DNA of 64,000 nucleotides from Haloplanus ruber (GTDB lineage: Archaea; Halobacteriota; Halobacteria; Halobacteriales; Haloferacaceae). Under the pieces are notes generated by a model. That model was not told the origin of the DNA. It saw only the letters and a list, made by a program, of their open reading frames with translations, and searched no databases. The translations under genes and the position numbers were made by a program. Below, piece by piece: positions 1 to 64,000 of the stretch; within the stretch, counting starts at the first letter, position 1; each line of letters begins with the position of its first letter. The stretch spans positions 1-64,000 of the forward strand of contig NZ_JANHDK010000004.1 of NCBI RefSeq assembly GCF_024494725.1, in the 5' to 3' direction.

Positions 1-28
1 TTTTGAGCCAGCGACGCGGCTTGCTTAA

Positions 29-72
29 CGAAGCGGAAGAGTAGGTTAGTCACATTCGACTCTTCCGCTTCG
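29..72. repeat. 14-bp perfect inverted repeat
   Basis: Positions 29-42 (CGAAGCGGAAGAGT) are exactly complementary to 59-72, with a 16-nt loop. No gene is visible to its left within the window, so it could be a hairpin terminator of an upstream gene or the edge of a small mobile element. Nothing in the sequence decides between these. Confidence 0.4.
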
Positions 73-150
73 CTACTACCTTCAGAGCGACGCTATCCCG
101 CCGCCTTCTGCGGATTCAACAGAGCAGTGTAAAGGCAACATTCTAACCTA

Positions 151-543
151 ATGAATCGGGAGGAATTCATCGGGGATGTCGTCAAGCACACTACTGGAGG
201 TGTCGTCCACTGTCAGGGGCACCCACAGATGGGGAAGGTCGACTACGGTCGCCACAACTGCAAGGAGAGTATGGAGGCTGGTGATGGCGTCATCATTTCC
301 TACGTCAAAGACCACGAACGGGGTGACGAAGACTGGTATCAACGGTTTCGGTTCTGTGCGAACTGTAACGATGCTCGACGACTCCCACAGGAGGGACGGC
401 AGGTCGGCAAGGAACAAGCAGTAGTGGAGGGGATTCTGGAGCACTTCGAGGGAACAGTGGAGGGGAAATTCTACGATGACGCGGTTCGTCTCATCGATGC
501 TGAAGTTCTGGCATACAGTCCCGAATCAGAGGGTCAGAAGTAA
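151..543 (+). CDS. hypothetical protein with Cys pair (130 aa)
   Basis: I do not recognise this family. The protein is acidic, as expected for a halophile, and contains a CANC motif near residue 68 that resembles half of a zinc knuckle, with further Cys/His residues near the N-terminus (VHCQGHP). It starts at ATG 151 after a 150-base leader holding the inverted repeat. It stands alone and is followed by about 200 bases before the convergent ApeA-like gene. An opposite-strand frame over the same bases (148-444) looks less protein-like. Confidence 0.5.
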   Translation: MNREEFIGDVVKHTTGGVVHCQGHPQMGKVDYGRHNCKESMEAGDGVIISYVKDHERGDEDWYQRFRFCANCNDARRLPQEGRQVGKEQAVVEGILEHFEGTVEGKFYDDAVRLIDAEVLAYSPESEGQK

Positions 544-758
544 TCCGACATCCCCAATATACCAAAGGTATTCGATAGTCGTTGAGTCGTCCCTAAGACC
601 CCGAAGTCAGCTCTAGACGGTGGAACCTTCCCCCAACGCTAGTTCCGCACTACAGGTACGCTCGAACTTTCCCTCAACGGACAACAATAGTAGATCCTCA
701 TATGACGAATTTAATTACGACTACGTGGTGCTGGGTGGTGAACATCATTCAGGTGAAG

Positions 759-2078
759 CTACTGGTTCAGAATGTATTTCCGGTTTTCCGTCAGTTTCTC
801 CTTGACGAACTCGTCACCAAGACCGGCTGCGCTCAGGAAGATCGCCTCAATTACGACCTGAAGAAGTCGGGCAGTATCTCCCAGTTCGCTAACGTCGTAT
901 TCCCGTTCAAGTCCGTGAGCTATGGTGTGCCGTCCGTTCTTCGCGTCTTGGATAACATCATCCATCTCGAAGAGGTCTTCCAGAATTTCCTCGTATTCGT
1001 AGAACACCATTTCCAGTTGGTCACCGAGCGAACCCTTGTTCCCGATGCTTCCGAGTAGATCGTCTATCCGTCCTTTCGCCTCGGCATCGTCGGGAATTGT
1101 ATCCAGAATATCGTCGTGGAGTTCGGAATATTCATCCTCTTCCATCAGCCGGTGGTCAGGGAACAGGTAGCTCTGGTAGGACTCCAGCGCGATGACGAGT
1201 GAGAGAAATTTGTTCTCCTCGAACATCGTCTTGTTGTACTGAGTGCCGAAGTACAGATTGTGAGTCATCTCTGCACCCTCAGCGTCCTCAAACCAATTCT
1301 GGATTGCCTCTTCAAAATCGATGTCCCGTAAGTTGAACTGGAGCTTGTGAGGATGTTTCTTGTTGGGGACCTCCGGTAGGTGTGAAACCTGATAGGAAAT
1401 TTGAATGCGCTCGGTTTCGCCGTCATGATCGAAGTATCCTTTCACATCGGTAGGATTCACAGGCTCCCCGATTGCGAGACAGACGAAATGCTGTAGGTGA
1501 CGAATGTAGTCATCTATGAACTCAGAAACGGTGAGTGGTTCGTCAGGTTCGATGCAAAAATACGCCTGTTGAGTGATGTCCATCCCCTCGTATCGGTTCA
1601 TCATTTGAGAGGGTGTGATATTGAGTCGGATATTCGCGTTCTCCAACTCAGCCTCTACTTCGTCGAATTCACCAATCTCTGCACCACTCATCTGACCTTC
1701 TGGTACGCCGATGATGTTAGTCGCGGTCCACATCTCCAAAAGCGGAAACGAGAGACACATCTTGTCTAATTTGAGGTCGCCGTCACTGAATTGGACCCCC
1801 GTGAAGACCTTCTGAACGCTCACCGACTGGCTCTGCATCGTTCCTGACAGTCCACCCTGATTGACGTAGCAGTCCTGTAGTGTGACGATCTTTCCGTCGG
1901 TCGTGTGTCCCTTGATCAGATCGTACTCACCAAATGTGCCGCCCCCGAAGTCTCCGAATGAGCCGATGAGTTCCAGATTCCCTCCTTCATCTGGATCAAA
2001 CTCCAGAATGCCTGCAACCCGATCCTCTTCATCTTCGTCAGCAAGCCACCATTCCCCACGATATTCTAGTTCTTCCAT
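759..2078 (-). CDS. ApeA-like HEPN-domain defence protein
   Basis: The N-terminal half (about residues 1-270) has the layout of the ApeA N-terminal domain, beginning GEWWLADEDEE, then AGILEFDPDEGG and LELIGSFGDF. The C-terminal half matches an Apea-like HEPN domain. The HEPN ribonuclease motif R-x4-H is seen at residues 383-388 (RHTIAH), in a helical region after LFEMDDVIQDAKNG. ApeA proteins are known single-gene antiphage factors in bacteria that act as abortive-infection RNases. By homology this 439-aa protein is predicted to cleave RNA, perhaps tRNA, on virus infection. It is monocistronic and starts at ATG 2078. Family assignment is from recognised sequence pattern; activity is inferred. 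Confidence 0.75.
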   Translation of the reverse strand: MEELEYRGEWWLADEDEEDRVAGILEFDPDEGGNLELIGSFGDFGGGTFGEYDLIKGHTTDGKIVTLQDCYVNQGGLSGTMQSQSVSVQKVFTGVQFSDGDLKLDKMCLSFPLLEMWTATNIIGVPEGQMSGAEIGEFDEVEAELENANIRLNITPSQMMNRYEGMDITQQAYFCIEPDEPLTVSEFIDDYIRHLQHFVCLAIGEPVNPTDVKGYFDHDGETERIQISYQVSHLPEVPNKKHPHKLQFNLRDIDFEEAIQNWFEDAEGAEMTHNLYFGTQYNKTMFEENKFLSLVIALESYQSYLFPDHRLMEEDEYSELHDDILDTIPDDAEAKGRIDDLLGSIGNKGSLGDQLEMVFYEYEEILEDLFEMDDVIQDAKNGRHTIAHGLEREYDVSELGDTARLLQVVIEAIFLSAAGLGDEFVKEKLTENRKYILNQ

Positions 2079-2199
2079 AGAACATCATCTGAAGGCCTGT
2101 TGATTAGCGTTGGGTCGTTCCGTTTAATAGGGTTTATTGACCCCTACAAGGGGCGAGGGGCTCGCTGTACTGGCGAGTTCCCGAAACACGGTGAGAACG

Positions 2200-2952
2200 A
2201 TGGCAATCAGAGACATCTATGAGACTGGATTCGACGAGGACATCCAGACGGACTCGAGCGCGAACCAGTGTCCCGAGTGCCACGGACACGTCACTACAAA
2301 CGTCAAGGAAACGGTCTGTGAGGACTGTGGACTCGTTATCGAGGAACAACGTATCGATCACGGGCCAGAGTGGCGATCGTACGATGAGGACAAACGCGAG
2401 CGAACAGGTGCACCCCTGACTGCGGCCCGTCACGATCGAGGCCTCTCGACCGAGATCGGTCGCGGAACTGATGCACACGGGAACGAACTCTCTGGTCAGA
2501 AACGCCGGCGGCTGGCCCGGATGCGGCGCGAACAGACCCGTGGGCGCTGGCGGTCGAAAGCGGAACGGAATCTCGCACACGGGCTGGGCGAAGTACGTCG
2601 GTTGGCGAGCGCCCTCGAACTCTCCGATTCGGTCCGCGACCAGGCGTGTCAGCTCTTCCGGAGCGCCCAGAACGAGGATCTGCTTCGTGGCAGATCCATC
2701 GAGGCCATCGCCGCGGCTAGCGTGTACGGAGCCTGCCGGTGCAACAGGTGTCGTCAGAAGAGGGAGAGCGGCTTCTCAGTGCCGCCCGTGACCGGACTGG
2801 GTGGCACGGGCAGGAAGCGTCGGAGCGTCAGGAGCAGGCCCCGACGCGGCTCTATGACCAGCGTGGGGACGGCATCCGCGACGCGTCGCGTCTCGACACG
2901 TTCCTCGACGACGCCGACGATGCGGTGTGGCTGGTTCCAGCGATGGCGCTGA
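2200..2952 (+). pseudogene. truncated transcription initiation factor B (TFB)
   Basis: The first part encodes a TFB N-terminus: a zinc ribbon (CPEC about residues 24-27, then CEDCG), the B-finger region (HGPEWRSY, then ERTGAPLT and GLSTEIGRG) and the first half of cyclin repeat 1 up to SVYGACRCN near base 2745. After that the reading frame loses all similarity and runs as an Arg/Ser-rich tail to 2952. The rest of cyclin repeat 1 and all of repeat 2 are missing. A full TFB is about 300-320 aa, so this cannot bind TBP-DNA normally. The ATG at 2200 is chosen because the family starts with a short acidic leader before the ribbon. The neighbouring small zinc protein begins within the dead tail. 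Confidence 0.75.
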
Positions 2953-3155
2953 CCGAATCTACTGGCGAAGCTGCGGCTGATCGCCAAGTGTCGTCGGTAC
3001 CGACAACTCAGGAACTCGACTGTAAAACCTGTGGACGGGCGACCGACCATCGGTTCAAGACCCACGAGTCGGTCCCCGATGAGGCGTGGATGGGACAACC
3101 GATCTGGGAGTGCCGGCTGTGTGGCTTGGCTCGCTACGGCCCCAATCTCGAGTAA
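2943..3155 (+). CDS. small zinc-ribbon-like protein (70 aa)
   Basis: The protein has two CxxC knuckles (CKTCGRATDHRF and CRLCGLARYGP) in an arrangement typical of small haloarchaeal zinc beta-ribbon proteins of unknown function. The same frame extends upstream to 2739, but the upstream part is probably a remnant joined at the TFB deletion point. The ATG at 2943 gives a compact and plausible protein. It may bind nucleic acid or a protein partner, but no function can be assigned. Confidence 0.5.
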   Translation: MALTESTGEAAADRQVSSVPTTQELDCKTCGRATDHRFKTHESVPDEAWMGQPIWECRLCGLARYGPNLE

Positions 3156-3293
3156 GGCCAGTGCTGGGCATCGATTAACCAACCGCCTGCGAGTACCGTC
3201 GAGGTTCGTTGGTTAAGACTGCGATCTCCTGCAAGCCCGACGCCAGTCTCGATGGTGGGTCTTTCCGTGCCGGCGAGCGATGAGGCGCTTCCG

Positions 3294-3440
3294 ATGGAGC
3301 AAGAGTTCAAACAGGGCTACCGGATGCATCGTATACTCAGCAATCTCAACCGACTCGACGTCGACCGATTGGACGACGCGGATCGAGAGCGACTTCGAAC
3401 GGAGATCCTCCCGACGAAGCCTTCTCCGAGCGGGCGATAG
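3294..3440 (+). CDS. possible small acidic protein (48 aa)
   Basis: A short frame starting at ATG 3294 encodes an acidic, helical-looking peptide (MEQEFKQGYRMHRILSNL). An earlier in-frame start at 3252 would add 14 residues. No family is recognised. It is supported only by composition and could be a chance frame or the remnant of a larger gene beside the MITE. Confidence 0.3.
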   Translation: MEQEFKQGYRMHRILSNLNRLDVDRLDDADRERLRTEILPTKPSPSGR

Positions 3441-3520
3441 GCACTCTTCAGCGATCGGCTGTTTCAAAAGAAAATCTATCTGAAGAAGAAGATTTTAGCA
3501 AGGTCTCTCGTTTGGAACAG

Positions 3521-3606
3521 CTATAGTAGCCTTTGTGAGTTATTGCACATTGGATCGCCCGACTGGGTGTGATCCGATGTGCAAACAGTTACAAACGCTA
3601 CTATAG
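3521..3606. mobile_element. 86-bp MITE-like element
   Basis: The segment begins CTATAGTAGC and ends GCTACTATAG. Beyond these perfect 10-bp ends the two arms stay complementary over about 35 bp: TTTGT, then TTGCACAT and GGATC occur on one side and their complements on the other, with scattered mismatches. It carries no gene. The terminal inverted repeats and small size fit a miniature inverted-repeat transposable element mobilised in trans. I could not see a convincing target duplication, and its parent element is not in the window. Confidence 0.6.
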
Positions 3607-3715
3607 TCGTTGAAAGGTATGTCTTCTGAATGGCTGGATTACCAGATTCTAATTCGCTCTGACCAGCACAAAATCACAAGATACTCTATATCAACAATCT
3701 TCTATGCAAGAGTGA

Positions 3716-4117
3716 TTAGCTTTCAAAGAAATTAACGACAGTCACTGTCCCATTCTCTTCGACACGGAGTTCGTACCCCTCATAGTCTTGGACTGATTTG
3801 TTCCACTGGACAGTCCCGTTAGTACGAATGATAATTCGATAGTCAGTGGCCGCTTCTAAAGATTTGCCAATATCTACCCTCTTCTTTGACGTATATGTTT
3901 TATTAAGCACTAAATCTTGGCTTTCTAGTTCTTTGACACGGATATTCACTCTGTCTTCGGTCTGAATATTGACTTTGAAAAAAACCTTAATCGACTCTGT
4001 TGTGGCTGGTTCCGTGGTGTCTGTTACTGTATCCGTCGCACTAGTATTCTGATCGGTGAAACTTGTGCATCCAGATGTGACAATCAAAAAGCAAATTATT
4101 GCGTATCGGAATCTCAT
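3716..4117 (-). CDS. predicted lipoprotein (133 aa)
   Basis: The N-terminus MRFRYAIICFLIVTSGC is a lipoprotein signal with the lipobox residues TSGC, so Cys17 is the likely lipidated residue. A Thr/Asp-rich linker typical of haloarchaeal surface proteins follows, then a small beta-rich domain (about residues 43-133). It is predicted to be anchored on the outer face of the cell membrane. The function is unknown. The gene stands alone and is less GC-rich than its neighbours, which hints at transfer. Confidence 0.65.
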   Translation of the reverse strand: MRFRYAIICFLIVTSGCTSFTDQNTSATDTVTDTTEPATTESIKVFFKVNIQTEDRVNIRVKELESQDLVLNKTYTSKKRVDIGKSLEAATDYRIIIRTNGTVQWNKSVQDYEGYELRVEENGTVTVVNFFES

Positions 4118-4226
4118 GGCGGCAGTTGGGCCTATTTTAACTTATATTTTGTCAATTAATATCCAGTTGATAATAGTTAGATGAGCGATAACTTTTATTA
4201 GGTTACAATTTATTGTACTACCTGGA

Positions 4227-4735
4227 ATGTCAACCACATTCGAAATCGGCATCTGCCAAACGCAGGCTCTGACCGATTACTGCATGAATCAGTATGGTGA
4301 TAAATACCGCGCGCGGGATCGTGCACAAACTTTCATTGAGGGAGCTTTTGGTCACGATGGGAATCAACTCGCACTTTAGATGCCGACTGCGATGCGAAAG
4401 ATGCTCGAAAGGTCATCGATGAGCTGGTAAATCGGATAACAACGACCGCGAGTAAGCGTAAGAGGGATCTGGCGCAGCGGGTGAAATTCCATCAACGTTG
4501 GAACAAGAACCAGCACGTGGAAAACCAGCTTCAGAGATTAATTTATGGCGACGATAGTGAATACGGTCCCGATGCGGGAATTCTCACCGATGCGTTGGAT
4601 TTGAAGACGAGAGGAGTGGTCTCGAAAGTGGTGACAGGAGATAAAGGAGATATGTATCTGAAGTCAAATGAGATCAAGGCAATAACTGGCCTTACAGTCC
4701 TTTACTTGAAAGACGAATTTGCCAGAGAGAACTGA
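4227..4735 (+). pseudogene. frameshifted hypothetical gene
   Basis: The ATG at 4227 opens a 50-codon frame that stops at 4379. The next frame continues without a break in protein-like sequence to 4735 (ending in LYLKDEFAREN). Adding one G to the GGG run at 4359-4361 joins the two parts into one acidic protein of about 170 aa. It is therefore a single-base deletion, either a real mutation or a sequencing error in a homopolymer. The leader is AT-rich with a TATA-like stretch at about 4195-4215. The family is not recognised. Confidence 0.55.
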
Positions 4736-5345
4736 CACCCACGTAGTCAATTTTCGAACTAGACGGTGTGTCGGAATAGAATTGGAATCAGCAGATAGAA
4801 CACCATTCACAGCCAGACTAGTGTTAGTTACCCGCCTCTTTGTACAGGCGTACCCTCCGAACTTCTGCAAACCCCACAACCTCGGAGGATAGATTTGATG
4901 CGTGCCTTCGAATCAGTTCGAAATGAACTGGAAATAAATCATAGTTGACCTCTTGTACCCCGTCAATATCGACGGCACCGACAGGGCGCTCCGACGACTC
5001 ATACAACGGCATAGATGTGTCCGTAGACGTTGCCGCAGATTATGACTGATGGGTCACGGTCGGTTCTCCAACGACTTCAGAGGCTGTGGAGATCGATATC
5101 GACCATTGGAAACACGATTACCTTGCTCCATATGGCAGTTGACGCGGGATGGGCGAGATTCTTGTTTGAGTATTTGGGTTGGCGGTTGTAGCTCGATACT
5201 TGGACAACTCTGAGGGGATGGTTTGCGTGGGGTACTCTCATATCGATGTCGGCGAGTTAGGTGATGGCGCTACCAAGGTACCCAAGGAGCCCAACAGTAT
5301 ATCGCGGTAACTCTCATTACGAGTGTGAGGGGTACACCGCCGCGT
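4736..5345. other. 610-bp region without a convincing gene
   Basis: Only weak frames occur here. The best is on the minus strand at 4824-5012, encoding 62 aa beginning MPLYESSERPVGAVDIDG; it is acidic but short and has no recognised family. The region may be debris of an older element. No repeat or RNA structure stood out. Confidence 0.3.
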
Positions 5346-5999
5346 TCATACCCCTTCGACGGAGAATAGGGTGGCGTCTCTGAGAACAGCCTGCACGCGG
5401 CGGTGCCAAGCGTCAGCGAAGGCCTCCCGTTGCTGGTCGCTTGCCGATCCGTCGAGAATCCTCTGGAGGTTCCCGATTGCGGGTCCACCGCTAGGAACGT
5501 CGCTGACGTGGTAGGCCACTTCGACGGTCTCGTCCGTGTCGGTTCGCCGGAACCGGAACGTCGGGTCCGCCGTGTCCGGGTCGAACCCGTCGAAGCACAG
5601 GAGGTCGCGGCGGCCGCCATAGCCGCCGGCGAGCCCGCTGAATCCGTCATCGCCGGTCGCGCCAGTCACGTACGAGATGATACGGCTCATCACGCCGTAC
5701 GCAGCATCCTCCTGCGGGCCGGCCGTCTGGACCTCGATTTCGCTCCGGACTGGATAGTCGTCGGGATACAGGGCGTCGAGCCCGAGCTGGACGATCCGGT
5801 AGGCGCCCGAGGCAGTCGGACAGGAGTGTCCTGCCTCTTTCACCGCGTCTCTATAAGCGATGACGAACGGCTCGCCCGGTTCGAGGACGTCGAGGGCCTC
5901 CGCGACGGGGTCGCGGATTTCGATCGGCTCGACGTCGTAGTCGACCTGCCAATTGGTTCTCGTCTGGGTCGTGTCAGTCGCAGTCGAATTCGATGTCAT
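5346..5999 (-). CDS. FmdE-family-like metal-binding protein
   Basis: The protein (217 aa) resembles the FmdE domain family, named after a gene of the formylmethanofuran dehydrogenase operon. It carries the GHSCP motif (about residues 57-61) followed by an alanine-rich helix, and later a YVTGATGDDG segment that corresponds to the family's TGxTxG region. Haloarchaea lack methanogenesis, so the role is more likely metal binding or redox. It lies 28 bases downstream of the P-type ATPase gene on the same strand, so the two are probably co-transcribed and the protein may assist metal efflux. That role is inference. Confidence 0.55.
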   Translation of the reverse strand: MTSNSTATDTTQTRTNWQVDYDVEPIEIRDPVAEALDVLEPGEPFVIAYRDAVKEAGHSCPTASGAYRIVQLGLDALYPDDYPVRSEIEVQTAGPQEDAAYGVMSRIISYVTGATGDDGFSGLAGGYGGRRDLLCFDGFDPDTADPTFRFRRTDTDETVEVAYHVSDVPSGGPAIGNLQRILDGSASDQQREAFADAWHRRVQAVLRDATLFSVEGV

Positions 6000-6027
6000 G
6001 AGTTGTGGTTGTGATCGTGTCTCGTGG

Positions 6028-7947
6028 TCAGTAGCGGAGCAGTCGCATCCCGTTGAGGATGACGAGGAGGACGCTGGCCTCGTGGACCAGCATTCCCGAC
6101 GCGAGGGTGACGTAGCTGGTGAGCACGCCCGCGAGGAGGACGGTCACGGTCAGCACCGCGATCCCGACGTTCTCGAGGACGTTCCAGCGCGTCGCCTTGC
6201 TGAGTTTGACCGCGTACGGGATGCGTTCGAGGTCGTCGGCCATCAACGCCATGTCAGCCGTTTCGATAGCGGTGTCCGTTCCCGCAGCACCCATCGCGAT
6301 GCCGACATCGGCAGTGGCCAGCGATGGCGCGTCGTTGATGCCGTCGCCGACCATCGCGACGACGTGGCCGTCGGCCTGGTAGCCCTCGATGACGGACTGC
6401 TTGTCCTCGGGGAGGAGTTCGGCACGGTACTCGTCGATACCGACCTCCTCGGCAACGGCAGCGGCCGTCCGATCGTTGTCGCCGGTGAGCATCACCGTCT
6501 CGATGCCAGCGTCTTGGAGCGCCGCGACGACCCCAGGAGCGGCCTCCCGGAGCTCGTCCCGCATCGCAATCGCGCCGATGATGTCCCCGTCCCGAACGAC
6601 GTGGACGACTGTCTCGCCGCGCCCCTCACGCTCGCGGACGTAGTCGGCGACCCGATCGGGGACATCGACGTCGCGGTCGTCCAGCAGCGCGCGGTTGCCG
6701 ACGACGACTTCCTGGCCATCGGCATGGGCGATGACGCCCTTGCCGGCGACCACGTCGAAGTCGTCGGGATCGGGGACCGACCTGCGCCCCACGTCCGTAT
6801 CGTCCGCTTGGGCGACCGTCGCTCCACCGTCCGTCGCAGCCGTCTGGCGTTCGCGGGCCATGTCGACGATGGCGTCCGCGAGGTGGTGTTCGCTCTTCTT
6901 CTCGGCGGTCGCTGCGAGCGAGAGGACGTCGGCGGCGGCGACGCCGAACCCCTCGATGTCGGAGACGGTGGTCTCGCCCTTCGTGAGCGTCCCCGTCTTG
7001 TCGAAGGCGACGAGATCGATCTTGCCGGCGCGTTCGAGGTGTTCGCCGCCCTTCATCAGCACGCCCGACCGGGCGGCGTTACCGATGGCCGAGACGATGC
7101 TGACCGGTGGCCCGATGACCAGCGCGCCCGGACAGCCGATGACCAGCAGCGTCAGCGACAGGATCGCGTTCTGCGTGACCGCGTACGCGCCGATAGCCAG
7201 GGCAATGACGGCCGGCGTGTAGTACTTCGCGAACCGGTCGATGAGACTCTCCGTGGGCGACTGAGCCTCCTGGGCCTCCTCGACGCGACGGATGATCCGT
7301 TCGAGAGTCGTATCCGATCCCGCTCCCGTCGTCCGGATTTCTAGCGCGCCCTCCTGGTTGACCGTCCCGGCGTACACCTCGTCGCTGTCGGCCTTGTGGA
7401 CGGGCGCGCTCTCGCCGGTGACCGGCGCCTGGTTGACTGCGCTCTCGCCGTCGACGACGGTTCCGTCGACCGGGATCTTCCCGCCCGGCTTTACGACGAC
7501 GACTTCGCCCTCTTCGACATCGCGGGCGGAGACCTCTTGGAGTGTCCCGTCGCGACGGACGGTCGCCGTGTCGGGCGTCATCTCCAGTAGCTCCTGAAGT
7601 GCCGTCCGGGTCTTCCGCATCGTCCGGCCTTCGAGGTAGCTGCCAAGGCTGAACAGGAAGACGACGGCGGCGGCTTCCCAGTACTCCCCGATGACGATAG
7701 CACCGATGGCGGCCAGCGTCACCAGCGTCTTGATGCCGAGCGTCCGGTTGGTGACCTCGTGGTAAGCGGTCTTGGCGATGTCGTAGCCACCCACGACCGT
7801 CGCGAGGACGAGGATGGCGGCGCTTGCCATCTCGAAACTCGTGAGGTAGCCGAGACTCCAGCCACCGCCGTACAGCAGGCCGCTCGTCGCCGTGACGATG
7901 GCCTTCCGGTGGTTCCGGTAGTACTGCGTGATCGATTGTTTGTTCAT
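6028..7947 (-). CDS. P1B-type heavy-metal ATPase, Zn/Cd-like with CPG motif
   Basis: A 639-aa heavy-metal pump without a fused N-terminal HMA domain. Motifs: actuator loop TGES (about residues 177-180), phosphorylation site DKTGTLTKG (about 317), SEHHLADAI in the nucleotide-binding domain, and hinge GDGINDAPSL. The C-terminal HEASVLLVILNGMRLLR resembles ZntA/CadA-type (P1B-2) pumps. The metal-site motif in the sixth helix is IGCPGALVIGPP: glycine replaces the second cysteine of the usual CPC. This should change metal coordination. It is predicted to export a divalent metal from the cytoplasm. Downstream is the FmdE-like gene; upstream is a damaged HMA chaperone fragment and a divergent wHTH regulator, a common control arrangement. 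Confidence 0.85.
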   Translation of the reverse strand: MNKQSITQYYRNHRKAIVTATSGLLYGGGWSLGYLTSFEMASAAILVLATVVGGYDIAKTAYHEVTNRTLGIKTLVTLAAIGAIVIGEYWEAAAVVFLFSLGSYLEGRTMRKTRTALQELLEMTPDTATVRRDGTLQEVSARDVEEGEVVVVKPGGKIPVDGTVVDGESAVNQAPVTGESAPVHKADSDEVYAGTVNQEGALEIRTTGAGSDTTLERIIRRVEEAQEAQSPTESLIDRFAKYYTPAVIALAIGAYAVTQNAILSLTLLVIGCPGALVIGPPVSIVSAIGNAARSGVLMKGGEHLERAGKIDLVAFDKTGTLTKGETTVSDIEGFGVAAADVLSLAATAEKKSEHHLADAIVDMARERQTAATDGGATVAQADDTDVGRRSVPDPDDFDVVAGKGVIAHADGQEVVVGNRALLDDRDVDVPDRVADYVREREGRGETVVHVVRDGDIIGAIAMRDELREAAPGVVAALQDAGIETVMLTGDNDRTAAAVAEEVGIDEYRAELLPEDKQSVIEGYQADGHVVAMVGDGINDAPSLATADVGIAMGAAGTDTAIETADMALMADDLERIPYAVKLSKATRWNVLENVGIAVLTVTVLLAGVLTSYVTLASGMLVHEASVLLVILNGMRLLRY

Positions 7948-7951
7948 AGTG

Positions 7952-8128
7952 TTAGGCGGGCTGGGGAGTGTACCCCTGGTTTTCGATGGTCTCTGCGAAG
8001 GCGTCGGGGTCAGTGACGCTGTCGTCGTACTCGATCTCGACGCGGCCGGTCGCGTAGTGGACTTCGACGTGCTGGACGCCGTCGACGTTCGACAGGGCGC
8101 GTTCGACGGTGCTCGCGCTCAGTTCTCG
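7952..8128 (-). pseudogene. 5'-truncated HMA chaperone fragment
   Basis: The last about 59 codons encode the C-terminal part of a heavy-metal-associated domain (STVERALSNVDGVQHVEVHY, then a YDDS and AETIENQGY tail). The first strand with the GMxCxxC metal site is absent: upstream the frame merges into the antisense of the divergent regulator's first codons. No ATG, GTG or TTG precedes the conserved part except one inside that regulator (8167). It ends 4 bases before the ATPase start, as an intact chaperone gene of this operon would. Confidence 0.5.
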
Positions 8129-8129
8129 T

Positions 8130-8654
8130 ATGAGTGATTCCGATACCGACCACCGTCTCGACGACATCGCGGTGCGAGACACTCGGATTTCGGACGCCAT
8201 CGACGAGCCGATGCGGGCGATGGTCCTCGACATTCTGTCCGAGGAAGCCCTAACTGCGACCGAGGTCCACGAACGCCTCGACGATCGCGGCATCGACCGG
8301 ACGGAGAACACGGTCCGCCATCACATCAACGAGCTCCGGGATGCGGGCCTCGTCGACGTCGTTCGCTTCGAGGAGGGGCGTGGTGGGACGACGAAGTACT
8401 ACCACGCGAACACGATCGTCCTCTCGTACTCACTACCAGATTCGGCCGACGCCGCCGTCGAGGAGATGATCGACGCTGCCCAGCCCCAGATCACGGACGC
8501 GCTCACTACGCTCACCGACGAGTACGACGACGCTATTGAGGAGATCGTCGAGGATATGCAGCCCTGCGAGCACTGCCAGACCCAGAAGTACGAGACGTAC
8601 GTTCTTCTGACCGTCCTGCGACGTGCGTTCGTTCGCGCCCACAGAAATTCCTGA
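8130..8654 (+). CDS. ArsR-like winged-helix regulator
   Basis: A 174-aa protein with a winged helix in its first half: ISDAIDEPMRAMVLDIL, then TATEVHERL and the recognition helix region TENTVRHHINELRDAGLV, followed by a wing (FEEGRGGTTKYYHAN). The C-terminal half is helical and carries CEHC (about residue 150), a possible metal-binding site. It is divergent from the P-type ATPase, so it probably represses that gene and is released by metal. ATG 8130 is chosen over 8109 because the family starts just before the helix and the earlier start has no better signal. Confidence 0.7.
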   Translation: MSDSDTDHRLDDIAVRDTRISDAIDEPMRAMVLDILSEEALTATEVHERLDDRGIDRTENTVRHHINELRDAGLVDVVRFEEGRGGTTKYYHANTIVLSYSLPDSADAAVEEMIDAAQPQITDALTTLTDEYDDAIEEIVEDMQPCEHCQTQKYETYVLLTVLRRAFVRAHRNS

Positions 8655-8683
8655 GGGGGAACCACCCCTACGCTGGCAGGGTC

Positions 8684-10150
8684 TTAGAAGGAGAACCGAT
8701 CACGCGCGGATTGCATCGCGAGGCGAGTCAGGAGTCGCGCAGGGCCACGCTTTGGGAGGTCCCGTACAGTCTCGATGCTGGTCGGCGGTTCACTACCACC
8801 AATGTCTAACTCCCAGCCTGTCTCGTCCATGAAGCGTTCGACAGCCTGATTTACTCGCTGTCGCACGTCGTCCGAGTCCATTGTCTCGGGCACACCATTC
8901 CGGAGGACGACGTCGCCGTCAACGATCACTGTCTCGACGTCGGCCGGCACCGCGTTGTTCACGACCTGTGCAGGAATATTGGTCCGTGGCGTGAACTTCG
9001 GTTTGTCGACGTCGAGGAGGATAATATCCGCGCGCTTTCCCGCTTCAATACTGCCGATCTCGTCGCCCATCCCCAGCGCGCGTGCGCCTTCAATAGTGAG
9101 CATTCGTATCAGTTCCATCGAGTCGAACTGCCCGGCTGAACGCTTGAGATTTGCCGCCAGCCGAGCTTGCCGCGCTTCACCGAACATGCTGTACGAGTCG
9201 TGCCAGTAGTGGTCGTCAATCCCTACTCCGACGTCGACGCCGGCGGCTCGAAGCTCGGGAACGGGCGTCCACTGCGTCTCCCCGTCCGGATTCCAGTAAC
9301 AGAAGACGGACGGGCAGTGCGCAACAGCCGCGTCCGCCTCGGCGGTTCGCTGGATGTCCTCTTCGTCGGCGAGGCGGAAGTGAGCAGCGACCAGTCGGTC
9401 GTCCAGGAGTCCAACGTCGTCGAGCAATCCCACCGAGTCCTCGCCACCGTTCGCTCGTGCCATCGTGTTACTCTCCTCGAGTTCGAGCAAGTGCGTGTGG
9501 ACGAGCAGGTCCGGGTACTCTGCGGCGAGGGACGCGGTCCGTTCCCACAGCTGCCTGGTACACGACCAGTCGTCGTGCGGGCAGATCGTCGCCCTGATTC
9601 GGCCCTCGTACGTGTCGTGGTACGTTTCGACGAACTCGCGAGCACGGGAGAACTGCTGATCGACTGGTTGGTCCCAGAAGAGGTCCGAGATCGCCGGGCC
9701 GAAAAATCCGCGGAGCCCTGCTTCCCCGAACGCCTCTGCACCTGCGGCAGGCCGTGCGTCCATCGAGTTCACGGTCGTGACACCGCCCAAGAGGAAATTG
9801 AGCGCTGCGAGCTCGACGCCTGCCTCGACGAGGTACTCGAATTCGCCGTTCCCTAATCTGTTAAACAAGGCCGTCCCACTCCCAAGCATCTCCGTCAGCT
9901 CGAGTTCGCTAAACGCACCGATGAGCGGTGTCATCTCCAAGTGCGTGTGGGCGTTCACCAACCCCGGCATCACCAGTTTCCCGTTCCCGTCGATAACGGT
10001 GGACGCTTCTAATTCTCCGTCTCCTGCACGTGATGGTCGGACTTCTTCGATACAGCCATCGGTGATGCATACTGTGCCGCGCTCGTACAGGCGGTTCCGC
10101 TCGTCGGCTGTGAGAACGAGTGCATCATGGATTGCCAGATCGACAGCCAT
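8684..10150 (-). CDS. amidohydrolase of the TrzA/AtzA/SAH-deaminase group
   Basis: A 488-aa metal-dependent hydrolase. The metal ligands are visible in order: NAHTHLE (HxH, about residues 67-73), HTHLLELEE, a His in AAHFRLADEE, and the catalytic Asp in VGIDDHYWHDS (about 315). The C-terminal composite beta-sandwich segment follows (EAGKRADIILLD). The group deaminates or dechlorinates heterocycles such as 5'-methylthioadenosine, S-adenosylhomocysteine or triazines; the substrate here cannot be told. Length fits the family, with a C-terminal extension. It stands alone between two metal loci and has no evident metal-resistance role. Confidence 0.75.
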   Translation of the reverse strand: MAVDLAIHDALVLTADERNRLYERGTVCITDGCIEEVRPSRAGDGELEASTVIDGNGKLVMPGLVNAHTHLEMTPLIGAFSELELTEMLGSGTALFNRLGNGEFEYLVEAGVELAALNFLLGGVTTVNSMDARPAAGAEAFGEAGLRGFFGPAISDLFWDQPVDQQFSRAREFVETYHDTYEGRIRATICPHDDWSCTRQLWERTASLAAEYPDLLVHTHLLELEESNTMARANGGEDSVGLLDDVGLLDDRLVAAHFRLADEEDIQRTAEADAAVAHCPSVFCYWNPDGETQWTPVPELRAAGVDVGVGIDDHYWHDSYSMFGEARQARLAANLKRSAGQFDSMELIRMLTIEGARALGMGDEIGSIEAGKRADIILLDVDKPKFTPRTNIPAQVVNNAVPADVETVIVDGDVVLRNGVPETMDSDDVRQRVNQAVERFMDETGWELDIGGSEPPTSIETVRDLPKRGPARLLTRLAMQSARDRFSF

Positions 10151-10478
10151 CGTAAATTAGGAAGTGGATGTGACAGTTACCGTACTGGACAACCGAGCAG
10201 GCCGGCGAAGGCTGTTCTTCCAGGTGGTGTTCCCCTCATTTGGGATATCATCGGTCTCTACTGGTCCCATTAGCCTCTAATACGTCGGCGTGATTTAATC
10301 AGATTCCCCTTTTGAATCTGAAGTCGGATTCCGTGGAGCTTGTGGAGGTTTGCAATGTTTTCCCCTCTTCACGATAGATCATCTATGGCCGACGGTTACG
10401 ATGCCATAGTACTGATACCCTCATAGGCAGTATATTCTAATCAAAACCGCAATAGATGATCCCTACAATGATACACCT
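10151..10478. promoter_or_regulatory. intergenic region with copper-type palindrome
   Basis: This 328-bp divergent region separates the amidohydrolase and the permease genes. Positions 10311-10322 (TTTGAATCTGAA) differ by one base from the palindrome in front of the second copZ gene (27007). A GC-poor segment at about 10430-10460 precedes the permease start and probably holds its promoter. The operator role is inferred from similarity among copper-gene leaders. Confidence 0.4.
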
Positions 10479-11867
10479 ATGCAGGCGACGATAATCGACG
10501 GAGTTCTTGAATCCCTTCGTATCGGTGTCGGATTTCTCTGGACGGCGGCGTGGGCGATCATCATGGGCCTCACGATTACGAGTCTGGTCCAGGTCTACGT
10601 CTCGAAGGAGCGGATGGCACAGGTGCTGGGTGAGGGCGATCTAACTGGACTTACCAAGGCGACTGTGTTCGGAGCAGCAAGCAGTGGCTGTAGTTTCGGC
10701 GCCGTCGCCATCGGGAAGGGCCTGTTCAAGAAGGGGGCGCACGCGGTGAACTTCCTCGCGTTCATGTTCGCGTCGACGAACCTCATCGTCGAACTAGGGC
10801 TGATGATTCTCATCCTGCTTGGCTGGGAGTTCCTCGTCGCGGAACTGCTCGGCGGCCTGATTCTCATCGCCGTCATGGCCGCCATCGTCCACCTTACGCT
10901 TCCCGAAAACCTGTTTAACGAAGTCCGCGAGAAGCTCAACGAGCGCGACCGCCAGGCGGGCGTCACGGAAGATCCCACCTGCGGGATGGAGGGGAAAGAC
11001 GAGTACACGCTCACGACCGACGGCGGTGAGACGCTCAAATTCTGCTCGGAGGGCTGTATGGAGACCTATCGCCAGGAGACGTCGAGTAGCGGCGGGTGGC
11101 GTGACGAGTTGCTGTCGTGGGGTGGCTGGTACAAGGTCGGGAATCAGTACCGCAAGGAGTGGTCGATGATCTGGAAAGACATCGTCGCCGGCTTCCTTAT
11201 TTCTGGGTTCGTCATCGTCTTCGTCCCGCAGTGGGTGTGGAACACGCTGTTCATTCAGGGCGACGGCCTGCTCGTGACTGCCGAGAACGCCGTCATGGGC
11301 GTCATCATCGCCGTCCTCAGTTTCGTCGGCAGTATGGGCAACGTCCCGTTCGCCGTCGCGCTGTGGGGCGGTGGCGTCAGCTTCGCCGGGATCATCGCGT
11401 TCGTCTACGCCGACCTCATCACCGTGCCCGTGCTGAACGTCTACCGGAAGTACTACGGCTGGAAGATCATGCTGTACATCCTTGGCGTCTTCTTCGTGAC
11501 GATGGCGTTCACTGGCTTCCTCATGGAGTTGCTGTTCGACGCCCTCGGCATCGTACCAGATCTGGCCGGTGGCGAGACGGCGACCGAACAGACGTACTTC
11601 GAGCTCAACTACACGTTCTACCTCAATATTATCGCCTTCGCGCTCTCCGGGTTCCTCCTGTATGTCTACCGACGTGGAATCGGCGCACCAGGTCAGTATC
11701 GTGATCCGGTGTGTGGCATGCGGACCGACGATGAGGGGCCGAGTGCGTCCAATGATGGGATGACGTACTATTTTTGCTCGAAGACCTGTAAGCGGGCATT
11801 CGAGGAAGAGCCCACGGAATTTGCTGATCAAAGCCCGCAGATAACAAACCACGATCACGATCACTGA
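10479..11867 (+). CDS. YraQ/ArsP-like permease with two TRASH/YHS domains
   Basis: A 462-aa membrane protein. Two blocks of hydrophobic helices (about residues 8-145 and 225-395) contain the SGCSFGAVAIGKGLFKKGA and MGNVPFAVALWGGG signatures of the YraQ/ArsP (DUF318) permease family. Inserted in the central loop is a TRASH/YHS metal domain (DPTCGM, then FCSEGC, about 165-200). A second sits at the C-terminus (DPVCGM, then FCSKTC, about 410-450), followed by a HDHDH tail. TRASH domains bind soft metals through Cys residues. The protein is predicted to move a metal or metalloid across the membrane, using the domains as sensors or relays. The neighbouring genes also deal with metals. Confidence 0.8.
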   Translation: MQATIIDGVLESLRIGVGFLWTAAWAIIMGLTITSLVQVYVSKERMAQVLGEGDLTGLTKATVFGAASSGCSFGAVAIGKGLFKKGAHAVNFLAFMFASTNLIVELGLMILILLGWEFLVAELLGGLILIAVMAAIVHLTLPENLFNEVREKLNERDRQAGVTEDPTCGMEGKDEYTLTTDGGETLKFCSEGCMETYRQETSSSGGWRDELLSWGGWYKVGNQYRKEWSMIWKDIVAGFLISGFVIVFVPQWVWNTLFIQGDGLLVTAENAVMGVIIAVLSFVGSMGNVPFAVALWGGGVSFAGIIAFVYADLITVPVLNVYRKYYGWKIMLYILGVFFVTMAFTGFLMELLFDALGIVPDLAGGETATEQTYFELNYTFYLNIIAFALSGFLLYVYRRGIGAPGQYRDPVCGMRTDDEGPSASNDGMTYYFCSKTCKRAFEEEPTEFADQSPQITNHDHDH

Positions 11868-11992
11868 TAGATGTACTGTGGTTCATCCGCTGTGAAGCAC
11901 TTCATCATCGCACCTTCAATCCGCAATTGTCACACCTGTCGCGCCAAAATTGATTGTATGAGCAGTCAGATATCGAAACAAGGGGATGTCAT

Positions 11993-12574
11993 ATGAACCA
12001 ACGTCCAGCGGATACCGTCGTTGGTGTGCTCCTTGGGTTCGTCCTCTTGGCTGGCGGACTACTCAGTTGGCGGGCCTATCAACAGCGTCGCGCTATCGAG
12101 CAGTCGATGGGGCCGATGATGGACTCGTCTATGGGGGCGATTCACGGTCCAGATCCTCTCTGGTACGTGGTTGGAACCCTTCTGGTCGCAGGCAGTATCG
12201 GTGGCATCTATTACGTGGTTCGAGGGAATCTCATCGATTCGACAACCGACTCAGCGGATCACATCGACCCCGATCAGGTATCGGAGGCAACGCCTACATC
12301 GATAGACGATGACGCCTCGCCGGCGACGCCTATCAATCCTGAATCGGATCCGCAAGCGCGCGTTCTCGATCTCTTACCGGATGATGAACGACGCGTCCTT
12401 GAACCCGTCCTGAACTCGCCTGGAATCACGCAGATCGAACTTCGGGATCGATCTGAGTTCTCAAAGAGTAAAGTGAGCCAGACCGTGAGTTCACTCGAGG
12501 AGCGCGGGCTGCTGTATCGGGAACGACAGGGTCGAACCTACCGCGTGTATCCGAGTGATGACCTGCAGAACTAA
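11993..12574 (+). CDS. membrane-anchored winged-helix regulator
   Basis: Two membrane segments (about residues 8-27 and 55-73) are followed by an acidic linker and a C-terminal winged helix (about 125-190: ERRVLEPVLNSPGITQIEL, then SKSKVSQTVSSLEERGLL and YRERQGRTYRVY). The loop between the helices is Met/His-rich (SMGPMMDSSMGAIHG) and would face outward if the DNA-binding part is cytoplasmic. This layout suggests a one-component sensor of an external metal such as copper, which is an inference from composition. The ATG at 11993 follows AGGGGAT and is preferred over the in-frame TTG at 11954. It is followed by a membrane-protein gene 33 bases on. Confidence 0.7.
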   Translation: MNQRPADTVVGVLLGFVLLAGGLLSWRAYQQRRAIEQSMGPMMDSSMGAIHGPDPLWYVVGTLLVAGSIGGIYYVVRGNLIDSTTDSADHIDPDQVSEATPTSIDDDASPATPINPESDPQARVLDLLPDDERRVLEPVLNSPGITQIELRDRSEFSKSKVSQTVSSLEERGLLYRERQGRTYRVYPSDDLQN

Positions 12575-12607
12575 CAGACGTAGAAATTCATACTAACACT
12601 ACCCATC

Positions 12608-13312
12608 ATGTCACAAGCAACACTCGAAACTGATCGCATTAGCCGGGTTCTCAAGTCAAGCACGTGGCTCAATCTCCTCCTCGCCGCACAGTTGATCGCC
12701 GGGTTGGTGTACGCATATTTCACAGGAGATATGGGGAGCCGGTGGACCCATTTCGTCCTTCCATTTATTTGGTTCACCGCCTCAGTCTGGGTGATCTGGC
12801 ACACTCGACCTGTAACGAAACGTCGAGTGTATCGTATTGGTGCCGCACTTGTCGTTGCTCTATATCTCATCGTGATGTTTTATTTTTCAGGATTACTTGG
12901 ACCGAGCACCTCTCATTTCGGGCAGCTCACTGGACCAAGCGGCTTCGGAATAACGTGGGGTCGATCTTTGGGATGGAGTCCGGTCTTCGTCTATACAGGT
13001 GACCTGATCACGGTCTCGCTCATTCCTTACCAAGCGGTTGGCCTGTTCGCGCTGGCGTATCTCGTCTATGATGCATTGCTTGATTTCTCGCAGTCGGCAG
13101 TCGGAGGAATAGTCGGGATTGTGGCGTGCCCTGCCTGCGTTAGCCCGTTGTTTGCCGTACTACTTGCAGGCGGACTGAGTGGTTCTTCAACGATGTTATT
13201 GCTTGGTGCGTATGGCTACGAAATTGCGACCGTTCTGTTCCTCATGACAATTGGAATCCTCTACCATCGTCAGGCACTCACGAGGCAGTATCACCAGTTC
13301 CGAGGGAACTGA
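12608..13312 (+). CDS. polytopic membrane protein with CPAC motif
   Basis: A 234-aa protein with about six hydrophobic segments. The fourth or fifth contains ACPACVSP, a Cys-Pro-x-Cys pair within or at the edge of the membrane that is suited to metal or thiol chemistry. The short loop before it is acidic. I recognise the general type from haloarchaeal metal loci but cannot assign a function. It lies directly downstream of the membrane-anchored regulator and is probably its co-transcribed partner. Confidence 0.6.
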   Translation: MSQATLETDRISRVLKSSTWLNLLLAAQLIAGLVYAYFTGDMGSRWTHFVLPFIWFTASVWVIWHTRPVTKRRVYRIGAALVVALYLIVMFYFSGLLGPSTSHFGQLTGPSGFGITWGRSLGWSPVFVYTGDLITVSLIPYQAVGLFALAYLVYDALLDFSQSAVGGIVGIVACPACVSPLFAVLLAGGLSGSSTMLLLGAYGYEIATVLFLMTIGILYHRQALTRQYHQFRGN

Positions 13313-13584
13313 TCCATCTCGTTCGTGGTCAGCAATACCCGAGCCTCCCTCGCCGCCTGAACCGTGGTTATTGTCTGGATCGCCGCAATGAGGTGAACAG
13401 TCTCGACGGATCCCCTTTGCTCTCACCATTCCTCTGATCCTTTCGAATTCGGCAGGTATGAACGATCCCGTCAGTAGAAAACGTTTAGATGGCGTTATAG
13501 ACGTTCTTGAACGCTCTCCTGTTTGAGTTCACTCCCACGAAGATAACTCCGAACCCACCGTATGACTACTTGAGGCGAAAAACA

Positions 13585-13902
13585 ATGACCAACCGAAACC
13601 TCGGACGATGGCTGCTCGTGGTGCTCGCGATTGTCGGACTCGCGTTTGCCGCCCCGGTAGTTAGCGCACACGGTGACGAACCGATCCAGGGGAACGAGAC
13701 GGCAGCTGAAGGGACGCCAGCCGATGGTAGTGCAGCAGACTGGGCGGCCTGGATGGAAGGTCACATGACCGACTACATGGGCCCGAATGCCGTTGACGAG
13801 ATGGAAGCGCACATGGGCGTGACCGTCGACGAGATGGCCCAAGATATGGCGGACGACAATCACACCGCGACGGGGATGAACGGACAGGGGTACGGCTGCT
13901 AA
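13585..13902 (+). CDS. secreted Met/His-rich protein (105 aa)
   Basis: A signal peptide (NLGRWLLVVLAIVGLAFAAP, cleavage near VVSAHGD) is followed by an acidic, Thr/Ala-rich linker and a Met/His-rich region: WMEGHMTDYMGP, MEAHMGVTVDEM, MAQDMADDNH, and a terminal GYGC. Met and His clusters of this kind bind copper outside the cell. The ATG at 13585 is chosen because it begins the signal peptide; the longer frame from 13507 would not. A copper-binding exported protein is a reasonable but untested reading, fitting the neighbours. Confidence 0.6.
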   Translation: MTNRNLGRWLLVVLAIVGLAFAAPVVSAHGDEPIQGNETAAEGTPADGSAADWAAWMEGHMTDYMGPNAVDEMEAHMGVTVDEMAQDMADDNHTATGMNGQGYGC

Positions 13903-13965
13903 CGATCCCTGTTCGGATCCTCGTCTGACACGATAGATATTCGACTTACTGACTCAACGATCACA

Positions 13966-14313
13966 ATGACACACTACACCAACACTCTCGGGCGGACGAC
14001 TCGTCGAATCGCAATACTAGCGGTTCCGCTGTTGATTGTAGCAACGGGCACCGCAGCGGCTCACGGTGGTGGAGGCTACGGCGGCGGTATGATGGGTAGC
14101 GGCGGTTGGGGGGTCTTCAGCGGTGGAATGGGCCTCTGGAGCTTCCTTTGGATGGGGCTCCTAATCGTCGTCCCGCTCTATCTCGTCTACTCACTCCTCA
14201 ACAGAGATTCTGAGAGGAGTGATAGTCGGCCGCTTTCGGTTCTTCGTGAGCGTTACGCTCGCGGTGAACTCTCCGATGAAGAGTTCGAACGTCGACGAAA
14301 GCAACTCGAGTAG
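13966..14313 (+). CDS. SHOCT-domain membrane protein
   Basis: A signal or anchor helix (about residues 14-34) is followed by a Gly/Met stretch (GGGGYGGGMMGSGGW) and a second helix (LWSFLWMGLLIVVPLYLVY). The C-terminal SHOCT motif reads LRERYARGELSDEEFERRR. SHOCT is a short oligomerisation motif at the end of membrane proteins. A paralogue with the same plan lies at 24679-25077, and both are in the copper island. The gene ends 65 bases before an IS6 element, so a downstream partner may have been lost. Confidence 0.7.
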   Translation: MTHYTNTLGRTTRRIAILAVPLLIVATGTAAAHGGGGYGGGMMGSGGWGVFSGGMGLWSFLWMGLLIVVPLYLVYSLLNRDSERSDSRPLSVLRERYARGELSDEEFERRRKQLE

Positions 14314-14378
14314 TGCCCATGACCGAAATAGAAGGAGCATCGTCGAGAAAAAATTCTCGTCTGCCAGTTGGGGCGACG

Positions 14379-15075
14379 GGCAGTGTTCAGATAAGGATTG
14401 AAAGGTGAGGCGGTGTGGTTTTCAGGTGTCCATGCCGAAAAACACCCGCCTCAACGGTTGTTTAGACCAGATCGACTTAGATTTTGTTGAACGAGAAGCG
14501 ACACCGCAGCTACTGATGAAGCTCAGTATTCAGCTCCATCTTGCTGGACTCTCGCTTTCGAATACTGTCTCAATTCTTGAGAGGTTCGGTGTCGAACGCG
14601 CACGCTCCACCGTTCATAACTGGGTTCACAAGGCTGACCTACAGCCCGAGTCTGGACGGAGTCCGGATCACGTCGCGGTTGACGAAACCGTGATCCGACT
14701 CAATAACGAGCAGTACTGGCTGTACGCTGCTGTCGATCCAGAAACGAACGAATTACTCCATACAGAGCTTGAACCGACGCGTACGAATATGATTGCTCGC
14801 TCGTTTTTCGCCAAACTCCGGGAGAAACATGACGTCGATGATGCCATGTTTCTCGTTGATGGCGCACCCACGCTGAAAGACGCCTGTCAACGACACGGGC
14901 TTCGATTCCAATATGAAAAACACGGGAATCGGAATGCTGTCGAACGTGTCTTTCGAGAGATAAAACGACGAACCTCCTCGTTCTCAAACTGTTTCAGCAA
15001 CGCCGCAGCAGCTACTGCCGATGATTGGCTCAGATCGTTCAGCTTCGCATGGAATCAGCTTATCTGAACACTACC
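14379..15075 (+). mobile_element. IS6-family insertion sequence
   Basis: The terminal inverted repeats are GGCAGTGTTCAGATAAG at 14379 and its near-perfect complement ending at 15075 (one mismatch, C against T at the third base). The element is 697 bp with one transposase gene. The 8 bases flanking it differ (GGGCGACG on the left, GTCACTGA on the right), so there is no target duplication. This fits recombination or an adjacent deletion after insertion, consistent with the truncated FAD gene on its right. Confidence 0.85.
14432..15067 (+). CDS. IS6-family (IS240-like) DDE transposase
   Basis: A 211-aa transposase. The catalytic acidic residues appear in DETVI (with the family phrase VAVDETVIRLNNEQYWLYAA), in MFLVDGAP and at the glutamate of NAVERVFREIKRRT. 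The N-terminal part is a helix-turn-helix that recognises the ends. It is about the family's usual length and seems intact. The ATG at 14432 is favoured over upstream in-frame codons because relatives begin close to it. It is about 60% similar by eye to the second IS6 transposase at 35060-35695 but clearly a different element. Confidence 0.88.
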   Translation: MPKNTRLNGCLDQIDLDFVEREATPQLLMKLSIQLHLAGLSLSNTVSILERFGVERARSTVHNWVHKADLQPESGRSPDHVAVDETVIRLNNEQYWLYAAVDPETNELLHTELEPTRTNMIARSFFAKLREKHDVDDAMFLVDGAPTLKDACQRHGLRFQYEKHGNRNAVERVFREIKRRTSSFSNCFSNAAAATADDWLRSFSFAWNQLI

Positions 15076-15717
15076 GTCACTGACCGTCCAGCCGATACCA
15101 ACGTTGGCTCGTTGCGATGTCTTCGGGAATGCCCACGAGTACCCTGTATAGTTCTCCAGAATTATCCGGCTGTTCGGGTACAACTCGGTGAAGTCCCCTT
15201 CGACATCACTGTTAAGCGCTACCATATATCCTGAATACTCGTTGGTTGTTCCGAGCGCTTTACTAGAGAGTGATGGCTGACCGGTTGCATCAACGACGAG
15301 ATCATACTCATCGGTGAACTCGTGGAAATCTGTCCGTGTGATAGACTGGTTTTCGTGGATGTCAACACCCTTCTCTGAGAGTTGTTCTGCCCAGGACTGC
15401 TCAACGACATTTCGGTCCGTTATATATGTATCCGCAGCAGGAAAGGTGCCGGCTCCAGTGCGGTGGCGATCGGCGTCGATTCCGTCATACACCTCCACTT
15501 CCATCGCTGGCAGCGGGTTGAGAAAGCCGTTCTCTACAGTCGGTTCGAGTGGGATCTTCGATACCGCTGTCATCGCTTCTCCGCAATTAACGCCTTTGCT
15601 ATCGTAGGACTGCCGCTCATATAGTTCGACGACGAATCCAGCGTCGTCGAATCCAGCAGCTGCTGCAAGCCCGGCCATCCCTCCACCTATTACCGCAATT
15701 TTGGACGTTCGAGTCAT
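15076..15717 (-). pseudogene. FAD-dependent oxidoreductase, 3' end lost to IS6
   Basis: The N-terminal Rossmann motif (IAVIGGGMAGLAAAAGF) and VNCGEAM belong to the geranylgeranyl-reductase-like flavoprotein group. The coding sequence proceeds to RANVGIGWTVSDG and then enters the IS6 right end at 15075, where it stops. About half of a typical 350-400-aa protein remains, without the C-terminal substrate domain. It starts at ATG 15717, 28 bases from the DUF63 gene end. Before disruption it may have served lipid or isoprenoid reduction. Confidence 0.7.
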
Positions 15718-15745
15718 CGGTTTTTGCCAATCTTTGAGGCCATCG

Positions 15746-16747
15746 TTAAGCTCCCAACAGCATCCGAAGTGACCCACGAACGCCCATCGGGAGTCCGATC
15801 GCTCCGATGAAGAACGTCATAAGCCACCACCACGTGTGATTCATCTCCTCTTTCGCATCGGCGAGATACCACACGATGCCGACAGTCACGACGAGTTTCA
15901 GCACGAACGTCGATCCGGAGAATCCAGTCGCCTGGTACACGAGATTCGTCACGACCAGCTTTGGGGAGTAGCCGAGGAACGTCACACCGATGAGATTCTG
16001 CGCAGCGTCCCACAACTGGCCGAAAACGGCCAGCAGAATTAGCGGGTGTCGAAGGTGGGTGATATTGGCGAAACTCGTGCCCCAGTAGTAGAGTGCGGTT
16101 ACGCCGAGCGCTATCCCCGTCGTCGCGACAGGAACCCATAGGCGGAGTGGGGTCGATGTCGAGAGGCCGTGCCAAACAGCCCACCAGACGGCCCCGACAG
16201 CCCACACCGACCCGACGAGCCCGACTGTTAGCGGGATAGATCCGATATTTTGGTCACGCAAGAGTGCACCGACACCGAGCGCGAGGATGGTGACAGCGGT
16301 GACGACGATGTAAATCGATGGCGTGATGAACCACACCGCGTAGTCCCCGAGCAGCCCGAGATCCTCGAGGGCGCGCATCGCCCCACCTGCGATGATGATC
16401 GGAGCGAACCCGTAGGCCAGTCGTGCGTCGAACGTGACGTCGAGTTGGTCGAGATACGCACGTAGTCCGGGGAGGCTGTATACGACTGCCGCGAGGTAGA
16501 TTACCGTGTTCACCGCGTTGTAGCCCTGGACAGCACGAATCCCCTCGTGCGTGACTGGCTGACCGGCCGCATCGGCGACGACTGGTCCCCAGAGATACTG
16601 CCAGATGAACCGGTCGTAGACCAACGTCGGAAACACGAGGATGCCCCCACCGAGAAGGACGAGCGGGGCCAGCAGGTACAGCGCCCACCACTCGCGTGAG
16701 CCGGTCTCCGGAAGGACAGTCTCGACGCGGCGGGTGACAGTACTCAC
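15746..16747 (-). CDS. DUF63 family membrane protein
   Basis: A protein of about 333 aa with eight or so hydrophobic helices. The archaeal DUF63 family is recognisable by phrases such as FPTLVYDRFIWQYLWGP, APIIIAGGAMRALEDLG and LAVFGQLWDAAQNLIGV. The function is unknown. The start is taken at GTG 16747 because it overlaps the stop of the upstream regulator gene in a GTGA arrangement, which suggests translational coupling. A longer frame to 16795 would run into that gene. Confidence 0.75.
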   Translation of the reverse strand: MSTVTRRVETVLPETGSREWWALYLLAPLVLLGGGILVFPTLVYDRFIWQYLWGPVVADAAGQPVTHEGIRAVQGYNAVNTVIYLAAVVYSLPGLRAYLDQLDVTFDARLAYGFAPIIIAGGAMRALEDLGLLGDYAVWFITPSIYIVVTAVTILALGVGALLRDQNIGSIPLTVGLVGSVWAVGAVWWAVWHGLSTSTPLRLWVPVATTGIALGVTALYYWGTSFANITHLRHPLILLAVFGQLWDAAQNLIGVTFLGYSPKLVVTNLVYQATGFSGSTFVLKLVVTVGIVWYLADAKEEMNHTWWWLMTFFIGAIGLPMGVRGSLRMLLGA

Positions 16748-16968
16748 GACCCGTTCACCTCCAATCGCCACGTCGTGCTTTTCGAGCGCCCCCACTGTTC
16801 GAGTGAAACGATTGTGAGTTCGTCCTGGAGCTGGCTGAGGTACTGCGCGACTGCCTTGGGAGATCCGTCGAGGTCGCTGGCAATCTCGCGAGCCCGGAGG
16901 TATGTCGGTTCGCTACTGGCTGTCTCGACGAGGTACCTTCGAACCGTGTGCCGGGAAATATTCGACAT
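16744..16968 (-). CDS. small winged-helix DNA-binding protein (74 aa)
   Basis: The protein is predicted to be a compact helix-turn-helix: TVRRYLVETASSEPTYLRA, then EIASDLDGSPKAVAQYLSQL and a short wing (SKSTTWRLE). This pattern is common in small haloarchaeal transcription regulators. The ATG at 16968 gives a length normal for the type. It lies 17 bases after the copA stop codon and overlaps the DUF63 start, so the three may form one transcript, although copA may simply precede it. Confidence 0.6.
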   Translation of the reverse strand: MSNISRHTVRRYLVETASSEPTYLRAREIASDLDGSPKAVAQYLSQLQDELTIVSLEQWGRSKSTTWRLEVNGS

Positions 16969-16985
16969 TGATCTAGAGGTGACGG

Positions 16986-19592
16986 TTAGCGAAGAAATCC
17001 GAAGAGCTTGTAGTCGTGATCGGGGGTGTACCGCCGGAACAGGAGACTGTTCGTCAGCACCGACACCGACGAGAACGCCATTGCTGCTGCAGCGAGCACG
17101 GGCTGGAGGAGGCCGAGCGACGCTAACGGAATCATCGCCGTGTTGTAACCGAGCGCCCACACGAGGTTCTGTTTGATCTTCTGGAGTGTCGCGTCTGAGA
17201 TTCGGATCGCCTTTACCACGTCGAGCGGGTCGTCTCGCATCAGCGTGACGTCTGCAGCTTCGATGGCGACGTCGGTGCCGGAGCCGATTGCTGTCCCGAC
17301 GTGTGCGACCGCGAGTGCCGGAGCGTCGTTGACGCCGTCACCGACCATCATCGCCTGCCGGCCCTCGTCTTGAATACTGTCGACCGCGTTGGACTTGTCC
17401 TCAGGAAGGACTCCTGCGCGGACGTTCTTCGGGTCGATACCCACCTGTTTAGCGACCGCACGGGCAGTTCGCTCGTTGTCGCCCGTAATCATCATCACGT
17501 CAACTCCCCGCTCCTGGAGTGCTGTGACAGCCTGCTTGGAGCTTTCCTTCACTGTGTCGGCGTCGGCGACCACACCCACGAGCTCCCCCTCGTAGGCGAC
17601 CAGCATCGCCGTCTTCCCCTCGTTCTCGAGGCGTTCCATCGTCTCCTCAGCGGGAGAGGGGTCGATCCCGTTGTCCCGCAGCAGCTTGCGGTTGCCGACC
17701 AGCACCTCGCTGTCACCAATGACTGCTTTGATCCCGTGGCCCGGAACGTTCTCGAAGTCGTCAGGCTCAGTCACGTCCAGGCCGCGTTCTTCGGCCCCTT
17801 CGACGATTGCACGGGCGAGCGGGTGTTCGCTGCCGCTTTCAGCTATCGCCGCCAGTCGAAGCACATCATCCTCTGAGAGGCGCTCACGGGTGCTGAGCTG
17901 TCCACCATCTGGGGTCGGCTCGCCACCGTCAGTCACCACATTTCCATCGCTATCAAAGACGACCACGTCGGTGAGTTCCATTTCCCCTTCGGTGAGTGTG
18001 CCCGTCTTGTCGAAGACGACTGTATCGACGTCTTTCGCTCGTTCGAGGATGTCACCGCCCTTGAACAGGACGCCGTTCTGGGCACCAATCGTCGTCCCGA
18101 CCATCGTCGCTGCGGGCGTCGCCAGCCCCAGCGCACAGGGACAGGCGATGAGGATCGAGGACGCGAAGACAATTATCGCGAACTCGAAGACTGAAACGGT
18201 CCCACCGACCGGGGCCGGGCCGCCAGCAACCTGACCCCACAGCGGGAGCCAGTCGACGAAGCCAGCGAGAGCCTCGGGGAACAGGAACCAGACGACACCC
18301 CAGAGAAGGGCGTTCGCGATGACCGCAGGCACGAAGTACGCGGAGATGCGGTCGGCGAGATTCTGGATGTCGGGCTGGCGCGACTGGGCCTCCTTGACTG
18401 TCTGGACGATCTGTTGGAGGGCCGTGTCTTCTCCAACCTTCGTCGCCTCCACGACAAGGACGCCGTTCTCGTTAATCGTCGAGCCGACGACCTCATCGCC
18501 CTCCTCTTTCTCGACAGGCACAGATTCGCCAGTGACCATTGACTCGTCGACGGCAGACTGACCGTCGACAACGACACCGTCTGTGGGAATCTTCTCACCT
18601 GGACGAATTTTCATCCGGTCACCAGTTGTGACCTCTTCAAGCGGAACTTCTTCTTCACTGCCGTCCTCGCGGACAATGGTCGCCGTTTCGGCTTCCATTT
18701 CGAGGAGCTTTCGGAGGGCCTCACCCGCTTGGCCCTTCGACCGAGCTTCGAGATAGTTACCCAACGTGATGAACACGAGGATGAGGGCTGCCGTGTCGAA
18801 ATAAAGTCCACCTGCAATGAGTTCAGCAAGGACTGCCACAGAGTATAGATAGGCCGTTGTTGAACCGATCGCAATCAGCACGTCCATATTGGCGCGGCCG
18901 TTCTTCACGATCGCCTTGTACGAGTTCTTATAGAACGGCCAGCCGAGGATCGCCTGTACCGGCGTGGCGAGGAGGAACTCAACCCAGCCAAGTTCCACAC
19001 CGAAGACGGCTTCAGGGACGATCGCGCCACCGAGCAGATAATTGTCGATGAGGAAGAAGAGCAACGGTGCCGATAACACTGCCCCAAAGAGGGTCAACCT
19101 GAGTTGTTTCCGAGTTTCGGCTTGACGGGCGGCATCTCGTGCGTCCTGGCCCGACTCTTCGTCGGCACCATCTTCGCGGACGGGCGAGTAGCCAGCCTCC
19201 TCGATAGCATCGTACAGCGCACCAATAGATACTTCCGCAGGATTGTAGGTGACCTGTGCTTCGTCGGTTGCGTAATTGACCTCCGCATTAACGACGCCCG
19301 GAATATTTTCAAGAGCGGTTTGGTTGGTCTCGGCGCAGTTGGCACAGGTCATATCGGAGATGGCAATCGTTACCGTCTCAGAGACTGCGCCGTACCCGGC
19401 CTCGTCGATCGCGTCGTAGATTTCTTTGAGCGATACCTCTTCAGGGTCGTAGGTGACGGAACCCTCGTCGGTGGCGAAGTTCGCATCCGCCTCCGATACC
19501 CCGTCGAGCGATTCGAGAGTGTCCTGGATCGTCGCCGAACAGTTGGCGCAGGACATTCCCGTGATATCAAGATGGATTGTTTGGCTTGTCAT
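16986..19592 (-). CDS. copA: copper-exporting P1B-1 ATPase CopA
   Basis: An 868-aa Cu(I) pump. Two N-terminal HMA domains carry GMSCANC (about residue 13) and DMTCANC (about 80). The actuator TGES, the membrane metal site CPCALGL (about 484), the phosphorylation motif DKTGTLTEG (about 529), SEHPLARAI and the hinge [10 protein letters not shown] follow in order. The C-terminal helices with YNTAMIPLA and the [11 protein letters not shown] end belong to the Cu(I) class. It exports cytoplasmic copper using ATP. The copR-like regulator gene is directly upstream on the same strand, and a 13-bp palindrome lies between them. Confidence 0.93.
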
Positions 19593-19666
19593 GCTTGTTC
19601 TACTATACGGGGTCTAGGTTTAGGCGATTTACTGCTTCGAGAGGCGGGGTTTCGACTGCAGGAAAA

Positions 19667-19679
19667 TTTGGATTCCAAA
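19667..19679. promoter_or_regulatory. perfect palindrome upstream of copA
   Basis: TTTGGATTCCAAA, 13 bp with a central T, lies between the copR-like stop and the copA start. A related sequence lies in front of copZ (20358-20368), with looser relatives at 27007 and 10311. It is a likely operator for the Lrp-TRASH regulator. Confidence 0.5.
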
Positions 19680-19686
19680 GACAGCG

Positions 19687-20277
19687 TTACGCTCCCTCTT
19701 CGAGTCGCTGATACCGATCGTCGAACCGTGTGAGACAGGACGGACAACAGAAGTGATAGATCTCTCCGTCGATTCTCGTCGTTTCACCTTGATTATCAAC
19801 GGTATTGTTACATTCAGCACAGGTGAGTGCAAATTCGACGCCATCAACGGACGGCGTCCATTCAAGCTCGTCAATTAGCGTGACGGTGTAATCTGCTACA
19901 TCGATCTCGTTAAAGAGTCCATCTACCCACTGACGTACGTTCTGGGCTTCAACACGGGCATAGAACCAAAGATCTCCTTCGGAGGTCGTGAAGACGTGTT
20001 CAACGCCATCTGACTCTCGAGCCCGCTCGCGGGCGGCCTCCAACGACGCTGAGCCGATTTCGGCCTGAATAAATACCGGTACACCAGCTCGGAGATGAGC
20101 CCGGTTGACGTCAATCGTGAAGTTGTTAATGATGCCAGCTTCCTGTAATCGCTTTACCCGGTCAGACACGGCTGGCCCCGACAAGTCGACCTCCTCGCCA
20201 ATATCGCTGAACGGGCGGCGGGCGTCATCAGCGAGTAACGAGAGGATTTCTAAGTCGGTTTCATCCAAATTGCGCAT
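19687..20277 (-). CDS. Lrp/AsnC-type regulator with TRASH domain (copper sensor)
   Basis: A 196-aa protein. The N-terminal helix-turn-helix of the Lrp type (LDETDLEILSLLADDARRPF, DLSGPAVSDRVKRL) is followed by a central alpha-beta ligand domain. The C-terminal TRASH/YHS domain has Cys pairs CAECN and FCCPSC. Archaeal regulators of this build sense copper through the TRASH cysteines and control copper export genes. The location between copA and copZ supports that role. ATG 20277 is chosen because Lrp proteins start just before the DET segment. Confidence 0.82.
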   Translation of the reverse strand: MRNLDETDLEILSLLADDARRPFSDIGEEVDLSGPAVSDRVKRLQEAGIINNFTIDVNRAHLRAGVPVFIQAEIGSASLEAARERARESDGVEHVFTTSEGDLWFYARVEAQNVRQWVDGLFNEIDVADYTVTLIDELEWTPSVDGVEFALTCAECNNTVDNQGETTRIDGEIYHFCCPSCLTRFDDRYQRLEEGA

Positions 20278-20357
20278 ACGACCGCTTCGTCTCGCAGGAT
20301 ACATTATTGTTGCCCACAACACACCTTCGAAATCGGTGATCCAGGGCTGCGACAACA

Positions 20358-20368
20358 TTGGATTCTAA
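20358..20368. promoter_or_regulatory. palindrome between copR-like gene and copZ
   Basis: TTGGATTCTAA differs from the core of the copA-leader palindrome at one base. It lies in the divergent region between the regulator and copZ, about 40 bases before the copZ start, next to an AT-rich stretch. It may control both genes. Confidence 0.45.
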
Positions 20369-20405
20369 GCAGAAAACCACATAGAATACTCGCCCCTATC
20401 TACGA

Positions 20406-20609
20406 ATGGATATGACTCAGACAATCACCGTCGAAGGAATGACCTGTGAACATTGCGAGCAGACCGTCGAAGAGGCACTCGAAGAAGTTGAGGGGGTTAC
20501 GTCTGCTACTGCGGATCGTGACTCAGAATCCGCGACGGTCGAGGGGTCCGCTGAACGGGATGAGCTTGTGACTGTGGTCGAAGACGCTGGATACGATGCC
20601 TCTGCGTAA
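20406..20609 (+). CDS. copper chaperone CopZ-like HMA protein
   Basis: A 67-aa single HMA domain. The metal site is GMTCEHC (residues 11-17), and a beta-alpha-beta pattern ends with VVEDAGYDASA. It should carry Cu(I) in the cytosol and hand it to CopA. The second in-frame ATG at 20412 is an alternative start. It is divergent from the regulator gene. A paralogue of very similar sequence lies at 27092-27289 in front of the CopB-like ATPase. Confidence 0.88.
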   Translation: MDMTQTITVEGMTCEHCEQTVEEALEEVEGVTSATADRDSESATVEGSAERDELVTVVEDAGYDASA

Positions 20610-20680
20610 CAAATCCCGATTCTCGTCGAATCGGATTCGGAGAGGGATTGATACGACTGCCAATCCCAGGTGTAGATACT

Positions 20681-23464
20681 ATGACTGATACACTTCCGTT
20701 CGATGCCGTCCGCGAGCTCGACGTCGACGGGACGACGTACAAGATGGCCGATCTTCGAGCACTCGAAGAGCAGGGGCTCTGTGACCTCGACACGCTCCCT
20801 GTGAGCATCCGTATTCTGCTTGAGTCGGTGCTCCGGAACGCCGACGGCGAAACTGTTACTGCAGCGGATGTCAAGAATGCTGCTGGCTGGAAGCCAGACG
20901 TACCGGACGCAGAGGTTCCGTTCTCTCCATCACGAGTCGTCCTACAGGATCTCACTGGCGTGCCCGCAGTTGTCGACCTGGCGGCCCTTCGATCCGAAGT
21001 CGACCGCAAAGATCGGGACCCGACCCTGGTCGAACCAGAGATCCCTATTGATCTCGTAATCGACCACAGCGTCCAAGTCGACTACTTCGACTCCGAGGAC
21101 GCCTACGAGAAGAACGTCGAACTGGAGTACGAGCGCAACGCCGAACGGTATCGCGCGATCAAGTGGGCGCAGAACGCCTTCGAGAACTTCAACGTCGTCC
21201 CGCCGGGGACCGGCATCGTCCACCAGGTGAATCTCGAGCATCTGGGCCGGGTCGTCCACGCCCGCGAGCGAGACGGTGAGAAATGGCTCCTGCCGGACAC
21301 ACTCGTCGGCACGGACAGCCACACCCCAATGATCGGTGGCATCGGTGTGGTCGGCTGGGGCGTCGGCGGCATTGAAGCGGAAGCGGCAATGCTCGGTCAG
21401 CCGGTCACGATGAAACTTCCCGAGGTCGTCGGCGTCCGCCTCGAAGGCGAATTACCCGAGGGCGCGACGGCGACGGATCTCGTGCTCCACATCACCGAAC
21501 GGCTCCGCGAGGTCGGCGTCGTCGACCGGTTCGTCGAATTCTTCGGTCCTGGTGTGGAGAATCTCACAGTCCCCGACCGGGCCACGATCGCCAATATGGC
21601 GCCCGAACAGGGCTCGACGATCAGTATGTTCCCGGTCGACGAGCAGACGCTCGAGTATCTCGAACTCACCGGGCGTGACCCCGCCCACATCGACCTTGTT
21701 CGCGAGTACCTCGAAGCGCAAGGGCTATTCGGAGAACAGGAACCGGAATACACCGAGGTGGTCGAGTTCGATCTTTCGACTGTTGAGCCGAGTCTCGCCG
21801 GACATAAGCGGCCACAGGACCGGATTCCGATGGGGGACGTGAAACAGAGCTTCCGGGGACTTCTCCACGGGGAGTTCGAAGACGACCTCGATGATGTCGA
21901 CGAAGACGCCCTACAGCGGTGGCTCGGCGAAGGTGATGCAGCTGGTGCGGAGACCGACGGCGGTGTTCAGGTCGAACCCGAATCGGAACTGCACCCGTTA
22001 ACCAAACGCGTTGAGGTCGACCTCGACGGTGAGACAGTGGAAATTGGACACGGAGACGTCCTCGTCAGCGCCATCACGAGCTGTACGAACACTTCGAACC
22101 CGTCGGTGATGATCGCTGCTGGTCTGCTTGCCCAGAACGCCGTCGAGAAAGGTTTAGATGTCCCGCCGTACGTCAAGACGAGTCTCGCACCCGGCAGTCG
22201 CGTCGTCACGCAGTACCTCGAGGAATCGGGCCTGCTTCCGTATCTCGAAGAGCTCGGGTACGCGGTCGTCGGCTACGGCTGTACCACTTGTATCGGGAAC
22301 GCCGGACCACTTCCCGATCCCATCGAGCAAGCGATCGACGACCACGACCTCTGGACGACGAGCGTCCTCTCCGGAAATCGGAACTTCGAGGCGCGTATTC
22401 ACCCGAAGATCCGCGCGAACTACCTCGCGAGCCCGCCGCTCGTCGTCGCCTACGGCCTCGCAGGGCGGATGGACGTCGACCTCGAGAACGAGCCGCTAGG
22501 CACCGACGAGGAGGGGGGATCGGTGTATCTGGCGGACATCTGGCCCGACGCAGCGGACGTGCAGGCAGCAATCCACGAGAACGTCTCTCCTGAGATGTTC
22601 GAGGAGAAGTATGCCTCTGTGTTCGAGGGTGACGAGCGGTGGGCTGCTCTCGACGCGCCCACAGGTGACGTCTACGAGTGGGACGACGACTCGACATACA
22701 TCCGAGAGCCGCCGTTCTTCCAGGACTTCCCCCTCGAAAAACCCGGCGTCGCCGATATTGAGGATGCACGCTGCCTGCTGACACTCGGCGATACCGTTAC
22801 GACCGACCACATCAGCCCTGCTGGCCCCTTCGGATCTGACCTCCCTGCCGGCCAGTGGCTGCTCGATAACGGCGTTGAGCCGCACGAGTTCAACACCTAC
22901 GGCGCGCGCCGGGGCAACCACGAGGTGATGATGCGGGGAACGTTCGCCAATGTCCGCATCGAGAACGAGATGCTCGACGATGTCGAGGGTGGCTATACGA
23001 TCCACCACCCAACCGACGAGCAGACGACCGTGTTCGAAGCCAGCCAGCGCTACCGCGAGGAGGGAGTCCCGCTCGTCGTGATGGCAGGCGAAGAGTTCGG
23101 TACCGGCTCCAGCCGGGACTGGGCGGCGAAAGGAACGGACCTACTCGGTGTTCGCGCAACCATCGCCGAGAGTTACGAGCGCATCTACCGCGACAACCTC
23201 GTCGGCATGGGTGTGCTCCCCCTGCAGTTCGATGATGGCGACTCGTGGGAATCTCTCGGTCTGGATGGGTCTGAGATCTTCACGATCCACGGCCTCGATG
23301 ACGGGCTCGATGTGATGGACGAACTGACCGTTATCGCCGAGCGCGCGGACGGGTCGACTGTCGAGTTCCCGGTCACAGCACAGGTCGGCACGCCGGCCGC
23401 CGTGACCTATATCGAACACGGCGGCATCCTCCACTACGTCCTTAGACGGCTCCTCATGCGATAA
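20681..23464 (+). CDS. acnA: aconitate hydratase (AcnA/IRP type)
   Basis: A 927-aa protein matching the AcnA/IRP1 form: WAQNAFENFNVVPPGTGI, then GTDSHTPMIGGIGVVGWGVGG. The iron-sulfur ligands are the Cys of SCTNTSNPSVM (about residue 467) and the two of GYGCTTCIGN (about 531). The swivel domain ends with GEEFGTGSSRDWAAKG. It interconverts citrate and isocitrate with a [4Fe-4S] cluster. ATG 20681 is chosen since the family starts near TDTLPFDAV. It lies 71 bases after copZ, in a copper island. Copper attacks exposed clusters, so a spare or regulated copy would make sense; that link is inference. Confidence 0.92.
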   Translation: MTDTLPFDAVRELDVDGTTYKMADLRALEEQGLCDLDTLPVSIRILLESVLRNADGETVTAADVKNAAGWKPDVPDAEVPFSPSRVVLQDLTGVPAVVDLAALRSEVDRKDRDPTLVEPEIPIDLVIDHSVQVDYFDSEDAYEKNVELEYERNAERYRAIKWAQNAFENFNVVPPGTGIVHQVNLEHLGRVVHARERDGEKWLLPDTLVGTDSHTPMIGGIGVVGWGVGGIEAEAAMLGQPVTMKLPEVVGVRLEGELPEGATATDLVLHITERLREVGVVDRFVEFFGPGVENLTVPDRATIANMAPEQGSTISMFPVDEQTLEYLELTGRDPAHIDLVREYLEAQGLFGEQEPEYTEVVEFDLSTVEPSLAGHKRPQDRIPMGDVKQSFRGLLHGEFEDDLDDVDEDALQRWLGEGDAAGAETDGGVQVEPESELHPLTKRVEVDLDGETVEIGHGDVLVSAITSCTNTSNPSVMIAAGLLAQNAVEKGLDVPPYVKTSLAPGSRVVTQYLEESGLLPYLEELGYAVVGYGCTTCIGNAGPLPDPIEQAIDDHDLWTTSVLSGNRNFEARIHPKIRANYLASPPLVVAYGLAGRMDVDLENEPLGTDEEGGSVYLADIWPDAADVQAAIHENVSPEMFEEKYASVFEGDERWAALDAPTGDVYEWDDDSTYIREPPFFQDFPLEKPGVADIEDARCLLTLGDTVTTDHISPAGPFGSDLPAGQWLLDNGVEPHEFNTYGARRGNHEVMMRGTFANVRIENEMLDDVEGGYTIHHPTDEQTTVFEASQRYREEGVPLVVMAGEEFGTGSSRDWAAKGTDLLGVRATIAESYERIYRDNLVGMGVLPLQFDDGDSWESLGLDGSEIFTIHGLDDGLDVMDELTVIAERADGSTVEFPVTAQVGTPAAVTYIEHGGILHYVLRRLLMR

Positions 23465-23532
23465 TCTCTCTCAACTGACTCTATTTCTGGAAGCACAAGC
23501 AACACGAAAAACTTTGAGTCCAAATTAGCGTT

Positions 23533-24033
23533 TCAATCGTGCGTAGACTCTGTTCGGATGATGCCCGCTACGTTATCCATCTGAGCTGAAACGTGTGCGC
23601 TCTCACCAGCAACATGCGTAATTAAATCGTCCAGAGTGATCATCCCGATAACGCTCCCGTCTTCAACAACCGGGACGTGTCGAGCACCCGCTTCGTTCAT
23701 TTGTCTCAGGACTTTTGGAATCTCAGCATCTGCTGGCACAGTAAGTGGGTCACGCGTCATCACGTCAGCAGCTCGTACGTCGTCTCCACTCGTCTCGGCT
23801 GTGAGCACACTTAACTCGCTTTCCTCGGTGAGCAGGTTAGCAATCAGGTCTCGATCGGTGATGATACCAGAGATCTGATCGGATTCTTCGACGACCACGT
23901 ACCTGGCACACCGCGATTGGGAGATCATCGTGTGAGCGATCTCGGCAACCGTGGCGTCAGGCGTGACACGGGCGACCGACTCATCAGCAATACGACCAAT
24001 ATCCATCCGGAGGTCAGTTGGTCTGGTACCCAT
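23533..24033 (-). CDS. tandem CBS-domain protein
   Basis: A 166-aa protein with two CBS motifs, about residues 20-70 and 90-145 (TMISQSRCARYVVVEE, SGIITDRDLI; VLRQMNEAGARHVPVVE, GMITLDDLI). CBS pairs bind adenine nucleotides and act as energy or ligand sensors. No catalytic domain is attached. It is convergent with acnA and divergent from the UspA gene. The partner cannot be identified. Confidence 0.82.
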   Translation of the reverse strand: MGTRPTDLRMDIGRIADESVARVTPDATVAEIAHTMISQSRCARYVVVEESDQISGIITDRDLIANLLTEESELSVLTAETSGDDVRAADVMTRDPLTVPADAEIPKVLRQMNEAGARHVPVVEDGSVIGMITLDDLITHVAGESAHVSAQMDNVAGIIRTESTHD

Positions 24034-24217
24034 GCTAATCAGTACGACTCATAACAGGAAATAGCTTAGCATCAGCTGGTCGTCATAGAAATCCTCCACT
24101 CTTCAACCGTGAGAGACGACAATCTCCAAACTTTGTGAAGTTACAAAAAGTGTTACCAGCTACGCCACTATCCAAGAGCGCTGGCTTTTATAATCTAGTC
24201 TCAATAAGTAAAGAGAA

Positions 24218-24667
24218 ATGTACGATACGGTTTTGCTCTCGACTGACGGGACAGTTGCTTCTGAGGAAGCTGAATCCCATGCTATCGCGCTAGCAGAGGC
24301 CCATAATGCCGATCTTCATGTTCTGTATGTAGTCGATGAGGACGTCGTAACAGCATACAGCGGTGACGAGTACGTTGATGAAGCCGAAGGCCCAGAACAT
24401 GGCCTCGAAGAACTTGGAACGGAAACAATCGCAGACATCCAATATAAAGCGAAGGAGGTCGGTGTCAATGTTGTCAAAGCAATTGAGCACGGCCGACCGG
24501 CTGAGACGATTGTACGGTATGCTGATGCCGAAGATATGGATCTACTTGTACTTGGAACGAAACACCGGCCGGAAGAATACCGGGCCTTGCTCGGAAGCGT
24601 GACCGACCGCGTCCTTCGATTGACGACCCGCCCAGCGACCGTCGTGAAGACGGAAGTCGACGAATAG
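24218..24667 (+). CDS. universal stress protein (UspA family)
   Basis: A 149-aa single UspA domain. It opens with MYDTVLLSTDGT, has the ATP-binding-type motif LVLGTKHRPEEYRALLGSVT (G-x2-x9-G-S-V), and ends with PATVVKTE. The fold binds ATP or related nucleotides and is involved in stress survival. It has its own leader with an AT-rich promoter-like region around 24185-24200. It sits beside the CBS gene, a common pairing in haloarchaea. Confidence 0.88.
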   Translation: MYDTVLLSTDGTVASEEAESHAIALAEAHNADLHVLYVVDEDVVTAYSGDEYVDEAEGPEHGLEELGTETIADIQYKAKEVGVNVVKAIEHGRPAETIVRYADAEDMDLLVLGTKHRPEEYRALLGSVTDRVLRLTTRPATVVKTEVDE

Positions 24668-24678
24668 GGGAAGAACAG

Positions 24679-25077
24679 TCAGTAACGGCCGCCGTCAGGC
24701 GTGAGTCGGGCGCGCCGGCGTTCGAACTCCTCGTCGTCGATTTCGCCGCGAGCGTACCGTTCCTGGAGGACAGCGAGTGCGCTATCCTCGGTGGGGCCGT
24801 CCGATGGCGACCGCGTTGTCAGCCAGTAGACGATGTAGACGGGAAGGGCGATCAGAAGTGCCATCCACAGCAAACCGATCAACATCATCCCCCAGCTCCA
24901 TATTCCCCACCCGGCCATGTGACCATCATTCCACATCCCGTCATGCCAGTCCCACATCACTGTATCTGGAACAGCAGCGTGCGTCAGAGTCATTCCAATG
25001 ATGACGGCTAGCGTCAGTGCTCCGATGACGATGAGTCCCAGAGAACGAATCCCGCGTGCTTGAATTGGATTTTGCAT
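24679..25077 (-). CDS. SHOCT-domain membrane protein (paralogue)
   Basis: A 132-aa protein with two membrane helices (about residues 12-32 and 57-85). Between them is a Met/His/Trp-rich loop (MWDWHDGMWNDGHMAGWG), a plausible external metal-binding site. The C-terminal SHOCT motif reads LQERYARGEIDDEEFERRR. The architecture is the same as the protein at 13966-14313. It lies 30 bases downstream of the DoxX gene and is probably co-transcribed with it. Confidence 0.72.
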   Translation of the reverse strand: MQNPIQARGIRSLGLIVIGALTLAVIIGMTLTHAAVPDTVMWDWHDGMWNDGHMAGWGIWSWGMMLIGLLWMALLIALPVYIVYWLTTRSPSDGPTEDSALAVLQERYARGEIDDEEFERRRARLTPDGGRY

Positions 25078-25107
25078 TATTGTACTCCTGAAGAGAGTTC
25101 GGCGTGG

Positions 25108-25668
25108 TTAGCCGAGGATGTATTCGAGGGCGGGGTAGCGCTCAACGAGCGTCTCGCCACCGACGTCGTAGTTCTCGATGTACTGGTCGAGGCCCAGGAT
25201 GCGGCCCGCGGCGAACGCGGCGACCGCGAGGAACACGAGCATGTACGCGAAGTCCCCGTTGATGAACCCGTGGCTCATGTCCCAGTTCCCGAAGTAGAAC
25301 ATGAGCATCATGAGCGCGCCGAAGAACGCCGCGAGGCGGACGAACGCGCCGACGAGCAGGCCGAGGCCGATGAACAGCTCGCCCCACGGGACGGCCACGT
25401 TCGCGAACTCGACGAACCACGGCGTACTCCCCATCCACGCGAACATCCCCGCGAGCGGGTTGCCGTTCGTCGCCGCGACGTTCGTGAGGTAACCGCCCGC
25501 GGCGAACTCGCCGGTGATCTTCGTGAACCCGGAGTACGCGAACGCGTAGCCCATCATGAGACGGAGCGCGAGCACGAACCACGCACTGAGACTGTGAACT
25601 TTCCCGCCGACGGTCAGACCGCCGACTCTGCTCTCGAGCTGATTCATGCCGGAGTCGAGTGTGGACAT
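25108..25668 (-). CDS. DoxX family membrane protein
   Basis: A 186-aa protein with four hydrophobic helices. DoxX family phrases are visible: LALRLMMGYAFAYSGFTKI, VPWGELFIGLGLLVGAFVRLAA and MLMFYFGNWD. DoxX proteins are membrane subunits or redox-related proteins whose precise role varies, including thiosulfate:quinone reduction in some archaea. It is divergent from the winged-helix regulator at 25783, which may control it. Codon use is extremely GC-biased compared with its neighbours. Confidence 0.82.
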   Translation of the reverse strand: MSTLDSGMNQLESRVGGLTVGGKVHSLSAWFVLALRLMMGYAFAYSGFTKITGEFAAGGYLTNVAATNGNPLAGMFAWMGSTPWFVEFANVAVPWGELFIGLGLLVGAFVRLAAFFGALMMLMFYFGNWDMSHGFINGDFAYMLVFLAVAAFAAGRILGLDQYIENYDVGGETLVERYPALEYILG

Positions 25669-25782
25669 AGTTATTGCACCTTCAACTATCAGTACGGAGG
25701 CAGAGACGATATAACGGCGAGCCGGCGTTCTGGGTCAGAAAATCGGCGGGCTATATTACGCTCCTGTCGCGAGTAGAGACGT

Positions 25783-26133
25783 GTGACTGAGGAGGCCGAC
25801 CCGTCGGAAATCTTCGCGACACTCGACGACGAGTACGCCCGCGACATCCTCGTGGCGACGAAGACCGACCGCCTGTCTGCGAAGGAGCTCAGCGAGGAAT
25901 GTGACATGTCACGCCCGACCGTCTCGCGCCGTGTCACCCGCCTCGTCGAGCAGGGCCTCCTCGAGGAGTATACGCACGTCGACCCCGGGGGACGGCACTA
26001 CAGCGAGTATGAGGCGCGCCTCGAACGCATCGAAATCCTCCTGCAGGCGGAGGGCTTCGACGTCAACATCGACATCCAGCCTGACCCCGCCGACCGGATT
26101 ACGACCATCTTCGAGGAAATGCGGGGAGACTGA
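25783..26133 (+). CDS. winged-helix regulator (ArsR-like)
   Basis: A 116-aa protein starting at GTG. The helix-turn-helix is clear: IFATLDDEYARDILVAT, SAKELSEECDMSRPTVSRRV, then LVEQGLLEEYTHVDPGGRHY. A short C-terminal part follows. It is probably a repressor acting on its own promoter and the divergent doxX gene. It overlaps nothing and is 3 bases from the next gene, so the two are an operon. Confidence 0.75.
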   Translation: MTEEADPSEIFATLDDEYARDILVATKTDRLSAKELSEECDMSRPTVSRRVTRLVEQGLLEEYTHVDPGGRHYSEYEARLERIEILLQAEGFDVNIDIQPDPADRITTIFEEMRGD

Positions 26134-26136
26134 ATC

Positions 26137-26412
26137 ATGGACCACACGCTATTCGTCATCGGCAAACTGTTCACGACCGCGTTAGCACTGGTCATCGCAT
26201 ATCAGGCCTATCGCGGGTACCAACGACATCACACGCAGTTACTCCTGTACGTCGCCGCCGGCTTCGCATTGGTCGGGCTTGGCGGCCTCCTTGAAGGCGT
26301 CCTCTTCGAACTCCTCCAGGTGTCGATCTTCGAAGCAGGATTCGTCGCAGCACTCGTCACCGCAGCCGGGATGCTGTCTATCCTCTACGCCCTGTATGCC
26401 CCGAATCCATAA
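26137..26412 (+). CDS. small membrane protein (DUF7521-like)
   Basis: A 91-aa protein with three hydrophobic helices separated by short loops (YQAYRGYQRHHTQLL; GGLLEGVLFELLQ). It looks like the DUF7521 type found downstream of winged-helix regulator genes in haloarchaea, and here it starts 3 bases after such a gene. The function is unknown; a membrane partner that transmits a signal to the regulator is possible. Confidence 0.6.
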   Translation: MDHTLFVIGKLFTTALALVIAYQAYRGYQRHHTQLLLYVAAGFALVGLGGLLEGVLFELLQVSIFEAGFVAALVTAAGMLSILYALYAPNP

Positions 26413-26549
26413 GGATTCAGGACGCCCATTCGACAAGCGGCCTCTGCGCGTCGTGCCCGGTTCGAAGCCGCTACTGTTCGGACTCCCCTCGTTCTCGATA
26501 GTGTAGCGTCGCAGTGGGAGTTATATCCATATCGGTCGTACCATATCGT

Positions 26550-26945
26550 ATGATTCGAACACTCGTCGGTGTCCTCGGCGCTATCTCAGCGCTGTTCCCG
26601 GACGAAATCGTCGAGCTCTTCGAGAAACTCGCCATTTCGAATCCAGACGAGGGAACAGTGAGAGGGTGGATACGTCCAGCAGTCCGGTCGGAGGGTGTTC
26701 TGATAGCTGCGCTTTCACTCTTTAACGGGCGAGCATACGCATTGCTGATGAATCTTACCGGCGTGTTCGGTGCGATAGTCCTCTTATTTCCCGACCTGTA
26801 TCAGAGATTTGCCACCGCGTTCCTGTACGAGCGTCCAGAGTCGATAGAATGGAACGAGCGATTCCGCTTGGGCATTCGGGCTATCGGCGCACTCTATGTC
26901 TTTTTAGCGGCGAAGACGTACAGAGAGCGTCACAACGATACTTGA
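26550..26945 (+). CDS. hypothetical membrane protein (131 aa)
   Basis: It has hydrophobic segments at the N-terminus (RTLVGVLGAISALF), the middle (YALLMNLTGVFGAIVLLFP) and the C-terminus (GIRAIGALYVFLAA). The rest is mixed alpha-helical. The ATG at 26550 is preferred to an earlier frame start at 26514 because the earlier codons overlap a promoter-like TATA stretch (26520-26550). No family is recognised. Confidence 0.5.
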   Translation: MIRTLVGVLGAISALFPDEIVELFEKLAISNPDEGTVRGWIRPAVRSEGVLIAALSLFNGRAYALLMNLTGVFGAIVLLFPDLYQRFATAFLYERPESIEWNERFRLGIRAIGALYVFLAAKTYRERHNDT

Positions 26946-27006
26946 GCCACCTCGCTATTGACACCTGGCGCATCCGATGTCTAGTTCGTTACGGCCGCAG
27001 GTATCA

Positions 27007-27018
27007 CTTTGAATCTAA
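27007..27018. promoter_or_regulatory. palindrome upstream of the second copZ
   Basis: TTTGAATCTAAA lies 74 bases before the copZ-like start. It matches the site at 10311 at 11 of 12 bases and resembles the copA and copZ leader palindromes with one base fewer in the centre. It is a candidate operator of the copper regulator. Confidence 0.4.
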
Positions 27019-27091
27019 AGTTTGAGCCCCACGATATCAGTATGATCGAAGGGGAAATCCGCTAAAGAGAGGAGGCCGTGTGTATCCCTGT

Positions 27092-27289
27092 ATGACGACG
27101 ACGATCATCGTGGAAGGCATGACGTGCGGTCACTGTGAGCAGACGGTCGAAGAGGCCCTCGAAGAGGTATCCGGCGTGACTGACGTGACCGTCGACAGGG
27201 AGAGCGAACAGGCGAGCGTCGATGGTGAGGCAAATGTCACAGCTCTCGTGGAGGCCGTCGAAGACGCCGGGTACACCGCTTACGCCTGA
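27092..27289 (+). CDS. second CopZ-like copper chaperone
   Basis: A 65-aa HMA domain with GMTCGHC (residues 9-15) and the ending VEDAGYTAYA. It closely resembles the chaperone at 20406, suggesting a duplication. ATG 27092 is chosen because relatives begin MTTT. It stands in front of the CopB-like ATPase, to which it may deliver copper. Confidence 0.87.
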   Translation: MTTTIIVEGMTCGHCEQTVEEALEEVSGVTDVTVDRESEQASVDGEANVTALVEAVEDAGYTAYA

Positions 27290-27421
27290 GAATCGCGCGG
27301 ACCACTCCGAGACAACGGCCAACCGTTGTCTTTGAAGCTTCGCTACGCTGGTCCTGCTGTACAGTTTCAGTGGGGAAGATTCAGGGGGCCAGCGGATCCA
27401 CCTCTACAGAGAATATGGGCT

Positions 27422-29704
27422 ATGGACGACCACAAAGATACAAATGAGAATCCCCCTGGAGGGGAACACCAGCAGGACGACAGCAGTCACCAGCACGAAC
27501 ACGGCGAGCAGGATGAATCGGACGCCGAGTCGGACGAGCAGCGGGTAGAACAGGAGCTACTGGAAGAAGAGGCACACCCTGCTGCGGAGAGTGAGACGGT
27601 GCTCGACGAGCAGCACGAGCACGCTGGACACGAGGGCGAAGGACACGACCACGGTTCCCATGAGGGCCACGGTGAGGGGCATGGCGGGATGCACGAGGGC
27701 CACGAGCAGATGTTCCGCCGGCGCTTCTTCGTCTCGACGCTCCTGTCGATCCCAGTCCTGCTATACAGCGAAATGCTGCAGGAGTGGCTCGGGTTCTCCG
27801 TCCCCGCGTTCCCGGGCAGCGAGTGGATCAACCCCGTCTTCGCGGTCATCGTCTTCGCGTACGGTGGGATGCCGTTCCTCCAGATGGCGGTGCCGGAGCT
27901 GAAAGACCGGTCGCCGGGGATGATGACGTTGATCTCGATGGCGATCACCGTCGCGTTCGTCTACAGTCTCGCGAGCGTGGTCTTCCCGACGCAGTCTGCG
28001 TTTTTCTGGGAACTCGTCACGCTGATCGACATCATGCTGCTGGGCCACTGGATCGAGATGCGGTCGGTCCGGCGGGCCTCCAGCGCGGTCGACGAACTGG
28101 CGAAACTGATGCCAGACACCGCCGAGCGTATTACCGACGACGGAGAAACCGAGGAGGTTCCCGTCAGGGAGCTCTCGGAAGGCGATCTCGTGCTCGTCCG
28201 GCCGGGCGCAAGTGTCCCTGCTGACGGCACCGTCGAGGAAGGTGATTCGGACGTCAACGAGTCGATGATCACTGGCGAGTCCAAGCCCGTCTCGAAGGAG
28301 CCTGGCGACGAGGTCATCGGCGGCACCATCAACGGCGATGGTAGTCTCCGCGTCCGTGTTGGCGCGACGGGCGAGGAGACGACGCTGGCGGGCATCATGC
28401 GTCTCGTCGAGGAAGCCCAGCAGAGCAAGTCCAAGACGCAGGTACTGGCCGACCGGGCGGCAGGCTGGCTGTTCTACGTCGCGCTCGGGGCGGCAGTCGT
28501 GACGGCGATTGCGTGGACCGTCGCGGTCTCGTTCGACGCGACCGTCATCGAGCGAGTCGTGACGGTGCTCGTCATCGCCTGCCCGCACGCCCTCGGGCTC
28601 GCCATTCCGCTGGTCGTCGCGATCAACACGTCGCTCGCCGCTCGCAACGGGATGCTCGTTCGCGACCGCATCGCGATGGAAGACGCACGGAATCTGGACG
28701 CGATCATCTTCGACAAGACAGGGACGCTTACCGAGGGCGAACACGGCGTCGTGGATATGGCGACCGTCAACGGCGTCGACGAGGACGACGCGCTCGGGCT
28801 GGCGGCAGCCGTCGAGAGTGACTCCGAACACATGATCGCGCGAGCGATTCGCGAGGCCGCCGACGAGCGAGACCTAACTACTCCCGACGCGACCGCCTTC
28901 GAGGCGATCAAAGGGCGAGGGGTTCGCGCAAACGTCGATGGAAACGAGGTGTACGTCGGTGGGCCGAACCTGTTGACCCAGCTCGATAGCGAGATCCCCG
29001 CCCATCTCCAGCGCTTCGCTGACGAGGCGGGACAGAACGCTCAAACGGTGGTGTATCTCGTTCGTGACAGTGAGTTGATCGCCGCGTTCGCGATGGCCGA
29101 CGTAATCCGTGAAGAGAGTTTCCGCGTCGTCGACGCCCTCCACGATCTGGGAATCGAAGTGGCGATGCTGACTGGCGACTCCCAGGACGTCGCCAACGCT
29201 GTCGCTGACGAACTGGGCATCGACACGGTGTTCGCCGAGGTCCTCCCCGAAGACAAAGACGAGAAAGTCCAGGAACTCCAAGACCAGGGGAAGCTCGTGG
29301 GGATGGTTGGTGACGGTGTAAACGATGCGCCGGCGCTGACGCGAGCCGACGTCGGGATCGCCATCGGGAGCGGCACCGACGTCGCCGTCCAGTCGGCGGA
29401 TGTCATTCTCGTGCAGAACAACCCGATGGATGTAGTGCGACTCGTGAAACTCAGTAAGGCGAGCTACCGGAAGATGCAGGAGAACATCGTCTGGGCCGCC
29501 GGCTACAACGTGTTCGCGATTCCGCTCGCAGCAGGCGTGTTGGCACCGATCGGGATTCTGCTGTCTCCCGCTGTGGGTGCGCTTCTGATGTCGTTGAGTA
29601 CAGTAATCGTCGCCATCAACGCGCAACTGCTCCGCCGGGTGGATCTATCCATCCCCGAGCTTCCAGGAGTGACACCATCCACTAGCACCCAAACTGCAGA
29701 CTGA
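27422..29704 (+). CDS. CopB-like P1B-3 ATPase with His-rich N-terminus
   Basis: A 760-aa pump. The N-terminus lacks HMA domains and is instead very rich in His, Asp and Glu ([20 protein letters not shown], about residues 60-100), a metal-binding tail. The membrane site is [11 protein letters not shown] (CPH), the mark of the P1B-3 class. Also visible are [32 protein letters not shown] and the C-terminal [11 protein letters not shown] and [10 protein letters not shown]. It is predicted to export copper, probably Cu(II) or Cu(I). ATG 27422 is preferred since the residues before it are atypical. Confidence 0.9.
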
Positions 29705-30108
29705 AACTCTGCCTGATCGCTTTAGGAGGGGTTTTTCGATTGCATACGGTTGGTATTCGGAATCAGAAAATCGGTGCAGTTTGGATAGATGGCACTCTGT
29801 AAACCGATTTAACGGGCTATAGATGCCAGTTTTCCCACTCACGCCGCGCCTCTTCTTGAGAAGCTGGTTGTCCTCACACGAGTTATCTCAGCATAGTTGA
29901 TTCCAGAATCTCCCGACCAGTTTCTCACCCTCAACGTCGAGCAGGATGATTGAGTCATCATCAATGAAGGTGTTAGCTATGAGTGAACGAAGCGTAGCTG
30001 CGAGACTTACAGAGTACTTGTTTGTGCTGACCGATTCAACAGCAGCGGTTCCTGCGCAAAGAGGATGGGATCGCGCCGCTTGTGTGACTGGCTGATGGGA
30101 TAGCTCAC
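29705..30108. other. 404-bp region with a possible gene remnant
   Basis: This stretch separates the CopB-like gene from the IS4-type transposase. On the minus strand, 29888 to about 30020 encodes a protein-like end (NTFIDDDSIILLDVEGEKLV, then GRFWNQLC and a stop), with the 5' part unlike coding sequence. It is probably the tail of a gene cut by the transposon. The left end of the transposon must lie here, but I could not define its terminal repeat. Confidence 0.3.
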
Positions 30109-31695
30109 ATGACTTCTCAGGAGCACCGATTGACCGACGCCTACCTTGTCGGGTTGACACTCACAGAGGCACTCAAAGCCGATCAGTCCCTCTGCACGGC
30201 TCTTCGAACTCTGGAGGGGCCGTTCGATTCGCTCAATGACGGCTACCCAGAGTGGCATCCAGCACCGCACTCGTTCGAGGGGATGGTACGCTTGTTACTC
30301 TACCGCGAACTCACTGGCGAAAGCTACCGTTCGCTCGCCCAGTATCCCGAACTCGCAGTTGTCTTCGACTTGGAGAAAATCCCCGACGAATCGGTGCTCT
30401 CGCGGACCTGGCGTAACCGGTTCGACGAGGCGACCCGGGAGTTCGTCACCACAGCCGCCCACTACGTCATCAAGGAAGTCCACGATCGCGACATCTCAGC
30501 GCCGGAGGTGCGGCCTAAGGCAGAGATCGTCGACGATGAGCAAGAAGCCGCAGATCCAGTAGAAGACAAATCCTTCTCACAGGAGGAGATCATCCAGACA
30601 ACGCGCCTCGCGCGTGATCACGCCTTCGGTCACTTCGACTCTGGTCGGGCGTCGAACGCCTCGTACGAGGACACACAATTCTTTGAGCTACAGACGTTCA
30701 TGGGGATGGTCCACTGTGGAACTGCGCAGGGAGCGACTCGCTTCCAATATCGCCATGGCGAAGAGTACAGCCCCCATGGTGATACCCACCTCCGCGCCGT
30801 CAAGCAGTTCGATCCCGAAGAACTCGTGAACGGATTCAACGAGACAACGGATCGCTTGCTCTCCGTGATCGCCTCGGAAGCATCCTTTCGAAGGCCGGTC
30901 ACCGCTGCAATCGATATCACGACTATTCCCTATTACGGAGAGGTCGAAGGAATGCCGATGGTCAGCGGGACCAAGGACAGAGACGGTCGAGCATTCAAAT
31001 TCGCAACCCTCTCGATCATCGGGCAGAACATCCCGCTCGTTCTGGCGGTTGAGCCGGTCCGTGAGAGTTCCGAGTGGGATGAGAACCCGTCGAATCAGAT
31101 CCATCGTACTGTGCGACGGCTCGTTCGACGAGCGAAAGAACAAGTTCCGATCGAGACGGTGCTGTGTGATCGAGAGTTTGACTCGATACAAGTGTTCCAG
31201 ACACTCTCAAACCTCGATGTGAACTACCTCATTCCGAAGCGAGTCTCAAGCTCCGAACGGGATGTGCTCGAACAAATGGAGGGAGACGACCAAGAGGTGG
31301 CTGTTGAGTCGGCTTCTATCCATGTAGAATCTGGATCGCATCCAATGCGGCTCCTGTACGTGCCGTCGACGAGTGGGGAGGGAACGGCCGTCTTCGCGAC
31401 GAATCTACGAGTCGGTCCTGAGGAAGCCGAGACATTCTGTCAGCGCTACAGCCGCCGGTGGCAGATCGAGAGTGAGTACAAATCGATCAAAGGTGATTTT
31501 CTCGCGAAGACCTCCTCGAAAGACTACCGCATTCGTTTGTTCTACTTCGTTTTCGCGGTCCTCTTGTACAATATCTGGCGGCTCACCGACTTCCTGCTGA
31601 AAGCGAGTGTGGGAGGTGAGATGGACTACGCACCTGTGATTACTGCGGGTGAGTGTGTTGAGCTCGTTGCCTCGTCGTTGATTCCACACGACTAA
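30109..31695 (+). CDS. IS4-family-type DDE transposase
   Basis: A 528-aa transposase. The three catalytic acidic residues are seen in AAIDITTIPYYG (about residue 268), LCDREFDS (about 353) and YSRRWQIE (about 452). The last forms the IS4 Y-x2-R-x3-E-x6-K signature (YSRRWQIESEYKSIK). The N-terminal part contains a helical DNA-binding region (VRLLLYRELTGESYRSLAQY). The gene appears complete. Terminal inverted repeats could not be recognised, so the element ends are not given. Confidence 0.8.
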   Translation: MTSQEHRLTDAYLVGLTLTEALKADQSLCTALRTLEGPFDSLNDGYPEWHPAPHSFEGMVRLLLYRELTGESYRSLAQYPELAVVFDLEKIPDESVLSRTWRNRFDEATREFVTTAAHYVIKEVHDRDISAPEVRPKAEIVDDEQEAADPVEDKSFSQEEIIQTTRLARDHAFGHFDSGRASNASYEDTQFFELQTFMGMVHCGTAQGATRFQYRHGEEYSPHGDTHLRAVKQFDPEELVNGFNETTDRLLSVIASEASFRRPVTAAIDITTIPYYGEVEGMPMVSGTKDRDGRAFKFATLSIIGQNIPLVLAVEPVRESSEWDENPSNQIHRTVRRLVRRAKEQVPIETVLCDREFDSIQVFQTLSNLDVNYLIPKRVSSSERDVLEQMEGDDQEVAVESASIHVESGSHPMRLLYVPSTSGEGTAVFATNLRVGPEEAETFCQRYSRRWQIESEYKSIKGDFLAKTSSKDYRIRLFYFVFAVLLYNIWRLTDFLLKASVGGEMDYAPVITAGECVELVASSLIPHD

Positions 31696-32326
31696 CCGGC
31701 TGATCCCCCTGAGTCCGCCGTTTGGGAGTGACAACCCTAATCAGGAGCGGCAGAATCTACGCAATTTCGCACGTCCGCCCAGTAGATGCGATCGGTAAGG
31801 ATCCAAATCAGGACTGGTCGGTGAGAAGAACCACGAAGTGATGTTAATTCGATCTGAAACTGGGCTATCCTCCGAAACTGTGAAACCCAGGGATGTGAAT
31901 TTTGTATAGCGATATACAGTTTATATCCTCTCTGTTTCGTCACTTTCTCCACTCTTGTTGGGTGAGCTGGTCGATTTAGGTCGTTGAGCGATTGCGGAAA
32001 TCCACTTGTGCTTAGATCCCTAATCACAAGTAGATTCAAGTGCCAGCCTGCCGTCGCCTCATCACACACGCGACAATGCACAATTACCCACTCTCACCCG
32101 TCAGGTGGACCCAAAATCAGCCAAGCCCTCGAGAGCCTAGCCACCAGATGCTCTCCCACCGGGGGCGTTACGACGAGAACTCGGGTTCTGAGCAACACAT
32201 CGATAGGGGCGCGGAGCCGATCCAGCGATCCGACGTCGTCGCAGTCCCCAAGCTAGACGCCGTTCCAACACTCCCGACCGACGCGACCCACTCTATCCCC
32301 ACCGGACGACCATCACCAACGCATCC
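31696..32326. other. 631-bp region without a clear gene
   Basis: It lies between the transposase and integrase genes. A weak 114-codon frame on the minus strand (31737-32081) has no recognisable family and a poor composition. AT-rich patches at about 31895-31935 could hold a promoter. An attachment site for the integrase might be here, but no core repeat was found elsewhere in the window. Confidence 0.3.
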
Positions 32327-33520
32327 ATGACTGACCATGCACACCCCCGCGTCTGTACCGTCGACGACCCGATCGGCCGCCCGTTCGAAGCGTTCCTCGA
32401 CAGTAAAGCGGTGACCGGATCCGGCGAAACACGATCCGGAAAGTACGCGAGACAGCTTGAGCGTGTCGTCGGCGACTGGATCGAGCAAATGAACAACCGT
32501 GGCGTCACAACGTTTGGCGACCTTGATGGACAGGCCATCGCTCAGTGGACGGACGAGTATCTCGCCCGGCGTGTGCGTGCGCGCAATTCAGGTGCTTCTA
32601 CCCCCGGCATTTCAGCTGCAACTGCTAACGTCTACTACGACTACGTCTCGTCCTACCTCGAGTACTGTCGCACGTGGGAACTCCTGGACGAGAACCCGGC
32701 CGCGACAGCCGTCGCCCGCGATCCTCTTCCCGATCGGCCCTCCCGCCAAGCGAGCGAGCAGCAGTTCTGGAGTCCACAGGAACGGATGGTTATCACGCGA
32801 TATGTCCGCCAACGTGCTGGTGAAGCTATCGACGAACGTGGAGCCGACGCACTGAACGAAGTCCGAGACCACGCACTCATCTACACGATCGGCTATTCCG
32901 GCGCTCGAGGCGCTGAAATTCTACGCGTCCCACGTGGGGACGATCGCCGCCGAACAGGAGTCACATGGGGAGATATCGATCTCGATGAGGGGACGCTTCT
33001 CGTCCTTGGTAAAGATCAAGACTATGAGCAGGTCCCGCTCACCGACAAGCCGCTCCCTCCGCTCCGCCGGCTTCGAGAAGTCCTCAACCCCGCTTCCGAT
33101 GAGTGGCCCATCTTCACGACGTCTCACACCCCCACGCTGTGGTCGAGTGCTCGCGACCAACTCTCCGCGCGAGATCACACCGCGGCGGCAGCCGAAGAAC
33201 TGCTTGAGTCGTTCGACCAACCACTCCAAGTGTACCGCGCCCACGACCTCATCCCACCAGCGCTCACGACAGAAGGTGCCCGGCACCTCTTGCAGAAATT
33301 CACTGAGGCGGTTGGGATTGAGGTCAGTGGCGACAAAGACTATCTTACGCTCCACGGTGCCCGCCGGGGCGTTGGCGAACAGTACTACCGCGAAGAGTCG
33401 CCGGCAGCAGCCCAGCGCGCCCTTCGACACGACGATCCACGAACAACCAGCGAAATGTATGCTCACATCGAAGCGAGTGAACTCTCTGACGTCGGCAGCG
33501 ACATTTTCGACGGCGAGTAG
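32327..33520 (+). CDS. tyrosine recombinase/integrase
   Basis: A 397-aa protein with an N-terminal SAM-like core-binding domain (about residues 20-130: TANVYYDYVSSYLEYCRTW) and a C-terminal catalytic domain. Catalytic residues visible: Arg in YSGARGAEIL (about 195), the H-x2-R in LHGARRGVG (about 342-345), a His in LRHDDPRTTSEMY (about 366), and the nucleophile Tyr in EMYAH (about 378). All are present, so it is probably active in site-specific recombination. It is followed 83 bases on by the RdfA-Sph cassette, suggesting that they move together. Confidence 0.85.
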   Translation: MTDHAHPRVCTVDDPIGRPFEAFLDSKAVTGSGETRSGKYARQLERVVGDWIEQMNNRGVTTFGDLDGQAIAQWTDEYLARRVRARNSGASTPGISAATANVYYDYVSSYLEYCRTWELLDENPAATAVARDPLPDRPSRQASEQQFWSPQERMVITRYVRQRAGEAIDERGADALNEVRDHALIYTIGYSGARGAEILRVPRGDDRRRTGVTWGDIDLDEGTLLVLGKDQDYEQVPLTDKPLPPLRRLREVLNPASDEWPIFTTSHTPTLWSSARDQLSARDHTAAAAEELLESFDQPLQVYRAHDLIPPALTTEGARHLLQKFTEAVGIEVSGDKDYLTLHGARRGVGEQYYREESPAAAQRALRHDDPRTTSEMYAHIEASELSDVGSDIFDGE

Positions 33521-33603
33521 CCTACTCGTTCCACCGTCCACCGTCCGAAGCGTGGCACTTGCAGGGAGATATACTTTTCAGTCAGGGTGCTAAATCTAAA
33601 CTG

Positions 33604-34383
33604 ATGTCAGATGACTCTAACAAAATCCCTGTGGCACGAAGAGGCGGGCCAGCTGGGTATTCTGGCGAGTTATTAGATGGGACACCGGGAGACTACAAAC
33701 CTTGTTGTAAAGTCGGTCGGATGGCTGATAAATACGATCTAACGACTGGCGTTGGTACTCTCGATAAGGATATCCATAAAGAACTACTCGCAAAATGGCT
33801 GGGGATTAACGAATATCCGGGGACGTCCGTTCGAGGGCTCGTCGATTGGTTCAATCAAAAAATTATGCAGCTATTTTATCTGGAGCACGACCGCAAAGAC
33901 ACTTCCCCACGACTTTCCGTGGAGTATGAAGCGTTTGTCGGTGACGATGAGGCCCGTCGCGTGTGGATTGAGGAAGAACTTGAACAAGATGGGATCGACA
34001 CTGACGAACTCGATGATGATTTTGTCTCTACCGCGACGATGTACCGCCACCTAACCAACTGCCTTGGCGCAGAGAAGGAGACTGATTCAGATTCAGATTC
34101 AGATTCGGGTTCCGACTGGGAACGACGAAACATCGAGATTCTACGTGACCAGGCAGCTGACAAGGTCACAGATACCCTCAAGTCGTGGGATAACAAAGAT
34201 GTCCTCCCTGGTGGGAGCGACGCAGAGGTTTTCGTGGAAGTCGACCTCACCTGTCCGGTGTGTTCGACGAGTGTTCCGATCCGACAGGCTCGCCAACGCG
34301 GGTATGTTTGCGAAGACCATCTTGGATCGCACGCAGACATCGATGAAGACACTGACGAAGACCTCGAGGCAGAGGTCGAATAA
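33604..34383 (+). CDS. RdfA-family protein 1
   Basis: A 259-aa protein. The RdfA hallmark CCKVGRMADKYDL (about residue 33) is followed by LLAKWLGINEYPGTSVRGLV and DWFNQKI. The C-terminal part carries TMYRHLTNCLG, a low-complexity (SD)n tract, and a zinc-ribbon-like end (CPVCSTSVPIRQA, then YVCEDH). In Haloferax volcanii a protein of this family is a rod-determining factor encoded next to an archaea-specific SMC-related gene. The same neighbours occur here. The biochemical role is unknown; the Cys pairs suggest zinc and nucleic-acid or protein binding. Confidence 0.72.
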   Translation: MSDDSNKIPVARRGGPAGYSGELLDGTPGDYKPCCKVGRMADKYDLTTGVGTLDKDIHKELLAKWLGINEYPGTSVRGLVDWFNQKIMQLFYLEHDRKDTSPRLSVEYEAFVGDDEARRVWIEEELEQDGIDTDELDDDFVSTATMYRHLTNCLGAEKETDSDSDSDSGSDWERRNIEILRDQAADKVTDTLKSWDNKDVLPGGSDAEVFVEVDLTCPVCSTSVPIRQARQRGYVCEDHLGSHADIDEDTDEDLEAEVE

Positions 34384-34421
34384 GAAGACGATGCAAATTT
34401 TTAGTCGCGGGGACGCAGTAT

Positions 34422-35063
34422 GTGCCTGTGAGGAGTTGTTGTAAAGTCGGGGAGGTGGCTAATCGCTATCAGGTTACCGCCCCCGCCGGGTTCGACACGA
34501 TCAATGACTGTCTCGTTGCCCGGTGGCGTGGCGACCAACAATCGCCCGAAACAGGACTCCGCCCGCTCGCTGACTGGTTCAACAAACAACTGCTGAAAGC
34601 CGTCTATTTGCGTCAAGACCGAGTCCAAATCGATTCCCAGGTCGAGTCTGATTACCAGATTCTTTCTTCGGGTGAACACACTGGGAGCGAGTGGGACGAA
34701 TTGCTCAGAGACCTAGCCCAGGATAGAATCGACGGTGAAGCCGTTGCCACCGACTTTGTGTCGTCTTCAACACTTCACCGGCATCTAAAAAACTGCGTCG
34801 GTGCGACGAAAGACGTCGACCCAGATCGGTCTGACTGGGAGCGTGACCGGATCGCTTTCATCTCAGACTGGGCTAAGACTAATCTCTGCGGAGTCCTCTC
34901 CAGCTTGGACACAAAAGGCCAACTCCACGGGGCGGGAGACGTCACCGTCAACCTGAGCTTCTTTCTACAGTGCCCAGAGTGTGGACGGAAGATATCACTC
35001 CGGCAGGCGCTCTCGCAGGGATATATCTGTCAAGAACACCTCCCCGAGGAGGGTGGTGTCTAG
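34422..35063 (+). CDS. RdfA-family protein 2, C-terminus replaced by IS6
   Basis: A 213-aa paralogue of the preceding gene, 38 bases downstream: SCCKVGEVANRYQV, RPLADWFNKQLLKAVYLRQD, STLHRHLKNCVG, and CPECGRKISLRQA with YICQEH. It starts at GTG 34422. The IS6 element at 35052 ends the frame after only GGV. Removing the element and one target-site copy joins codon GAG (35049-35051) to 31 further codons at 35751-35843 and a TAA at 35844. Thus the native C-terminus has been cut, though the recognisable domains remain. Confidence 0.72.
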   Translation: MPVRSCCKVGEVANRYQVTAPAGFDTINDCLVARWRGDQQSPETGLRPLADWFNKQLLKAVYLRQDRVQIDSQVESDYQILSSGEHTGSEWDELLRDLAQDRIDGEAVATDFVSSSTLHRHLKNCVGATKDVDPDRSDWERDRIAFISDWAKTNLCGVLSSLDTKGQLHGAGDVTVNLSFFLQCPECGRKISLRQALSQGYICQEHLPEEGGV

Positions 35064-35742
35064 ATAAGCTGGTTCCATGCGAAGGCAAATGCTTGTAACC
35101 AATTTTCAGCGGTACTCGGTTCGACGTGGCTGAACGTATTTGAAAATTGGTTAGTTCGTCGTTTTACTTCTCGAAAGACACGTTCGACGGCATTCCGATT
35201 CCCATGTGTAACATGCTGGAATCGTAGCCCGTGTCGGTGACAGGCGGCCTGCAACCACGGTGCACCGTCGACGAGAAAGACTGCATCGTCTACCTGATGT
35301 TTCTCGCGTACTTCTGAGAGAAACATCGAGGTGACCGCGGTGGTTCTCGTCGGATAGAGCCGAACATGAAGCAGGCGGTTGGTATCGGGATCGACAGCAG
35401 CGTACAGCCAATATCGCTCATCATTGAGTTGAATCACAGTCTCATCGACCGCAACGTGATTCGGCTCAGCACCACCTGTCGGCTGTAAATCGGCCTTCTG
35501 TACCCATCGATGCACGGTGCTTCGATGACGATCGACACCCAACATCTCAAGAATCGAGACGGTATCCGAAAGTGATAATCCAGCCAAATGGAGTCGGATA
35601 CCGAGCTTCATCGCCGGCTCGGGTGTCGCCTCTCGCTCCAGAAATTCTAACTCGATGCAACCGCTATCGCCGCTGAGGCGGTCGAACGAGAGCATAATCC
35701 ACTCAAATCTTTGACCGCCTCGTTCCTTATCGCAACGCTACC
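35052..35742 (-). mobile_element. IS6-family element with 8-bp target duplication
   Basis: The ends are GGTGGTGTCTAGATAAGC at 35052 and the imperfect complement of it ending at 35742 (GATAAG and GGT conserved). The direct repeat CCGAGGAG is present on both sides (35044-35051 and 35743-35750), the 8-bp duplication expected for IS6. The insertion is in the 3' part of the second rdfA gene and is probably recent because the duplication is perfect. Confidence 0.9.
35060..35695 (-). CDS. IS6-family DDE transposase
   Basis: A 211-aa transposase with VAVDETVIQLNDERYWLYAA, VFLVDGAPWL and NAVERVFREVKRRT providing the DDE residues. It is full length and seems intact. It belongs to the same family as the transposase at 14432 but differs in many positions, so the two elements are separate arrivals. 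An alternative first codon lies within a few residues of 35695. Confidence 0.88.
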   Translation of the reverse strand: MLSFDRLSGDSGCIELEFLEREATPEPAMKLGIRLHLAGLSLSDTVSILEMLGVDRHRSTVHRWVQKADLQPTGGAEPNHVAVDETVIQLNDERYWLYAAVDPDTNRLLHVRLYPTRTTAVTSMFLSEVREKHQVDDAVFLVDGAPWLQAACHRHGLRFQHVTHGNRNAVERVFREVKRRTNQFSNTFSHVEPSTAENWLQAFAFAWNQLI

Positions 35743-35750
35743 CCGAGGAG

Positions 35751-35846
35751 CCCCCCAAGCAAGATGGCCACACTCCCGAGGCGGACCAACACCCCCCGAA
35801 TGACCGTCAGACTACACTCGGGCAGTTAGACCCAGACGGTCGTTAA
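35751..35846 (+). pseudogene. displaced 3' end of the second rdfA gene
   Basis: These bases continue the reading frame of the gene at 34422 directly after the second copy of the target duplication: 31 acidic codons (PPKQDGHTPEADQHPPND and onward) and then TAA at 35844-35846. They are not translated as part of that protein while the IS6 element is present. Confidence 0.75.
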
Positions 35847-35944
35847 TCGGATCGTCGATCGGCGGTTGCACAACCGCTTCACCCTGTCCATACCCTGATG
35901 AAGGCCCCCATTTAATATGTCTCGATGTCGAAGTGGCGACCATA

Positions 35945-37783
35945 ATGTGGGAACTTGATATCAATAATATCGCTGGCATCCGATCGGGCAGTACGTCCAT
36001 TATCCCCGGCCTCAACGTTGTCCAAGCGTCCAACTTCCAAGGCAAATCCAGTTTTATCGCCGCCCTTCAGACCGTCATGGGAGCCACCGGCCACTACGGT
36101 GACCATCCCCTAACCGAAGGTGCCGACACTGGTTCCGTGACACTACGTACTGACACGGATACGTACGAGGTTACTATCAACCGGGAGCGGGGGGCGAATA
36201 GCCTGAGTGGAACTCCATACCTAACTGATGAGAACGATCAGCTGTGTGCCCGGCTGTTTGCGTTCCTCGGGGAAGACAATCCCATTCGAACAGCCGTTCG
36301 AAACGGCGACGATATCACGGAATTTCTACAAGAACCACTCAATATCGAAGAGATCGATCGCCAAATCAGCGACCTCAAAGATGAACGCCGTGACGTCGAA
36401 AAAGCCCTCACACAGGCCGAACAGGCCGCTGAAAACCTTCCGTCAGCTCAAGAGAGCGTGACCCAAGTTAAGAACGAGTTGGAGGAACTTCGAGGGAAAA
36501 AAGCGGAGTTAGAAGACGCCGCCCAGGAGGACGACGGGGCCGACGACCTCAGTGATGAACTCAGTGAGCGCCGGAGCGCACTTCAAACTCACGAAGAAGC
36601 GATTCAGGCCAAAGAAGATCGGATCGAAGATCTCGAATCGAAGCTCGAAGCGGCCCAAGCCAAACTCGAGGACCTTGATGAACCACAAGAGGTCGAAACC
36701 TTGGCCGAGCTTGAGGAGAAACAAGAGCGGATTGATGTCCTCAGTGGGAAAATAGATCTCTTTGAACGACTCCATCGTGCCAACAAAGCTATTCTTGACG
36801 ACGGTGATATCAATGCTCTCACCGATGTCGAGCGGACCATCTCTGGCGATGAGATAGAGTGCTGGGTCTGTGGGAGTACGACTCCCAGAGAAGAGATGGA
36901 AGCACGGGTCGATCGTATCGACGAGCGAGTGAGCGACCTCAAAGAACAGAGACAGCAACTCACGACAGAAGTTGAGGAGCACCAACAGCGGAAGCGGGAA
37001 GCCGAGGAACAACAGCGAGAATACGAGGAAACTAAGAATAGAATTGGAAGCCTTCAGGTGAAGATTAGTGACACCAAATCAGAGCTCGATGACCGCCGTC
37101 GCAAGAAAGAAACCGTTCAAGCAGAAGTGGACGAGCTCGAACAGAAGGTCGCTGAAGCCCAACACGAACACAACGAGCAACTTGCTGAAATGAAAACCGA
37201 AATCCGAACGGCGGAACGAAAACTCGAATCCAAACAAGAGCAGCTGGACGATCTCGAGGCGAAAAAAGCCGATCTTGAGAATCTCCGCGAAGCGAAGGCA
37301 GAACTCACAGACGAGATTAAAGCGCTTCGCGAAGAAAAGACCGAGACACAGCGCGCTCTTGCGGATGAATTCGATGCTGCAATCAGCGATATCATCGACC
37401 GCTACGCGCCCGGATTCGAAAGCGCCCGCTTCGACGTCAAAACCAACAAAAACGGAGATGTCGAGAAATTTGACCTCATCATTGCCCGCGACGGCCGGGA
37501 GACGACAGTCGATGCCCTCAGCGAGGGCGAAGTAGAACTGATCGGCGTGGCCGTTGCACTGGCCGGTTACCGAGTCTATGACGTTGGCGATCGTGTCCCA
37601 CTCATCCTCATCGATGGCATCAGCCAGCTCGCTTCAGAGCACCTGCAGCAGCTCACCGACTATTTGGAGGATGCCGCGGATGTCCTTGTTACGACGGCTT
37701 ACCCCGAAGCAAGTGGATTCGATGGAGAGATGATCTCCCCAGAGGAATGGGAGATCGTGTCACATGAGAGCGCGTCTGCCTGA
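35945..37783 (+). CDS. archaea-specific SMC-related (Sph) protein
   Basis: A Rad50/SMC-like ATPase of 612 aa. The N-terminal Walker A is ASNFQGKSSF (about residue 27). Long coiled coils (about 135-285 and 310-480) flank a zinc-hook-like CWVCG (about 300). The C-terminal part has the signature LSEGEVELIGVAVALAGY and Walker B LILIDG. The glycine after Asp is typical of this group rather than the usual glutamate. Archaea-specific SMC-related proteins of haloarchaea are linked to cell shape or DNA organisation. The neighbouring rdfA genes match the known rdfA-sph arrangement. An upstream GTG at 35933 is an alternative start. Confidence 0.82.
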   Translation: MWELDINNIAGIRSGSTSIIPGLNVVQASNFQGKSSFIAALQTVMGATGHYGDHPLTEGADTGSVTLRTDTDTYEVTINRERGANSLSGTPYLTDENDQLCARLFAFLGEDNPIRTAVRNGDDITEFLQEPLNIEEIDRQISDLKDERRDVEKALTQAEQAAENLPSAQESVTQVKNELEELRGKKAELEDAAQEDDGADDLSDELSERRSALQTHEEAIQAKEDRIEDLESKLEAAQAKLEDLDEPQEVETLAELEEKQERIDVLSGKIDLFERLHRANKAILDDGDINALTDVERTISGDEIECWVCGSTTPREEMEARVDRIDERVSDLKEQRQQLTTEVEEHQQRKREAEEQQREYEETKNRIGSLQVKISDTKSELDDRRRKKETVQAEVDELEQKVAEAQHEHNEQLAEMKTEIRTAERKLESKQEQLDDLEAKKADLENLREAKAELTDEIKALREEKTETQRALADEFDAAISDIIDRYAPGFESARFDVKTNKNGDVEKFDLIIARDGRETTVDALSEGEVELIGVAVALAGYRVYDVGDRVPLILIDGISQLASEHLQQLTDYLEDAADVLVTTAYPEASGFDGEMISPEEWEIVSHESASA

Positions 37784-37915
37784 TGAGGATAGCTACATAG
37801 TCACAAAATGTCTCTCTGGCTGAAAACGGAACTACTACTCTTGATTTTTGTAGAACAATATCGATAGCGATAATTCGACGCAAGGCATAACACAGTTGCT
37901 ATCATCCTGTGCAGT

Positions 37916-40900
37916 ATGGCGGATCGGCCGGACGACGATACTCCAGAGCGTGAGGGCCACCTCAGAGAATTCATCGAAGGGGGCGACTCCAAGTCGCCAC
38001 GAGACTCCCACCCAACGCCTGAGGAAACACCATTCGACAAACCACTTTCTGATGAGCATCTGGAGGAGCCAACAACTCCAGACGAAGTAATCGATGGCAG
38101 AGCGACTGCAAGGCCAACAGATGCCCTGCCGAGAGATTTCAACGGGGGTGGCAGGAGTGAGGACATCGATCCAGACTTCCCTGATGATCAAGACAGCGAT
38201 GATCCCGCCGAGTTCATTGAGGAAATCGAATCCAGCCAAGAGTACATCCAGATCACACCTGTCCGTGAAGAAGTGAACTCGGAGACGGTTACGCGGGAGC
38301 TGTACGGGCTCCATCGGTATGGGACCGGCCGGAAGCTCCCACTCGATATGGAGCTCCATATCGACAGCATCAACCCCGTCTCGAACTTCGAGTTCATCAT
38401 CTACAAGCCCGAGGGTGAGGCCCAGTTCAAGTTCTTTCTCGGGCCGGGCGAGCGTGGCGACACCGACTGCGATCGGCTCGAAAGCACCACCCGCTCACAG
38501 TACCCAGAGAACTTCGAATTCGACCGCCAGCAGTTCGATATCACGGACGTCTTCGATGACGTCCCACACATGGTCCGGTTCGAAGGTGTTGAGGAACGGC
38601 GCAAGGACTGGATGACGATGCTCACCCGGTTCGACACCGAAAACATCTCCCGCTCGCCACTCTCAAACCTCCTCGAAACCATCATCCAAACCGACGGCGC
38701 AGTCGTCTTCCAGGTGATCTTCGAGCCCCGTTCGGACTGGTCTCCGAAAGCTCAACGACAGAAAGGTCGCCTCAAGCGAGGTGTCCACACGACCGGCGGG
38801 ATGGTTATCCGGAGCATCCTCGACGCGGTCATCGGCGTCTCTGATGAGGAGCGCCAGGAACGCCATCGGGGCGAGACACCACAGGAGATCGGTGGCTCCA
38901 TCATGGACTCGCAAGTTGGTGGCGACCGGCCAGGAAACAGCCGTATGGGACAGATCGACCTGAAAGACCCCAGCCACACTTACAACGTCTCGCTTCGCGC
39001 AGCTGCCCAATCACAGCACTGTGCAGAGACGCTCCAAGACTCGCTCAATCAGATGAGCGGGCAGTTCTACTCCATCGAAGGGAAGTATCTTGAACAGAAC
39101 GAAAACGAGTACAAGCGGATGCTCAACCACGGGATCACCTACCCGAATGGCTGGGAGATGGTGACCCGGCGAAAGCCCATCCTCGTCTGCAACATCGACG
39201 AACTCGCGAGTTTCATCACGGTCCCTTCGATCGACGCACTCCCGAAAGCCAGCCGTGGCGGCACCGGTGGGAAACCAAAGGCACAATCGGCGCTCACCTC
39301 CCCCAACGAAGAGGTGTTCAAAGAATTCTCGAATGGGATGACCATCGGCCACGCAGTCACAGCCCTCCGTGACGACACCGAAAACGAAAGCGAAATCAGC
39401 GCCATCGACAGCGTGAACCAATGGTGGACCGAACTCAACAAACGGGACGCCCTTTCTCTCTCCGCCGGCGACCTCACACACCACTACATCCGGGCCGCAA
39501 CCACCGGGAGTGGGAAGACCGTCGCAACCCTCAACGACATGCTCTCCACCCACGACAGCCTCGACGGGCCGACCATCCTCATCGATCCAAAAGGTGGGGA
39601 AATGTGCCGGAACTACCTCCGCTGTCACCGCACACTCTTCGGTGATCTCGACGACGTCGAGTACGTCAAAGTCCCCGAAAAAGATGGGCATATCCCCGGC
39701 GTCCCGTTCTTCGACATCCGCCCGCTCACCCGTGGTGCAGGCCGCGAGCGAGAGACCGCTGTCCAAGATATCATCGATCACTATTTCCAGCTATTGCGCT
39801 TCGTCCTCGGCCGAGAGACAGTCGATCAGGCCTTCGTCGCCAACGAGATCCTAACGAATCTCATCAAGGGACTCTTCGACGAAGAACACGGCTCAGACTA
39901 CTTCGCAATCGGGGACCTGCTGCAAGCCGCCCAAGACTTCCAGCACTATGGACGAGAGATCGAGGACGTCGAAAAAGCAAGCCAAGACGACATTCAGAAA
40001 GCACTCCCACCAATCGAAGACGAACAGGTCCGGAGCATCCTCACCTCCCACATGGAGAAAGAAGAACGGCAGTTCATGAACACCACCGACGCCGTCCTCA
40101 ACCGGATCCGCAAGCTCAAAGAGCGGGACTTCATCTGGGATATGCTCTCGTTCGTCGTCCCCGAGGAACACTGGAACGACAACAAGAACTGGTACGAGCG
40201 GTCGGAAGTCTCCATGCTGGATCTGAAAAACATCCTCAACACAAACAAGGTCCTCCTCGTAGATACCGGAGACCTACGCGGGGAAAGTAGCGAAGTCTTC
40301 ACCGTGCTGTTCCTCTCGCATTTGTGGACCTCAGTCCAGTCGATCTGGACGCCAAACGATGATGACTACATCGCGAACGTGATCATCGAAGAGAGTGCGA
40401 ACATCGCCCGCAACGAAATCGTCTACAACGAACTCCTCCCGAAAGGCCGCGAGTTCAACCTCTCGCTGGGGCTCATCATGCAGTACCCAGAGCAGGTCTT
40501 GGGTGAAGATCCTCGAGGGAACAGACGCGCCTACCAAGAGATCCTGAACAACGTCAACACCAAGATCATCGGGAACATCGCGACCGACGACCTGCTTGCC
40601 AACTCCCTCTTCCACGAGGACCTAGACACCGACGAAATCAAAGACCGCATCGCCGGCCTTCGTCGTGGGGAATGGGTCGTCCAGCTGCCCTCAACGGGCT
40701 TCCACAAGCAGAAACCAGAGATTCTCACGCTGAAGCCACTCCCAATCCCACCAGGACACAGCGAAGGCCCATTCAACGTCACACCGATGTCCGAGAGGGT
40801 TCGCGAAGAGAGTCGCGACCGCCACTGTCTCAAACGTGAGGACGAGCTAATCAGGGCAGAGGTAGGAAGCGAGTACATGAATGGAGGCGGCGATAGCGGT

Positions 40901-41653
40901 GGTTCGAGTACCGCTGAAACGAGCATAGATGTAGCCACAAAAGCCAACGAAGTCAACGAAGAATTCGACACCGAGATCGATATCGGGGAACTCAATTTCA
41001 GACACAAGGCATTCCTCGACACGGTCTTCGACGCGCTCACAGGGAATCACGACTCCTACTCGCTGGGGGAACCGATGACGGTGATCCAGTATAACGAACA
41101 TGCTGATGACCTCGTTGACTGGGGGCTCTTAGAGAAGGTAATGCTGCCCCAGAAGAAGCTGTACTACTTCCCGACATCCGCCGCGGAAGTCTTCATGGAG
41201 CGGTCACTCTCCCCAGATGAAGGAGGAGAGTTAGGAGGCGAAAGCCCCAAGCACCTGCTGGGTGTGCGGATGGCCGCCGAAGTCTACAAACAACGAGGGT
41301 ACGATGTCTCGCTCTACCCCGACAGTGGTGATTCAAACAAACTCGACGTCCGCGCAGCAGACACCAAAGCGTCACCGTCCGATCGGAACCAGCTCATCGA
41401 AGTCGAGACAAGTCCCGAGAAGAAAGGCCACGTCCTCGAGGACTACGAGACGCTGAAAGAGGGCTACGGAGACGGCGTCTGGGTCGTGGAGAACACCGAA
41501 GCTGTGAGGACATTGGTCAACAACCTCTCCGAGAAACTCGACGGTTCACCGTCCACCCGTTCGGAGAACGTAGAAAAGATCAGCGAAGAACTCAACGACA
41601 CTGGGGCGGCAGCCGTACACACTCTAAACAGTCTCAGGAAGAAACTCGAATAG
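37916..41653 (+). CDS. coupling-protein-like HerA/VirB4-type ATPase with nuclease-like C-terminus
   Basis: A 1245-aa protein. An acidic N-terminal tail (1-100) leads to a beta-rich part (about 120-330). The motor domain has Walker A in RAATTGSGKTVATL (about residue 530) and Walker B in NVIIEESANIARN (about 822), typical of HerA/TraD/VirB4 DNA-pumping ATPases. Near the end, LGVRMAAEVYKQRGYDVSLY, KLDVRAADT and QLIEVETSPEKKG (about 1118-1165) look like a PD-(D/E)xK nuclease fold (D, then E-x-E). A coupling protein for conjugation or another DNA-translocation job is likely. No relaxase gene is visible nearby. Confidence 0.7.
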   Translation: MADRPDDDTPEREGHLREFIEGGDSKSPRDSHPTPEETPFDKPLSDEHLEEPTTPDEVIDGRATARPTDALPRDFNGGGRSEDIDPDFPDDQDSDDPAEFIEEIESSQEYIQITPVREEVNSETVTRELYGLHRYGTGRKLPLDMELHIDSINPVSNFEFIIYKPEGEAQFKFFLGPGERGDTDCDRLESTTRSQYPENFEFDRQQFDITDVFDDVPHMVRFEGVEERRKDWMTMLTRFDTENISRSPLSNLLETIIQTDGAVVFQVIFEPRSDWSPKAQRQKGRLKRGVHTTGGMVIRSILDAVIGVSDEERQERHRGETPQEIGGSIMDSQVGGDRPGNSRMGQIDLKDPSHTYNVSLRAAAQSQHCAETLQDSLNQMSGQFYSIEGKYLEQNENEYKRMLNHGITYPNGWEMVTRRKPILVCNIDELASFITVPSIDALPKASRGGTGGKPKAQSALTSPNEEVFKEFSNGMTIGHAVTALRDDTENESEISAIDSVNQWWTELNKRDALSLSAGDLTHHYIRAATTGSGKTVATLNDMLSTHDSLDGPTILIDPKGGEMCRNYLRCHRTLFGDLDDVEYVKVPEKDGHIPGVPFFDIRPLTRGAGRERETAVQDIIDHYFQLLRFVLGRETVDQAFVANEILTNLIKGLFDEEHGSDYFAIGDLLQAAQDFQHYGREIEDVEKASQDDIQKALPPIEDEQVRSILTSHMEKEERQFMNTTDAVLNRIRKLKERDFIWDMLSFVVPEEHWNDNKNWYERSEVSMLDLKNILNTNKVLLVDTGDLRGESSEVFTVLFLSHLWTSVQSIWTPNDDDYIANVIIEESANIARNEIVYNELLPKGREFNLSLGLIMQYPEQVLGEDPRGNRRAYQEILNNVNTKIIGNIATDDLLANSLFHEDLDTDEIKDRIAGLRRGEWVVQLPSTGFHKQKPEILTLKPLPIPPGHSEGPFNVTPMSERVREESRDRHCLKREDELIRAEVGSEYMNGGGDSGGSSTAETSIDVATKANEVNEEFDTEIDIGELNFRHKAFLDTVFDALTGNHDSYSLGEPMTVIQYNEHADDLVDWGLLEKVMLPQKKLYYFPTSAAEVFMERSLSPDEGGELGGESPKHLLGVRMAAEVYKQRGYDVSLYPDSGDSNKLDVRAADTKASPSDRNQLIEVETSPEKKGHVLEDYETLKEGYGDGVWVVENTEAVRTLVNNLSEKLDGSPSTRSENVEKISEELNDTGAAAVHTLNSLRKKLE

Positions 41654-41772
41654 CTCCTCATAGGCATCTCTTCTGAGTCTGCAGACCTTCGAGAATATCT
41701 ACTTTCACTTCTCACAGATACCTTCCCCGTGGGAAAAGAATATACCACCTCTTGCCAACACTCAATTGTAGC

Positions 41773-42399
41773 ATGGCAGACGCAGACACAGAGACTGCAG
41801 AGGAGTCTGCAGCCGACAGTACAGCGACCAGTTCGACCGAGCCGTCGCCCGCCGACACCGAGTCGGGCGCGACCGAGAATACGGACGCCGAACCAAGCGA
41901 CACTGAACCAGTAGAGGAGAACACCGCCGACTCGATGGCCACCGATGCGCTCGTCGAAGAACTCACGGCAGAACTGAGTGAGGAAGGCTACGATGTTTTC
42001 TCGGGACGTGAGATGGTCTCGATCAGACGAAGCGGCCAGATCGCGCCCAACAACGTCGTCTGCCAGGAGTACCTCGAGGGAGCCGAAGCAGTGATGATGG
42101 GCTACTACTCCCGGACGAAGACGATCGCCATCACGCCACTCCCCGAGCAGATCAGCCACCCCAAAGTGTACTCGCTGTTGTGGGAAGGGAACAATGCCGA
42201 GATCAACGCCAGCGGGTTCTTCAAGCACAACGAAATCGAGACCGAACAGACCGTCCGGTACGAGCCAGAGTGGGACGAAGACGTGACCAGTGAGGACCTC
42301 CCCGGCGCGTTGCTCATCGACCTTCGAGAGGACGGCGAAGTGTGGGATCGAGCCGATCCAAGTCCCGACGACGAGCCAGCCGTCGACGCCGAGTCGTAG
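41773..42399 (+). CDS. acidic hypothetical protein (208 aa)
   Basis: The first 60 residues are a disordered Asp/Glu/Thr/Ser tail (AESAADSTATSSTEPSP type). The rest is a compact domain (TDALVEELTAELSEEGYDVF through VYSLLWEGNNAEINASGFF). It follows the large ATPase by about 120 bases and ends about 425 bases before the iteron array. The family is not recognised. It may be a partner of the ATPase or bind the array, but nothing shows this. Confidence 0.6.
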   Translation: MADADTETAEESAADSTATSSTEPSPADTESGATENTDAEPSDTEPVEENTADSMATDALVEELTAELSEEGYDVFSGREMVSIRRSGQIAPNNVVCQEYLEGAEAVMMGYYSRTKTIAITPLPEQISHPKVYSLLWEGNNAEINASGFFKHNEIETEQTVRYEPEWDEDVTSEDLPGALLIDLREDGEVWDRADPSPDDEPAVDAES

Positions 42400-42823
42400 G
42401 GCCGCCTACTCGCTCGCGTCCTCCTTCTCGCCACCCAGTTGGGGTCGACGTAAGCTCCCCGGTGGACCGTTCAGTCGGTCGTTGACAGGGCTGACCCAGT
42501 CACTGATTTGGGCCCCGGCCACGTGAGGGTGACCTGCCGGTGTCTCACCTGCGAACAGGAGCGTTCCAACTTGGAGCCGAGTGAGTCCCCTCGCAAAAAT
42601 CGAACCAGTCTCCCTTCTCAAGCCGAGTGAGGCACCCTTTGAATGGAATCGTGATCAAATCTACAGTAGAGGGCACGTAACCACCTACTGCGCTATCGGT
42701 GAGGTCTCAGTCGCGTCGGACGATCGTAGCTGGCCCGTACTGGACAACGGCTACCACCAGCAGATCGGGCGTCATACCACCGACCTACCACATTTTAGAT
42801 ACTTCATCACGATCATAGGCTAG
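42400..42823. other. 424-bp region before the iteron array
   Basis: A 71-codon minus-strand frame (42406-42621, ending in GGEKEDASE) has a plausible halophile composition but no recognised family. A plus-strand frame at 42581-42823 is less convincing. No repeats of the 42-bp unit occur here. Confidence 0.25.
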
Positions 42824-43300
42824 AGTATACGGGGACAGCGTGCCAATTCAGGGGGTTTGGTATACAATTCGGTATACGCAGACGGGGGTTGAATTTAGAG
42901 GGGTCAGTATACCACTATCCAGAAGCGTGCCCGGAGCGCCCTCACTTTGAGTATACCAAGACGGCGGCGTGATATACGGTGATCAGTATACGATTAGGTA
43001 TACGCAGACGGCAGTAGAATTGCGGGGACTTGGTATACCACTAATCACCCCGCCAGTTGACTCGATTCGAATGTTGGTATACGCAGACGGCGGCATGATT
43101 CAGGGCGATCGGTATACAATTCGGTATACGCAGACGGCGTCAGGATTCGGGGGGTTCAGTATACCTACTTCGCGAGCGGAGATATTGCCCGGTATACGCA
43201 GACGGCAGTGGAATTCGGGGCATCTACGATACCTTATGAATACTGACTATCATATCTCGGTATACGGGGACGGCGGCCGAATTCAGGGGGTAACGTGTAC
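42824..43300 (+). repeat. eight 42-bp iterons with phased spacers
   Basis: Eight direct repeats, all exactly 42 bp, start at 42824, 42871, 42950, 42997, 43076, 43123, 43191 and 43259. Each opens with RGTATAC, usually GGTATACGCAGACGG, has a GAATTCAGGGG-like centre and ends with GTATAC (GATAC or GTGTAC in the last two). Start-to-start steps are 47, 79, 47, 79, 47, 68, 68, so spacers are 5, 37, 5, 37, 5, 26, 26. These steps are close to 4.5, 7.5 and 6.5 turns of B-DNA. The layout fits cooperative binding of a protein, such as a replication initiator, a centromere protein or a transfer factor. A ribbon-helix-helix-like protein is encoded 700 bases downstream. Confidence 0.85.
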
Positions 43301-44002
43301 GATTCACCCCCCACAGAACGGGCGTCTTTGTTTGGCAACGCGATTAGAGCGCCTTAGAGCATCTCTAATACATCAGAGAATCGGCCGTCGCAGTTTAGCG
43401 GAATTCACACAATTAGGGTTCAGGGAGCCAAAGGAATACAGTAGTCAGTCGCGTAGCGGATTTTCAGGGCGAAGCCGAGCAACGGACGATACAGGCCGGG
43501 GCCGGGGATGAGCGGGAAAGGACTACTACCAGATTTCGGATATGAAGTGGAACCCTGGGTGAGCGCACGAATAGCCGGGGACGAAAAAGAGACGTGAGGC
43601 CAGTGGGAACGCCGGCGACGGACAAGCCAGAAGAGACGGGGACGTCGACGCGGGGTAAGCAAGGGGCGACCGACCACGATCGAACCGAACAGCGCCGGCG
43701 GCGGAAGAAGAACGGAGCGTCGTCGGCGCGACACGACACCGGCGGCAGCGACACGGCGGGGCCCACCACAGCGTCGGCGGCGACGACAACAGCAGTGGGG
43801 GACCGGGCCGCGCAACGCGGTGGGGGATAGGTAATGGTGATGCGACGGGGCGAGCGTTGGTCGCGGATCGCGAAGTGCGGGAGCAGTGTTGCGGGGCGCG
43901 GGTAGTCGCGGGCGTCGCCGGCGACGGCGACACGGAAGTGAAAGATGGGCGGGGCGCGACAACTACTTAGTACCGGGGGCGACAATCGAGCGACGAAGCA
44001 CG
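43301..44002. other. 702-bp non-coding-looking region
   Basis: It spans the end of the iterons to the ribbon-helix-helix gene. From about 43500 it is GC-rich and purine-rich on the plus strand (runs of GGGG and GCGACGG-type). The open frames on the opposite strand are Arg/Pro/Ser-rich and not protein-like. It may carry regulatory DNA or an RNA, but I see no defined structure. Confidence 0.3.
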
Positions 44003-44422
44003 ATGCAGCAGAAGACCCATATCACGTCTCGCGTAGACAGTGATGTCGCCGCGACGATTGAGTCAGTTGCAGAGTATCATGATATCTCGGAGAGTCGGGC
44101 AGTCGAATTGCTACTCCGAGAAGGGCTCCATGCACGGGCGCAACGATACCGAATGGAGCAACTGGACGCGAAGATGGACATCCTCATCGAGAGTCTCGGG
44201 GGCGAGCCGGTTGCACGGGAAGCAGTCAAGGAACGATTCGAACAGGTAACGGATAGAGGCCTTCCGGAGGCAACGTTCGCTGTGGACTTAGAGGAACAAC
44301 CACATCCGTTCTTCCAGTCAACAGGGGACTTCACCGATCGGTCCGCTGAGGAAGCAGTCATCTTGAGGGACCTGCTTGATGAGCGTGAGGATGTCGGAGG
44401 CGTGGGTACGGACGGGGAGTAG
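44003..44422 (+). CDS. ribbon-helix-helix-like DNA-binding protein (139 aa)
   Basis: The N-terminus looks like a ribbon-helix-helix: HITSRVDSDVAATIESVAEY, then SESRAVELLLREGLHARAQR. A helix follows (YRMEQLDAKMDILIESLGG) and then an acidic tail. Proteins of this type bind repeated DNA sites as dimers, for plasmid partition or copy control. It lies downstream of the 42-bp iterons, making it a candidate binder. ATG 44003 is chosen because codons further upstream are Arg-rich and unlike the family. Confidence 0.62.
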   Translation: MQQKTHITSRVDSDVAATIESVAEYHDISESRAVELLLREGLHARAQRYRMEQLDAKMDILIESLGGEPVAREAVKERFEQVTDRGLPEATFAVDLEEQPHPFFQSTGDFTDRSAEEAVILRDLLDEREDVGGVGTDGE

Positions 44423-44688
44423 ACAAGAGGACGTAGTGGGCATAGTCCTCAGGAAGCAGTCGATAAAGATGAAGACAACTCGAAAGCCCTCGGACGTTCG
44501 CGCTCGCTCGGCGGGATATCCTTCCGGAGGATGATAGTGCTCGCCGAGACGAGCAAGGTAAACGCGAGCGCCCCAGCCCTTTCAGTCCACCATGGACAGC
44601 AGACTGACGCCAAAGCACGAAACAGAAGTCACGAGCGAGAACAAAGCGCGATTCTTTCTTGTCCCCGATTGGAGCAGAAGGAACACAG

Positions 44689-44877
44689 ATGACTGACGCA
44701 CATCAGACCCAACGCGATGTGTTCATCGAGACGCCAACTGAGTACGAGATCGATGTCGACTGTGACCATCCAATCAGCATCTACATCAGCGATCCGAACC
44801 CGGATTCGATAACGTATCTCTGCCAGCAACTCTCGCTGTTCGTCGAGACACACGACGAGGAGGCACTGGTTCTTTAG
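44689..44877 (+). CDS. small acidic protein (62 aa)
   Basis: MTDAHQTQRDVFIETPTEYE, then DCDHPISIYISD and CQQLSLFVETHDEEALVL. It is compact, acidic and predicted beta-alpha. No family is recognised. The ATG at 44689 is preferred to an upstream frame start at 44659. It is encoded near plasmid genes and separated from the ribbon-helix-helix gene by 266 bases of unclear content. Confidence 0.5.
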   Translation: MTDAHQTQRDVFIETPTEYEIDVDCDHPISIYISDPNPDSITYLCQQLSLFVETHDEEALVL

Positions 44878-45160
44878 AGAGAACACGCTCCCCAAGGCCG
44901 CAAAGGAGATCGACATCAACCCCCGCTCGGTACTTACGTCGAACCGGAAGTAGAATTCGAGGAAGCCTAACGAACCCGACTCTCGGCGGGAACGAGTACC
45001 GTAGTTACCACATAGTTTAGACAAATTCTCCACTGTGGGGTAACTCAGCCAACACTGAAGCGGCCGACAGCTCGCGGACCCCGCCCGTGGATCCGCGTCT
45101 CGCTCCAGCAGAGAGGATACTGAAACGGGGTAGGTGGGGGGCCCTTTGCGAAATCAGGTA

Positions 45161-46547
45161 CCCACGCCTAAAGGGGTGGGCTTGTCAGTGGACTCCCGGT
45201 CTGGCCACCGGAGCCGGTGGCAGACGAAAACTCGCCATTCCCGTTCAGTGTCCCTGACTTCAGGGCGACCTGACAGTTCGCCCGTCCAGAACCAGACTTG
45301 AGCCAGTTCTGGACAAGATACCATGCCACGTTCCGCGCCGCATTGTAGTCCGAGTGTAACTCTTTACCACACTTCAAGCACTTGAACTCGTCACCGTTGC
45401 GGTTATCCTCGTGCGTGAACCCGCACTCGCTTTGACTGCACTGCTGACTCGTGTACTGCGGTTTCACATCGTCCACGAGAATGCCGTACTCCTCGGCCTT
45501 GTACGAAATAAACTCCTGTAACTTGTTGAACGCCCACTGCTGGAACTTCTTCCCGTCCGAGATTCGCTCACGAATCTGGGTCAGATTCTCGACGGCAATC
45601 GCGTCACAGTCGTACCGTCGAGCTTCCTGTACGATTGCGAGCGACACTCGGTGCAAGTAGTCCTCGCTCCACTCACTAAACGAGTCACCTATGCTTTGGA
45701 TCGTGAGGTGGGCAGAGCGAGTGCCTGTTTCTTGTAGGGTGCCCCGCTTGCGCTCGTACTCGTCACGCTTGTGGTTCAAGAAGTCCGCGTTGCCGTAGAA
45801 TGCACCCGTGCTGGTGACTGCCAGAGACCCGTCCACGTTGAAATCGACGCCGAGAACCGTTCCGTTCTCGACTGCCGACACGTCCGTGTCAGGTTCTTTC
45901 TGGAAGTTCACGTGCAAGTAGTACTCGCCGTCGCGCTTGTGCAGTGTCGCGCTGTTCTGTTCCCATTCGGGATTGTTCCAGTACGTTTCGAACGGCGTGT
46001 CAGTCGCGTCTTCAGGAAGAACGTATTCGGCGCTCACTCGGTCTTCTGTTGTAGAGAGCGTGCAATAGTCGTCGTAGAACGTCACCGTTCGATTGTCGTA
46101 GACGACGACACTACCCCGGAACGTTGGCTTGCTGATGGATTGGTCTTCCTCGAAGTGCAGTTCCGTGCAGGAGTCAAGTGCTTGCGCGGCGAGTGACCGG
46201 GCGGCTTGGACGTGGTTCGCGGTGAGGTCGGTCTGGCTTCGTACGTCCTCATATGTCGCGTCGTGAAGTTCGTCCTTGCTGTCGATGATGTTGGCTGGGT
46301 TGTCGCTCCAACCGTAGTTGGTGACGTATTGTGCGGAATAACGGAACTGCTCGAACGTCTTATCAAGGAGAGCTTCCTCCTCAGACTCAAGCGCGGTGAG
46401 TTTCACTTCGCAGTTCCGGTTCAGCACTTGGTTCCAACATGATGCTCGTATTATTTAAACCCATCTGCTCAGGGTGGGGAGTTAGGAAGGCTATGCCTGT
46501 GGTTTGTTGCCGTACTGTCGGCTTCCTCCCACGGCTAAAGCCGTGGG
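45161..46547 (-). mobile_element. TnpB-only IS200/IS605-type element
   Basis: Hairpins of the same kind mark both ends: 46528-46547 (CCCACGGC, loop TAAA, GCCGTGGG, a perfect stem) and 45161-45180 (CCCACGCC, TAAA, GGGGTGGG, one mismatch) overlapping the tnpB stop codon. There is no tnpA transposase gene. Exact cleavage points are a few bases beyond the hairpins. A guide RNA (omega/reRNA) would be expected from the 3' end of tnpB through the right end. Confidence 0.7.
45168..46427 (-). CDS. tnpB: TnpB RNA-guided endonuclease
   Basis: A 419-aa protein. RuvC residues: the first Asp in VLGVDFNVDGSLAV (about residue 194), the Glu in AIAVENLTQIR (about 277), and the last Asp in HSDYNAARNVAW (about 363). 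The zinc finger reads CSQSECGF and CLKCG. All catalytic residues are present, so it is probably active. TnpB proteins use a guide RNA made from the element's right end to cleave DNA beside a short motif. It starts at GTG 46427; no closer in-frame ATG begins the family N-terminus. Confidence 0.88.
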   Translation of the reverse strand: MLNRNCEVKLTALESEEEALLDKTFEQFRYSAQYVTNYGWSDNPANIIDSKDELHDATYEDVRSQTDLTANHVQAARSLAAQALDSCTELHFEEDQSISKPTFRGSVVVYDNRTVTFYDDYCTLSTTEDRVSAEYVLPEDATDTPFETYWNNPEWEQNSATLHKRDGEYYLHVNFQKEPDTDVSAVENGTVLGVDFNVDGSLAVTSTGAFYGNADFLNHKRDEYERKRGTLQETGTRSAHLTIQSIGDSFSEWSEDYLHRVSLAIVQEARRYDCDAIAVENLTQIRERISDGKKFQQWAFNKLQEFISYKAEEYGILVDDVKPQYTSQQCSQSECGFTHEDNRNGDEFKCLKCGKELHSDYNAARNVAWYLVQNWLKSGSGRANCQVALKSGTLNGNGEFSSATGSGGQTGSPLTSPPL

Positions 46548-46608
46548 TTTCCGCCTTGCAATTCTAAGAGGTCCCGTTACTCCAACTGCGAGTAGCAGTC
46601 CCGAGATA

Positions 46609-46650
46609 GTTACCCCACAAAATACAACACAAATGGGTAAGTGGGGTAAC
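46609..46650. promoter_or_regulatory. 10-bp inverted-repeat operator at the start of the DUF6788-like gene
   Basis: GTTACCCCAC (46609-46618) and GTGGGGTAAC (46641-46650) are perfectly complementary with 22 bases between them, including AAAATACAAC. The right half ends 5 bases before the ATG at 46656. The same arrangement, with the same loop length, precedes the paralogue at 51131. It could be an operator or an RNA hairpin at the start codon. Confidence 0.65.
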
Positions 46651-46655
46651 GTGTA

Positions 46656-47006
46656 ATGCCCGACGACCCCAAACCAGATCCCCAGACCTTCCCGCGTACG
46701 TGGTCAATCGCCAGAAGCCTTGGAGTCGGTCGCTGCGTATGCCGAGTTGCTAGCGACTGGAAACGGGCGCAACGAGCCGAGGACGTCGCCGCGAAACGCG
46801 CTGCCGATGAAATCGACGAAGACGCCATCGCCGACCTCGAGGAGCGTGGGTTCGAAACCGACCCCGAGGCCTACAGCGATGTCCCATCAAAAGCGTACAT
46901 CACGATCAAGGAGACCAAGCCCGGCTACCACTACTACTGGCAGTGGCGCGAGGGCGACAGCTGGGCGAACGAGTATATCGGGCCGGCGGATCCGAATCGT
47001 CGTTAA
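46656..47006 (+). CDS. DUF6788-like protein, N-terminal third garbled by frameshifts
   Basis: A 116-aa protein. From DWKRAQRAEDVAAKRAADEI to the end (YITIKETKPGYHYYWQWREG) it is almost the same as the paralogue at 51131. Residues 13-38, however, are unlike it (TFPRTWSIARSLG and so on). Reading the DNA in the other frames restores LPAYVVNRQ and LESVAAYAELLA. Three single-base losses, near 46683, 46714 and 46753, explain this and together restore the frame. The protein may be non-functional. Confidence 0.6.
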   Translation: MPDDPKPDPQTFPRTWSIARSLGVGRCVCRVASDWKRAQRAEDVAAKRAADEIDEDAIADLEERGFETDPEAYSDVPSKAYITIKETKPGYHYYWQWREGDSWANEYIGPADPNRR

Positions 47007-50000
47007 TCGGCAAGCGTCAGTTGCGTCCCGTCGCTTCTAGGAGGTGGCCCAATCTGAACGCTGGCTGTTTCAGCGGATTCTGTCGTCTCTATCGCGTCAA
47101 AATGAGCCCGGACGATGGCGGCTATTTGCTCACTTCGCCTCATCGATGTGCCGTGGGGCTGAGTAGGCGACGACCCATCGGCCGGACAGTCGCCAATCTC
47201 AGCCGTGATCACACCGAGGGCATCCTCGGTCGTGTCGGGAGTCCCCGGCGTCGGGACCGGCGTCCAGAACGGCGACCACCACGGGATCAGTCTGGATTCC
47301 CAGTGCCCCTCATCGTCCTGGTCGAGGAAGCCAATCGCAGTGAGAAGGTCGCGATGCCGATCGTAGGAGCGCTGAGAGACGCCAGCCTCATCGACGAGTT
47401 CCGCCGTCGAAAGCTGATCACTCGCCCCGAGAACCGTCTTGAGGAGGCGACAGGCCGACGGTGGGAGTGTCGGGGCTAGACGGTCCGCTGGGAGCTGTGC
47501 AAGGCCATGTTCCAGATCATCCACCCTAAGGGTCTCACCGTCGTGAGTGGCCGCCGCGAGGTGTAGACAGACAGTTGCGACATCGTACGGGCTTGCACCC
47601 CGATCGTCGGTCGCCAACACGGACTGAAGCACGTGGGTGAGCTCGCGGAGTTCCGAACCCGCCCGGAAGCCCTTTTGTTCGAGATGTGTCTCAAGGACGG
47701 CCCGAATGCCGGCGTAAGTATTCGCCACGTGGACCGGCACCGTAAGCCCGAACGTGTCCTCAGTGCCTTGGGCGACCGGCTCCCGGACGTCGTCGTCCGC
47801 CGCCTCAAGCGCGCCACGGAGATCGGGTTGGAGCGTGGACGCCTCAGAGCCGACGATCACCCAGTCGGCGACTAGATCGGCAAGCGGGTCGGTCGGGTCG
47901 AACTCCACGCTCATCCGGCGTTTGAGCTTTGATTCACGGTCCTCGATGAGGTTTCGATAGGCGTTGTGGGCACCATACCCAGCCGATTTCGGGATCGTGT
48001 GTCGGAAGAACTGCGTGAAGTCGTTGAGTCGGGGTGAGTCACGCCGAAGTTGGTCGACGTCCGGGAGCCGAACCGTGATCTGGAGGTCAGTGCCGGCGGC
48101 GGCAAAGAGGTGTGTCGCCGACGCCAACAGGCCGTGGGCGTCTTTGAACAACTCCGTTTTGGCTTCCGTGTCGTTCCCGTCCAGCTCATCCAGCCGGCGG
48201 AGCAATCCACTGGAGACTTCTTGAAGCCGGTCGCGGAGTCCCACCCACGTCTCTTCGGCTCCCCCAAGCCAGCCGACTTGGGAGGCGTATCGAAGCACAT
48301 CCTCGGCGGCATCATCGAAGGCTCCGTCGTATGTCTCTTGGAGGCCGTCGCCAAGCGCCCCTCTGTTCAGCGGTCGGGCCCATGCCTTGTCGCTCAGTAA
48401 GATCGCCGAGAGACGTACCAGTGTTGCCAGTGGCCCACCCCATTGGACGACCGCAACCGTGGTGTCGTCGAAACAGGAGAGGTAGCCAGGGCGTCCATCC
48501 GCAAACCGATCAATCTCGTGGTCGAGGAGTGTCACACCATGTTCGCGAACAGGTGCCGTTAACCGGGCGTGCATCCCCCAACTATCCATCACACCACGGG
48601 GATCTGGCCCACTGAGCCACTGGACGTACTCGGCTCCATCCTCAATCTCACCGGTCGCGGCCAGCCACTCCTCTGCCGTAGCGGGTGCGTCGCCGTCGCG
48701 GCCGTCGTCGCCGCCGTCGCCGTCGGGGCCGGTGGGGGGTGGGGCCCTCGCCTCGCCGGCCCGATACACTGTACTTGTGTGCTCCTGTCGGGGGGCGTTA
48801 AGACGGGAGCCAGTTTCCGTGAGCGCCGCCTGATCAGGGTGTCGGACGTCGTAGTCATCGGTGAGTAACTGGGAAAGCGCGCCGCCCAGCGGCGTCAGTG
48901 TCGCCGTGTTGAACGTCCCCGACTGGTCGATATCGACAAGCCCCGCCGTCTCGAGACGGCCAAGGTACGCGCTGATACTCCCTGAGGCAAGGGCCACATC
49001 CGGATCGTCGGCAAGCGTTCGCGCTTGGCGCGGCTCAGCGCTCCGGAGCGCCCCCACAATACGAAGATGCCCATCGCCAGGGGTGAACTCCTGAGCGGCA
49101 TCATAGGCCGCCTGGGGCGTTCCTGTCTCGGTCTCGTTGCCCGTCTTTGAGTGGGACCCGCCCTCCGGATCAGTAAGATACGACTCGGCCCACTCGGTGT
49201 GGTCCCGCAGGATCCCTTCGGCCGCTTGCGAGCAACACACCACCCGGACATCGAACGCCGTCGCGAGGTGGGCAAACATCTGCAGCGCTCGTTCCCGGGT
49301 CGCCTTTCGAGCCCCCTCCCACGAGGCGGGGTCAAGGGTGAGTGTGATCGGAGTTTCCCGGTCACTCTGTGCATGGAGTGCGAGTGGGCCGGCCACGAGC
49401 GCGTCCAGCCCGCTGTTGAGCGGATCCTTCCCGGTTCCAATGGCAGTCAGTGCATCCCGGCGGTCGGCGCACTGTGTGTCGCTCGCAGTTGTCTCAGTAT
49501 CAATGTCAGTGTCAGCGCGAGCGTGCGTCGCAAGGAGTGTGCAGTACTGTTGAACGGCGGCAATCGCCTCTTGTTGGTCGCCGTCCGTCACGGCGATCGG
49601 GACGCCGCAGGCCTCAGCGAGCGCGGCGTCGTCGGAGCCATCGTATTCGTCCGCAATCTCACGGGCGAGGGCAGTGGTTCGAGGAAGCAGCTGTATCCAC
49701 AACTCGGGGAGCCAGTCACTCACTTGTGGCCCGACACGGGTGAGCCGGACCGCGTCGACGCGGGCTTGGCCTGGACGAGCGAGCGTGACCGACGCCCCCT
49801 CAGGGTCGGGGTCGGCATCAAACACATCCAGATCGACCTCCTCGGTGACGACATCAGCAAAGCGCCCGTCCTCGATACCAAGGGCAGCCTCGGCTTCTGC
49901 TTCGAGCCATTGATCACGACGGGCGAGATGGGCTTCGGCAGCGGTTGCAAACCGTTGAGATTGTTGTTCGAGGTAGCCGTCGGCGAGTGCTTCGAACCGC

Positions 50001-50374
50001 TGGCAGTACTCGTCCAACTCCGTGTCGACGTCAGCAGCGAATAGCGCGTCTTGCCGGTCGAAATAGTCGGAAACCTGCTTCTCGAGGGCCCTGTAGTCGT
50101 CGACGGACACATACCGATCGGCTTCGCCAGCGCGATCGGCGAGGATGCGCGCCCGGAGCTCACGAGCGACGTCGCGATCATCGGCTTGAGCGCGTGGTCG
50201 GAGGCGGTCGGCCTGCCAGACAGCACTACAACTGGGACACTGGACCTGCTCGTGGGTGTCGAGGCCCTCGACGAGCCAGTGACTTTGACAGCGCCGACAG
50301 CCGACGACGGAGTACGTCGGCTCGGCGTGGGGGCGAACATCGCTCTTGGAGGTGTAGGCAGGCGTATCGTCCAT
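47003..50374 (-). CDS. large plasmid protein with N-terminal zinc domain (DUF5817-like)
   Basis: A protein of 1123 aa. The N-terminus has a zinc-ribbon-like pair (CRRCQSHWLVEG, then CPSCSAVW) of the DUF5817 type. A coiled-coil or helical region follows (about 65-170). Short winged-helix-like stretches occur in the middle (SGSISAYLGRLETAGLVDI, about 445-470) and near the C-terminus (STAELVDEAGVSQRSYDRHR, about 1010-1030). Walker motifs are not seen. Proteins of this size and start are found on haloarchaeal plasmids, but their function is not known to me. The ATG at 50374 is used because the zinc domain starts soon after. It overlaps the end of the DUF6788-like gene by four bases. Confidence 0.65.
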   Translation of the reverse strand: MDDTPAYTSKSDVRPHAEPTYSVVGCRRCQSHWLVEGLDTHEQVQCPSCSAVWQADRLRPRAQADDRDVARELRARILADRAGEADRYVSVDDYRALEKQVSDYFDRQDALFAADVDTELDEYCQRFEALADGYLEQQSQRFATAAEAHLARRDQWLEAEAEAALGIEDGRFADVVTEEVDLDVFDADPDPEGASVTLARPGQARVDAVRLTRVGPQVSDWLPELWIQLLPRTTALAREIADEYDGSDDAALAEACGVPIAVTDGDQQEAIAAVQQYCTLLATHARADTDIDTETTASDTQCADRRDALTAIGTGKDPLNSGLDALVAGPLALHAQSDRETPITLTLDPASWEGARKATRERALQMFAHLATAFDVRVVCCSQAAEGILRDHTEWAESYLTDPEGGSHSKTGNETETGTPQAAYDAAQEFTPGDGHLRIVGALRSAEPRQARTLADDPDVALASGSISAYLGRLETAGLVDIDQSGTFNTATLTPLGGALSQLLTDDYDVRHPDQAALTETGSRLNAPRQEHTSTVYRAGEARAPPPTGPDGDGGDDGRDGDAPATAEEWLAATGEIEDGAEYVQWLSGPDPRGVMDSWGMHARLTAPVREHGVTLLDHEIDRFADGRPGYLSCFDDTTVAVVQWGGPLATLVRLSAILLSDKAWARPLNRGALGDGLQETYDGAFDDAAEDVLRYASQVGWLGGAEETWVGLRDRLQEVSSGLLRRLDELDGNDTEAKTELFKDAHGLLASATHLFAAAGTDLQITVRLPDVDQLRRDSPRLNDFTQFFRHTIPKSAGYGAHNAYRNLIEDRESKLKRRMSVEFDPTDPLADLVADWVIVGSEASTLQPDLRGALEAADDDVREPVAQGTEDTFGLTVPVHVANTYAGIRAVLETHLEQKGFRAGSELRELTHVLQSVLATDDRGASPYDVATVCLHLAAATHDGETLRVDDLEHGLAQLPADRLAPTLPPSACRLLKTVLGASDQLSTAELVDEAGVSQRSYDRHRDLLTAIGFLDQDDEGHWESRLIPWWSPFWTPVPTPGTPDTTEDALGVITAEIGDCPADGSSPTQPHGTSMRRSEQIAAIVRAHFDAIETTESAETASVQIGPPPRSDGTQLTLAD

Positions 50375-51083
50375 GCAGGGTGGACGTCGACCTTGCGCGT
50401 TGGCGGATCGACGAGCCGCCGTGCCCACGGACACTCTCGGTGCCCCTCAACCCGTCAAGAGACCGAGTTGGCGCTATGCGTCGCTCGCGATGAGGGGCAA
50501 ACATTTTGTCCGTGGGATGCGGAAGAACAAGCACACGGTGTAAGGTGTGCCCTGCGGTGCAATGGGCCGCGGTGGTGGGCCGAAGTGGGATTCGGCCCAC
50601 CCCTCTTCCACAACGCTGTGAGTGGGTACGTTAGCTCATTCCTTTCATAGATCCTCACTTCTGTCTTAACTTAAAAGTTGGCTCGGTGAAACAGTTTCTA
50701 GACCATGACAGATGGCAGCAGGACGGGCAGCTCATCACGACCCTGTTTGTGCTTCGGACTCGTTGTCTTGTCTCCTTCTGCAGGAATAGTCGGACATGGG
50801 CCCGACCGTCTTGAACGCCGTCAAACCGACACCAGTGAGCAACTATACACTCTTAAAAAAGTAGGGGGTGAGTGCCGTAGATTCCAGTTTTCACGGGGGG
50901 TGGGTGACTTCACTTCGGTAGAATATGAGAGGGCAATTTATTCTATCAAAAAAGGAATTGTAGGGCGTCTACAGTTTTCATGGGGTGGGGGTCAATAGGA
51001 GATCCCACGGGGCAAATTTGAAACAAACTTTGGGTGTTTCAAATAGTGGTTGTATTTAAATCAGCCACTGCTTCTCTCAGCAA
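50375..51083. other. region with two ORB-like direct repeats
   Basis: This gap of about 710 bp has no convincing gene. Two related segments occur 87 bp apart: CAGTTTTCACGGGGGGTGGG at 50885 and CAGTTTTCATGGGGTGGGGG at 50972. Each joins an AT-rich half to a G-run, as haloarchaeal origin recognition boxes do. They may be weak Orc1/Cdc6 sites or a separate set of protein sites. Confidence 0.4.
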
Positions 51084-51123
51084 TTACCCCACAAAATACA
51101 ACCTTATGGAACTCGTGGGGTAA
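51084..51123. promoter_or_regulatory. inverted-repeat operator of the second DUF6788-like gene
   Basis: TTACCCCAC (51084-51092) and GTGGGGTAA (51115-51123) are complementary with a 22-base loop that again begins AAAATACAAC. The ATG of the gene follows 8 bases later. This copies the arrangement at 46609-46650. Confidence 0.65.
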
Positions 51124-51130
51124 CTATGTG

Positions 51131-51499
51131 ATGTCCGACGAAACAAAACCAGACCCACCGGATCTCCCTGCGTACGTGGTCGAGCCCCTCGAAAAGCAAT
51201 CGCCAGAGGACCTGAAACTGATCGCCACCTACGCGGACGTGCTAGCTGACTGGAAACGGGCGCAGCGAGAAGATAATATCGCTGCAAAGCGTGCCGCCGA
51301 AGAAGTCGATGAAGAGACAATCGAAGAGATCGAGCAGCGTGGGTTCGAAACCGATCCTGAAGCCTATGAAGACGTCCCGTCAAAGGCGTACATCACGATC
51401 AAGGAGACAAAACCGGGCTATCACTACTACTATTGGCAGTGGCGTGAAGGAGACAGCTGGGCGAACGAGTATATTGGACCCGTCAGCCCGAAGGACTAG
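51131..51499 (+). CDS. DUF6788-like protein (122 aa)
   Basis: It starts with MSDETKPDPPDLPAYVVEPL and has a helical middle (LKLIATYADVLADWKRAQRE). The C-terminal domain is characteristic (VPSKAYITIKETKPGYHYYY, WQWREGDSWANEYIGP). The pattern matches small DUF6788-type proteins that may bind DNA. It is intact, unlike its paralogue at 46656. Its location beside the replication origin and its operator-like hairpin suggest an autoregulated plasmid-maintenance gene. Confidence 0.65.
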   Translation: MSDETKPDPPDLPAYVVEPLEKQSPEDLKLIATYADVLADWKRAQREDNIAAKRAAEEVDEETIEEIEQRGFETDPEAYEDVPSKAYITIKETKPGYHYYYWQWREGDSWANEYIGPVSPKD

Positions 51500-51723
51500 A
51501 GACGGTTCTCGTATCTTCGCTATTGCAGAAATTGCGGACACGGTGGTGGGTGGAGGGTCGGCCTGCAATGGCCGGGCGGATGCACGCCGGGTGTTCTGGA
51601 TCTTCTGGCCAAGAGTAGAGAATCGACGCAGAAGGATTGATGCCAACAGAGGTACCTTTGATCGAGGAGCGAGAAATCGTTGTCAGGTGATGAATATCAC
51701 GGTGGCAGCTCCACCGGATCGTG

Positions 51724-52095
51724 GACCCCCTCCCCCCGTTATCGAGTTGTAACGGCTCGTGGAACTGCGACGAAACGAATAAGCAACGAACCGGTAGAGT
51801 AGACGATATCGCCACGGAAAGGCAGTAACACGGGTATCACGTCTGTTTTTTGGTCGCATTCAGTAGGCAGTAACTCTATTAATGACACTATTATTATATT
51901 TTGTAGAGATAGTACTACGGACTAACTTGTAGAGGTAGGACATAAAACCACCTGATTCTAGAGAAGACTTCGGGGATCACTGTTCTCAGGCCATATGCAC
52001 CGATATTTTTGCATTTGAGCTCCCTTTCGTCGATTTCTGGCTGAGCGGTCCCCCTCCCTTATGATTTTACAACTCGACAACGGGGGGAGGGGGTC
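51724..52095. other. replication origin (inverted ORB pair around an AT-rich unwinding region)
   Basis: A 29-bp box at 51724-51752 is the reverse complement of 52067-52095 with one mismatch. The forward box reads TTACAACTCGACAACGGGGG, then a second G-run ending in GTC. Between them, about 51840-51960 is AT-rich (for example TATTAATGACACTATTATTA) and is a candidate unwinding element. The orc1/cdc6 gene starts 281 bases downstream. Inverted origin recognition boxes flanking AT-rich DNA next to an orc gene are the standard haloarchaeal origin layout. Confidence 0.85.
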
Positions 52096-52376
52096 GTCCG
52101 TCGTTGGAAATCGATCCGTGGCTTTCGATGATCCGTGAACCGACCCGAGGTCGAGATCCGAGTGGCCCGGCCTATTCTACCTGGAGACACAGCTGGTCGC
52201 GGAGAATACGGGCCTGCCGAGTCGGCTTGGTGGCCGCGGAAGGTTCCTTAGATCACGATAACGGTGAATGCTGGTATTCGTGAACCCTGTCTCTACGGTT
52301 CAGGTTCGTCAGTATCGCCGTTTTACATTCTGCTAGTGGTCCACTTTTTTATATTTGGAGATCAACACCCACGGCA

Positions 52377-53870
52377 ATGACCGACAATGGCACCGAGGGC
52401 CGAGGTGAGGGGGACTCGCCTGAAACGGTGACTAACGAGAACACTGATCCAAGGTCAGCTCAGGATACTCTTCCACATTCTGACGAATCTGAAGATACTA
52501 CAGGAGAAGATCTGGACGACGATCTCTCAACCGGCCAGGGGGAGGGGGCCGAGGATGCCTCTTCTTCGTCATCGAGCGATCAAATCTCAATTCGCGAACG
52601 GTTGCAGTCACAAGGTAGTAACAGTGTCTTCGCCGACAAGGATCTCGTCCGCCCGGAAACGATCATCGACGAGGATAGAATCGTCGGTCGCGATGAACAA
52701 CTGGAGCGGGTCATCGACAATCTGCGACCTGCGTTGGATGGCTCAGGACTCCCGAACATGCTCCTAAACGGTCCCTCGGGCACGGGTAAATCACTAATCG
52801 TCAATGCTGTCTGTAAGCAAATAATTGACCTCTGTGAAAGCCAGAACATCCGGTTCGGCGTCGTGAGTCTAAATTGTGAGCGTCCGAATTCGCTTGACCA
52901 AGCCGTCTATCGACTTGTGAGAACCGTTGCCGACGACGTCGGCGTGGAGCCTGGCGTCCCTCAGACTGGCGTTTCAACCGATCAAAAATTCGAGCGATTA
53001 TACGAACTCGTCGATAGCTACTACGACTCTGTCATATTCATCCTCGATGAGATTGATCTGCTTGTCGGACCATATGACGACAACGCATTCTCCTCGCTAC
53101 TATATCAGCTCTCGCGGGCTGAATCCCTCGGTAATATCCAGGGGAGCGTATCGGTGACGGCTCTGACGAATTATACTCATTTCATGGAGGATCTTAACAG
53201 CAGAGCCGAAAGCTCGTTCAACCCAGATGACATTTTCTTTGACGATTACGACGCGAACCAGCTCCGGGCCATCCTTGAGAATCGTCGGGATGCGTTCAAG
53301 GAAGGTGCGCTTCAGGGTGACGTGATTCCATTAGTCGCGGCGTTCGGCTCCCAGACCCATGGGGACGCACGAAAGGCGATCGACTTGTTCCGGTGGTCTG
53401 GTGAGATCGCCGAACGGGAAGGTTCTGATGTGGTTGCTGAGGACCATGTCCGAACCGCACAGGAAAAATACGATGAAAATCGGACTCTCAGACATGTTAA
53501 CGGCCTTGCGACACAGAAGAAGTTAGCACTCTATGCGACTGCTGCTGTTCAGCACTTTGCGGACGATCCTCCCGAAAAAATACCTGCCGGCGTCGGGTAC
53601 AACGTCTACCAATTCATCGCCCAATCGATCGATAGTGAGGACCACAATCGGGAAACCTACGTCAACAAGGTTACTGAACAAAAGACGTACGGCATTCTGG
53701 ATTACGAGCGCCGTGGCCGGGGTCGTGGTCGGGGTGTGCATATGTTCTTCTCACTGAACGAGGATCCAGAAGCGCTCATTAATACGGTCGAGGCCGACAG
53801 TCGAATCGGTAGTATTGAGCCGGAAATGATCCAGTCTGTGGTGAATGCCCAACTCCGGAAATTCGAGTAG
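52377..53870 (+). CDS. Orc1/Cdc6 replication initiator
   Basis: A 497-aa AAA+ protein. An acidic disordered N-terminus (1-70) is followed by Walker A GPSGTGKSLIV (about residue 133), Walker B IFILDEIDLLVG (about 222), the sensor-1 region VTALTNYTHFME and a C-terminal winged helix (about 400-495, RTLRHVNGLATQKKLALYA to ERRGRGRGRGVHMFF). It binds origin recognition boxes and loads the MCM helicase. It is encoded beside its own boxes, so it is the probable initiator of this replicon. Confidence 0.93.
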   Translation: MTDNGTEGRGEGDSPETVTNENTDPRSAQDTLPHSDESEDTTGEDLDDDLSTGQGEGAEDASSSSSSDQISIRERLQSQGSNSVFADKDLVRPETIIDEDRIVGRDEQLERVIDNLRPALDGSGLPNMLLNGPSGTGKSLIVNAVCKQIIDLCESQNIRFGVVSLNCERPNSLDQAVYRLVRTVADDVGVEPGVPQTGVSTDQKFERLYELVDSYYDSVIFILDEIDLLVGPYDDNAFSSLLYQLSRAESLGNIQGSVSVTALTNYTHFMEDLNSRAESSFNPDDIFFDDYDANQLRAILENRRDAFKEGALQGDVIPLVAAFGSQTHGDARKAIDLFRWSGEIAEREGSDVVAEDHVRTAQEKYDENRTLRHVNGLATQKKLALYATAAVQHFADDPPEKIPAGVGYNVYQFIAQSIDSEDHNRETYVNKVTEQKTYGILDYERRGRGRGRGVHMFFSLNEDPEALINTVEADSRIGSIEPEMIQSVVNAQLRKFE

Positions 53871-53923
53871 TAGTTACTTCGCTATCACACAACGTAATAG
53901 CGAGCGGGCAGCCTATTTCGGGC

Positions 53924-54219
53924 TTACTACTCGACAACGGGGGGTGTGACCGTACAGGTGGTCCTCTGGGAGGAAATCGAGACGCTCAGTTACAAGTCGA
54001 CAACGGGGGGTGTGGTCGTTCCGGTGATCCTCTGGGAGGAAATCAAGACGCTCAGTTACAAGTCGACAACGGGGGGTATTGTCCTTCTGGTAGTACTCTG
54101 GGAGATAGGTAGGACGTCCAGTTACAAGTCGACAACGGGGGGTATTGTCCTTCTGGTAGTACTCTGGGAGATAGGTAGGACGTCCAGTTACAAGTCGACA
54201 ACGGGGAGTGGTCGGAACC
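53924..54219 (+). repeat. five 66-bp direct repeats carrying ORB cores
   Basis: The core CGACAACGGGG is found at 53932, 53998, 54064, 54130 and 54196, exactly 66 bp apart. Each is preceded by GTTACAAGT (TTACTACT in the first). Between the cores the sequence is also repeated (TACTCTGGGAG, AGGACGTCCA in units 3 and 4; CTCTGGGAGGAAATC in 1 and 2). It lies directly after orc1/cdc6. The boxes all point the same way, in contrast to the inverted pair at the origin, so this may titrate the initiator or control copy number. The open frame across it on the minus strand is an artefact of the 66-bp (22-codon) period. Confidence 0.88.
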
Positions 54220-54228
54220 ATCTGAGTC

Positions 54229-56145
54229 TCATACGACTTTGTATTGGTCGGTTGAGGGGCTATATACGTCTCCTTTCCTGCGGAGCTGCTCGATGTGGTC
54301 CAGTAGCCTTTCTTTGCTTATACCCTTGCTCCGTGCCCGGTCGACAATGGCATCAATCGGTGCGCCGGCCTCTCCAGTATATTCCTTATCCACTATCTCA
54401 ATCACGTCTCTCACTGATTCTACTACTTCTTCATCATGCTCGCCGCCGTCTTCAGTCGCGTCTTCGCCTTCTCGTCCAGCTCCCGTTTCAACCACATCAT
54501 GGGTGAAATCTCCCTCGACAGGATCAATACCGATATCCTGTAGACAAGATCGGACAACCTTGATTGCACGCTCTGCGTCCTCACGATCGACAGTGTCAGA
54601 GAGCCGCAGTCGAGCGCTTGCCTCTGCCAAGCGAACCATCGCTTCCAATTTCCGACCGGTAACGGGCACCGGGGCGTCCTCGTCAGCGCTTTTCGCACGG
54701 AGCTCAACATAGTAGTCGCGGATCGGTTCTTTCCCCTCATCGGTCAAGGTCGGATAGTAAGTCTCTCTCGCGTACGAAATGTACTCCCGGAGGAACTCGG
54801 GTTCGACAATGGGGGCAGCAGTTCGGGCGGCCTCCTCAACTTCAGACTGAGTGGGTTCGGACTCCACCGTGTTCTCGCGGCGGGTGTCGCGCTCTCTCTC
54901 GCGATTCGTTTCGAGAATCCGTTCGGCAGCCTCAATATCTTCCTCCGGATCTGGTCGATCTACGACTGTGAATACCAGATCGAACTGCGATACTGTAGTC
55001 GGATCAATATCGATCTGCTCCGCAATCGGTTCATACTGATCGAACCGGCCATACTTCGGCTTCGAGGTAGCAATTAGCCCTGTTTGACCCTGGTTCGCGC
55101 CAGCTTTGTCGGAGGGTATCTCCGCGGTGAATGCCCTCCGCAGTTGGTCGAGCTCGTTCTCGTTGGCTTTGCCGAACTGCGTAACAACAGCGTGGGACGC
55201 ACGTGTTAGCGTATCAACAGAGTACTCAGATAGCCTTCGAGACGAAGAGTCGTGTGGACTCTTTTGTGTCGTCAACAGTCCTTTGCCAGATGGCCCACCG
55301 GAGAGGTGAACTCCCGAAGGAGCCACCTGTGCTGCATACTCTGCGATATCCGTAGTCAACGTCCCCGAATCATGGACTAGCGAAATGTGTATCGCACCCC
55401 GAATAGACCGGCCGTTCTCCCGTGGTTTGTGTATCCCACCCACAAGCGAGAGCAGCAGCCCGAATTTCTCCATCTCATGTCCATATACCGATGGAGCAAT
55501 TGATTCGATTAGGCTATCGTATAGTGGCCCGAACGTGCTCTGCTGAATTGGTTCCTGATCGTTGCTTCGCTTCTCATTAACAAACTCCTCAATCCTTTCG
55601 CGTGACTCTGAGGGTACTTCAGGACTCTCTTCGTCCGAGGGACTTCCAGCTGTATCCTCGGTATACACCGACTGTCGCATGAGATCCTCAATGTGGGCGC
55701 TTGACGGGAGATCGGCAAGCGAGACTGACTCCACGAACTGCTCGTCATCTTCATCCGTCGCTTGGTAGAGACGATACTGCTCCCCATTAGTCAGAAGCCC
55801 CCATTCGGCCCCGAACAACCGCATATACCGCCGGATCTGCGCTCCGCTGTTTGTAATATTCCGGCCAATCTGTTTGGCCTCGACGACAGCGTGGACTCCG
55901 TCTGGACCGAACAGGGCATAGTCTGCCTGATCGTCGAATCCTTCCTCACCCGAATATTCCAGCAACACCTCACTATTGTCGTAGACGCGCCATCCGAGAG
56001 TTCTAATGAACGGCGTCACAATCTTTGCTTTCGTATTCGTTTCGTCGAGGCTTTGCCCCGTCGCAACAACCCCCTTCGTCACAGAGACAAATTCCGAGAG
56101 CGTGCCATATGCGCCTCCCCTCGGCCCTTCGGTCATATTTTCCAC
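54229..56145 (-). CDS. HsdR_N-type nuclease domain fused to an ATPase-dead MCM AAA+/winged-helix region
   Basis: A 638-aa protein. Residues 20-130 look like a type I restriction HsdR_N domain, with a PD-(D/E)xK core: Asp75 in QADYALFG and Glu89-Ala-Lys91 in VVEAKQIG. Residues 200-545 align with the MCM AAA+ module (SIAPSVYGHEMEKFGLLLSL; PKYGRFDQYEPIAEQID; KLEAMVRLAEASARLRL), and 573-638 with the MCM winged helix. The ATPase residues are changed: Walker A GDPGTGKS is HDSGTLTT (Lys264 to Thr), Walker B IDE is VTQ (322-323), sensor-1 Asn is Lys362, and the arginine-finger SRFD is SQFD (Gln387). The MCM N-terminal OB domain is absent. It may act as an inactive helicase-like subunit that targets a nuclease to replication complexes; that is inference. 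Confidence 0.8.
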   Translation of the reverse strand: MENMTEGPRGGAYGTLSEFVSVTKGVVATGQSLDETNTKAKIVTPFIRTLGWRVYDNSEVLLEYSGEEGFDDQADYALFGPDGVHAVVEAKQIGRNITNSGAQIRRYMRLFGAEWGLLTNGEQYRLYQATDEDDEQFVESVSLADLPSSAHIEDLMRQSVYTEDTAGSPSDEESPEVPSESRERIEEFVNEKRSNDQEPIQQSTFGPLYDSLIESIAPSVYGHEMEKFGLLLSLVGGIHKPRENGRSIRGAIHISLVHDSGTLTTDIAEYAAQVAPSGVHLSGGPSGKGLLTTQKSPHDSSSRRLSEYSVDTLTRASHAVVTQFGKANENELDQLRRAFTAEIPSDKAGANQGQTGLIATSKPKYGRFDQYEPIAEQIDIDPTTVSQFDLVFTVVDRPDPEEDIEAAERILETNRERERDTRRENTVESEPTQSEVEEAARTAAPIVEPEFLREYISYARETYYPTLTDEGKEPIRDYYVELRAKSADEDAPVPVTGRKLEAMVRLAEASARLRLSDTVDREDAERAIKVVRSCLQDIGIDPVEGDFTHDVVETGAGREGEDATEDGGEHDEEVVESVRDVIEIVDKEYTGEAGAPIDAIVDRARSKGISKERLLDHIEQLRRKGDVYSPSTDQYKVV

Positions 56146-56187
56146 CTATTAGGCGGATATAGAATAAGCTTGACTCACAAGCTGCTG

Positions 56188-56691
56188 CTAATCGATGCCA
56201 TAACCCACGATGTGGGCGGCGTCAAGGAGGGAGAGGTCGTCGTTTGCACCGGCAATCAGCACGATCTCGTAGACATCCGTCTTGGGCACTTCCCCTTCGA
56301 AGGCGTCTTCCAGCTTCCGCTTTGCATCCCGGATATCGTTCATCGTCTCGTTCTGGATCGTCACCGTGAGGTCTACGTCACGGTATTCTTTGACGTTTGA
56401 TCGGCGTTGCTTGACTGGGAGATTGTTCATATCGAACTCCTCCGGGAGCGTGTGGTGGGTAGCATTCGTCCGCAAATCGCCCGCTTCTCCTCCGGCAGGG
56501 AGTGAATTATCTTGGTCTGATGGACTACGCCGTGCGTTCTCCGGAGCTTGGTCACCGGTCTCGTGTCGCTGACCGCGACGGGTGGCGTCCTGATCTTGGC
56601 CTTGGCTTTGGCTTTGAGTCGGTTCGGGTTCATCGTCACCAAGTGCGTCTGTCGAGCCCTCGTCGAAATCATAGCGGCTATCTTTCCCCAT
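56188..56691 (-). CDS. ParA partner, ribbon-helix-helix-like C-terminus
   Basis: A 167-aa protein overlapping the parA stop by one base (TGATG). The first 90 residues are disordered and Gln/Asp-rich (EPTQSQSQGQDQDATRRG). The C-terminus (VDLTVTIQNETMNDIRDAKR, then KLEDAFEGEVPKTDVYEIVL) looks like a strand-helix-helix DNA-binding domain. Small centromere-binding proteins encoded after parA have this plan, and the flexible tail often stimulates ParA. The DNA site is not known; the 42-bp iterons and the 66-bp repeats are candidates. Confidence 0.62.
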   Translation of the reverse strand: MGKDSRYDFDEGSTDALGDDEPEPTQSQSQGQDQDATRRGQRHETGDQAPENARRSPSDQDNSLPAGGEAGDLRTNATHHTLPEEFDMNNLPVKQRRSNVKEYRDVDLTVTIQNETMNDIRDAKRKLEDAFEGEVPKTDVYEIVLIAGANDDLSLLDAAHIVGYGID

Positions 56692-57632
56692 CAGACATTC
56701 ACCTCCGTTGTGGGATCAGCATCCTCAAGCAGCTTTTCCGGCGTCGCATCTCCCATCTCCTTGTCCTTCACTTCATCCCACCGTTCGATCGCCTCATCGT
56801 AACTGTAATCTCCAACCATCCACCGCCCAATCACCTTGTATGCTAACGGCACGTGTTCTTCGTAGGCCCGAAGCTCCCGCGTGTCCTCTGACTCGATGAA
56901 GCTGAACAGATCCATCCGCTTGTCCCACGTGTAGCGTAGTAGCGAGTGTTCTGGGATCGAGAATGGGCTGATCGGGATCCCTTCGTTTTCCATCTGTTCT
57001 CGGTACTCTTCGAAGATTTTCGCGTTTCCAACTCGGCTTGGCACTGTCCCCCTGATCGTCACGTCGACGTTCATGCCGCGGAACCCTTTCTCGATTGCCT
57101 CCAGCGTGTCTTCCAGCTCTTGTTGTGATGCTTTCCCCTTGGGGGTGAGTTCAATCGGGACCATGATGTTTTGCGCGGCAACGAGCGCATTGTCGACGAG
57201 TTTCGTGTGGGTCGCCTGTGTGTCGATGATTACGACATCGTAGTCGCTGCTCAAGTCCTCAATTGCGTCTCGAACTACGAAGAATTGATCAGCTGCCATT
57301 CGCGAAGAATCTGCTACTGCCGATTCGAAGTTCCCCATGTCCTCGTGGCCGGGCACGAGATCAAAATGGTCTGTCTCGACGATGATCTCCTCGAGTCCCT
57401 CCTCTCCGAACAAGACATCCATGATATCTGGCTCAACGACGTGACCTGCCTCTTCGTCATCGTACGCGAGATCACCATACCCACAGTAATGGGTTAGGGC
57501 TCCCCGCTGTGGATCCAAGTCGACCGCGAGGACATCGTATCCATCTCGCCCAATTGCTGCTGCAGTTTGCATCGCATTTGTTGTCTTTCCTGGTCCTCCG
57601 CTGGCCGACCACCAAGTGAACCCAATTGCCAT
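56691..57632 (-). CDS. ParA-type partition ATPase lacking the signature lysine
   Basis: A 313-aa deviant-Walker ATPase. Walker A reads WWSASGGPGKTTNAMQTAAA: the family's signature Lys (KGGxGKT) is a Ser here, while the second Lys is present. Other motifs are VLAVDLDPQRGAL and VVIIDTQATHTKLVD. The C-terminus is helical (DYSYDEAIERWDEVKDKEMG). It is predicted to drive plasmid segregation with the downstream gene. An in-frame ATG at 57659 is an alternative start. It is preceded by an AT-rich leader shared with a divergent HEPN gene. Confidence 0.82.
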   Translation of the reverse strand: MAIGFTWWSASGGPGKTTNAMQTAAAIGRDGYDVLAVDLDPQRGALTHYCGYGDLAYDDEEAGHVVEPDIMDVLFGEEGLEEIIVETDHFDLVPGHEDMGNFESAVADSSRMAADQFFVVRDAIEDLSSDYDVVIIDTQATHTKLVDNALVAAQNIMVPIELTPKGKASQQELEDTLEAIEKGFRGMNVDVTIRGTVPSRVGNAKIFEEYREQMENEGIPISPFSIPEHSLLRYTWDKRMDLFSFIESEDTRELRAYEEHVPLAYKVIGRWMVGDYSYDEAIERWDEVKDKEMGDATPEKLLEDADPTTEVNV

Positions 57633-57836
57633 ATGCGAAATAATCACGTCATTTGGCATAAATCTTTGTCAGACAGACGGACAACCATACAGTTGATTGG
57701 CCAGTTGGTTTTCTGGTTGGCTTATTAGTTTGCTGGCTAAAATACTTTTTAGAAATTTATTGAGCAAACCAGCCTCTACGCCCTGAAAACAAGGGATAAC
57801 TGGGGTATCATAGCTCCGCGATTCTTGCTCGGGGCT

Positions 57837-59306
57837 ATGTTGAAGTCAGGTCGCTCCGATGGCGATCCTATGAGTCAGGAAGAAGCAGAGTACTTAATCG
57901 ATCTGTTGATCGAGCATGCTCCACAACACACTGCTCTCGATCGGTTTGCCGCGGATGCCCCCGACGCTGTCAACTCACCTGGCGAGTCGGAGCCACTCCG
58001 GAAGCTCAAGTATCAATACGCGGTTCGCCAAGTTATCGCGACATACTTCGACATCCACGATATGGAAGTCACCGCCCGCGACCTACAACAGGATCTCATG
58101 GGAATTGTCTCGGATTTCACGCTTGAGAGCAGCCAATCGGACACTGAATCTGACGTCGAAGAAGATAGTCTGAATGATGAAAGGGCTCCTGCTGAGCCGT
58201 TCTTTCCGGTAGCAGAGACTGTTGAGGAACATGGTAGAGTTGAGGTTTTTGAATCGAAAATCAACTCAATCAAGGAGGATATCGGGCGAGCCGATACGAT
58301 CACGTTCACCGTGTGGTTTCCTTGGCATATCCGCTGGGAAGACCCTCCAAATGCATTCCATATCTACGATCTCGTGATTGAACCCGCTAATACATCTGAG
58401 TGGCGTCCCCGACTTGAAGCGGTCGCTCGCGATCCCGATGCTCACGACGGACAAGACATTCTTGTTGAAATCGATGATGGCGAGTATGATATCTGGCGGA
58501 CAACTCTCACTGCCACTAGCCCAGCATACGCATTCATCGAGTTCAAGAACGCGCTCCAGTTGCTCTCCGCCAAAATAAATCATGCTCACCACTATCTGGA
58601 TATGGGCCCGCTTGGCGACAGGGATCGCTCGTCCTCACGTCTTACTGGTGTTGATGCTCGATGGACAGCGATTAGAAAACCGTTCGCTATGTTCTGGGAA
58701 GACGATCGGACTGAAGAAACGGTTGGAACCGACTATGGATTTCATGGATGTCACATCTACGAGACCGGTGGTCTTCCTGAAGCTGAAATAGACTACTCCT
58801 CGATTCGAGACAGATTTGAGCAGCTCCAATCATTCGGATCCGGAACAGCGGGCGATAATACCCTCCTTCACAACGCTTTGATTGAGTACCAAGAGGGTCT
58901 TACCTCAACCAGCTACAACCGGTCGTTTTTCAATTTCTGGCGGGTTGTTGAAGAACTCACGATGGTAGGGCGCGAAGGGAAGCAGGAAGTCATCGATCGG
59001 GCGTTGTTCGCTTTGGGAGTCGTAACGAGTGGTGACTACGATCCTATCATCGGTCGAATCGCAGAGGAGATCTGGACCGTGAGAAACGACTGGGTTCACG
59101 ACCCAGGATGGGATCGAGTAGCCGAAGATCATGAGGTGGTCGCGAAGAGACTTGCAGACGTTCTGATTGAGCTACATATTACTGAATTTCAGGGCCTAAG
59201 CGAGCGAGAGATTCGTCGAATAATGAAATGGGGTGTTCAGAGCGAGACGAAACGGATGGAAATAGAAACGGGCCTGAGGACGGTTTCCAATCTCACGTCG
59301 GATTGA
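57837..59306 (+). CDS. HEPN-motif protein of the Apea-like type
   Basis: A protein of 489 aa. The C-terminal region has SYNRSFFNFWRVVEELTM followed by the HEPN R-x4-H motif RNDWVH (about residues 416-421) in IWTVRNDWVHDPGWDRVAED. The Asn after Arg is typical of active HEPN ribonucleases. The N-terminal 340 residues are not recognised and may sense a ligand. It is divergent from parA and may serve as a defence or toxin-like RNase. Starts at 57825 (TTG) or 57870 are possible; ATG 57837 is chosen. Confidence 0.65.
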   Translation: MLKSGRSDGDPMSQEEAEYLIDLLIEHAPQHTALDRFAADAPDAVNSPGESEPLRKLKYQYAVRQVIATYFDIHDMEVTARDLQQDLMGIVSDFTLESSQSDTESDVEEDSLNDERAPAEPFFPVAETVEEHGRVEVFESKINSIKEDIGRADTITFTVWFPWHIRWEDPPNAFHIYDLVIEPANTSEWRPRLEAVARDPDAHDGQDILVEIDDGEYDIWRTTLTATSPAYAFIEFKNALQLLSAKINHAHHYLDMGPLGDRDRSSSRLTGVDARWTAIRKPFAMFWEDDRTEETVGTDYGFHGCHIYETGGLPEAEIDYSSIRDRFEQLQSFGSGTAGDNTLLHNALIEYQEGLTSTSYNRSFFNFWRVVEELTMVGREGKQEVIDRALFALGVVTSGDYDPIIGRIAEEIWTVRNDWVHDPGWDRVAEDHEVVAKRLADVLIELHITEFQGLSEREIRRIMKWGVQSETKRMEIETGLRTVSNLTSD

Positions 59307-59434
59307 TCTAGTAAGTTGGTCAAATTCTCTTCTACATGCGACAAGGCCACAGATAGCACGAAAATCGCAGACACATTCGATTTGAACAGTTACCTCCTGA
59401 AGATTATCCCAGCTTTCTCTATTAAGAATCGTAT

Positions 59435-60124
59435 CTATCGGATTCTACTCCGGGCCGCGGCGTATCCTATCCCGAATAGGAATCCAACAAGATGACCGAC
59501 GATATCGGCCCGGCCAACCGGAAGAAGTCCGGCCAGCTGCCCGAGCATGTATGGAATCAGCACAATGGGAGTAAGTACCAAGACGATCCCCCAATACGTT
59601 CGTACTGGAGTGGTGATTGGACTGCCAGACGTGAGTGCGCCGAACTCGAACTCGTCTCGGTGCTCGAGGAACATGTGGACACTGTAAAAACCGATAAATG
59701 CCAATACGCCCCCACTAGCGCCTAGTGTACTCTCACCGGAGACTGCAGTTCCGATTAGTACCGCTACCTGCGCGGTAATCACAAAAAATGCGATAACTTC
59801 GGCCTGCCGCATATGCTGCTCGCTTTCTCCGGCAAATAGCCACAGGAAGGCTACATTCCCAAACAAGTGGGTTATTCGCGGTGGGAACGCATGTGAGACG
59901 ATCGCAAAGAACAGTCCAGGCGATAATGCGGGAAACGACTCAGTTGTGAACATCCACTGGATGAGCTCTTTGTCCCACCCGAGAAACACCACTCCAATTT
60001 GGAAGAGGTACCACAGCATGATGACTGTAGTGAGGAATCCTGTCCCCAGCCGATTTTGGAAAAACAATCGGCTCTGAATTGCCTCGGCGACTTGTTCACA
60101 GTGGGGGTGATTGAATCCCATCAT
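59435..60124 (-). CDS. rhomboid-family intramembrane protease
   Basis: A 229-aa protein with about six membrane helices. The catalytic serine lies in TLGASGGVLA (Ser137) and the catalytic histidine in DIVGHLVGFLFG (His211). The H-x3-N motif of the second helix is present as THLFGNVAFL (His86, Asn90). All hallmark residues are present. Rhomboids cut membrane proteins within or near their membrane segments. The substrate is unknown. Confidence 0.85.
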   Translation of the reverse strand: MMGFNHPHCEQVAEAIQSRLFFQNRLGTGFLTTVIMLWYLFQIGVVFLGWDKELIQWMFTTESFPALSPGLFFAIVSHAFPPRITHLFGNVAFLWLFAGESEQHMRQAEVIAFFVITAQVAVLIGTAVSGESTLGASGGVLAFIGFYSVHMFLEHRDEFEFGALTSGSPITTPVRTYWGIVLVLTPIVLIPYMLGQLAGLLPVGRADIVGHLVGFLFGIGYAAARSRIR

Positions 60125-60289
60125 AGTCGTACCCCGCAGACGCTTCTCAGCACGGTTGCCCGTTTGCTTTGATGCGCTCGGCGCATATTAATCAAAAGAA
60201 CCCCAGAATACTTTTAGAGGCATTGAGAATCGGGATTCGCCTGTTCACGATAGCCATTCGCCCAACCACGAATCACCAATTTCCTATCC

Positions 60290-60880
60290 ATGTCACGTTT
60301 TGACCTCCTTCCCCACGACGTCCGCACGAAGCTCAAGACCGATCCACGCCACGTTAGTGGCAACGAACTACTCCCGGCCGAGGTCGCGCTGACAATGTAT
60401 GAAAATGACCGCCCGATATGGACAGCCTCGCAAATGCAGTCGGAACTTGATACCAGTCATGGTAAGGAGACTGTCCGCAAAAAGCTGAACACGCTTGATG
60501 AGGTGGAGGTTTGCGAGTCCATGCCCGCCAATAACGGTCGCATCTACTGGTGGAGCGACGATCGCAGTGATTGGCCGATTCCCCCAGATATCATCGTGGA
60601 TGGCCAACAAGAACTGACTGTCGCCGAATTGATCAACCCGTGGTATTCGAAAGTCGGACTGATTGGGCTACTCGTCCCCGCACTCGCTGGTATACCACTC
60701 CTAGTCGGGATCTTCGCGATCGGCGGAACCATCTCGATCCCCGTCTCTGGCACAGAGTTGCTCTCGATGGGGATGATCGCGATCGTCCTCTCATATATAC
60801 TCTTGGCGTACGCTGGTCTCATCGGTATTGTGCAATGGGCAACGGGCAACACCATCGGCGTTGGCTTCCTCGATTCCTAA
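60290..60880 (+). CDS. DNA-binding-like protein with two membrane helices
   Basis: A 196-aa protein. The N-terminal 95 residues resemble a winged helix (EVALTMYENDRPIWTASQMQ, HGKETVRKKLNTLDEVEVCE, NNGRIYWWSDD). Two hydrophobic helices follow (about 120-150 and 158-185). It could be a membrane-tethered transcription regulator. No family name is offered. It stands alone between the rhomboid gene and the DUF499 operon. Confidence 0.55.
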   Translation: MSRFDLLPHDVRTKLKTDPRHVSGNELLPAEVALTMYENDRPIWTASQMQSELDTSHGKETVRKKLNTLDEVEVCESMPANNGRIYWWSDDRSDWPIPPDIIVDGQQELTVAELINPWYSKVGLIGLLVPALAGIPLLVGIFAIGGTISIPVSGTELLSMGMIAIVLSYILLAYAGLIGIVQWATGNTIGVGFLDS

Positions 60881-61023
60881 CGAGAACACTCGAGATTCCC
60901 ATGTATCTCCAATGCGTTCACGTAATATGGATGAAAAAATCGTGTCTCTGACCGCTGATACTACTGGATTATCTTAGACTAAGTAAAGGTTATAACGCTT
61001 CGATTAGGTGATGTCTATATCCA

Positions 61024-61251
61024 ATGACTAAGAAGACAATCGGACAGAACACCGGCCGATCGGGTCGGGTGAACTTGTCTGGCCCTGAACTTGAACAGTT
61101 CAGTGCCGAGGTTGGGGACTCAATCAAGGTTGATATTGCTGAGTCGAAAGGCATCGCCAAAGCCATCATCGAGAACAGTTCGGAGACAGAATTCGTAATC
61201 GTCTCCAAACCAGCTTCTGAGGCCTCAACGGCGGAGGAATCCGATGAGTAG
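61024..61251 (+). CDS. small protein overlapping the DUF499 gene (75 aa)
   Basis: MTKKTIGQNTGRSGRVNLSG, then QFSAEVGDSIKVDIAESKGI and a beta-rich end. The layout resembles a small AbrB/SpoVT-type DNA-binding or adaptor protein. It ends 8 bases inside the DUF499 gene, so the two are translationally coupled. An AT-rich promoter (GTTATAACG at about 60990) precedes it. Its role is probably to regulate or assist the large ATPase. Confidence 0.55.
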   Translation: MTKKTIGQNTGRSGRVNLSGPELEQFSAEVGDSIKVDIAESKGIAKAIIENSSETEFVIVSKPASEASTAEESDE

Positions 61252-64000
61252 TGACTATCCCTCTCTCTTCGAAAACTGCCAGCCTCGGGACGACGTCTTA
61301 GACGGCTCACTTCAAGAAGAGCAATTCGCTGCGAAACTCTCAACCGTCGTCCATACACCTGACAATGCAGCGCCGGTGTACCGAGACCCTGATTCCTTCT
61401 ACGACATGACCTACCCGACAGAAGGGCTCCGGACGTTACTCTCTAATCTCACAGGGCGTTTCTTGGCGACAACAGAGTACGATCCTGGAGCCTATACGTC
61501 GAGTATTCTCTGCCTCGACACACGCTTTGGCGGCGGGAAAACACACGACCTCATCGCTGCGTATCATCTTGCCGAGCATCCTGCTGCGATCGAGAACCTC
61601 TCGCACTATCTCCTTGACGGCGATGACGAAATTGCCGCTGACTACCAAGATGCGATCGCAGAGGGGCTTGATATTGCGACCGGGGTCTTCATCGGGACAA
61701 AAGCAGACAGCAAGGATGCTCGACACGATGCCGCCGACCCGAATGCCCCAAACACCCGAACCATGTGGGGTGAACTCGCCTACCAGCTCTACGGGCTCGA
61801 GGGCTACGAGTATCTCAAGGACTACGATCAGGACCGGGATGCTCCGGGGGAAGGCACCTTATCGGAACTCTTCGGCCGATACGACCAGCCGGCACTCATC
61901 CTCATCGACGAGATTGCCGACTACATGAACAAGGCTGCTGGCACGTCTGTCGGCGACAGGACGCTGGCCGACCAGACGCTCTCGTTCATCATGGCGCTCC
62001 TTGAGGCTGCTGCTGAGTCGGATAACGTCACGGTTGTCTACTCTATCGCAGATACAGCATTTGCCGAGCAGGCTGACCGGGTCCGAGACGGCGTCCGTGA
62101 ACATATTGAGGAAGTAAACGAGATCGGCCGCCGCCAGCATAAGACGGTCACACCAACCGACGAAAATGAAATTGGACAGGTCCTTCAGCACCGTCTCTTT
62201 TCAGAAGTCCCCGATGACGCCGCTCACGAGGCCGCTAACTCTTATTTCCAGTTCTATGATCAAGAGGACCGCCAGTATCCCCAGGAAGCGACCGACGCCG
62301 GCTACGTCGACGTCCTCGCTCGCGAGTATCCTTTTCATCCGTCACTGATCGACGCACTCACAGACAAGATCGATACGATTCCACGATTCCAGCGCACTCG
62401 TGACGCCCTCCGCTTGCTCGCACGGGCTGTCTACTATCTTTGGAATCACCAACCCGACAGCTACAATCGCCATTGGCTCCGTATCTACGATCTCACAGTC
62501 GCTGACGACGATCCGGGTGGCGGGATTCAGACCATTCTTCGCGAGCGGTTGTTCGACTTCGTCGATCTCGGTCCTGCAGTCACCGCCGACATTTACGATG
62601 ATGATGGGACCGCTCACGCCCAACTTGAGGATCGAAAATGGACGGAAAACGATCTGCCGCCGCTCGGCACTCATCTGACAACGACGGTTCTCTGGCACAG
62701 TCTTGCGTACGGTGAACAGGCCGCCGGCCTCACCCACGCCGATTTGAACCTCGCTATCGGCCATCCAGAGTTGAGCTTCGACGACTACGATGCTGCACTC
62801 TCGGCGCTTCGAGGGGACGATATGGACGTCGCGTGTTACTTCCTCTACGAGGAAGAGCGGATTCGGTTCAAACAAGAGCCGAACCTGATCCGAATAATCG
62901 ACCAGCGGATCGAGTCCACCCCGGAAGCGAGCGCTCATTCGCGCTTCGAGAACCGTCTTACTTCGAAGGAGATTGGGGATGGTGGCTTCCAGCCGGTCGA
63001 ATTCCCCGAATCGCCGGCAGACCTCCCAGATACTCCGGATACGCCGAAGCTTGCGGTAATGCACCCAGACTCAGCTGCCGTTGAGGACGGCGGCAATACG
63101 CCACCGAGTCGGGTGACGCAACTCTACGAGCAGCAGGCCGCAAAACACGAAGGGGAGACGGAGACCCGTATTTACAAGAACTACGTCCTGTTCCTCGCTC
63201 CTGACGACGACAGAAAGGATGCAGCTATCGACGAAGCGCGGCGTCTCGAAGCGATTGAAGCTCTTCTCGATAGCCCCGAGCAGAAAGCCGACCTCTCGTC
63301 GGAGCAGATCGAAGAGCTCCGCGAGCGGAGTGACGAAGCACAGCTGATGCTGGGGGAACTCGTTCGCAACGTCTACCGCCATCTCTACTATCCCGAACGG
63401 AACGGACTGACGCACATCACCATCGGTGCAACCGAGTCCAACGGAGGAACGACGCTGGTCGACGCTGTCCAGACGACGCTTGAGGATAAGATCGTGAAAC
63501 GTGACGCTGGCGCTCGCGGATCCGCTCACGTCCAACAGAAGCTCTGGCAGCAGACTCAGGACGCGATGTCTACCGAAGCACTGGTCAACCAGTACGCGAA
63601 GAAGCCTGGCTTGGACTACCTCTTCAGCACCAAACCGATACGAGAGACGGTCTCCTCGCTCGTTAGTGACCACGGGTACGCATACTGGGATGGCGAGTCT
63701 GGGACCGCATATTGGGCTGGCACAACAGAGCCTGAGACGTGGCCACACCCAGAACCATTCGCTGATTCCCCCGGCGTCGAGACCTCAATTCGAGACAGTG
63801 ACGTCCAGATTGGAGGCGCGTTCATCGTCTACCGAGATGTTGACGCACTGGTTGACGACCATCTGGACGAAATTGATCGGCCAGAAAAGACGGTTGCCAC
63901 CTGCGCTGAGTGTGGTACGGAGATTGAAAACCCAGAGGGTAGCGAACCTTACTATTGTGAGGAACATCAGTCCGATACGACCTGTAGTTCCTGTGGAAAG
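61244..64000 (+). CDS. DUF499-family ATPase (partial, runs off the window)
   Basis: The first 919 codons are open with no stop. An N-terminal P-loop is visible at about residue 100 (CLDTRFGGGKTHDLIAAYHL), and Walker B ALILIDEIADYMNKA at about 215-230. The sequence then continues through large helical parts (IPRFQRTRDALRLLARAVYY). Near the end are Cys pairs (CAECG, YYCEEH, CSSCG). The DUF499 (COG1483) group is found with DUF1156 methyltransferases and other genes in predicted archaeal and bacterial defence islands and resembles the PglY/BrxC ATPases of BREX-like systems. The neighbours needed to confirm this lie beyond the window. Confidence 0.8.
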   Translation, partial: MSSDYPSLFENCQPRDDVLDGSLQEEQFAAKLSTVVHTPDNAAPVYRDPDSFYDMTYPTEGLRTLLSNLTGRFLATTEYDPGAYTSSILCLDTRFGGGKTHDLIAAYHLAEHPAAIENLSHYLLDGDDEIAADYQDAIAEGLDIATGVFIGTKADSKDARHDAADPNAPNTRTMWGELAYQLYGLEGYEYLKDYDQDRDAPGEGTLSELFGRYDQPALILIDEIADYMNKAAGTSVGDRTLADQTLSFIMALLEAAAESDNVTVVYSIADTAFAEQADRVRDGVREHIEEVNEIGRRQHKTVTPTDENEIGQVLQHRLFSEVPDDAAHEAANSYFQFYDQEDRQYPQEATDAGYVDVLAREYPFHPSLIDALTDKIDTIPRFQRTRDALRLLARAVYYLWNHQPDSYNRHWLRIYDLTVADDDPGGGIQTILRERLFDFVDLGPAVTADIYDDDGTAHAQLEDRKWTENDLPPLGTHLTTTVLWHSLAYGEQAAGLTHADLNLAIGHPELSFDDYDAALSALRGDDMDVACYFLYEEERIRFKQEPNLIRIIDQRIESTPEASAHSRFENRLTSKEIGDGGFQPVEFPESPADLPDTPDTPKLAVMHPDSAAVEDGGNTPPSRVTQLYEQQAAKHEGETETRIYKNYVLFLAPDDDRKDAAIDEARRLEAIEALLDSPEQKADLSSEQIEELRERSDEAQLMLGELVRNVYRHLYYPERNGLTHITIGATESNGGTTLVDAVQTTLEDKIVKRDAGARGSAHVQQKLWQQTQDAMSTEALVNQYAKKPGLDYLFSTKPIRETVSSLVSDHGYAYWDGESGTAYWAGTTEPETWPHPEPFADSPGVETSIRDSDVQIGGAFIVYRDVDALVDDHLDEIDRPEKTVATCAECGTEIENPEGSEPYYCEEHQSDTTCSSCGK

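Follow-up and report, generated by a model that had tools for sequence, protein, structure and literature searches.

The oriT regions of F, R388 and R64 combine genes for an RHH accessory protein and a coupling protein with repeat-rich, non-coding DNA that contains hairpins. The haloarchaeal locus described in this study resembles these regions in that an RHH gene and a coupling-protein-like ATPase gene lie beside repeat-rich, hairpin-bearing non-coding DNA, but the archaeal ATPase is only weakly TraD-like and none of the proteins scanned was named as a relaxase. In Streptomyces, the clt loci of pIJ101, pJV1, pSVH1 and pWTY27 also consist of repeats adjoining the gene of an FtsK-like translocase, and in pWTY27 transfer depends on the DNA next to the tra gene, to which TraA binds (PMC3583192). 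The clt repeats in that account are 5-14 bp long, whereas here eight units of about 42 bp are arranged with fixed, phased spacing; the haloarchaeal locus also has an RHH gene and a hairpin element that is conserved. The origin of SNJ2-type pleolipoviruses, in the relevant passages of PMC13107129, likewise combines a conserved hairpin with a nearby binding site that varies from element to element, but it has one inverted repeat with an adjoining Rep gene instead of an octameric phased array. Haloarchaeal origins adjacent to orc1 share repeated boxes in intergenic plasmid DNA with this locus (PMC3528665, origin passages), but the window array lies away from orc1, differs in sequence and keeps a fixed geometry of eight. 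The putative archaeal centromeres of SegB and AspA are also palindromic binding sites on archaeal replicons, but each comprises a single palindrome or a pair located upstream of its own segregation genes; the 2016 review that describes them counts the features of archaeal centromeres among the questions still open (PMC5120986).

The movement and segregation of haloarchaeal plasmids are poorly known. By comparing related replicons we show that an array of eight direct units and an element 95-98 bp behind it make up one conserved cis-acting locus, carried by haloarchaeal plasmids and integrated elements, in which the geometry of the array is conserved far better than its sequence. The locus is a defined, portable cis element carried by plasmids of cultured strains, and a phased array makes the physical prediction that spacing changes only by whole turns, so its function is directly testable.

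Results

The repeat array and its sequence

The window, meaning the whole 64,000-nucleotide stretch of DNA analysed here, is the start of contig C4 (360,117 bp) in a haloarchaeal genome of 3.28 Mb. A repeat search of the window bore out the preliminary description of eight repeated units (Table 1), recovering eight same-strand copies with steps of 47, 79, 47, 79, 47, 68 and 68 bp. These had been called exact 42-bp iterons framed by GTATAC palindromes. The length stands if one flanking base is included, the outermost bases of the two palindromes enclosing 41 bp and the arm starts within a unit lying 35 bp apart, but the sequences are not exact, with 67-80% identity to the reference copy. Likewise, GTATAC is intact in 14 of the 16 arms, the two exceptions being the degenerate right arms of units 7 and 8. 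Over the whole 64-kb window GTATAC occurs 19 times against 5.5 expected by chance, a count reached by none of 100 shuffles, and 14 of these occurrences fall in the array (within 42825-43265). A second eight-unit array (L219), with arms that differ from those of the window array, is located at about 205690-206350 of the same contig; it has its own conserved element and an orc1-like gene about 5 kb off. Contig C4 may be a fusion of two replicons.

Table 1. Coordinates of the locus and its neighbouring genes in the window. Relatives were counted by profile searches within 8 kb of 36 arrays, several of these loci being cut by contig ends.
Feature	Position	Strand	Remarks
TraD/HerA-like ATPase gene	37916..41653	+	1245 aa; points at the array
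Gene of no known family	41773..42399	+	upstream of the array; relatives near 16/36 arrays
Array of eight direct units	42825..43300	+	arms GTATAC, core AGACGGC..GATT..GGGG
Left-arm starts of the units	42825, 42872, 42951, 42998, 43077, 43124, 43192, 43260		
Replicon-specific motif of about 13 nt, first copy	43323..43336	+	CGTCTTTGTTTGGC; seen in the sequence
Inverted repeat	43354..43368	.	TTAGAGcatCTCTAA; inside the conserved CTTTAGAG..CT(A/C)TA block
Replicon-specific motif, second copy	43386..43399	+	CGTCGCAGTTTAGC; sequence and alignment of relatives
Conserved downstream element	43401..43556	+	begins GAATTCACACAATTAGGG
Element hairpins	43450-43458; 43468-43476		CGC-GTA-GCG; GGC-GAA-GCC
Nested complementary arms of the element	43415-43421/43550-43556; 43440-43446/43521-43527		
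T-poor non-coding tract	43557..44002	+	between the element and the RHH gene
RHH-like gene	44003..44422	+	downstream of the array; relatives near 17/36 arrays

Related loci among haloarchaeal replicons

The first related loci were reached through relatives of the genes that flank the window array, and they held similar arrays with other arms. A sequence model of two neighbouring units (R1; 97 positions, derived from 28 pairs) had matches in 19 of the 170 family genomes searched and, across the class, in 26 of 391. The matched replicons include plasmid p117 of Halorubrum sp. BOL3-1, the megaplasmid and 57-kb plasmid of H. ezzemoulense Fb21, and the 54-kb plasmid of Halobacterium noricense; the locus is also carried by the 349-kb plasmid of H. 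hubeiense, by pHALXA01 of Halopiger xanaduensis and by pHsi204 of Haloarcula sinaiiensis. No annotated feature lies under the matches on the named plasmids in the PLSDB gene table, which is itself incomplete. The complete plasmids p117, the H. noricense 54-kb plasmid and pHsi204 have one copy of the array each. The 57-kb plasmid of Fb21 has two, and in one of them an ISH30 transposase gene separates the two parts of the element, so a single intact copy may be enough. L225 and L236 each contain a pair of arrays, complete or partial, that lie 1-3.5 kb apart and have a conserved element each.

A search by title and abstract, with subscription papers and preprints outside its scope, returned no published description of the locus, and the passages found by keyword in PMC3528665 and PMC10818511 do not describe it. 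Phage records gave no match, and three viral contigs that contain the core string of the conserved element match neither R1 nor the element model described below. The exact 14-mer GTATACGCAGACGG is found in at least 120 stretches of viral contigs, with a single match each among the matches listed, and was set aside as chance.

Spacing is conserved and sequence is not

In eight sampled arrays, the units share 40-50% identity with those of the window. A chain fit blind to spacing was applied to 38 arrays, of which 30 had all eight units above zero. Among these full arrays the short steps measured 47 or 48 bp at step 1 in 29 of 30 and at steps 3 and 5 in 30 of 30, while step 6 was 68 or 69 bp in 28 and step 7 was 67 or 68 bp in 29. 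The order of steps across arrays is 47/48, X, 47/48, X, 47/48, 68/69 and 68 bp, and the long step X takes values of 67-69, 78-80, 89-90, 101 or 109-110 bp, that is, in increments of about one helical turn, the value of 78 coming from L239 and that of 101 from L171. Exceptions include L223, with 79 bp at step 6, and L240, with ten units; some arrays have lost units (L178, L236b), and that of L222 runs into a contig end. The array of L238 in genome G179 has eight units with steps of 47, 67, 47, 68, 47, 65 and 47 bp, stands without the conserved element and possibly belongs to another subtype.

This constancy does not extend to the DNA between the units. Long spacers of equal length in the window, L167 and L169 are mostly identical at chance level only (0.15-0.36), the last spacer standing above the rest at 0.64 and 0.45. 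Spacer length in the array is thus conserved without conservation of spacer sequence. The preliminary description had proposed that selection maintains the geometry of a protein array here, and this claim is now strongly supported, since the search of related replicons for the unit and spacer pattern found no homologous arrays with random spacer lengths. That the units drift in sequence while their distances are fixed or changed by whole turns points to a conserved protein machine assembling there. We regard the array as a clear example from nature in which the geometry of DNA is under selection and the sequence of the spacers hardly at all.

The steps in the window had also been described as close to half-integer numbers of turns (4.5, 7.5 and 6.5 at 10.5 bp per turn), and this holds across the relatives. 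The six step classes (47, 68, 79.5, 89.5, 101 and 109.5 bp) fit a period of 10.5 bp with a resultant of 0.93 and a best period of 10.54 bp; against random classes, p is about 0.001 at 10.5 bp and 0.004 over 10-11 bp. The test gives moderate support, because the step classes are few and the step list was entered by hand, with the second step of L239 taken as 79 bp (78 bp in the later fit) and two of the arrays entered incompletely. Since all steps amount to about n+1/2 turns, neighbouring units would face opposite sides of B-DNA.

A structured element at a fixed distance behind the array

The sequence GAATTCACACAATTAGGG or a variant of it starts 95-98 bp past the last array unit in 33 of 36 loci; at L225b and L226, where the last unit escaped the scan, the element lies 600 bp from the array start, just as in sister arrays. 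Alignment of the relatives reveals in the gap between array and element a CTTTAGAG..CTATA block and a motif that occurs twice on the same strand and is replicon-specific in its first part; L240 has a third copy of this motif, inverted, inside the element. The alignments (A2 and A3) comprise 32 of the 36 loci, leaving aside the near-copies L229, L232 and L236b and the element-less L238. In these alignments the two nested arm pairs of the element show 88.1% pairing, and in four pairs both partners have changed; none of 500 shuffles reached this result, and slid controls paired at 23-54%. The second nested helix, as aligned, is mostly unformed in about 9 of 32 sequences, and the second arm pair of the window appears by eye to be shifted in register relative to most relatives. 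The CGC-GTA-GCG hairpin also shows compensated changes, and RNAalifold predicted one short hairpin only. The covariation fits a folded strand, either RNA or DNA, and inverted protein-binding sites could covary too. From the element start, the fraction of T over 500 nt is 0.10 in the window.

A model of the conserved element alone (R2) matched 27 of the 391 class genomes. Two of these, G235 and G346, had been missed by R1 and used in no model, and both carry eight units upstream, with steps of 47, 89, 47, 89, 47, 69 and 68 bp in G235 and 47, 110, 48, 109, 48, 68 and 68 bp in G346, at 100 and 99 bp from the element, respectively. G153, another R2 match missed by R1, was already among the first known loci. 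The core string of the element occurs in 25 genome contigs, 14 of them haloarchaeal; the 11 others, which served as a negative control, contain no array, and three of them gave weak partial element scores of at most 16 bits.

Neighbouring genes and candidate readers of the arms

Gene maps of the neighbourhoods were drawn with a home-made gene caller. The ATPase gene was detected within 8 kb of 15 of the 36 arrays, and in all 15 cases it lies upstream of the array and points at it. Full-length relatives (E=0, at least 65% identity) occur in 10 of the 170 family genomes, all 10 array-positive, and closely similar partial matches in three more, of which G111 is array-positive and G046 and G108, with long partial copies, are array-negative. 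The ATPase was not found in 50 of the 54 kb of the array-bearing H. noricense plasmid, in 50 of the 57 kb of the array-bearing H. ezzemoulense plasmid, or in the whole genome of some array carriers, such as G142. It has no Pfam match and no sequence relative in PDB, and its one NCBIfam match, to TraD, is weak (E 0.0013, far below the cut-off); the TraD label draws on this match and on Walker-type motifs. The wider family is broad, being matched in 108 of 170 haloarchaeal genomes with lengths mostly of 1200-1550 aa, and a spacing template together with the element model found no array downstream of its more distant members (0 of 20 loci).

RHH matches with E below 1e-15 come from 12 genomes, all array-positive, and three weaker matches come from array-negative genomes. 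Matches to the 41773 protein with E below 1e-14 come from eight genomes, all array-positive (G153 through the element model), and 8 of the 10 genomes with weaker matches are array-negative. AlphaFold modelled the 41773 protein poorly (mean pLDDT 52) and the RHH protein in part (63). A trio of genes encoding a DUF7344 protein, a protein of unknown family and an Mrr_cat nuclease is located about 2.4-6 kb downstream of 16 of the 36 arrays (for example L229, L230 and L252).

Three partners had been suggested by the preliminary description, and our results argue against each in that role. L224 and L228 encode RHH proteins that share their first 52 residues exactly, although the arms of the two arrays are of TAATGA and AATAAG type, so the nearby RHH protein is probably not the reader of the arms; it could read the array core, or nothing here. 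The 41773 protein is hardly an essential partner, as its gene is missing at many arrays and interrupted or fragmentary in several loci. Four intact arrays (G130, G121, G047 and G140-C20) speak against tight linkage to ParA, as neither ParA nor Orc1 was detected in 35-54 kb around them (E 1e-5, two queries each). Because none of the three linked proteins is found at every array, the arm reader may be a host protein or the product of another gene of the replicon.

Discussion

The clade of array-bound ATPases, its constant orientation, the RHH gene and the persistence of arrays away from ParA and Orc1 lead us to favour, tentatively, the reading of the locus as a cis-acting nucleoprotein platform, most likely a clt/oriT-like transfer origin handled by the ATPase encoded upstream. 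Copies of a protein would occupy the eight units, each on the face of the helix opposite to its neighbours, the cognate protein being chosen by the replicon-specific arms and 13-mers, and the resulting stack would position a DNA-processing event at the invariant hairpin-bearing element. Plasmid transfer would start at the locus, the TraD/HerA-like ATPase encoded just upstream would handle the DNA, and the RHH protein would act as an accessory protein; where the ATPase gene is missing, the transfer machinery may be supplied in trans. It is possible, if doubtful, that such an octameric stack on a helical ruler is a transfer origin of haloarchaeal plasmids and integrative elements, with the arms as an address code, the element as the processing site and the array-bound ATPase clade in its service. 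The weak points of a transfer origin are the arrays that lack any ATPase and the finding that no protein scanned was named as a relaxase.

A replication origin or copy-control site of non-ORB type, with the units as initiator-binding sites and the hairpin element as the place of strand opening or nicking, appears rather unlikely to us. Direct repeats with replicon-specific arms would suit such a site, as would the invariant hairpin element, the single array copy of the three complete plasmids and the presence of an orc1 gene 2-13 kb from the array in five named plasmids, and the bipartite SNJ2 origin, with its variable binding site and conserved hairpin, offers a parallel in the passages concerned (PMC13107129). 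In the window, however, array and orc1 are 9 kb apart rather than adjacent, as an ORB-type orc1 origin would be, and the window orc1 has tandem repeats of its own at 53924-54210, which supports the earlier remark that the array is unlike the repeats near orc1. An iteron origin would have direct repeats bound by a plasmid-encoded initiator, and here the direct repeats are present but no initiator gene was found beside them. Orc1 went undetected around the four arrays named above, and cumulative skews take no consistent turn at the array in three complete plasmids. The repeat adjoining orc1 has a 66-bp period in 4.3 copies with GGGGGG strings and is possibly an orc1-adjacent origin; a gene for an MCM-like protein with an HSDR_N-type N-terminal match (54229-56145) also lies beside orc1.

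We judge it unlikely that the array is a centromere, that is, the parS of a ParA/RHH-type partition system in which half-turn phasing builds a superstructure moved by ParA. Three complete array plasmids do carry ParA with a small partner gene, as does the window, and co-resident arrays differ in their arms, for example the two on contig C4, as incompatibility groups would. Yet a type Ib parS should lie close to parA and the RHH partner, and the window parA is 13 kb from the array with no GTATAC cluster in its neighbourhood; ParA was undetected around the four intact arrays, and the constant neighbours of the array are other genes. To our knowledge, parS sites do not usually include a structured element at a constant distance.

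Quite improbable, in our view, is an operator function, by which the array would control a promoter in the CTTTAGAG block for a structured, T-poor non-coding RNA starting near the conserved element. The fixed distance between array and element, the long-range pairing with its four doubly changed pairs (0 of 500 shuffles), the compensated hairpin and the scarcity of T, which makes up 7-18% of 500 nt at 30 of 32 loci, would fit such an RNA, but single-sequence folds are no stabler than shuffles (z of -0.43, -0.19 and 0.92), Rfam gave no match, and inverted protein sites in DNA can covary as well. An attachment site was dropped because array and element stay joined in the large chromosomal contigs of L230, L235 and L240.

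Between a tyrosine recombinase gene (32327-33520) and the ATPase gene in the window lie two RdfA-family genes (Pfam PF21811) and the gene of an archaea-specific SMC-related protein (NF045487), together spanning 33559-37783. Beyond the RHH gene, a TnpB/Cas12f-like gene (Pfam Cas12f1-like_TNB) is present at 45168-46427.

Follow-up and report, generated by a model that had tools for sequence, protein, structure and literature searches.

Organization of the locus

The window (the 64,000-nucleotide stretch of Haloplanus ruber DNA analysed here) is part of a 360-kb contig. It carries a gene whose predicted product joins a nuclease domain to the C-terminal domains of an MCM helicase. The features relevant to this gene are as follows.

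51724–51752 and 52067–52095: two ORB-like elements in inverted orientation, 314 nt apart, upstream of orc1/cdc6
52377–53870, forward strand: Orc1/Cdc6 initiator (TIGR02928), convergent with the fusion gene
53924–54213, forward strand: five ORB-like direct repeats, TTACAAGTCGACAACGGGG, 26 nt each with 66-nt spacing, just past the stop codon of the fusion gene
54229–56145, reverse strand: gene of the nuclease/dead-MCM fusion (638 aa), following the two genes of the parA pair
54232–54417, reverse strand: MCM winged helix of the fusion (residues 577–638), 73% identical to the host MCM and about 38% to MCMs of other genera
54544–54798, reverse strand: MCM AAA lid (residues 450–534), with the sensor-2 Arg retained and 75% identity to the host MCM
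54907–55524, reverse strand: MCM AAA+ P-loop domain (residues 208–413), catalytic residues lost
55666–56106, reverse strand: HsdR_N-like PD-(D/E)XK nuclease domain (residues 14–160), with E35, D75, E89 and K91 intact
56188–56691, reverse strand: 167-aa ParA partner without a family match, 42 nt upstream of the fusion
56691–57659, reverse strand: ParA-type partition ATPase, first gene of an apparent parA – 167 aa – fusion operon

The fusion frame is open over all 638 codons and starts with GTG; the true start may be the ATG at codon 4. The three genes share a strand and are separated by 0 and 42 nt, so that together they resemble a partition operon with the fusion in third place. The most similar parA – 167 aa pairs, found on plasmids of Haloarcula pelagica, Halalkalicoccus jeotgali and Halomicrococcus, have no third gene of this kind beside them, and we therefore consider the fusion gene to be accessory. 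The inverted ORB-like pair at 51724–52095 is likely to be the plasmid origin, as in haloarchaeal origins. With the direct repeats starting right after the fusion stop codon and orc1/cdc6 nearby, the original prediction was correct in placing the gene beside the origin.

No catalogued defence protein or complete defence system was identified at this locus beyond a weak REase_I similarity (E = 3e-4), the neighbours being genes of replication and partition. Neither the fusion protein nor its neighbours contain an HsdR SF2 motor, HsdM or HsdS.

Three further genes of the window are noted here. An SMC-like protein with weak similarity to LmuB/PbeC is encoded at 35933–37783 and is followed by a 1245-aa protein with no PADLOC match; the two are a possible Lamassu-like pair. 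A TnpB/Cas12f-like protein of an IS605-type element lies at 45168–46427. About 4 kb from the fusion gene, at 47003–50434, is a gene for a 1143-aa protein with an N-terminal DUF5817 and otherwise no family match.

Domain structure of the fusion protein

Pfam identifies the MCM P-loop domain (PF00493) at residues 208–413 with E = 3e-32, MCM_lid (PF17855) at 450–534 with E = 5e-27, and the archaeal MCM winged helix (PF21120, MCM_WH_arc) at 577–636 with E = 3e-4, the last of these under its curated cut-off. The NCBIfam model for archaeal MCM (NF040949) covers residues 195–638 (E = 2e-80), and the solved chains that best match the protein are archaeal MCMs (6e-63). The similarity to MCM is thus far beyond chance. 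HSDR_N_2 and HSDR_N match at residues 68–138 with E = 5e-6 and 1e-5, both over their cut-offs. The N-tier of MCM (A domain, OB fold and zinc ribbon) is absent. These matches confirm the predicted order of an HsdR_N-like nuclease followed by MCM AAA+ domain, lid and winged helix. They bear out the fusion of nuclease to MCM that had been proposed, the replacement of the N-terminal OB fold by an HsdR_N-like domain, and the retention of the framework phrases and winged helix of MCM. We regard the assignment of the MCM fold as strong and that of the nuclease fold as moderate.

Structure predictions using AlphaFold were of limited quality. The prediction for the window protein with nine partial relatives had an overall pLDDT of 49, too low to be used, and fold claims for this protein consequently rest on sequence homology. 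For the relative from Salinigranum described below, the pLDDT was 62, with values of 35–58 in the nuclease region and low values also in the winged helix; the N-tier alone was predicted confidently, and Foldseek matched it to the N-terminal domains of archaeal MCMs (1ltl_A, E = 2e-21).

The host genome contains a single canonical MCM (G000:C2:165800-168733; L002/L003), which is used below for residue numbering and comparison. Directly behind its Walker A lysine, this MCM has an intein (GDPGTGK/SQ). In other genomes, many related MCM genes are open frames of 1,000–2,400 codons, as expected if they hold several inteins.

A dead motor with a conserved lid and winged helix

In host MCM numbering, the window protein has lost the Walker A lysine (K334 to T), both Walker B acids (D394 to T and E395 to Q), the sensor-1 asparagine (N438 to K) and the arginine finger (R463 to Q). 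It keeps the sensor-2 arginine (R574), a lid arginine (R581) and the pre-sensor-1 lysine (K420). The original statement that every ATPase residue is lost is therefore too strong: it holds for Walker A, Walker B, sensor-1 and the arginine finger, but not for the three residues retained. Compared with the MCM helicases, the protein has the AAA+ homology and the C-terminal winged helix and lacks the Walker A/B, sensor-1 and arginine finger residues as well as the N-tier.

Fractional identity to the host MCM is 0.23–0.25 in the P-loop segment, 0.73 in the segment from PKYGRF to SRF, 0.75 in the lid and 0.73 in the winged helix. This is the inverse of the usual pattern: between genuine haloarchaeal MCMs, the P-loop segment is the best-conserved part (0.85–1.0 across genera) and the winged helix the least conserved (0.31–0.44). 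In the window protein it is the P-loop that is divergent, and the lid and winged helix that are close to the host MCM. In a tree, its lid and winged helix nest inside the MCMs of its own genus.

For lid, winged helix and PKYGRF segment together, comparison with the host MCM gave dN = 0.17 and dS of about 2.5, a dN/dS of about 0.07, with synonymous sites near saturation. These values indicate that the retained MCM parts have long been under purifying selection. Recent gene conversion with the host mcm gene was considered as a cause of the high identity and is unlikely: the codon is shared at fewer than half of the identical positions, which speaks against recent copying, and dS is near saturation. 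The segment identities and the low dN/dS thus support the proposal that selection maintains an MCM-derived part that is inactive and is joined to an intact nuclease.

The nuclease domain and its fusions to the MCM N-tier

A search across the haloarchaeal class using the nuclease domain, together with further searches, turned up numerous unfused HsdR_N proteins, about 380 aa long, and eight fusions of the same nuclease to the MCM N-tier.

G002, G104, G128 and G168 (genome labels): nuclease + MCM N-tier
G339: MAG QH_8_64_26
G403: Haloglomus halophilum plasmid, WP_254824912.1
G509: Salinigranum salinum
Haloplanus rubicundus: plasmid pCBA1112-02, WP_114606886.1

Those that were scanned with Pfam have MCM_N/MCM_OB plus HSDR_N. 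All eight are missing the AAA+ motor, and G128, G339, G403 and G509 have in addition a terminal MCM winged helix. The fusions of G168 (L012), G002 (L005) and G104 (L007) end directly after the nuclease and have no winged helix. The four zinc-ribbon cysteines are kept in all seven fusions examined. The N-tier of the fusions stops at host residue 249–264, and the AAA+ homology of the window protein begins at about 248–262. Since the two positions coincide, the nuclease is joined at the same domain boundary from either side. In the search for homologues that had been called for, this nuclease was joined to the MCM N-tier in eight fusions and to a dead AAA+ domain only in the window protein. We propose to group these proteins as a class of MCM–nuclease chimeras; the window protein has a nuclease of the fusion clade, a joint at the boundary between N-tier and motor, and no working motor.

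At least eight of the approximately 515 haloarchaeal genomes searched carry a fusion, a number that is a lower bound because strict cut-offs were used in some searches. A canonical MCM is retained in all seven fusion genomes examined and in the genome of the window. Scans of the genome and viral contigs with the window protein as a single query found no relatives, and a scan with a tighter alignment (A2) found two fusions in the genome contigs and none in the viral contigs. Long frames containing HsdR_N in G152, G110, G247, G160 and G339:C29 were considered as fusions and rejected, as they have no MCM part.

Residues E35, D75, E89 and K91 do not vary in the first alignment of the nuclease domain (A1, six members), so that Asp75, Glu89 and Lys91 are intact, as had been noted, and Glu35 with them. 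The ExK motif is kept in eight of the nine fusions. The exception is the G128 protein (L044:5953-7539; MCM_N–nuclease–winged helix), where the motif reads ExE through replacement of Lys by Glu, and whose nuclease is possibly inactive. In a tree with 51 unfused domains, the nine fused nuclease domains form one clade (branch support 100/99), and none of 500 shuffles was as clustered. The branching order within this clade does not follow host families.

Repeated capture of the resident MCM

The history of the MCM part is different. In each of the seven fusions that could be tested, the N-tier has its closest match in the canonical MCM of the same genome. The same result was obtained in a tree, where all seven N-tiers group with their own-genome MCM, six of them as strict sisters at 96/91 or better; the seventh, G104, groups with its own-genome MCM together with a viral MCM. 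Forcing the fusion N-tiers into one clade cost 181 log-likelihood units (p-AU = 4.7e-47). The match of the N-tiers to their own genomes and the rejection of a single clade together imply that one mobile nuclease clade has repeatedly been joined to resident MCM modules. Counting the seven N-tier cases and the C-terminal part of the window protein, which derives from its own genus, there have been about eight separate joinings. Older gene conversion (concerted evolution) may have led to the same closeness to the resident MCM; whether by capture or by old conversion, the MCM part stays matched to its host. For the five fusions with finite dS, the dN/dS of the N-tier against the resident MCM is about 0.1–0.3. 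This repeated derivation of the MCM part from the host is the most striking fact to emerge from the analysis, and goes beyond what the original prediction, made from the sequence of the window, could see.

The viral contigs L138 and L139 encode viral MCMs with intact Walker motifs. The N-tier of the L138 protein groups with the canonical MCM of G104, which suggests that viruses may capture host MCMs too.

An independent fusion of a nuclease to a dead MCM

A further protein, in G044, combines an Mrr-type PD-(D/E)XK nuclease with the AAA+ domain, lid and winged helix of MCM, in that order. It has lost Walker A, the Walker B Glu, sensor-1 and the arginine finger, and also one lid Arg. Its winged helix is 53–54% identical to the MCM of its own genome, and 32–33% identical to the window protein and to the MCM of the window's host. 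A common origin of the lid and winged helix of the two proteins is disfavoured (p-AU = 0.01). The combination of a nuclease with a dead MCM has therefore probably arisen on two or more occasions. When the G044 Mrr domain was searched across the class, no second Mrr–MCM fusion was found.

Genomic context of the relatives

On plasmid pCBA1112-02 of Haloplanus rubicundus (L132:2084-14366), the fusion lies in an operon of DUF499/HmaC, a hypothetical protein, a DUF1156/HmaB methylase, the MCM_N/nuclease fusion and a PLD/SNF2 helicase. We regard this operon as a candidate Hma-like defence system with an unlisted component. It resembles Hma and the DUF499/DUF1156/PLD-helicase candidate defence operons, with one MCM_N–nuclease fusion inserted between methylase and helicase genes, but an MCM–nuclease is not among the listed components of Hma; no PADLOC model matches the fusion protein. 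The Haloglomus fusion is near genes for a Piwi protein, a Dna2-like helicase-nuclease and a BrxH-like helicase. A CBASS-type cyclase (a defence-type nucleotidyltransferase) is encoded 1.4 kb from the G104 fusion, a few genes upstream. The G509 fusion is near a CARF protein and the G002 fusion near an HEC-06/Orf5 protein. None of the ten genes beside canonical MCMs gave a defence match. The fusions of G339, G128 and G044 lie among ordinary-looking, housekeeping-like genes, and those of G509, G128, G002 and G044 are carried, at a distance from origins, by contigs that are large or appear chromosomal. The defence neighbours were chosen by eye from the contexts, so that the association with defence is suggestive and does not amount to a test. 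The neighbours of several relatives thus provide circumstantial backing for a role in defence or in competition between elements.

Possible functions

We propose that these proteins form a scattered haloarchaeal class of chimeric nucleases carrying resident MCM modules, in which the MCM part would dock the nuclease at the replication machinery so that rival DNA is cut; we see this proposal as evenly poised. The motor is either absent, in the layout MCM N-tier – nuclease – winged helix, or present in dead form, in the layout nuclease – AAA+ – lid – winged helix seen in the window, and what remains of MCM would serve as an address. The winged helix and N-tier could dock the nuclease on MCM, Orc1/Cdc6 or fork DNA with no unwinding, and the nuclease would cut replicating DNA, most probably that of competing plasmids or viruses relying on the host replication machinery or imitating it. 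The MCM N-tier functions in ring formation and DNA binding. In Sulfolobus, Orc1-1 bound to ORB elements is contacted by the winged helix of MCM (PMC12141716). An MCM is also encoded by many haloarchaeal viruses and plasmids, and a target to compete with therefore exists. For the window protein, inter-plasmid competition would be the likeliest use, given that its gene is an accessory third gene of a plasmid partition operon beside origin repeats. Several observations argue against this proposal. The winged helix is missing in three fusions, G339, G128 and G044 have housekeeping-like surroundings, the nearest neighbours of the window gene are replication and partition genes, the G128 protein has Glu for the Lys of ExK, and the layout of this nuclease with a dead AAA+ domain is seen only in the window. 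We suggest more tentatively that the mobile nuclease clade may steal the helicase docking modules of each new host, kill or lose the motor, and destroy replicating foreign DNA at origins or forks, as a form of replisome-addressed immunity or competition.

The position of the window gene could also be explained by self-regulation of the plasmid. The protein might act as a decoy for Orc1/Cdc6 at the ORB repeats, in competition with MCM, and so control copy number, or might resolve forks or multimers before ParA-driven partition, or both. The apparent operon with its short gaps, the ORB repeats at the 3′ end of the gene, the convergent orc1/cdc6 and a winged helix well conserved towards the host MCM are what would be expected of such a protein. 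The gene is however accessory, being absent beside related parA – 167 aa pairs; moreover, four of the proteins (G509, G128, G002 and G044) are encoded away from origins, and that of Haloplanus rubicundus inside a candidate defence operon. We consider self-regulation rather unlikely.

A host-beneficial role in fork repair is somewhat more doubtful. Here the MCM modules would find stalled forks for trimming or cleavage by the nuclease, like GAN/RecJ or Hef, which would fit the host matching of the MCM modules in every testable case and the occurrence of several members among ordinary chromosomal genes. A gene that looks SRAP/HMCES-like by eye (an abasic-site protein; MCGRNSLF start) adjoins the G002 fusion at L038:8172-8861, and would also fit. 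Fork repair is ill-suited to the patchy occurrence (about 8 of 515 genomes), to the horizontal spread of the nuclease and to plasmid carriage, and the nuclease family is otherwise accessory.

It is improbable that the protein is mainly a poison of MCM hexamers, inserting into host or viral rings via its lid and AAA surfaces and blocking them, with the nuclease secondary. The window protein does keep the trans-acting sensor-2 Arg and the lid Arg, and MCMs of viruses and plasmids would provide a target, but most relatives have the nuclease and no AAA+ domain, and G044 has lost one lid Arg. Finally, it is very improbable that the protein is the remnant of a duplicated MCM that shed its motor and N-tier and became fused by chance. 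The exact layout is found as a single copy, its GC3 is like that of neighbouring plasmid genes and its P-loop region evolves fast, but decay of a normal MCM is rejected by the long open frame, by the selection on lid and winged helix at saturated synonymous sites, by the invariant nuclease residues, and by the relatives. None of these has a working motor with the Walker A and B residues that would mark this copy as merely decayed (eight have no AAA+ domain, and G044 lost the same motifs independently).

Relation to known systems and significance

The C-terminal 440 residues of the window protein are homologous to archaeal MCM helicases of the haloarchaeal core group and closest to MCMs of the same genus; the protein differs from these in having no N-tier, in the loss of catalytic motor residues and in the added nuclease. 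A survey of haloarchaeal MCMs reports that no core protein and no full-length outlier lacks the catalytic motifs, and describes four MCM_N-only outliers of 312–315 aa, none of which has a nuclease (PMC3972481). The unfused haloarchaeal HsdR_N proteins, annotated as type I restriction enzyme HsdR N-terminal domain-containing proteins, belong to the same PD-(D/E)XK family (35–42% identity) but have a different C-terminal region, no MCM parts and a place on the opposite side of the 100/99 branch. Type I HsdR likewise has the N-terminal nuclease domain, but the fusion does not have its SF2 motor, and no HsdM or HsdS gene lies beside it. The archaeal GAN/RecJ–GINS–MCM complex is another association of a nuclease with MCM. 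GAN/RecJ is a DHH nuclease and a separate subunit that is bound through GINS and not fused to MCM. Background on this complex is given in PMC3307487.

The open literature yielded no description of an MCM–nuclease fusion, in agreement with the initial view that no such system had been described. Both the chimera class and the repeated capture of host MCM thus appear to be undescribed there.

Purifying selection on dead MCM parts, combined with derivation from the resident MCM in all seven testable cases, would constitute an unusual host-tracking capture of domains. If the MCM part is an address, these proteins would be natural nucleases targeted to the replisome or to origins, and could show where on the haloarchaeal MCM Orc1/Cdc6 and partner subunits bind. 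The replication machinery would then join the things that are sensed by archaeal defence or in competition between plasmids.
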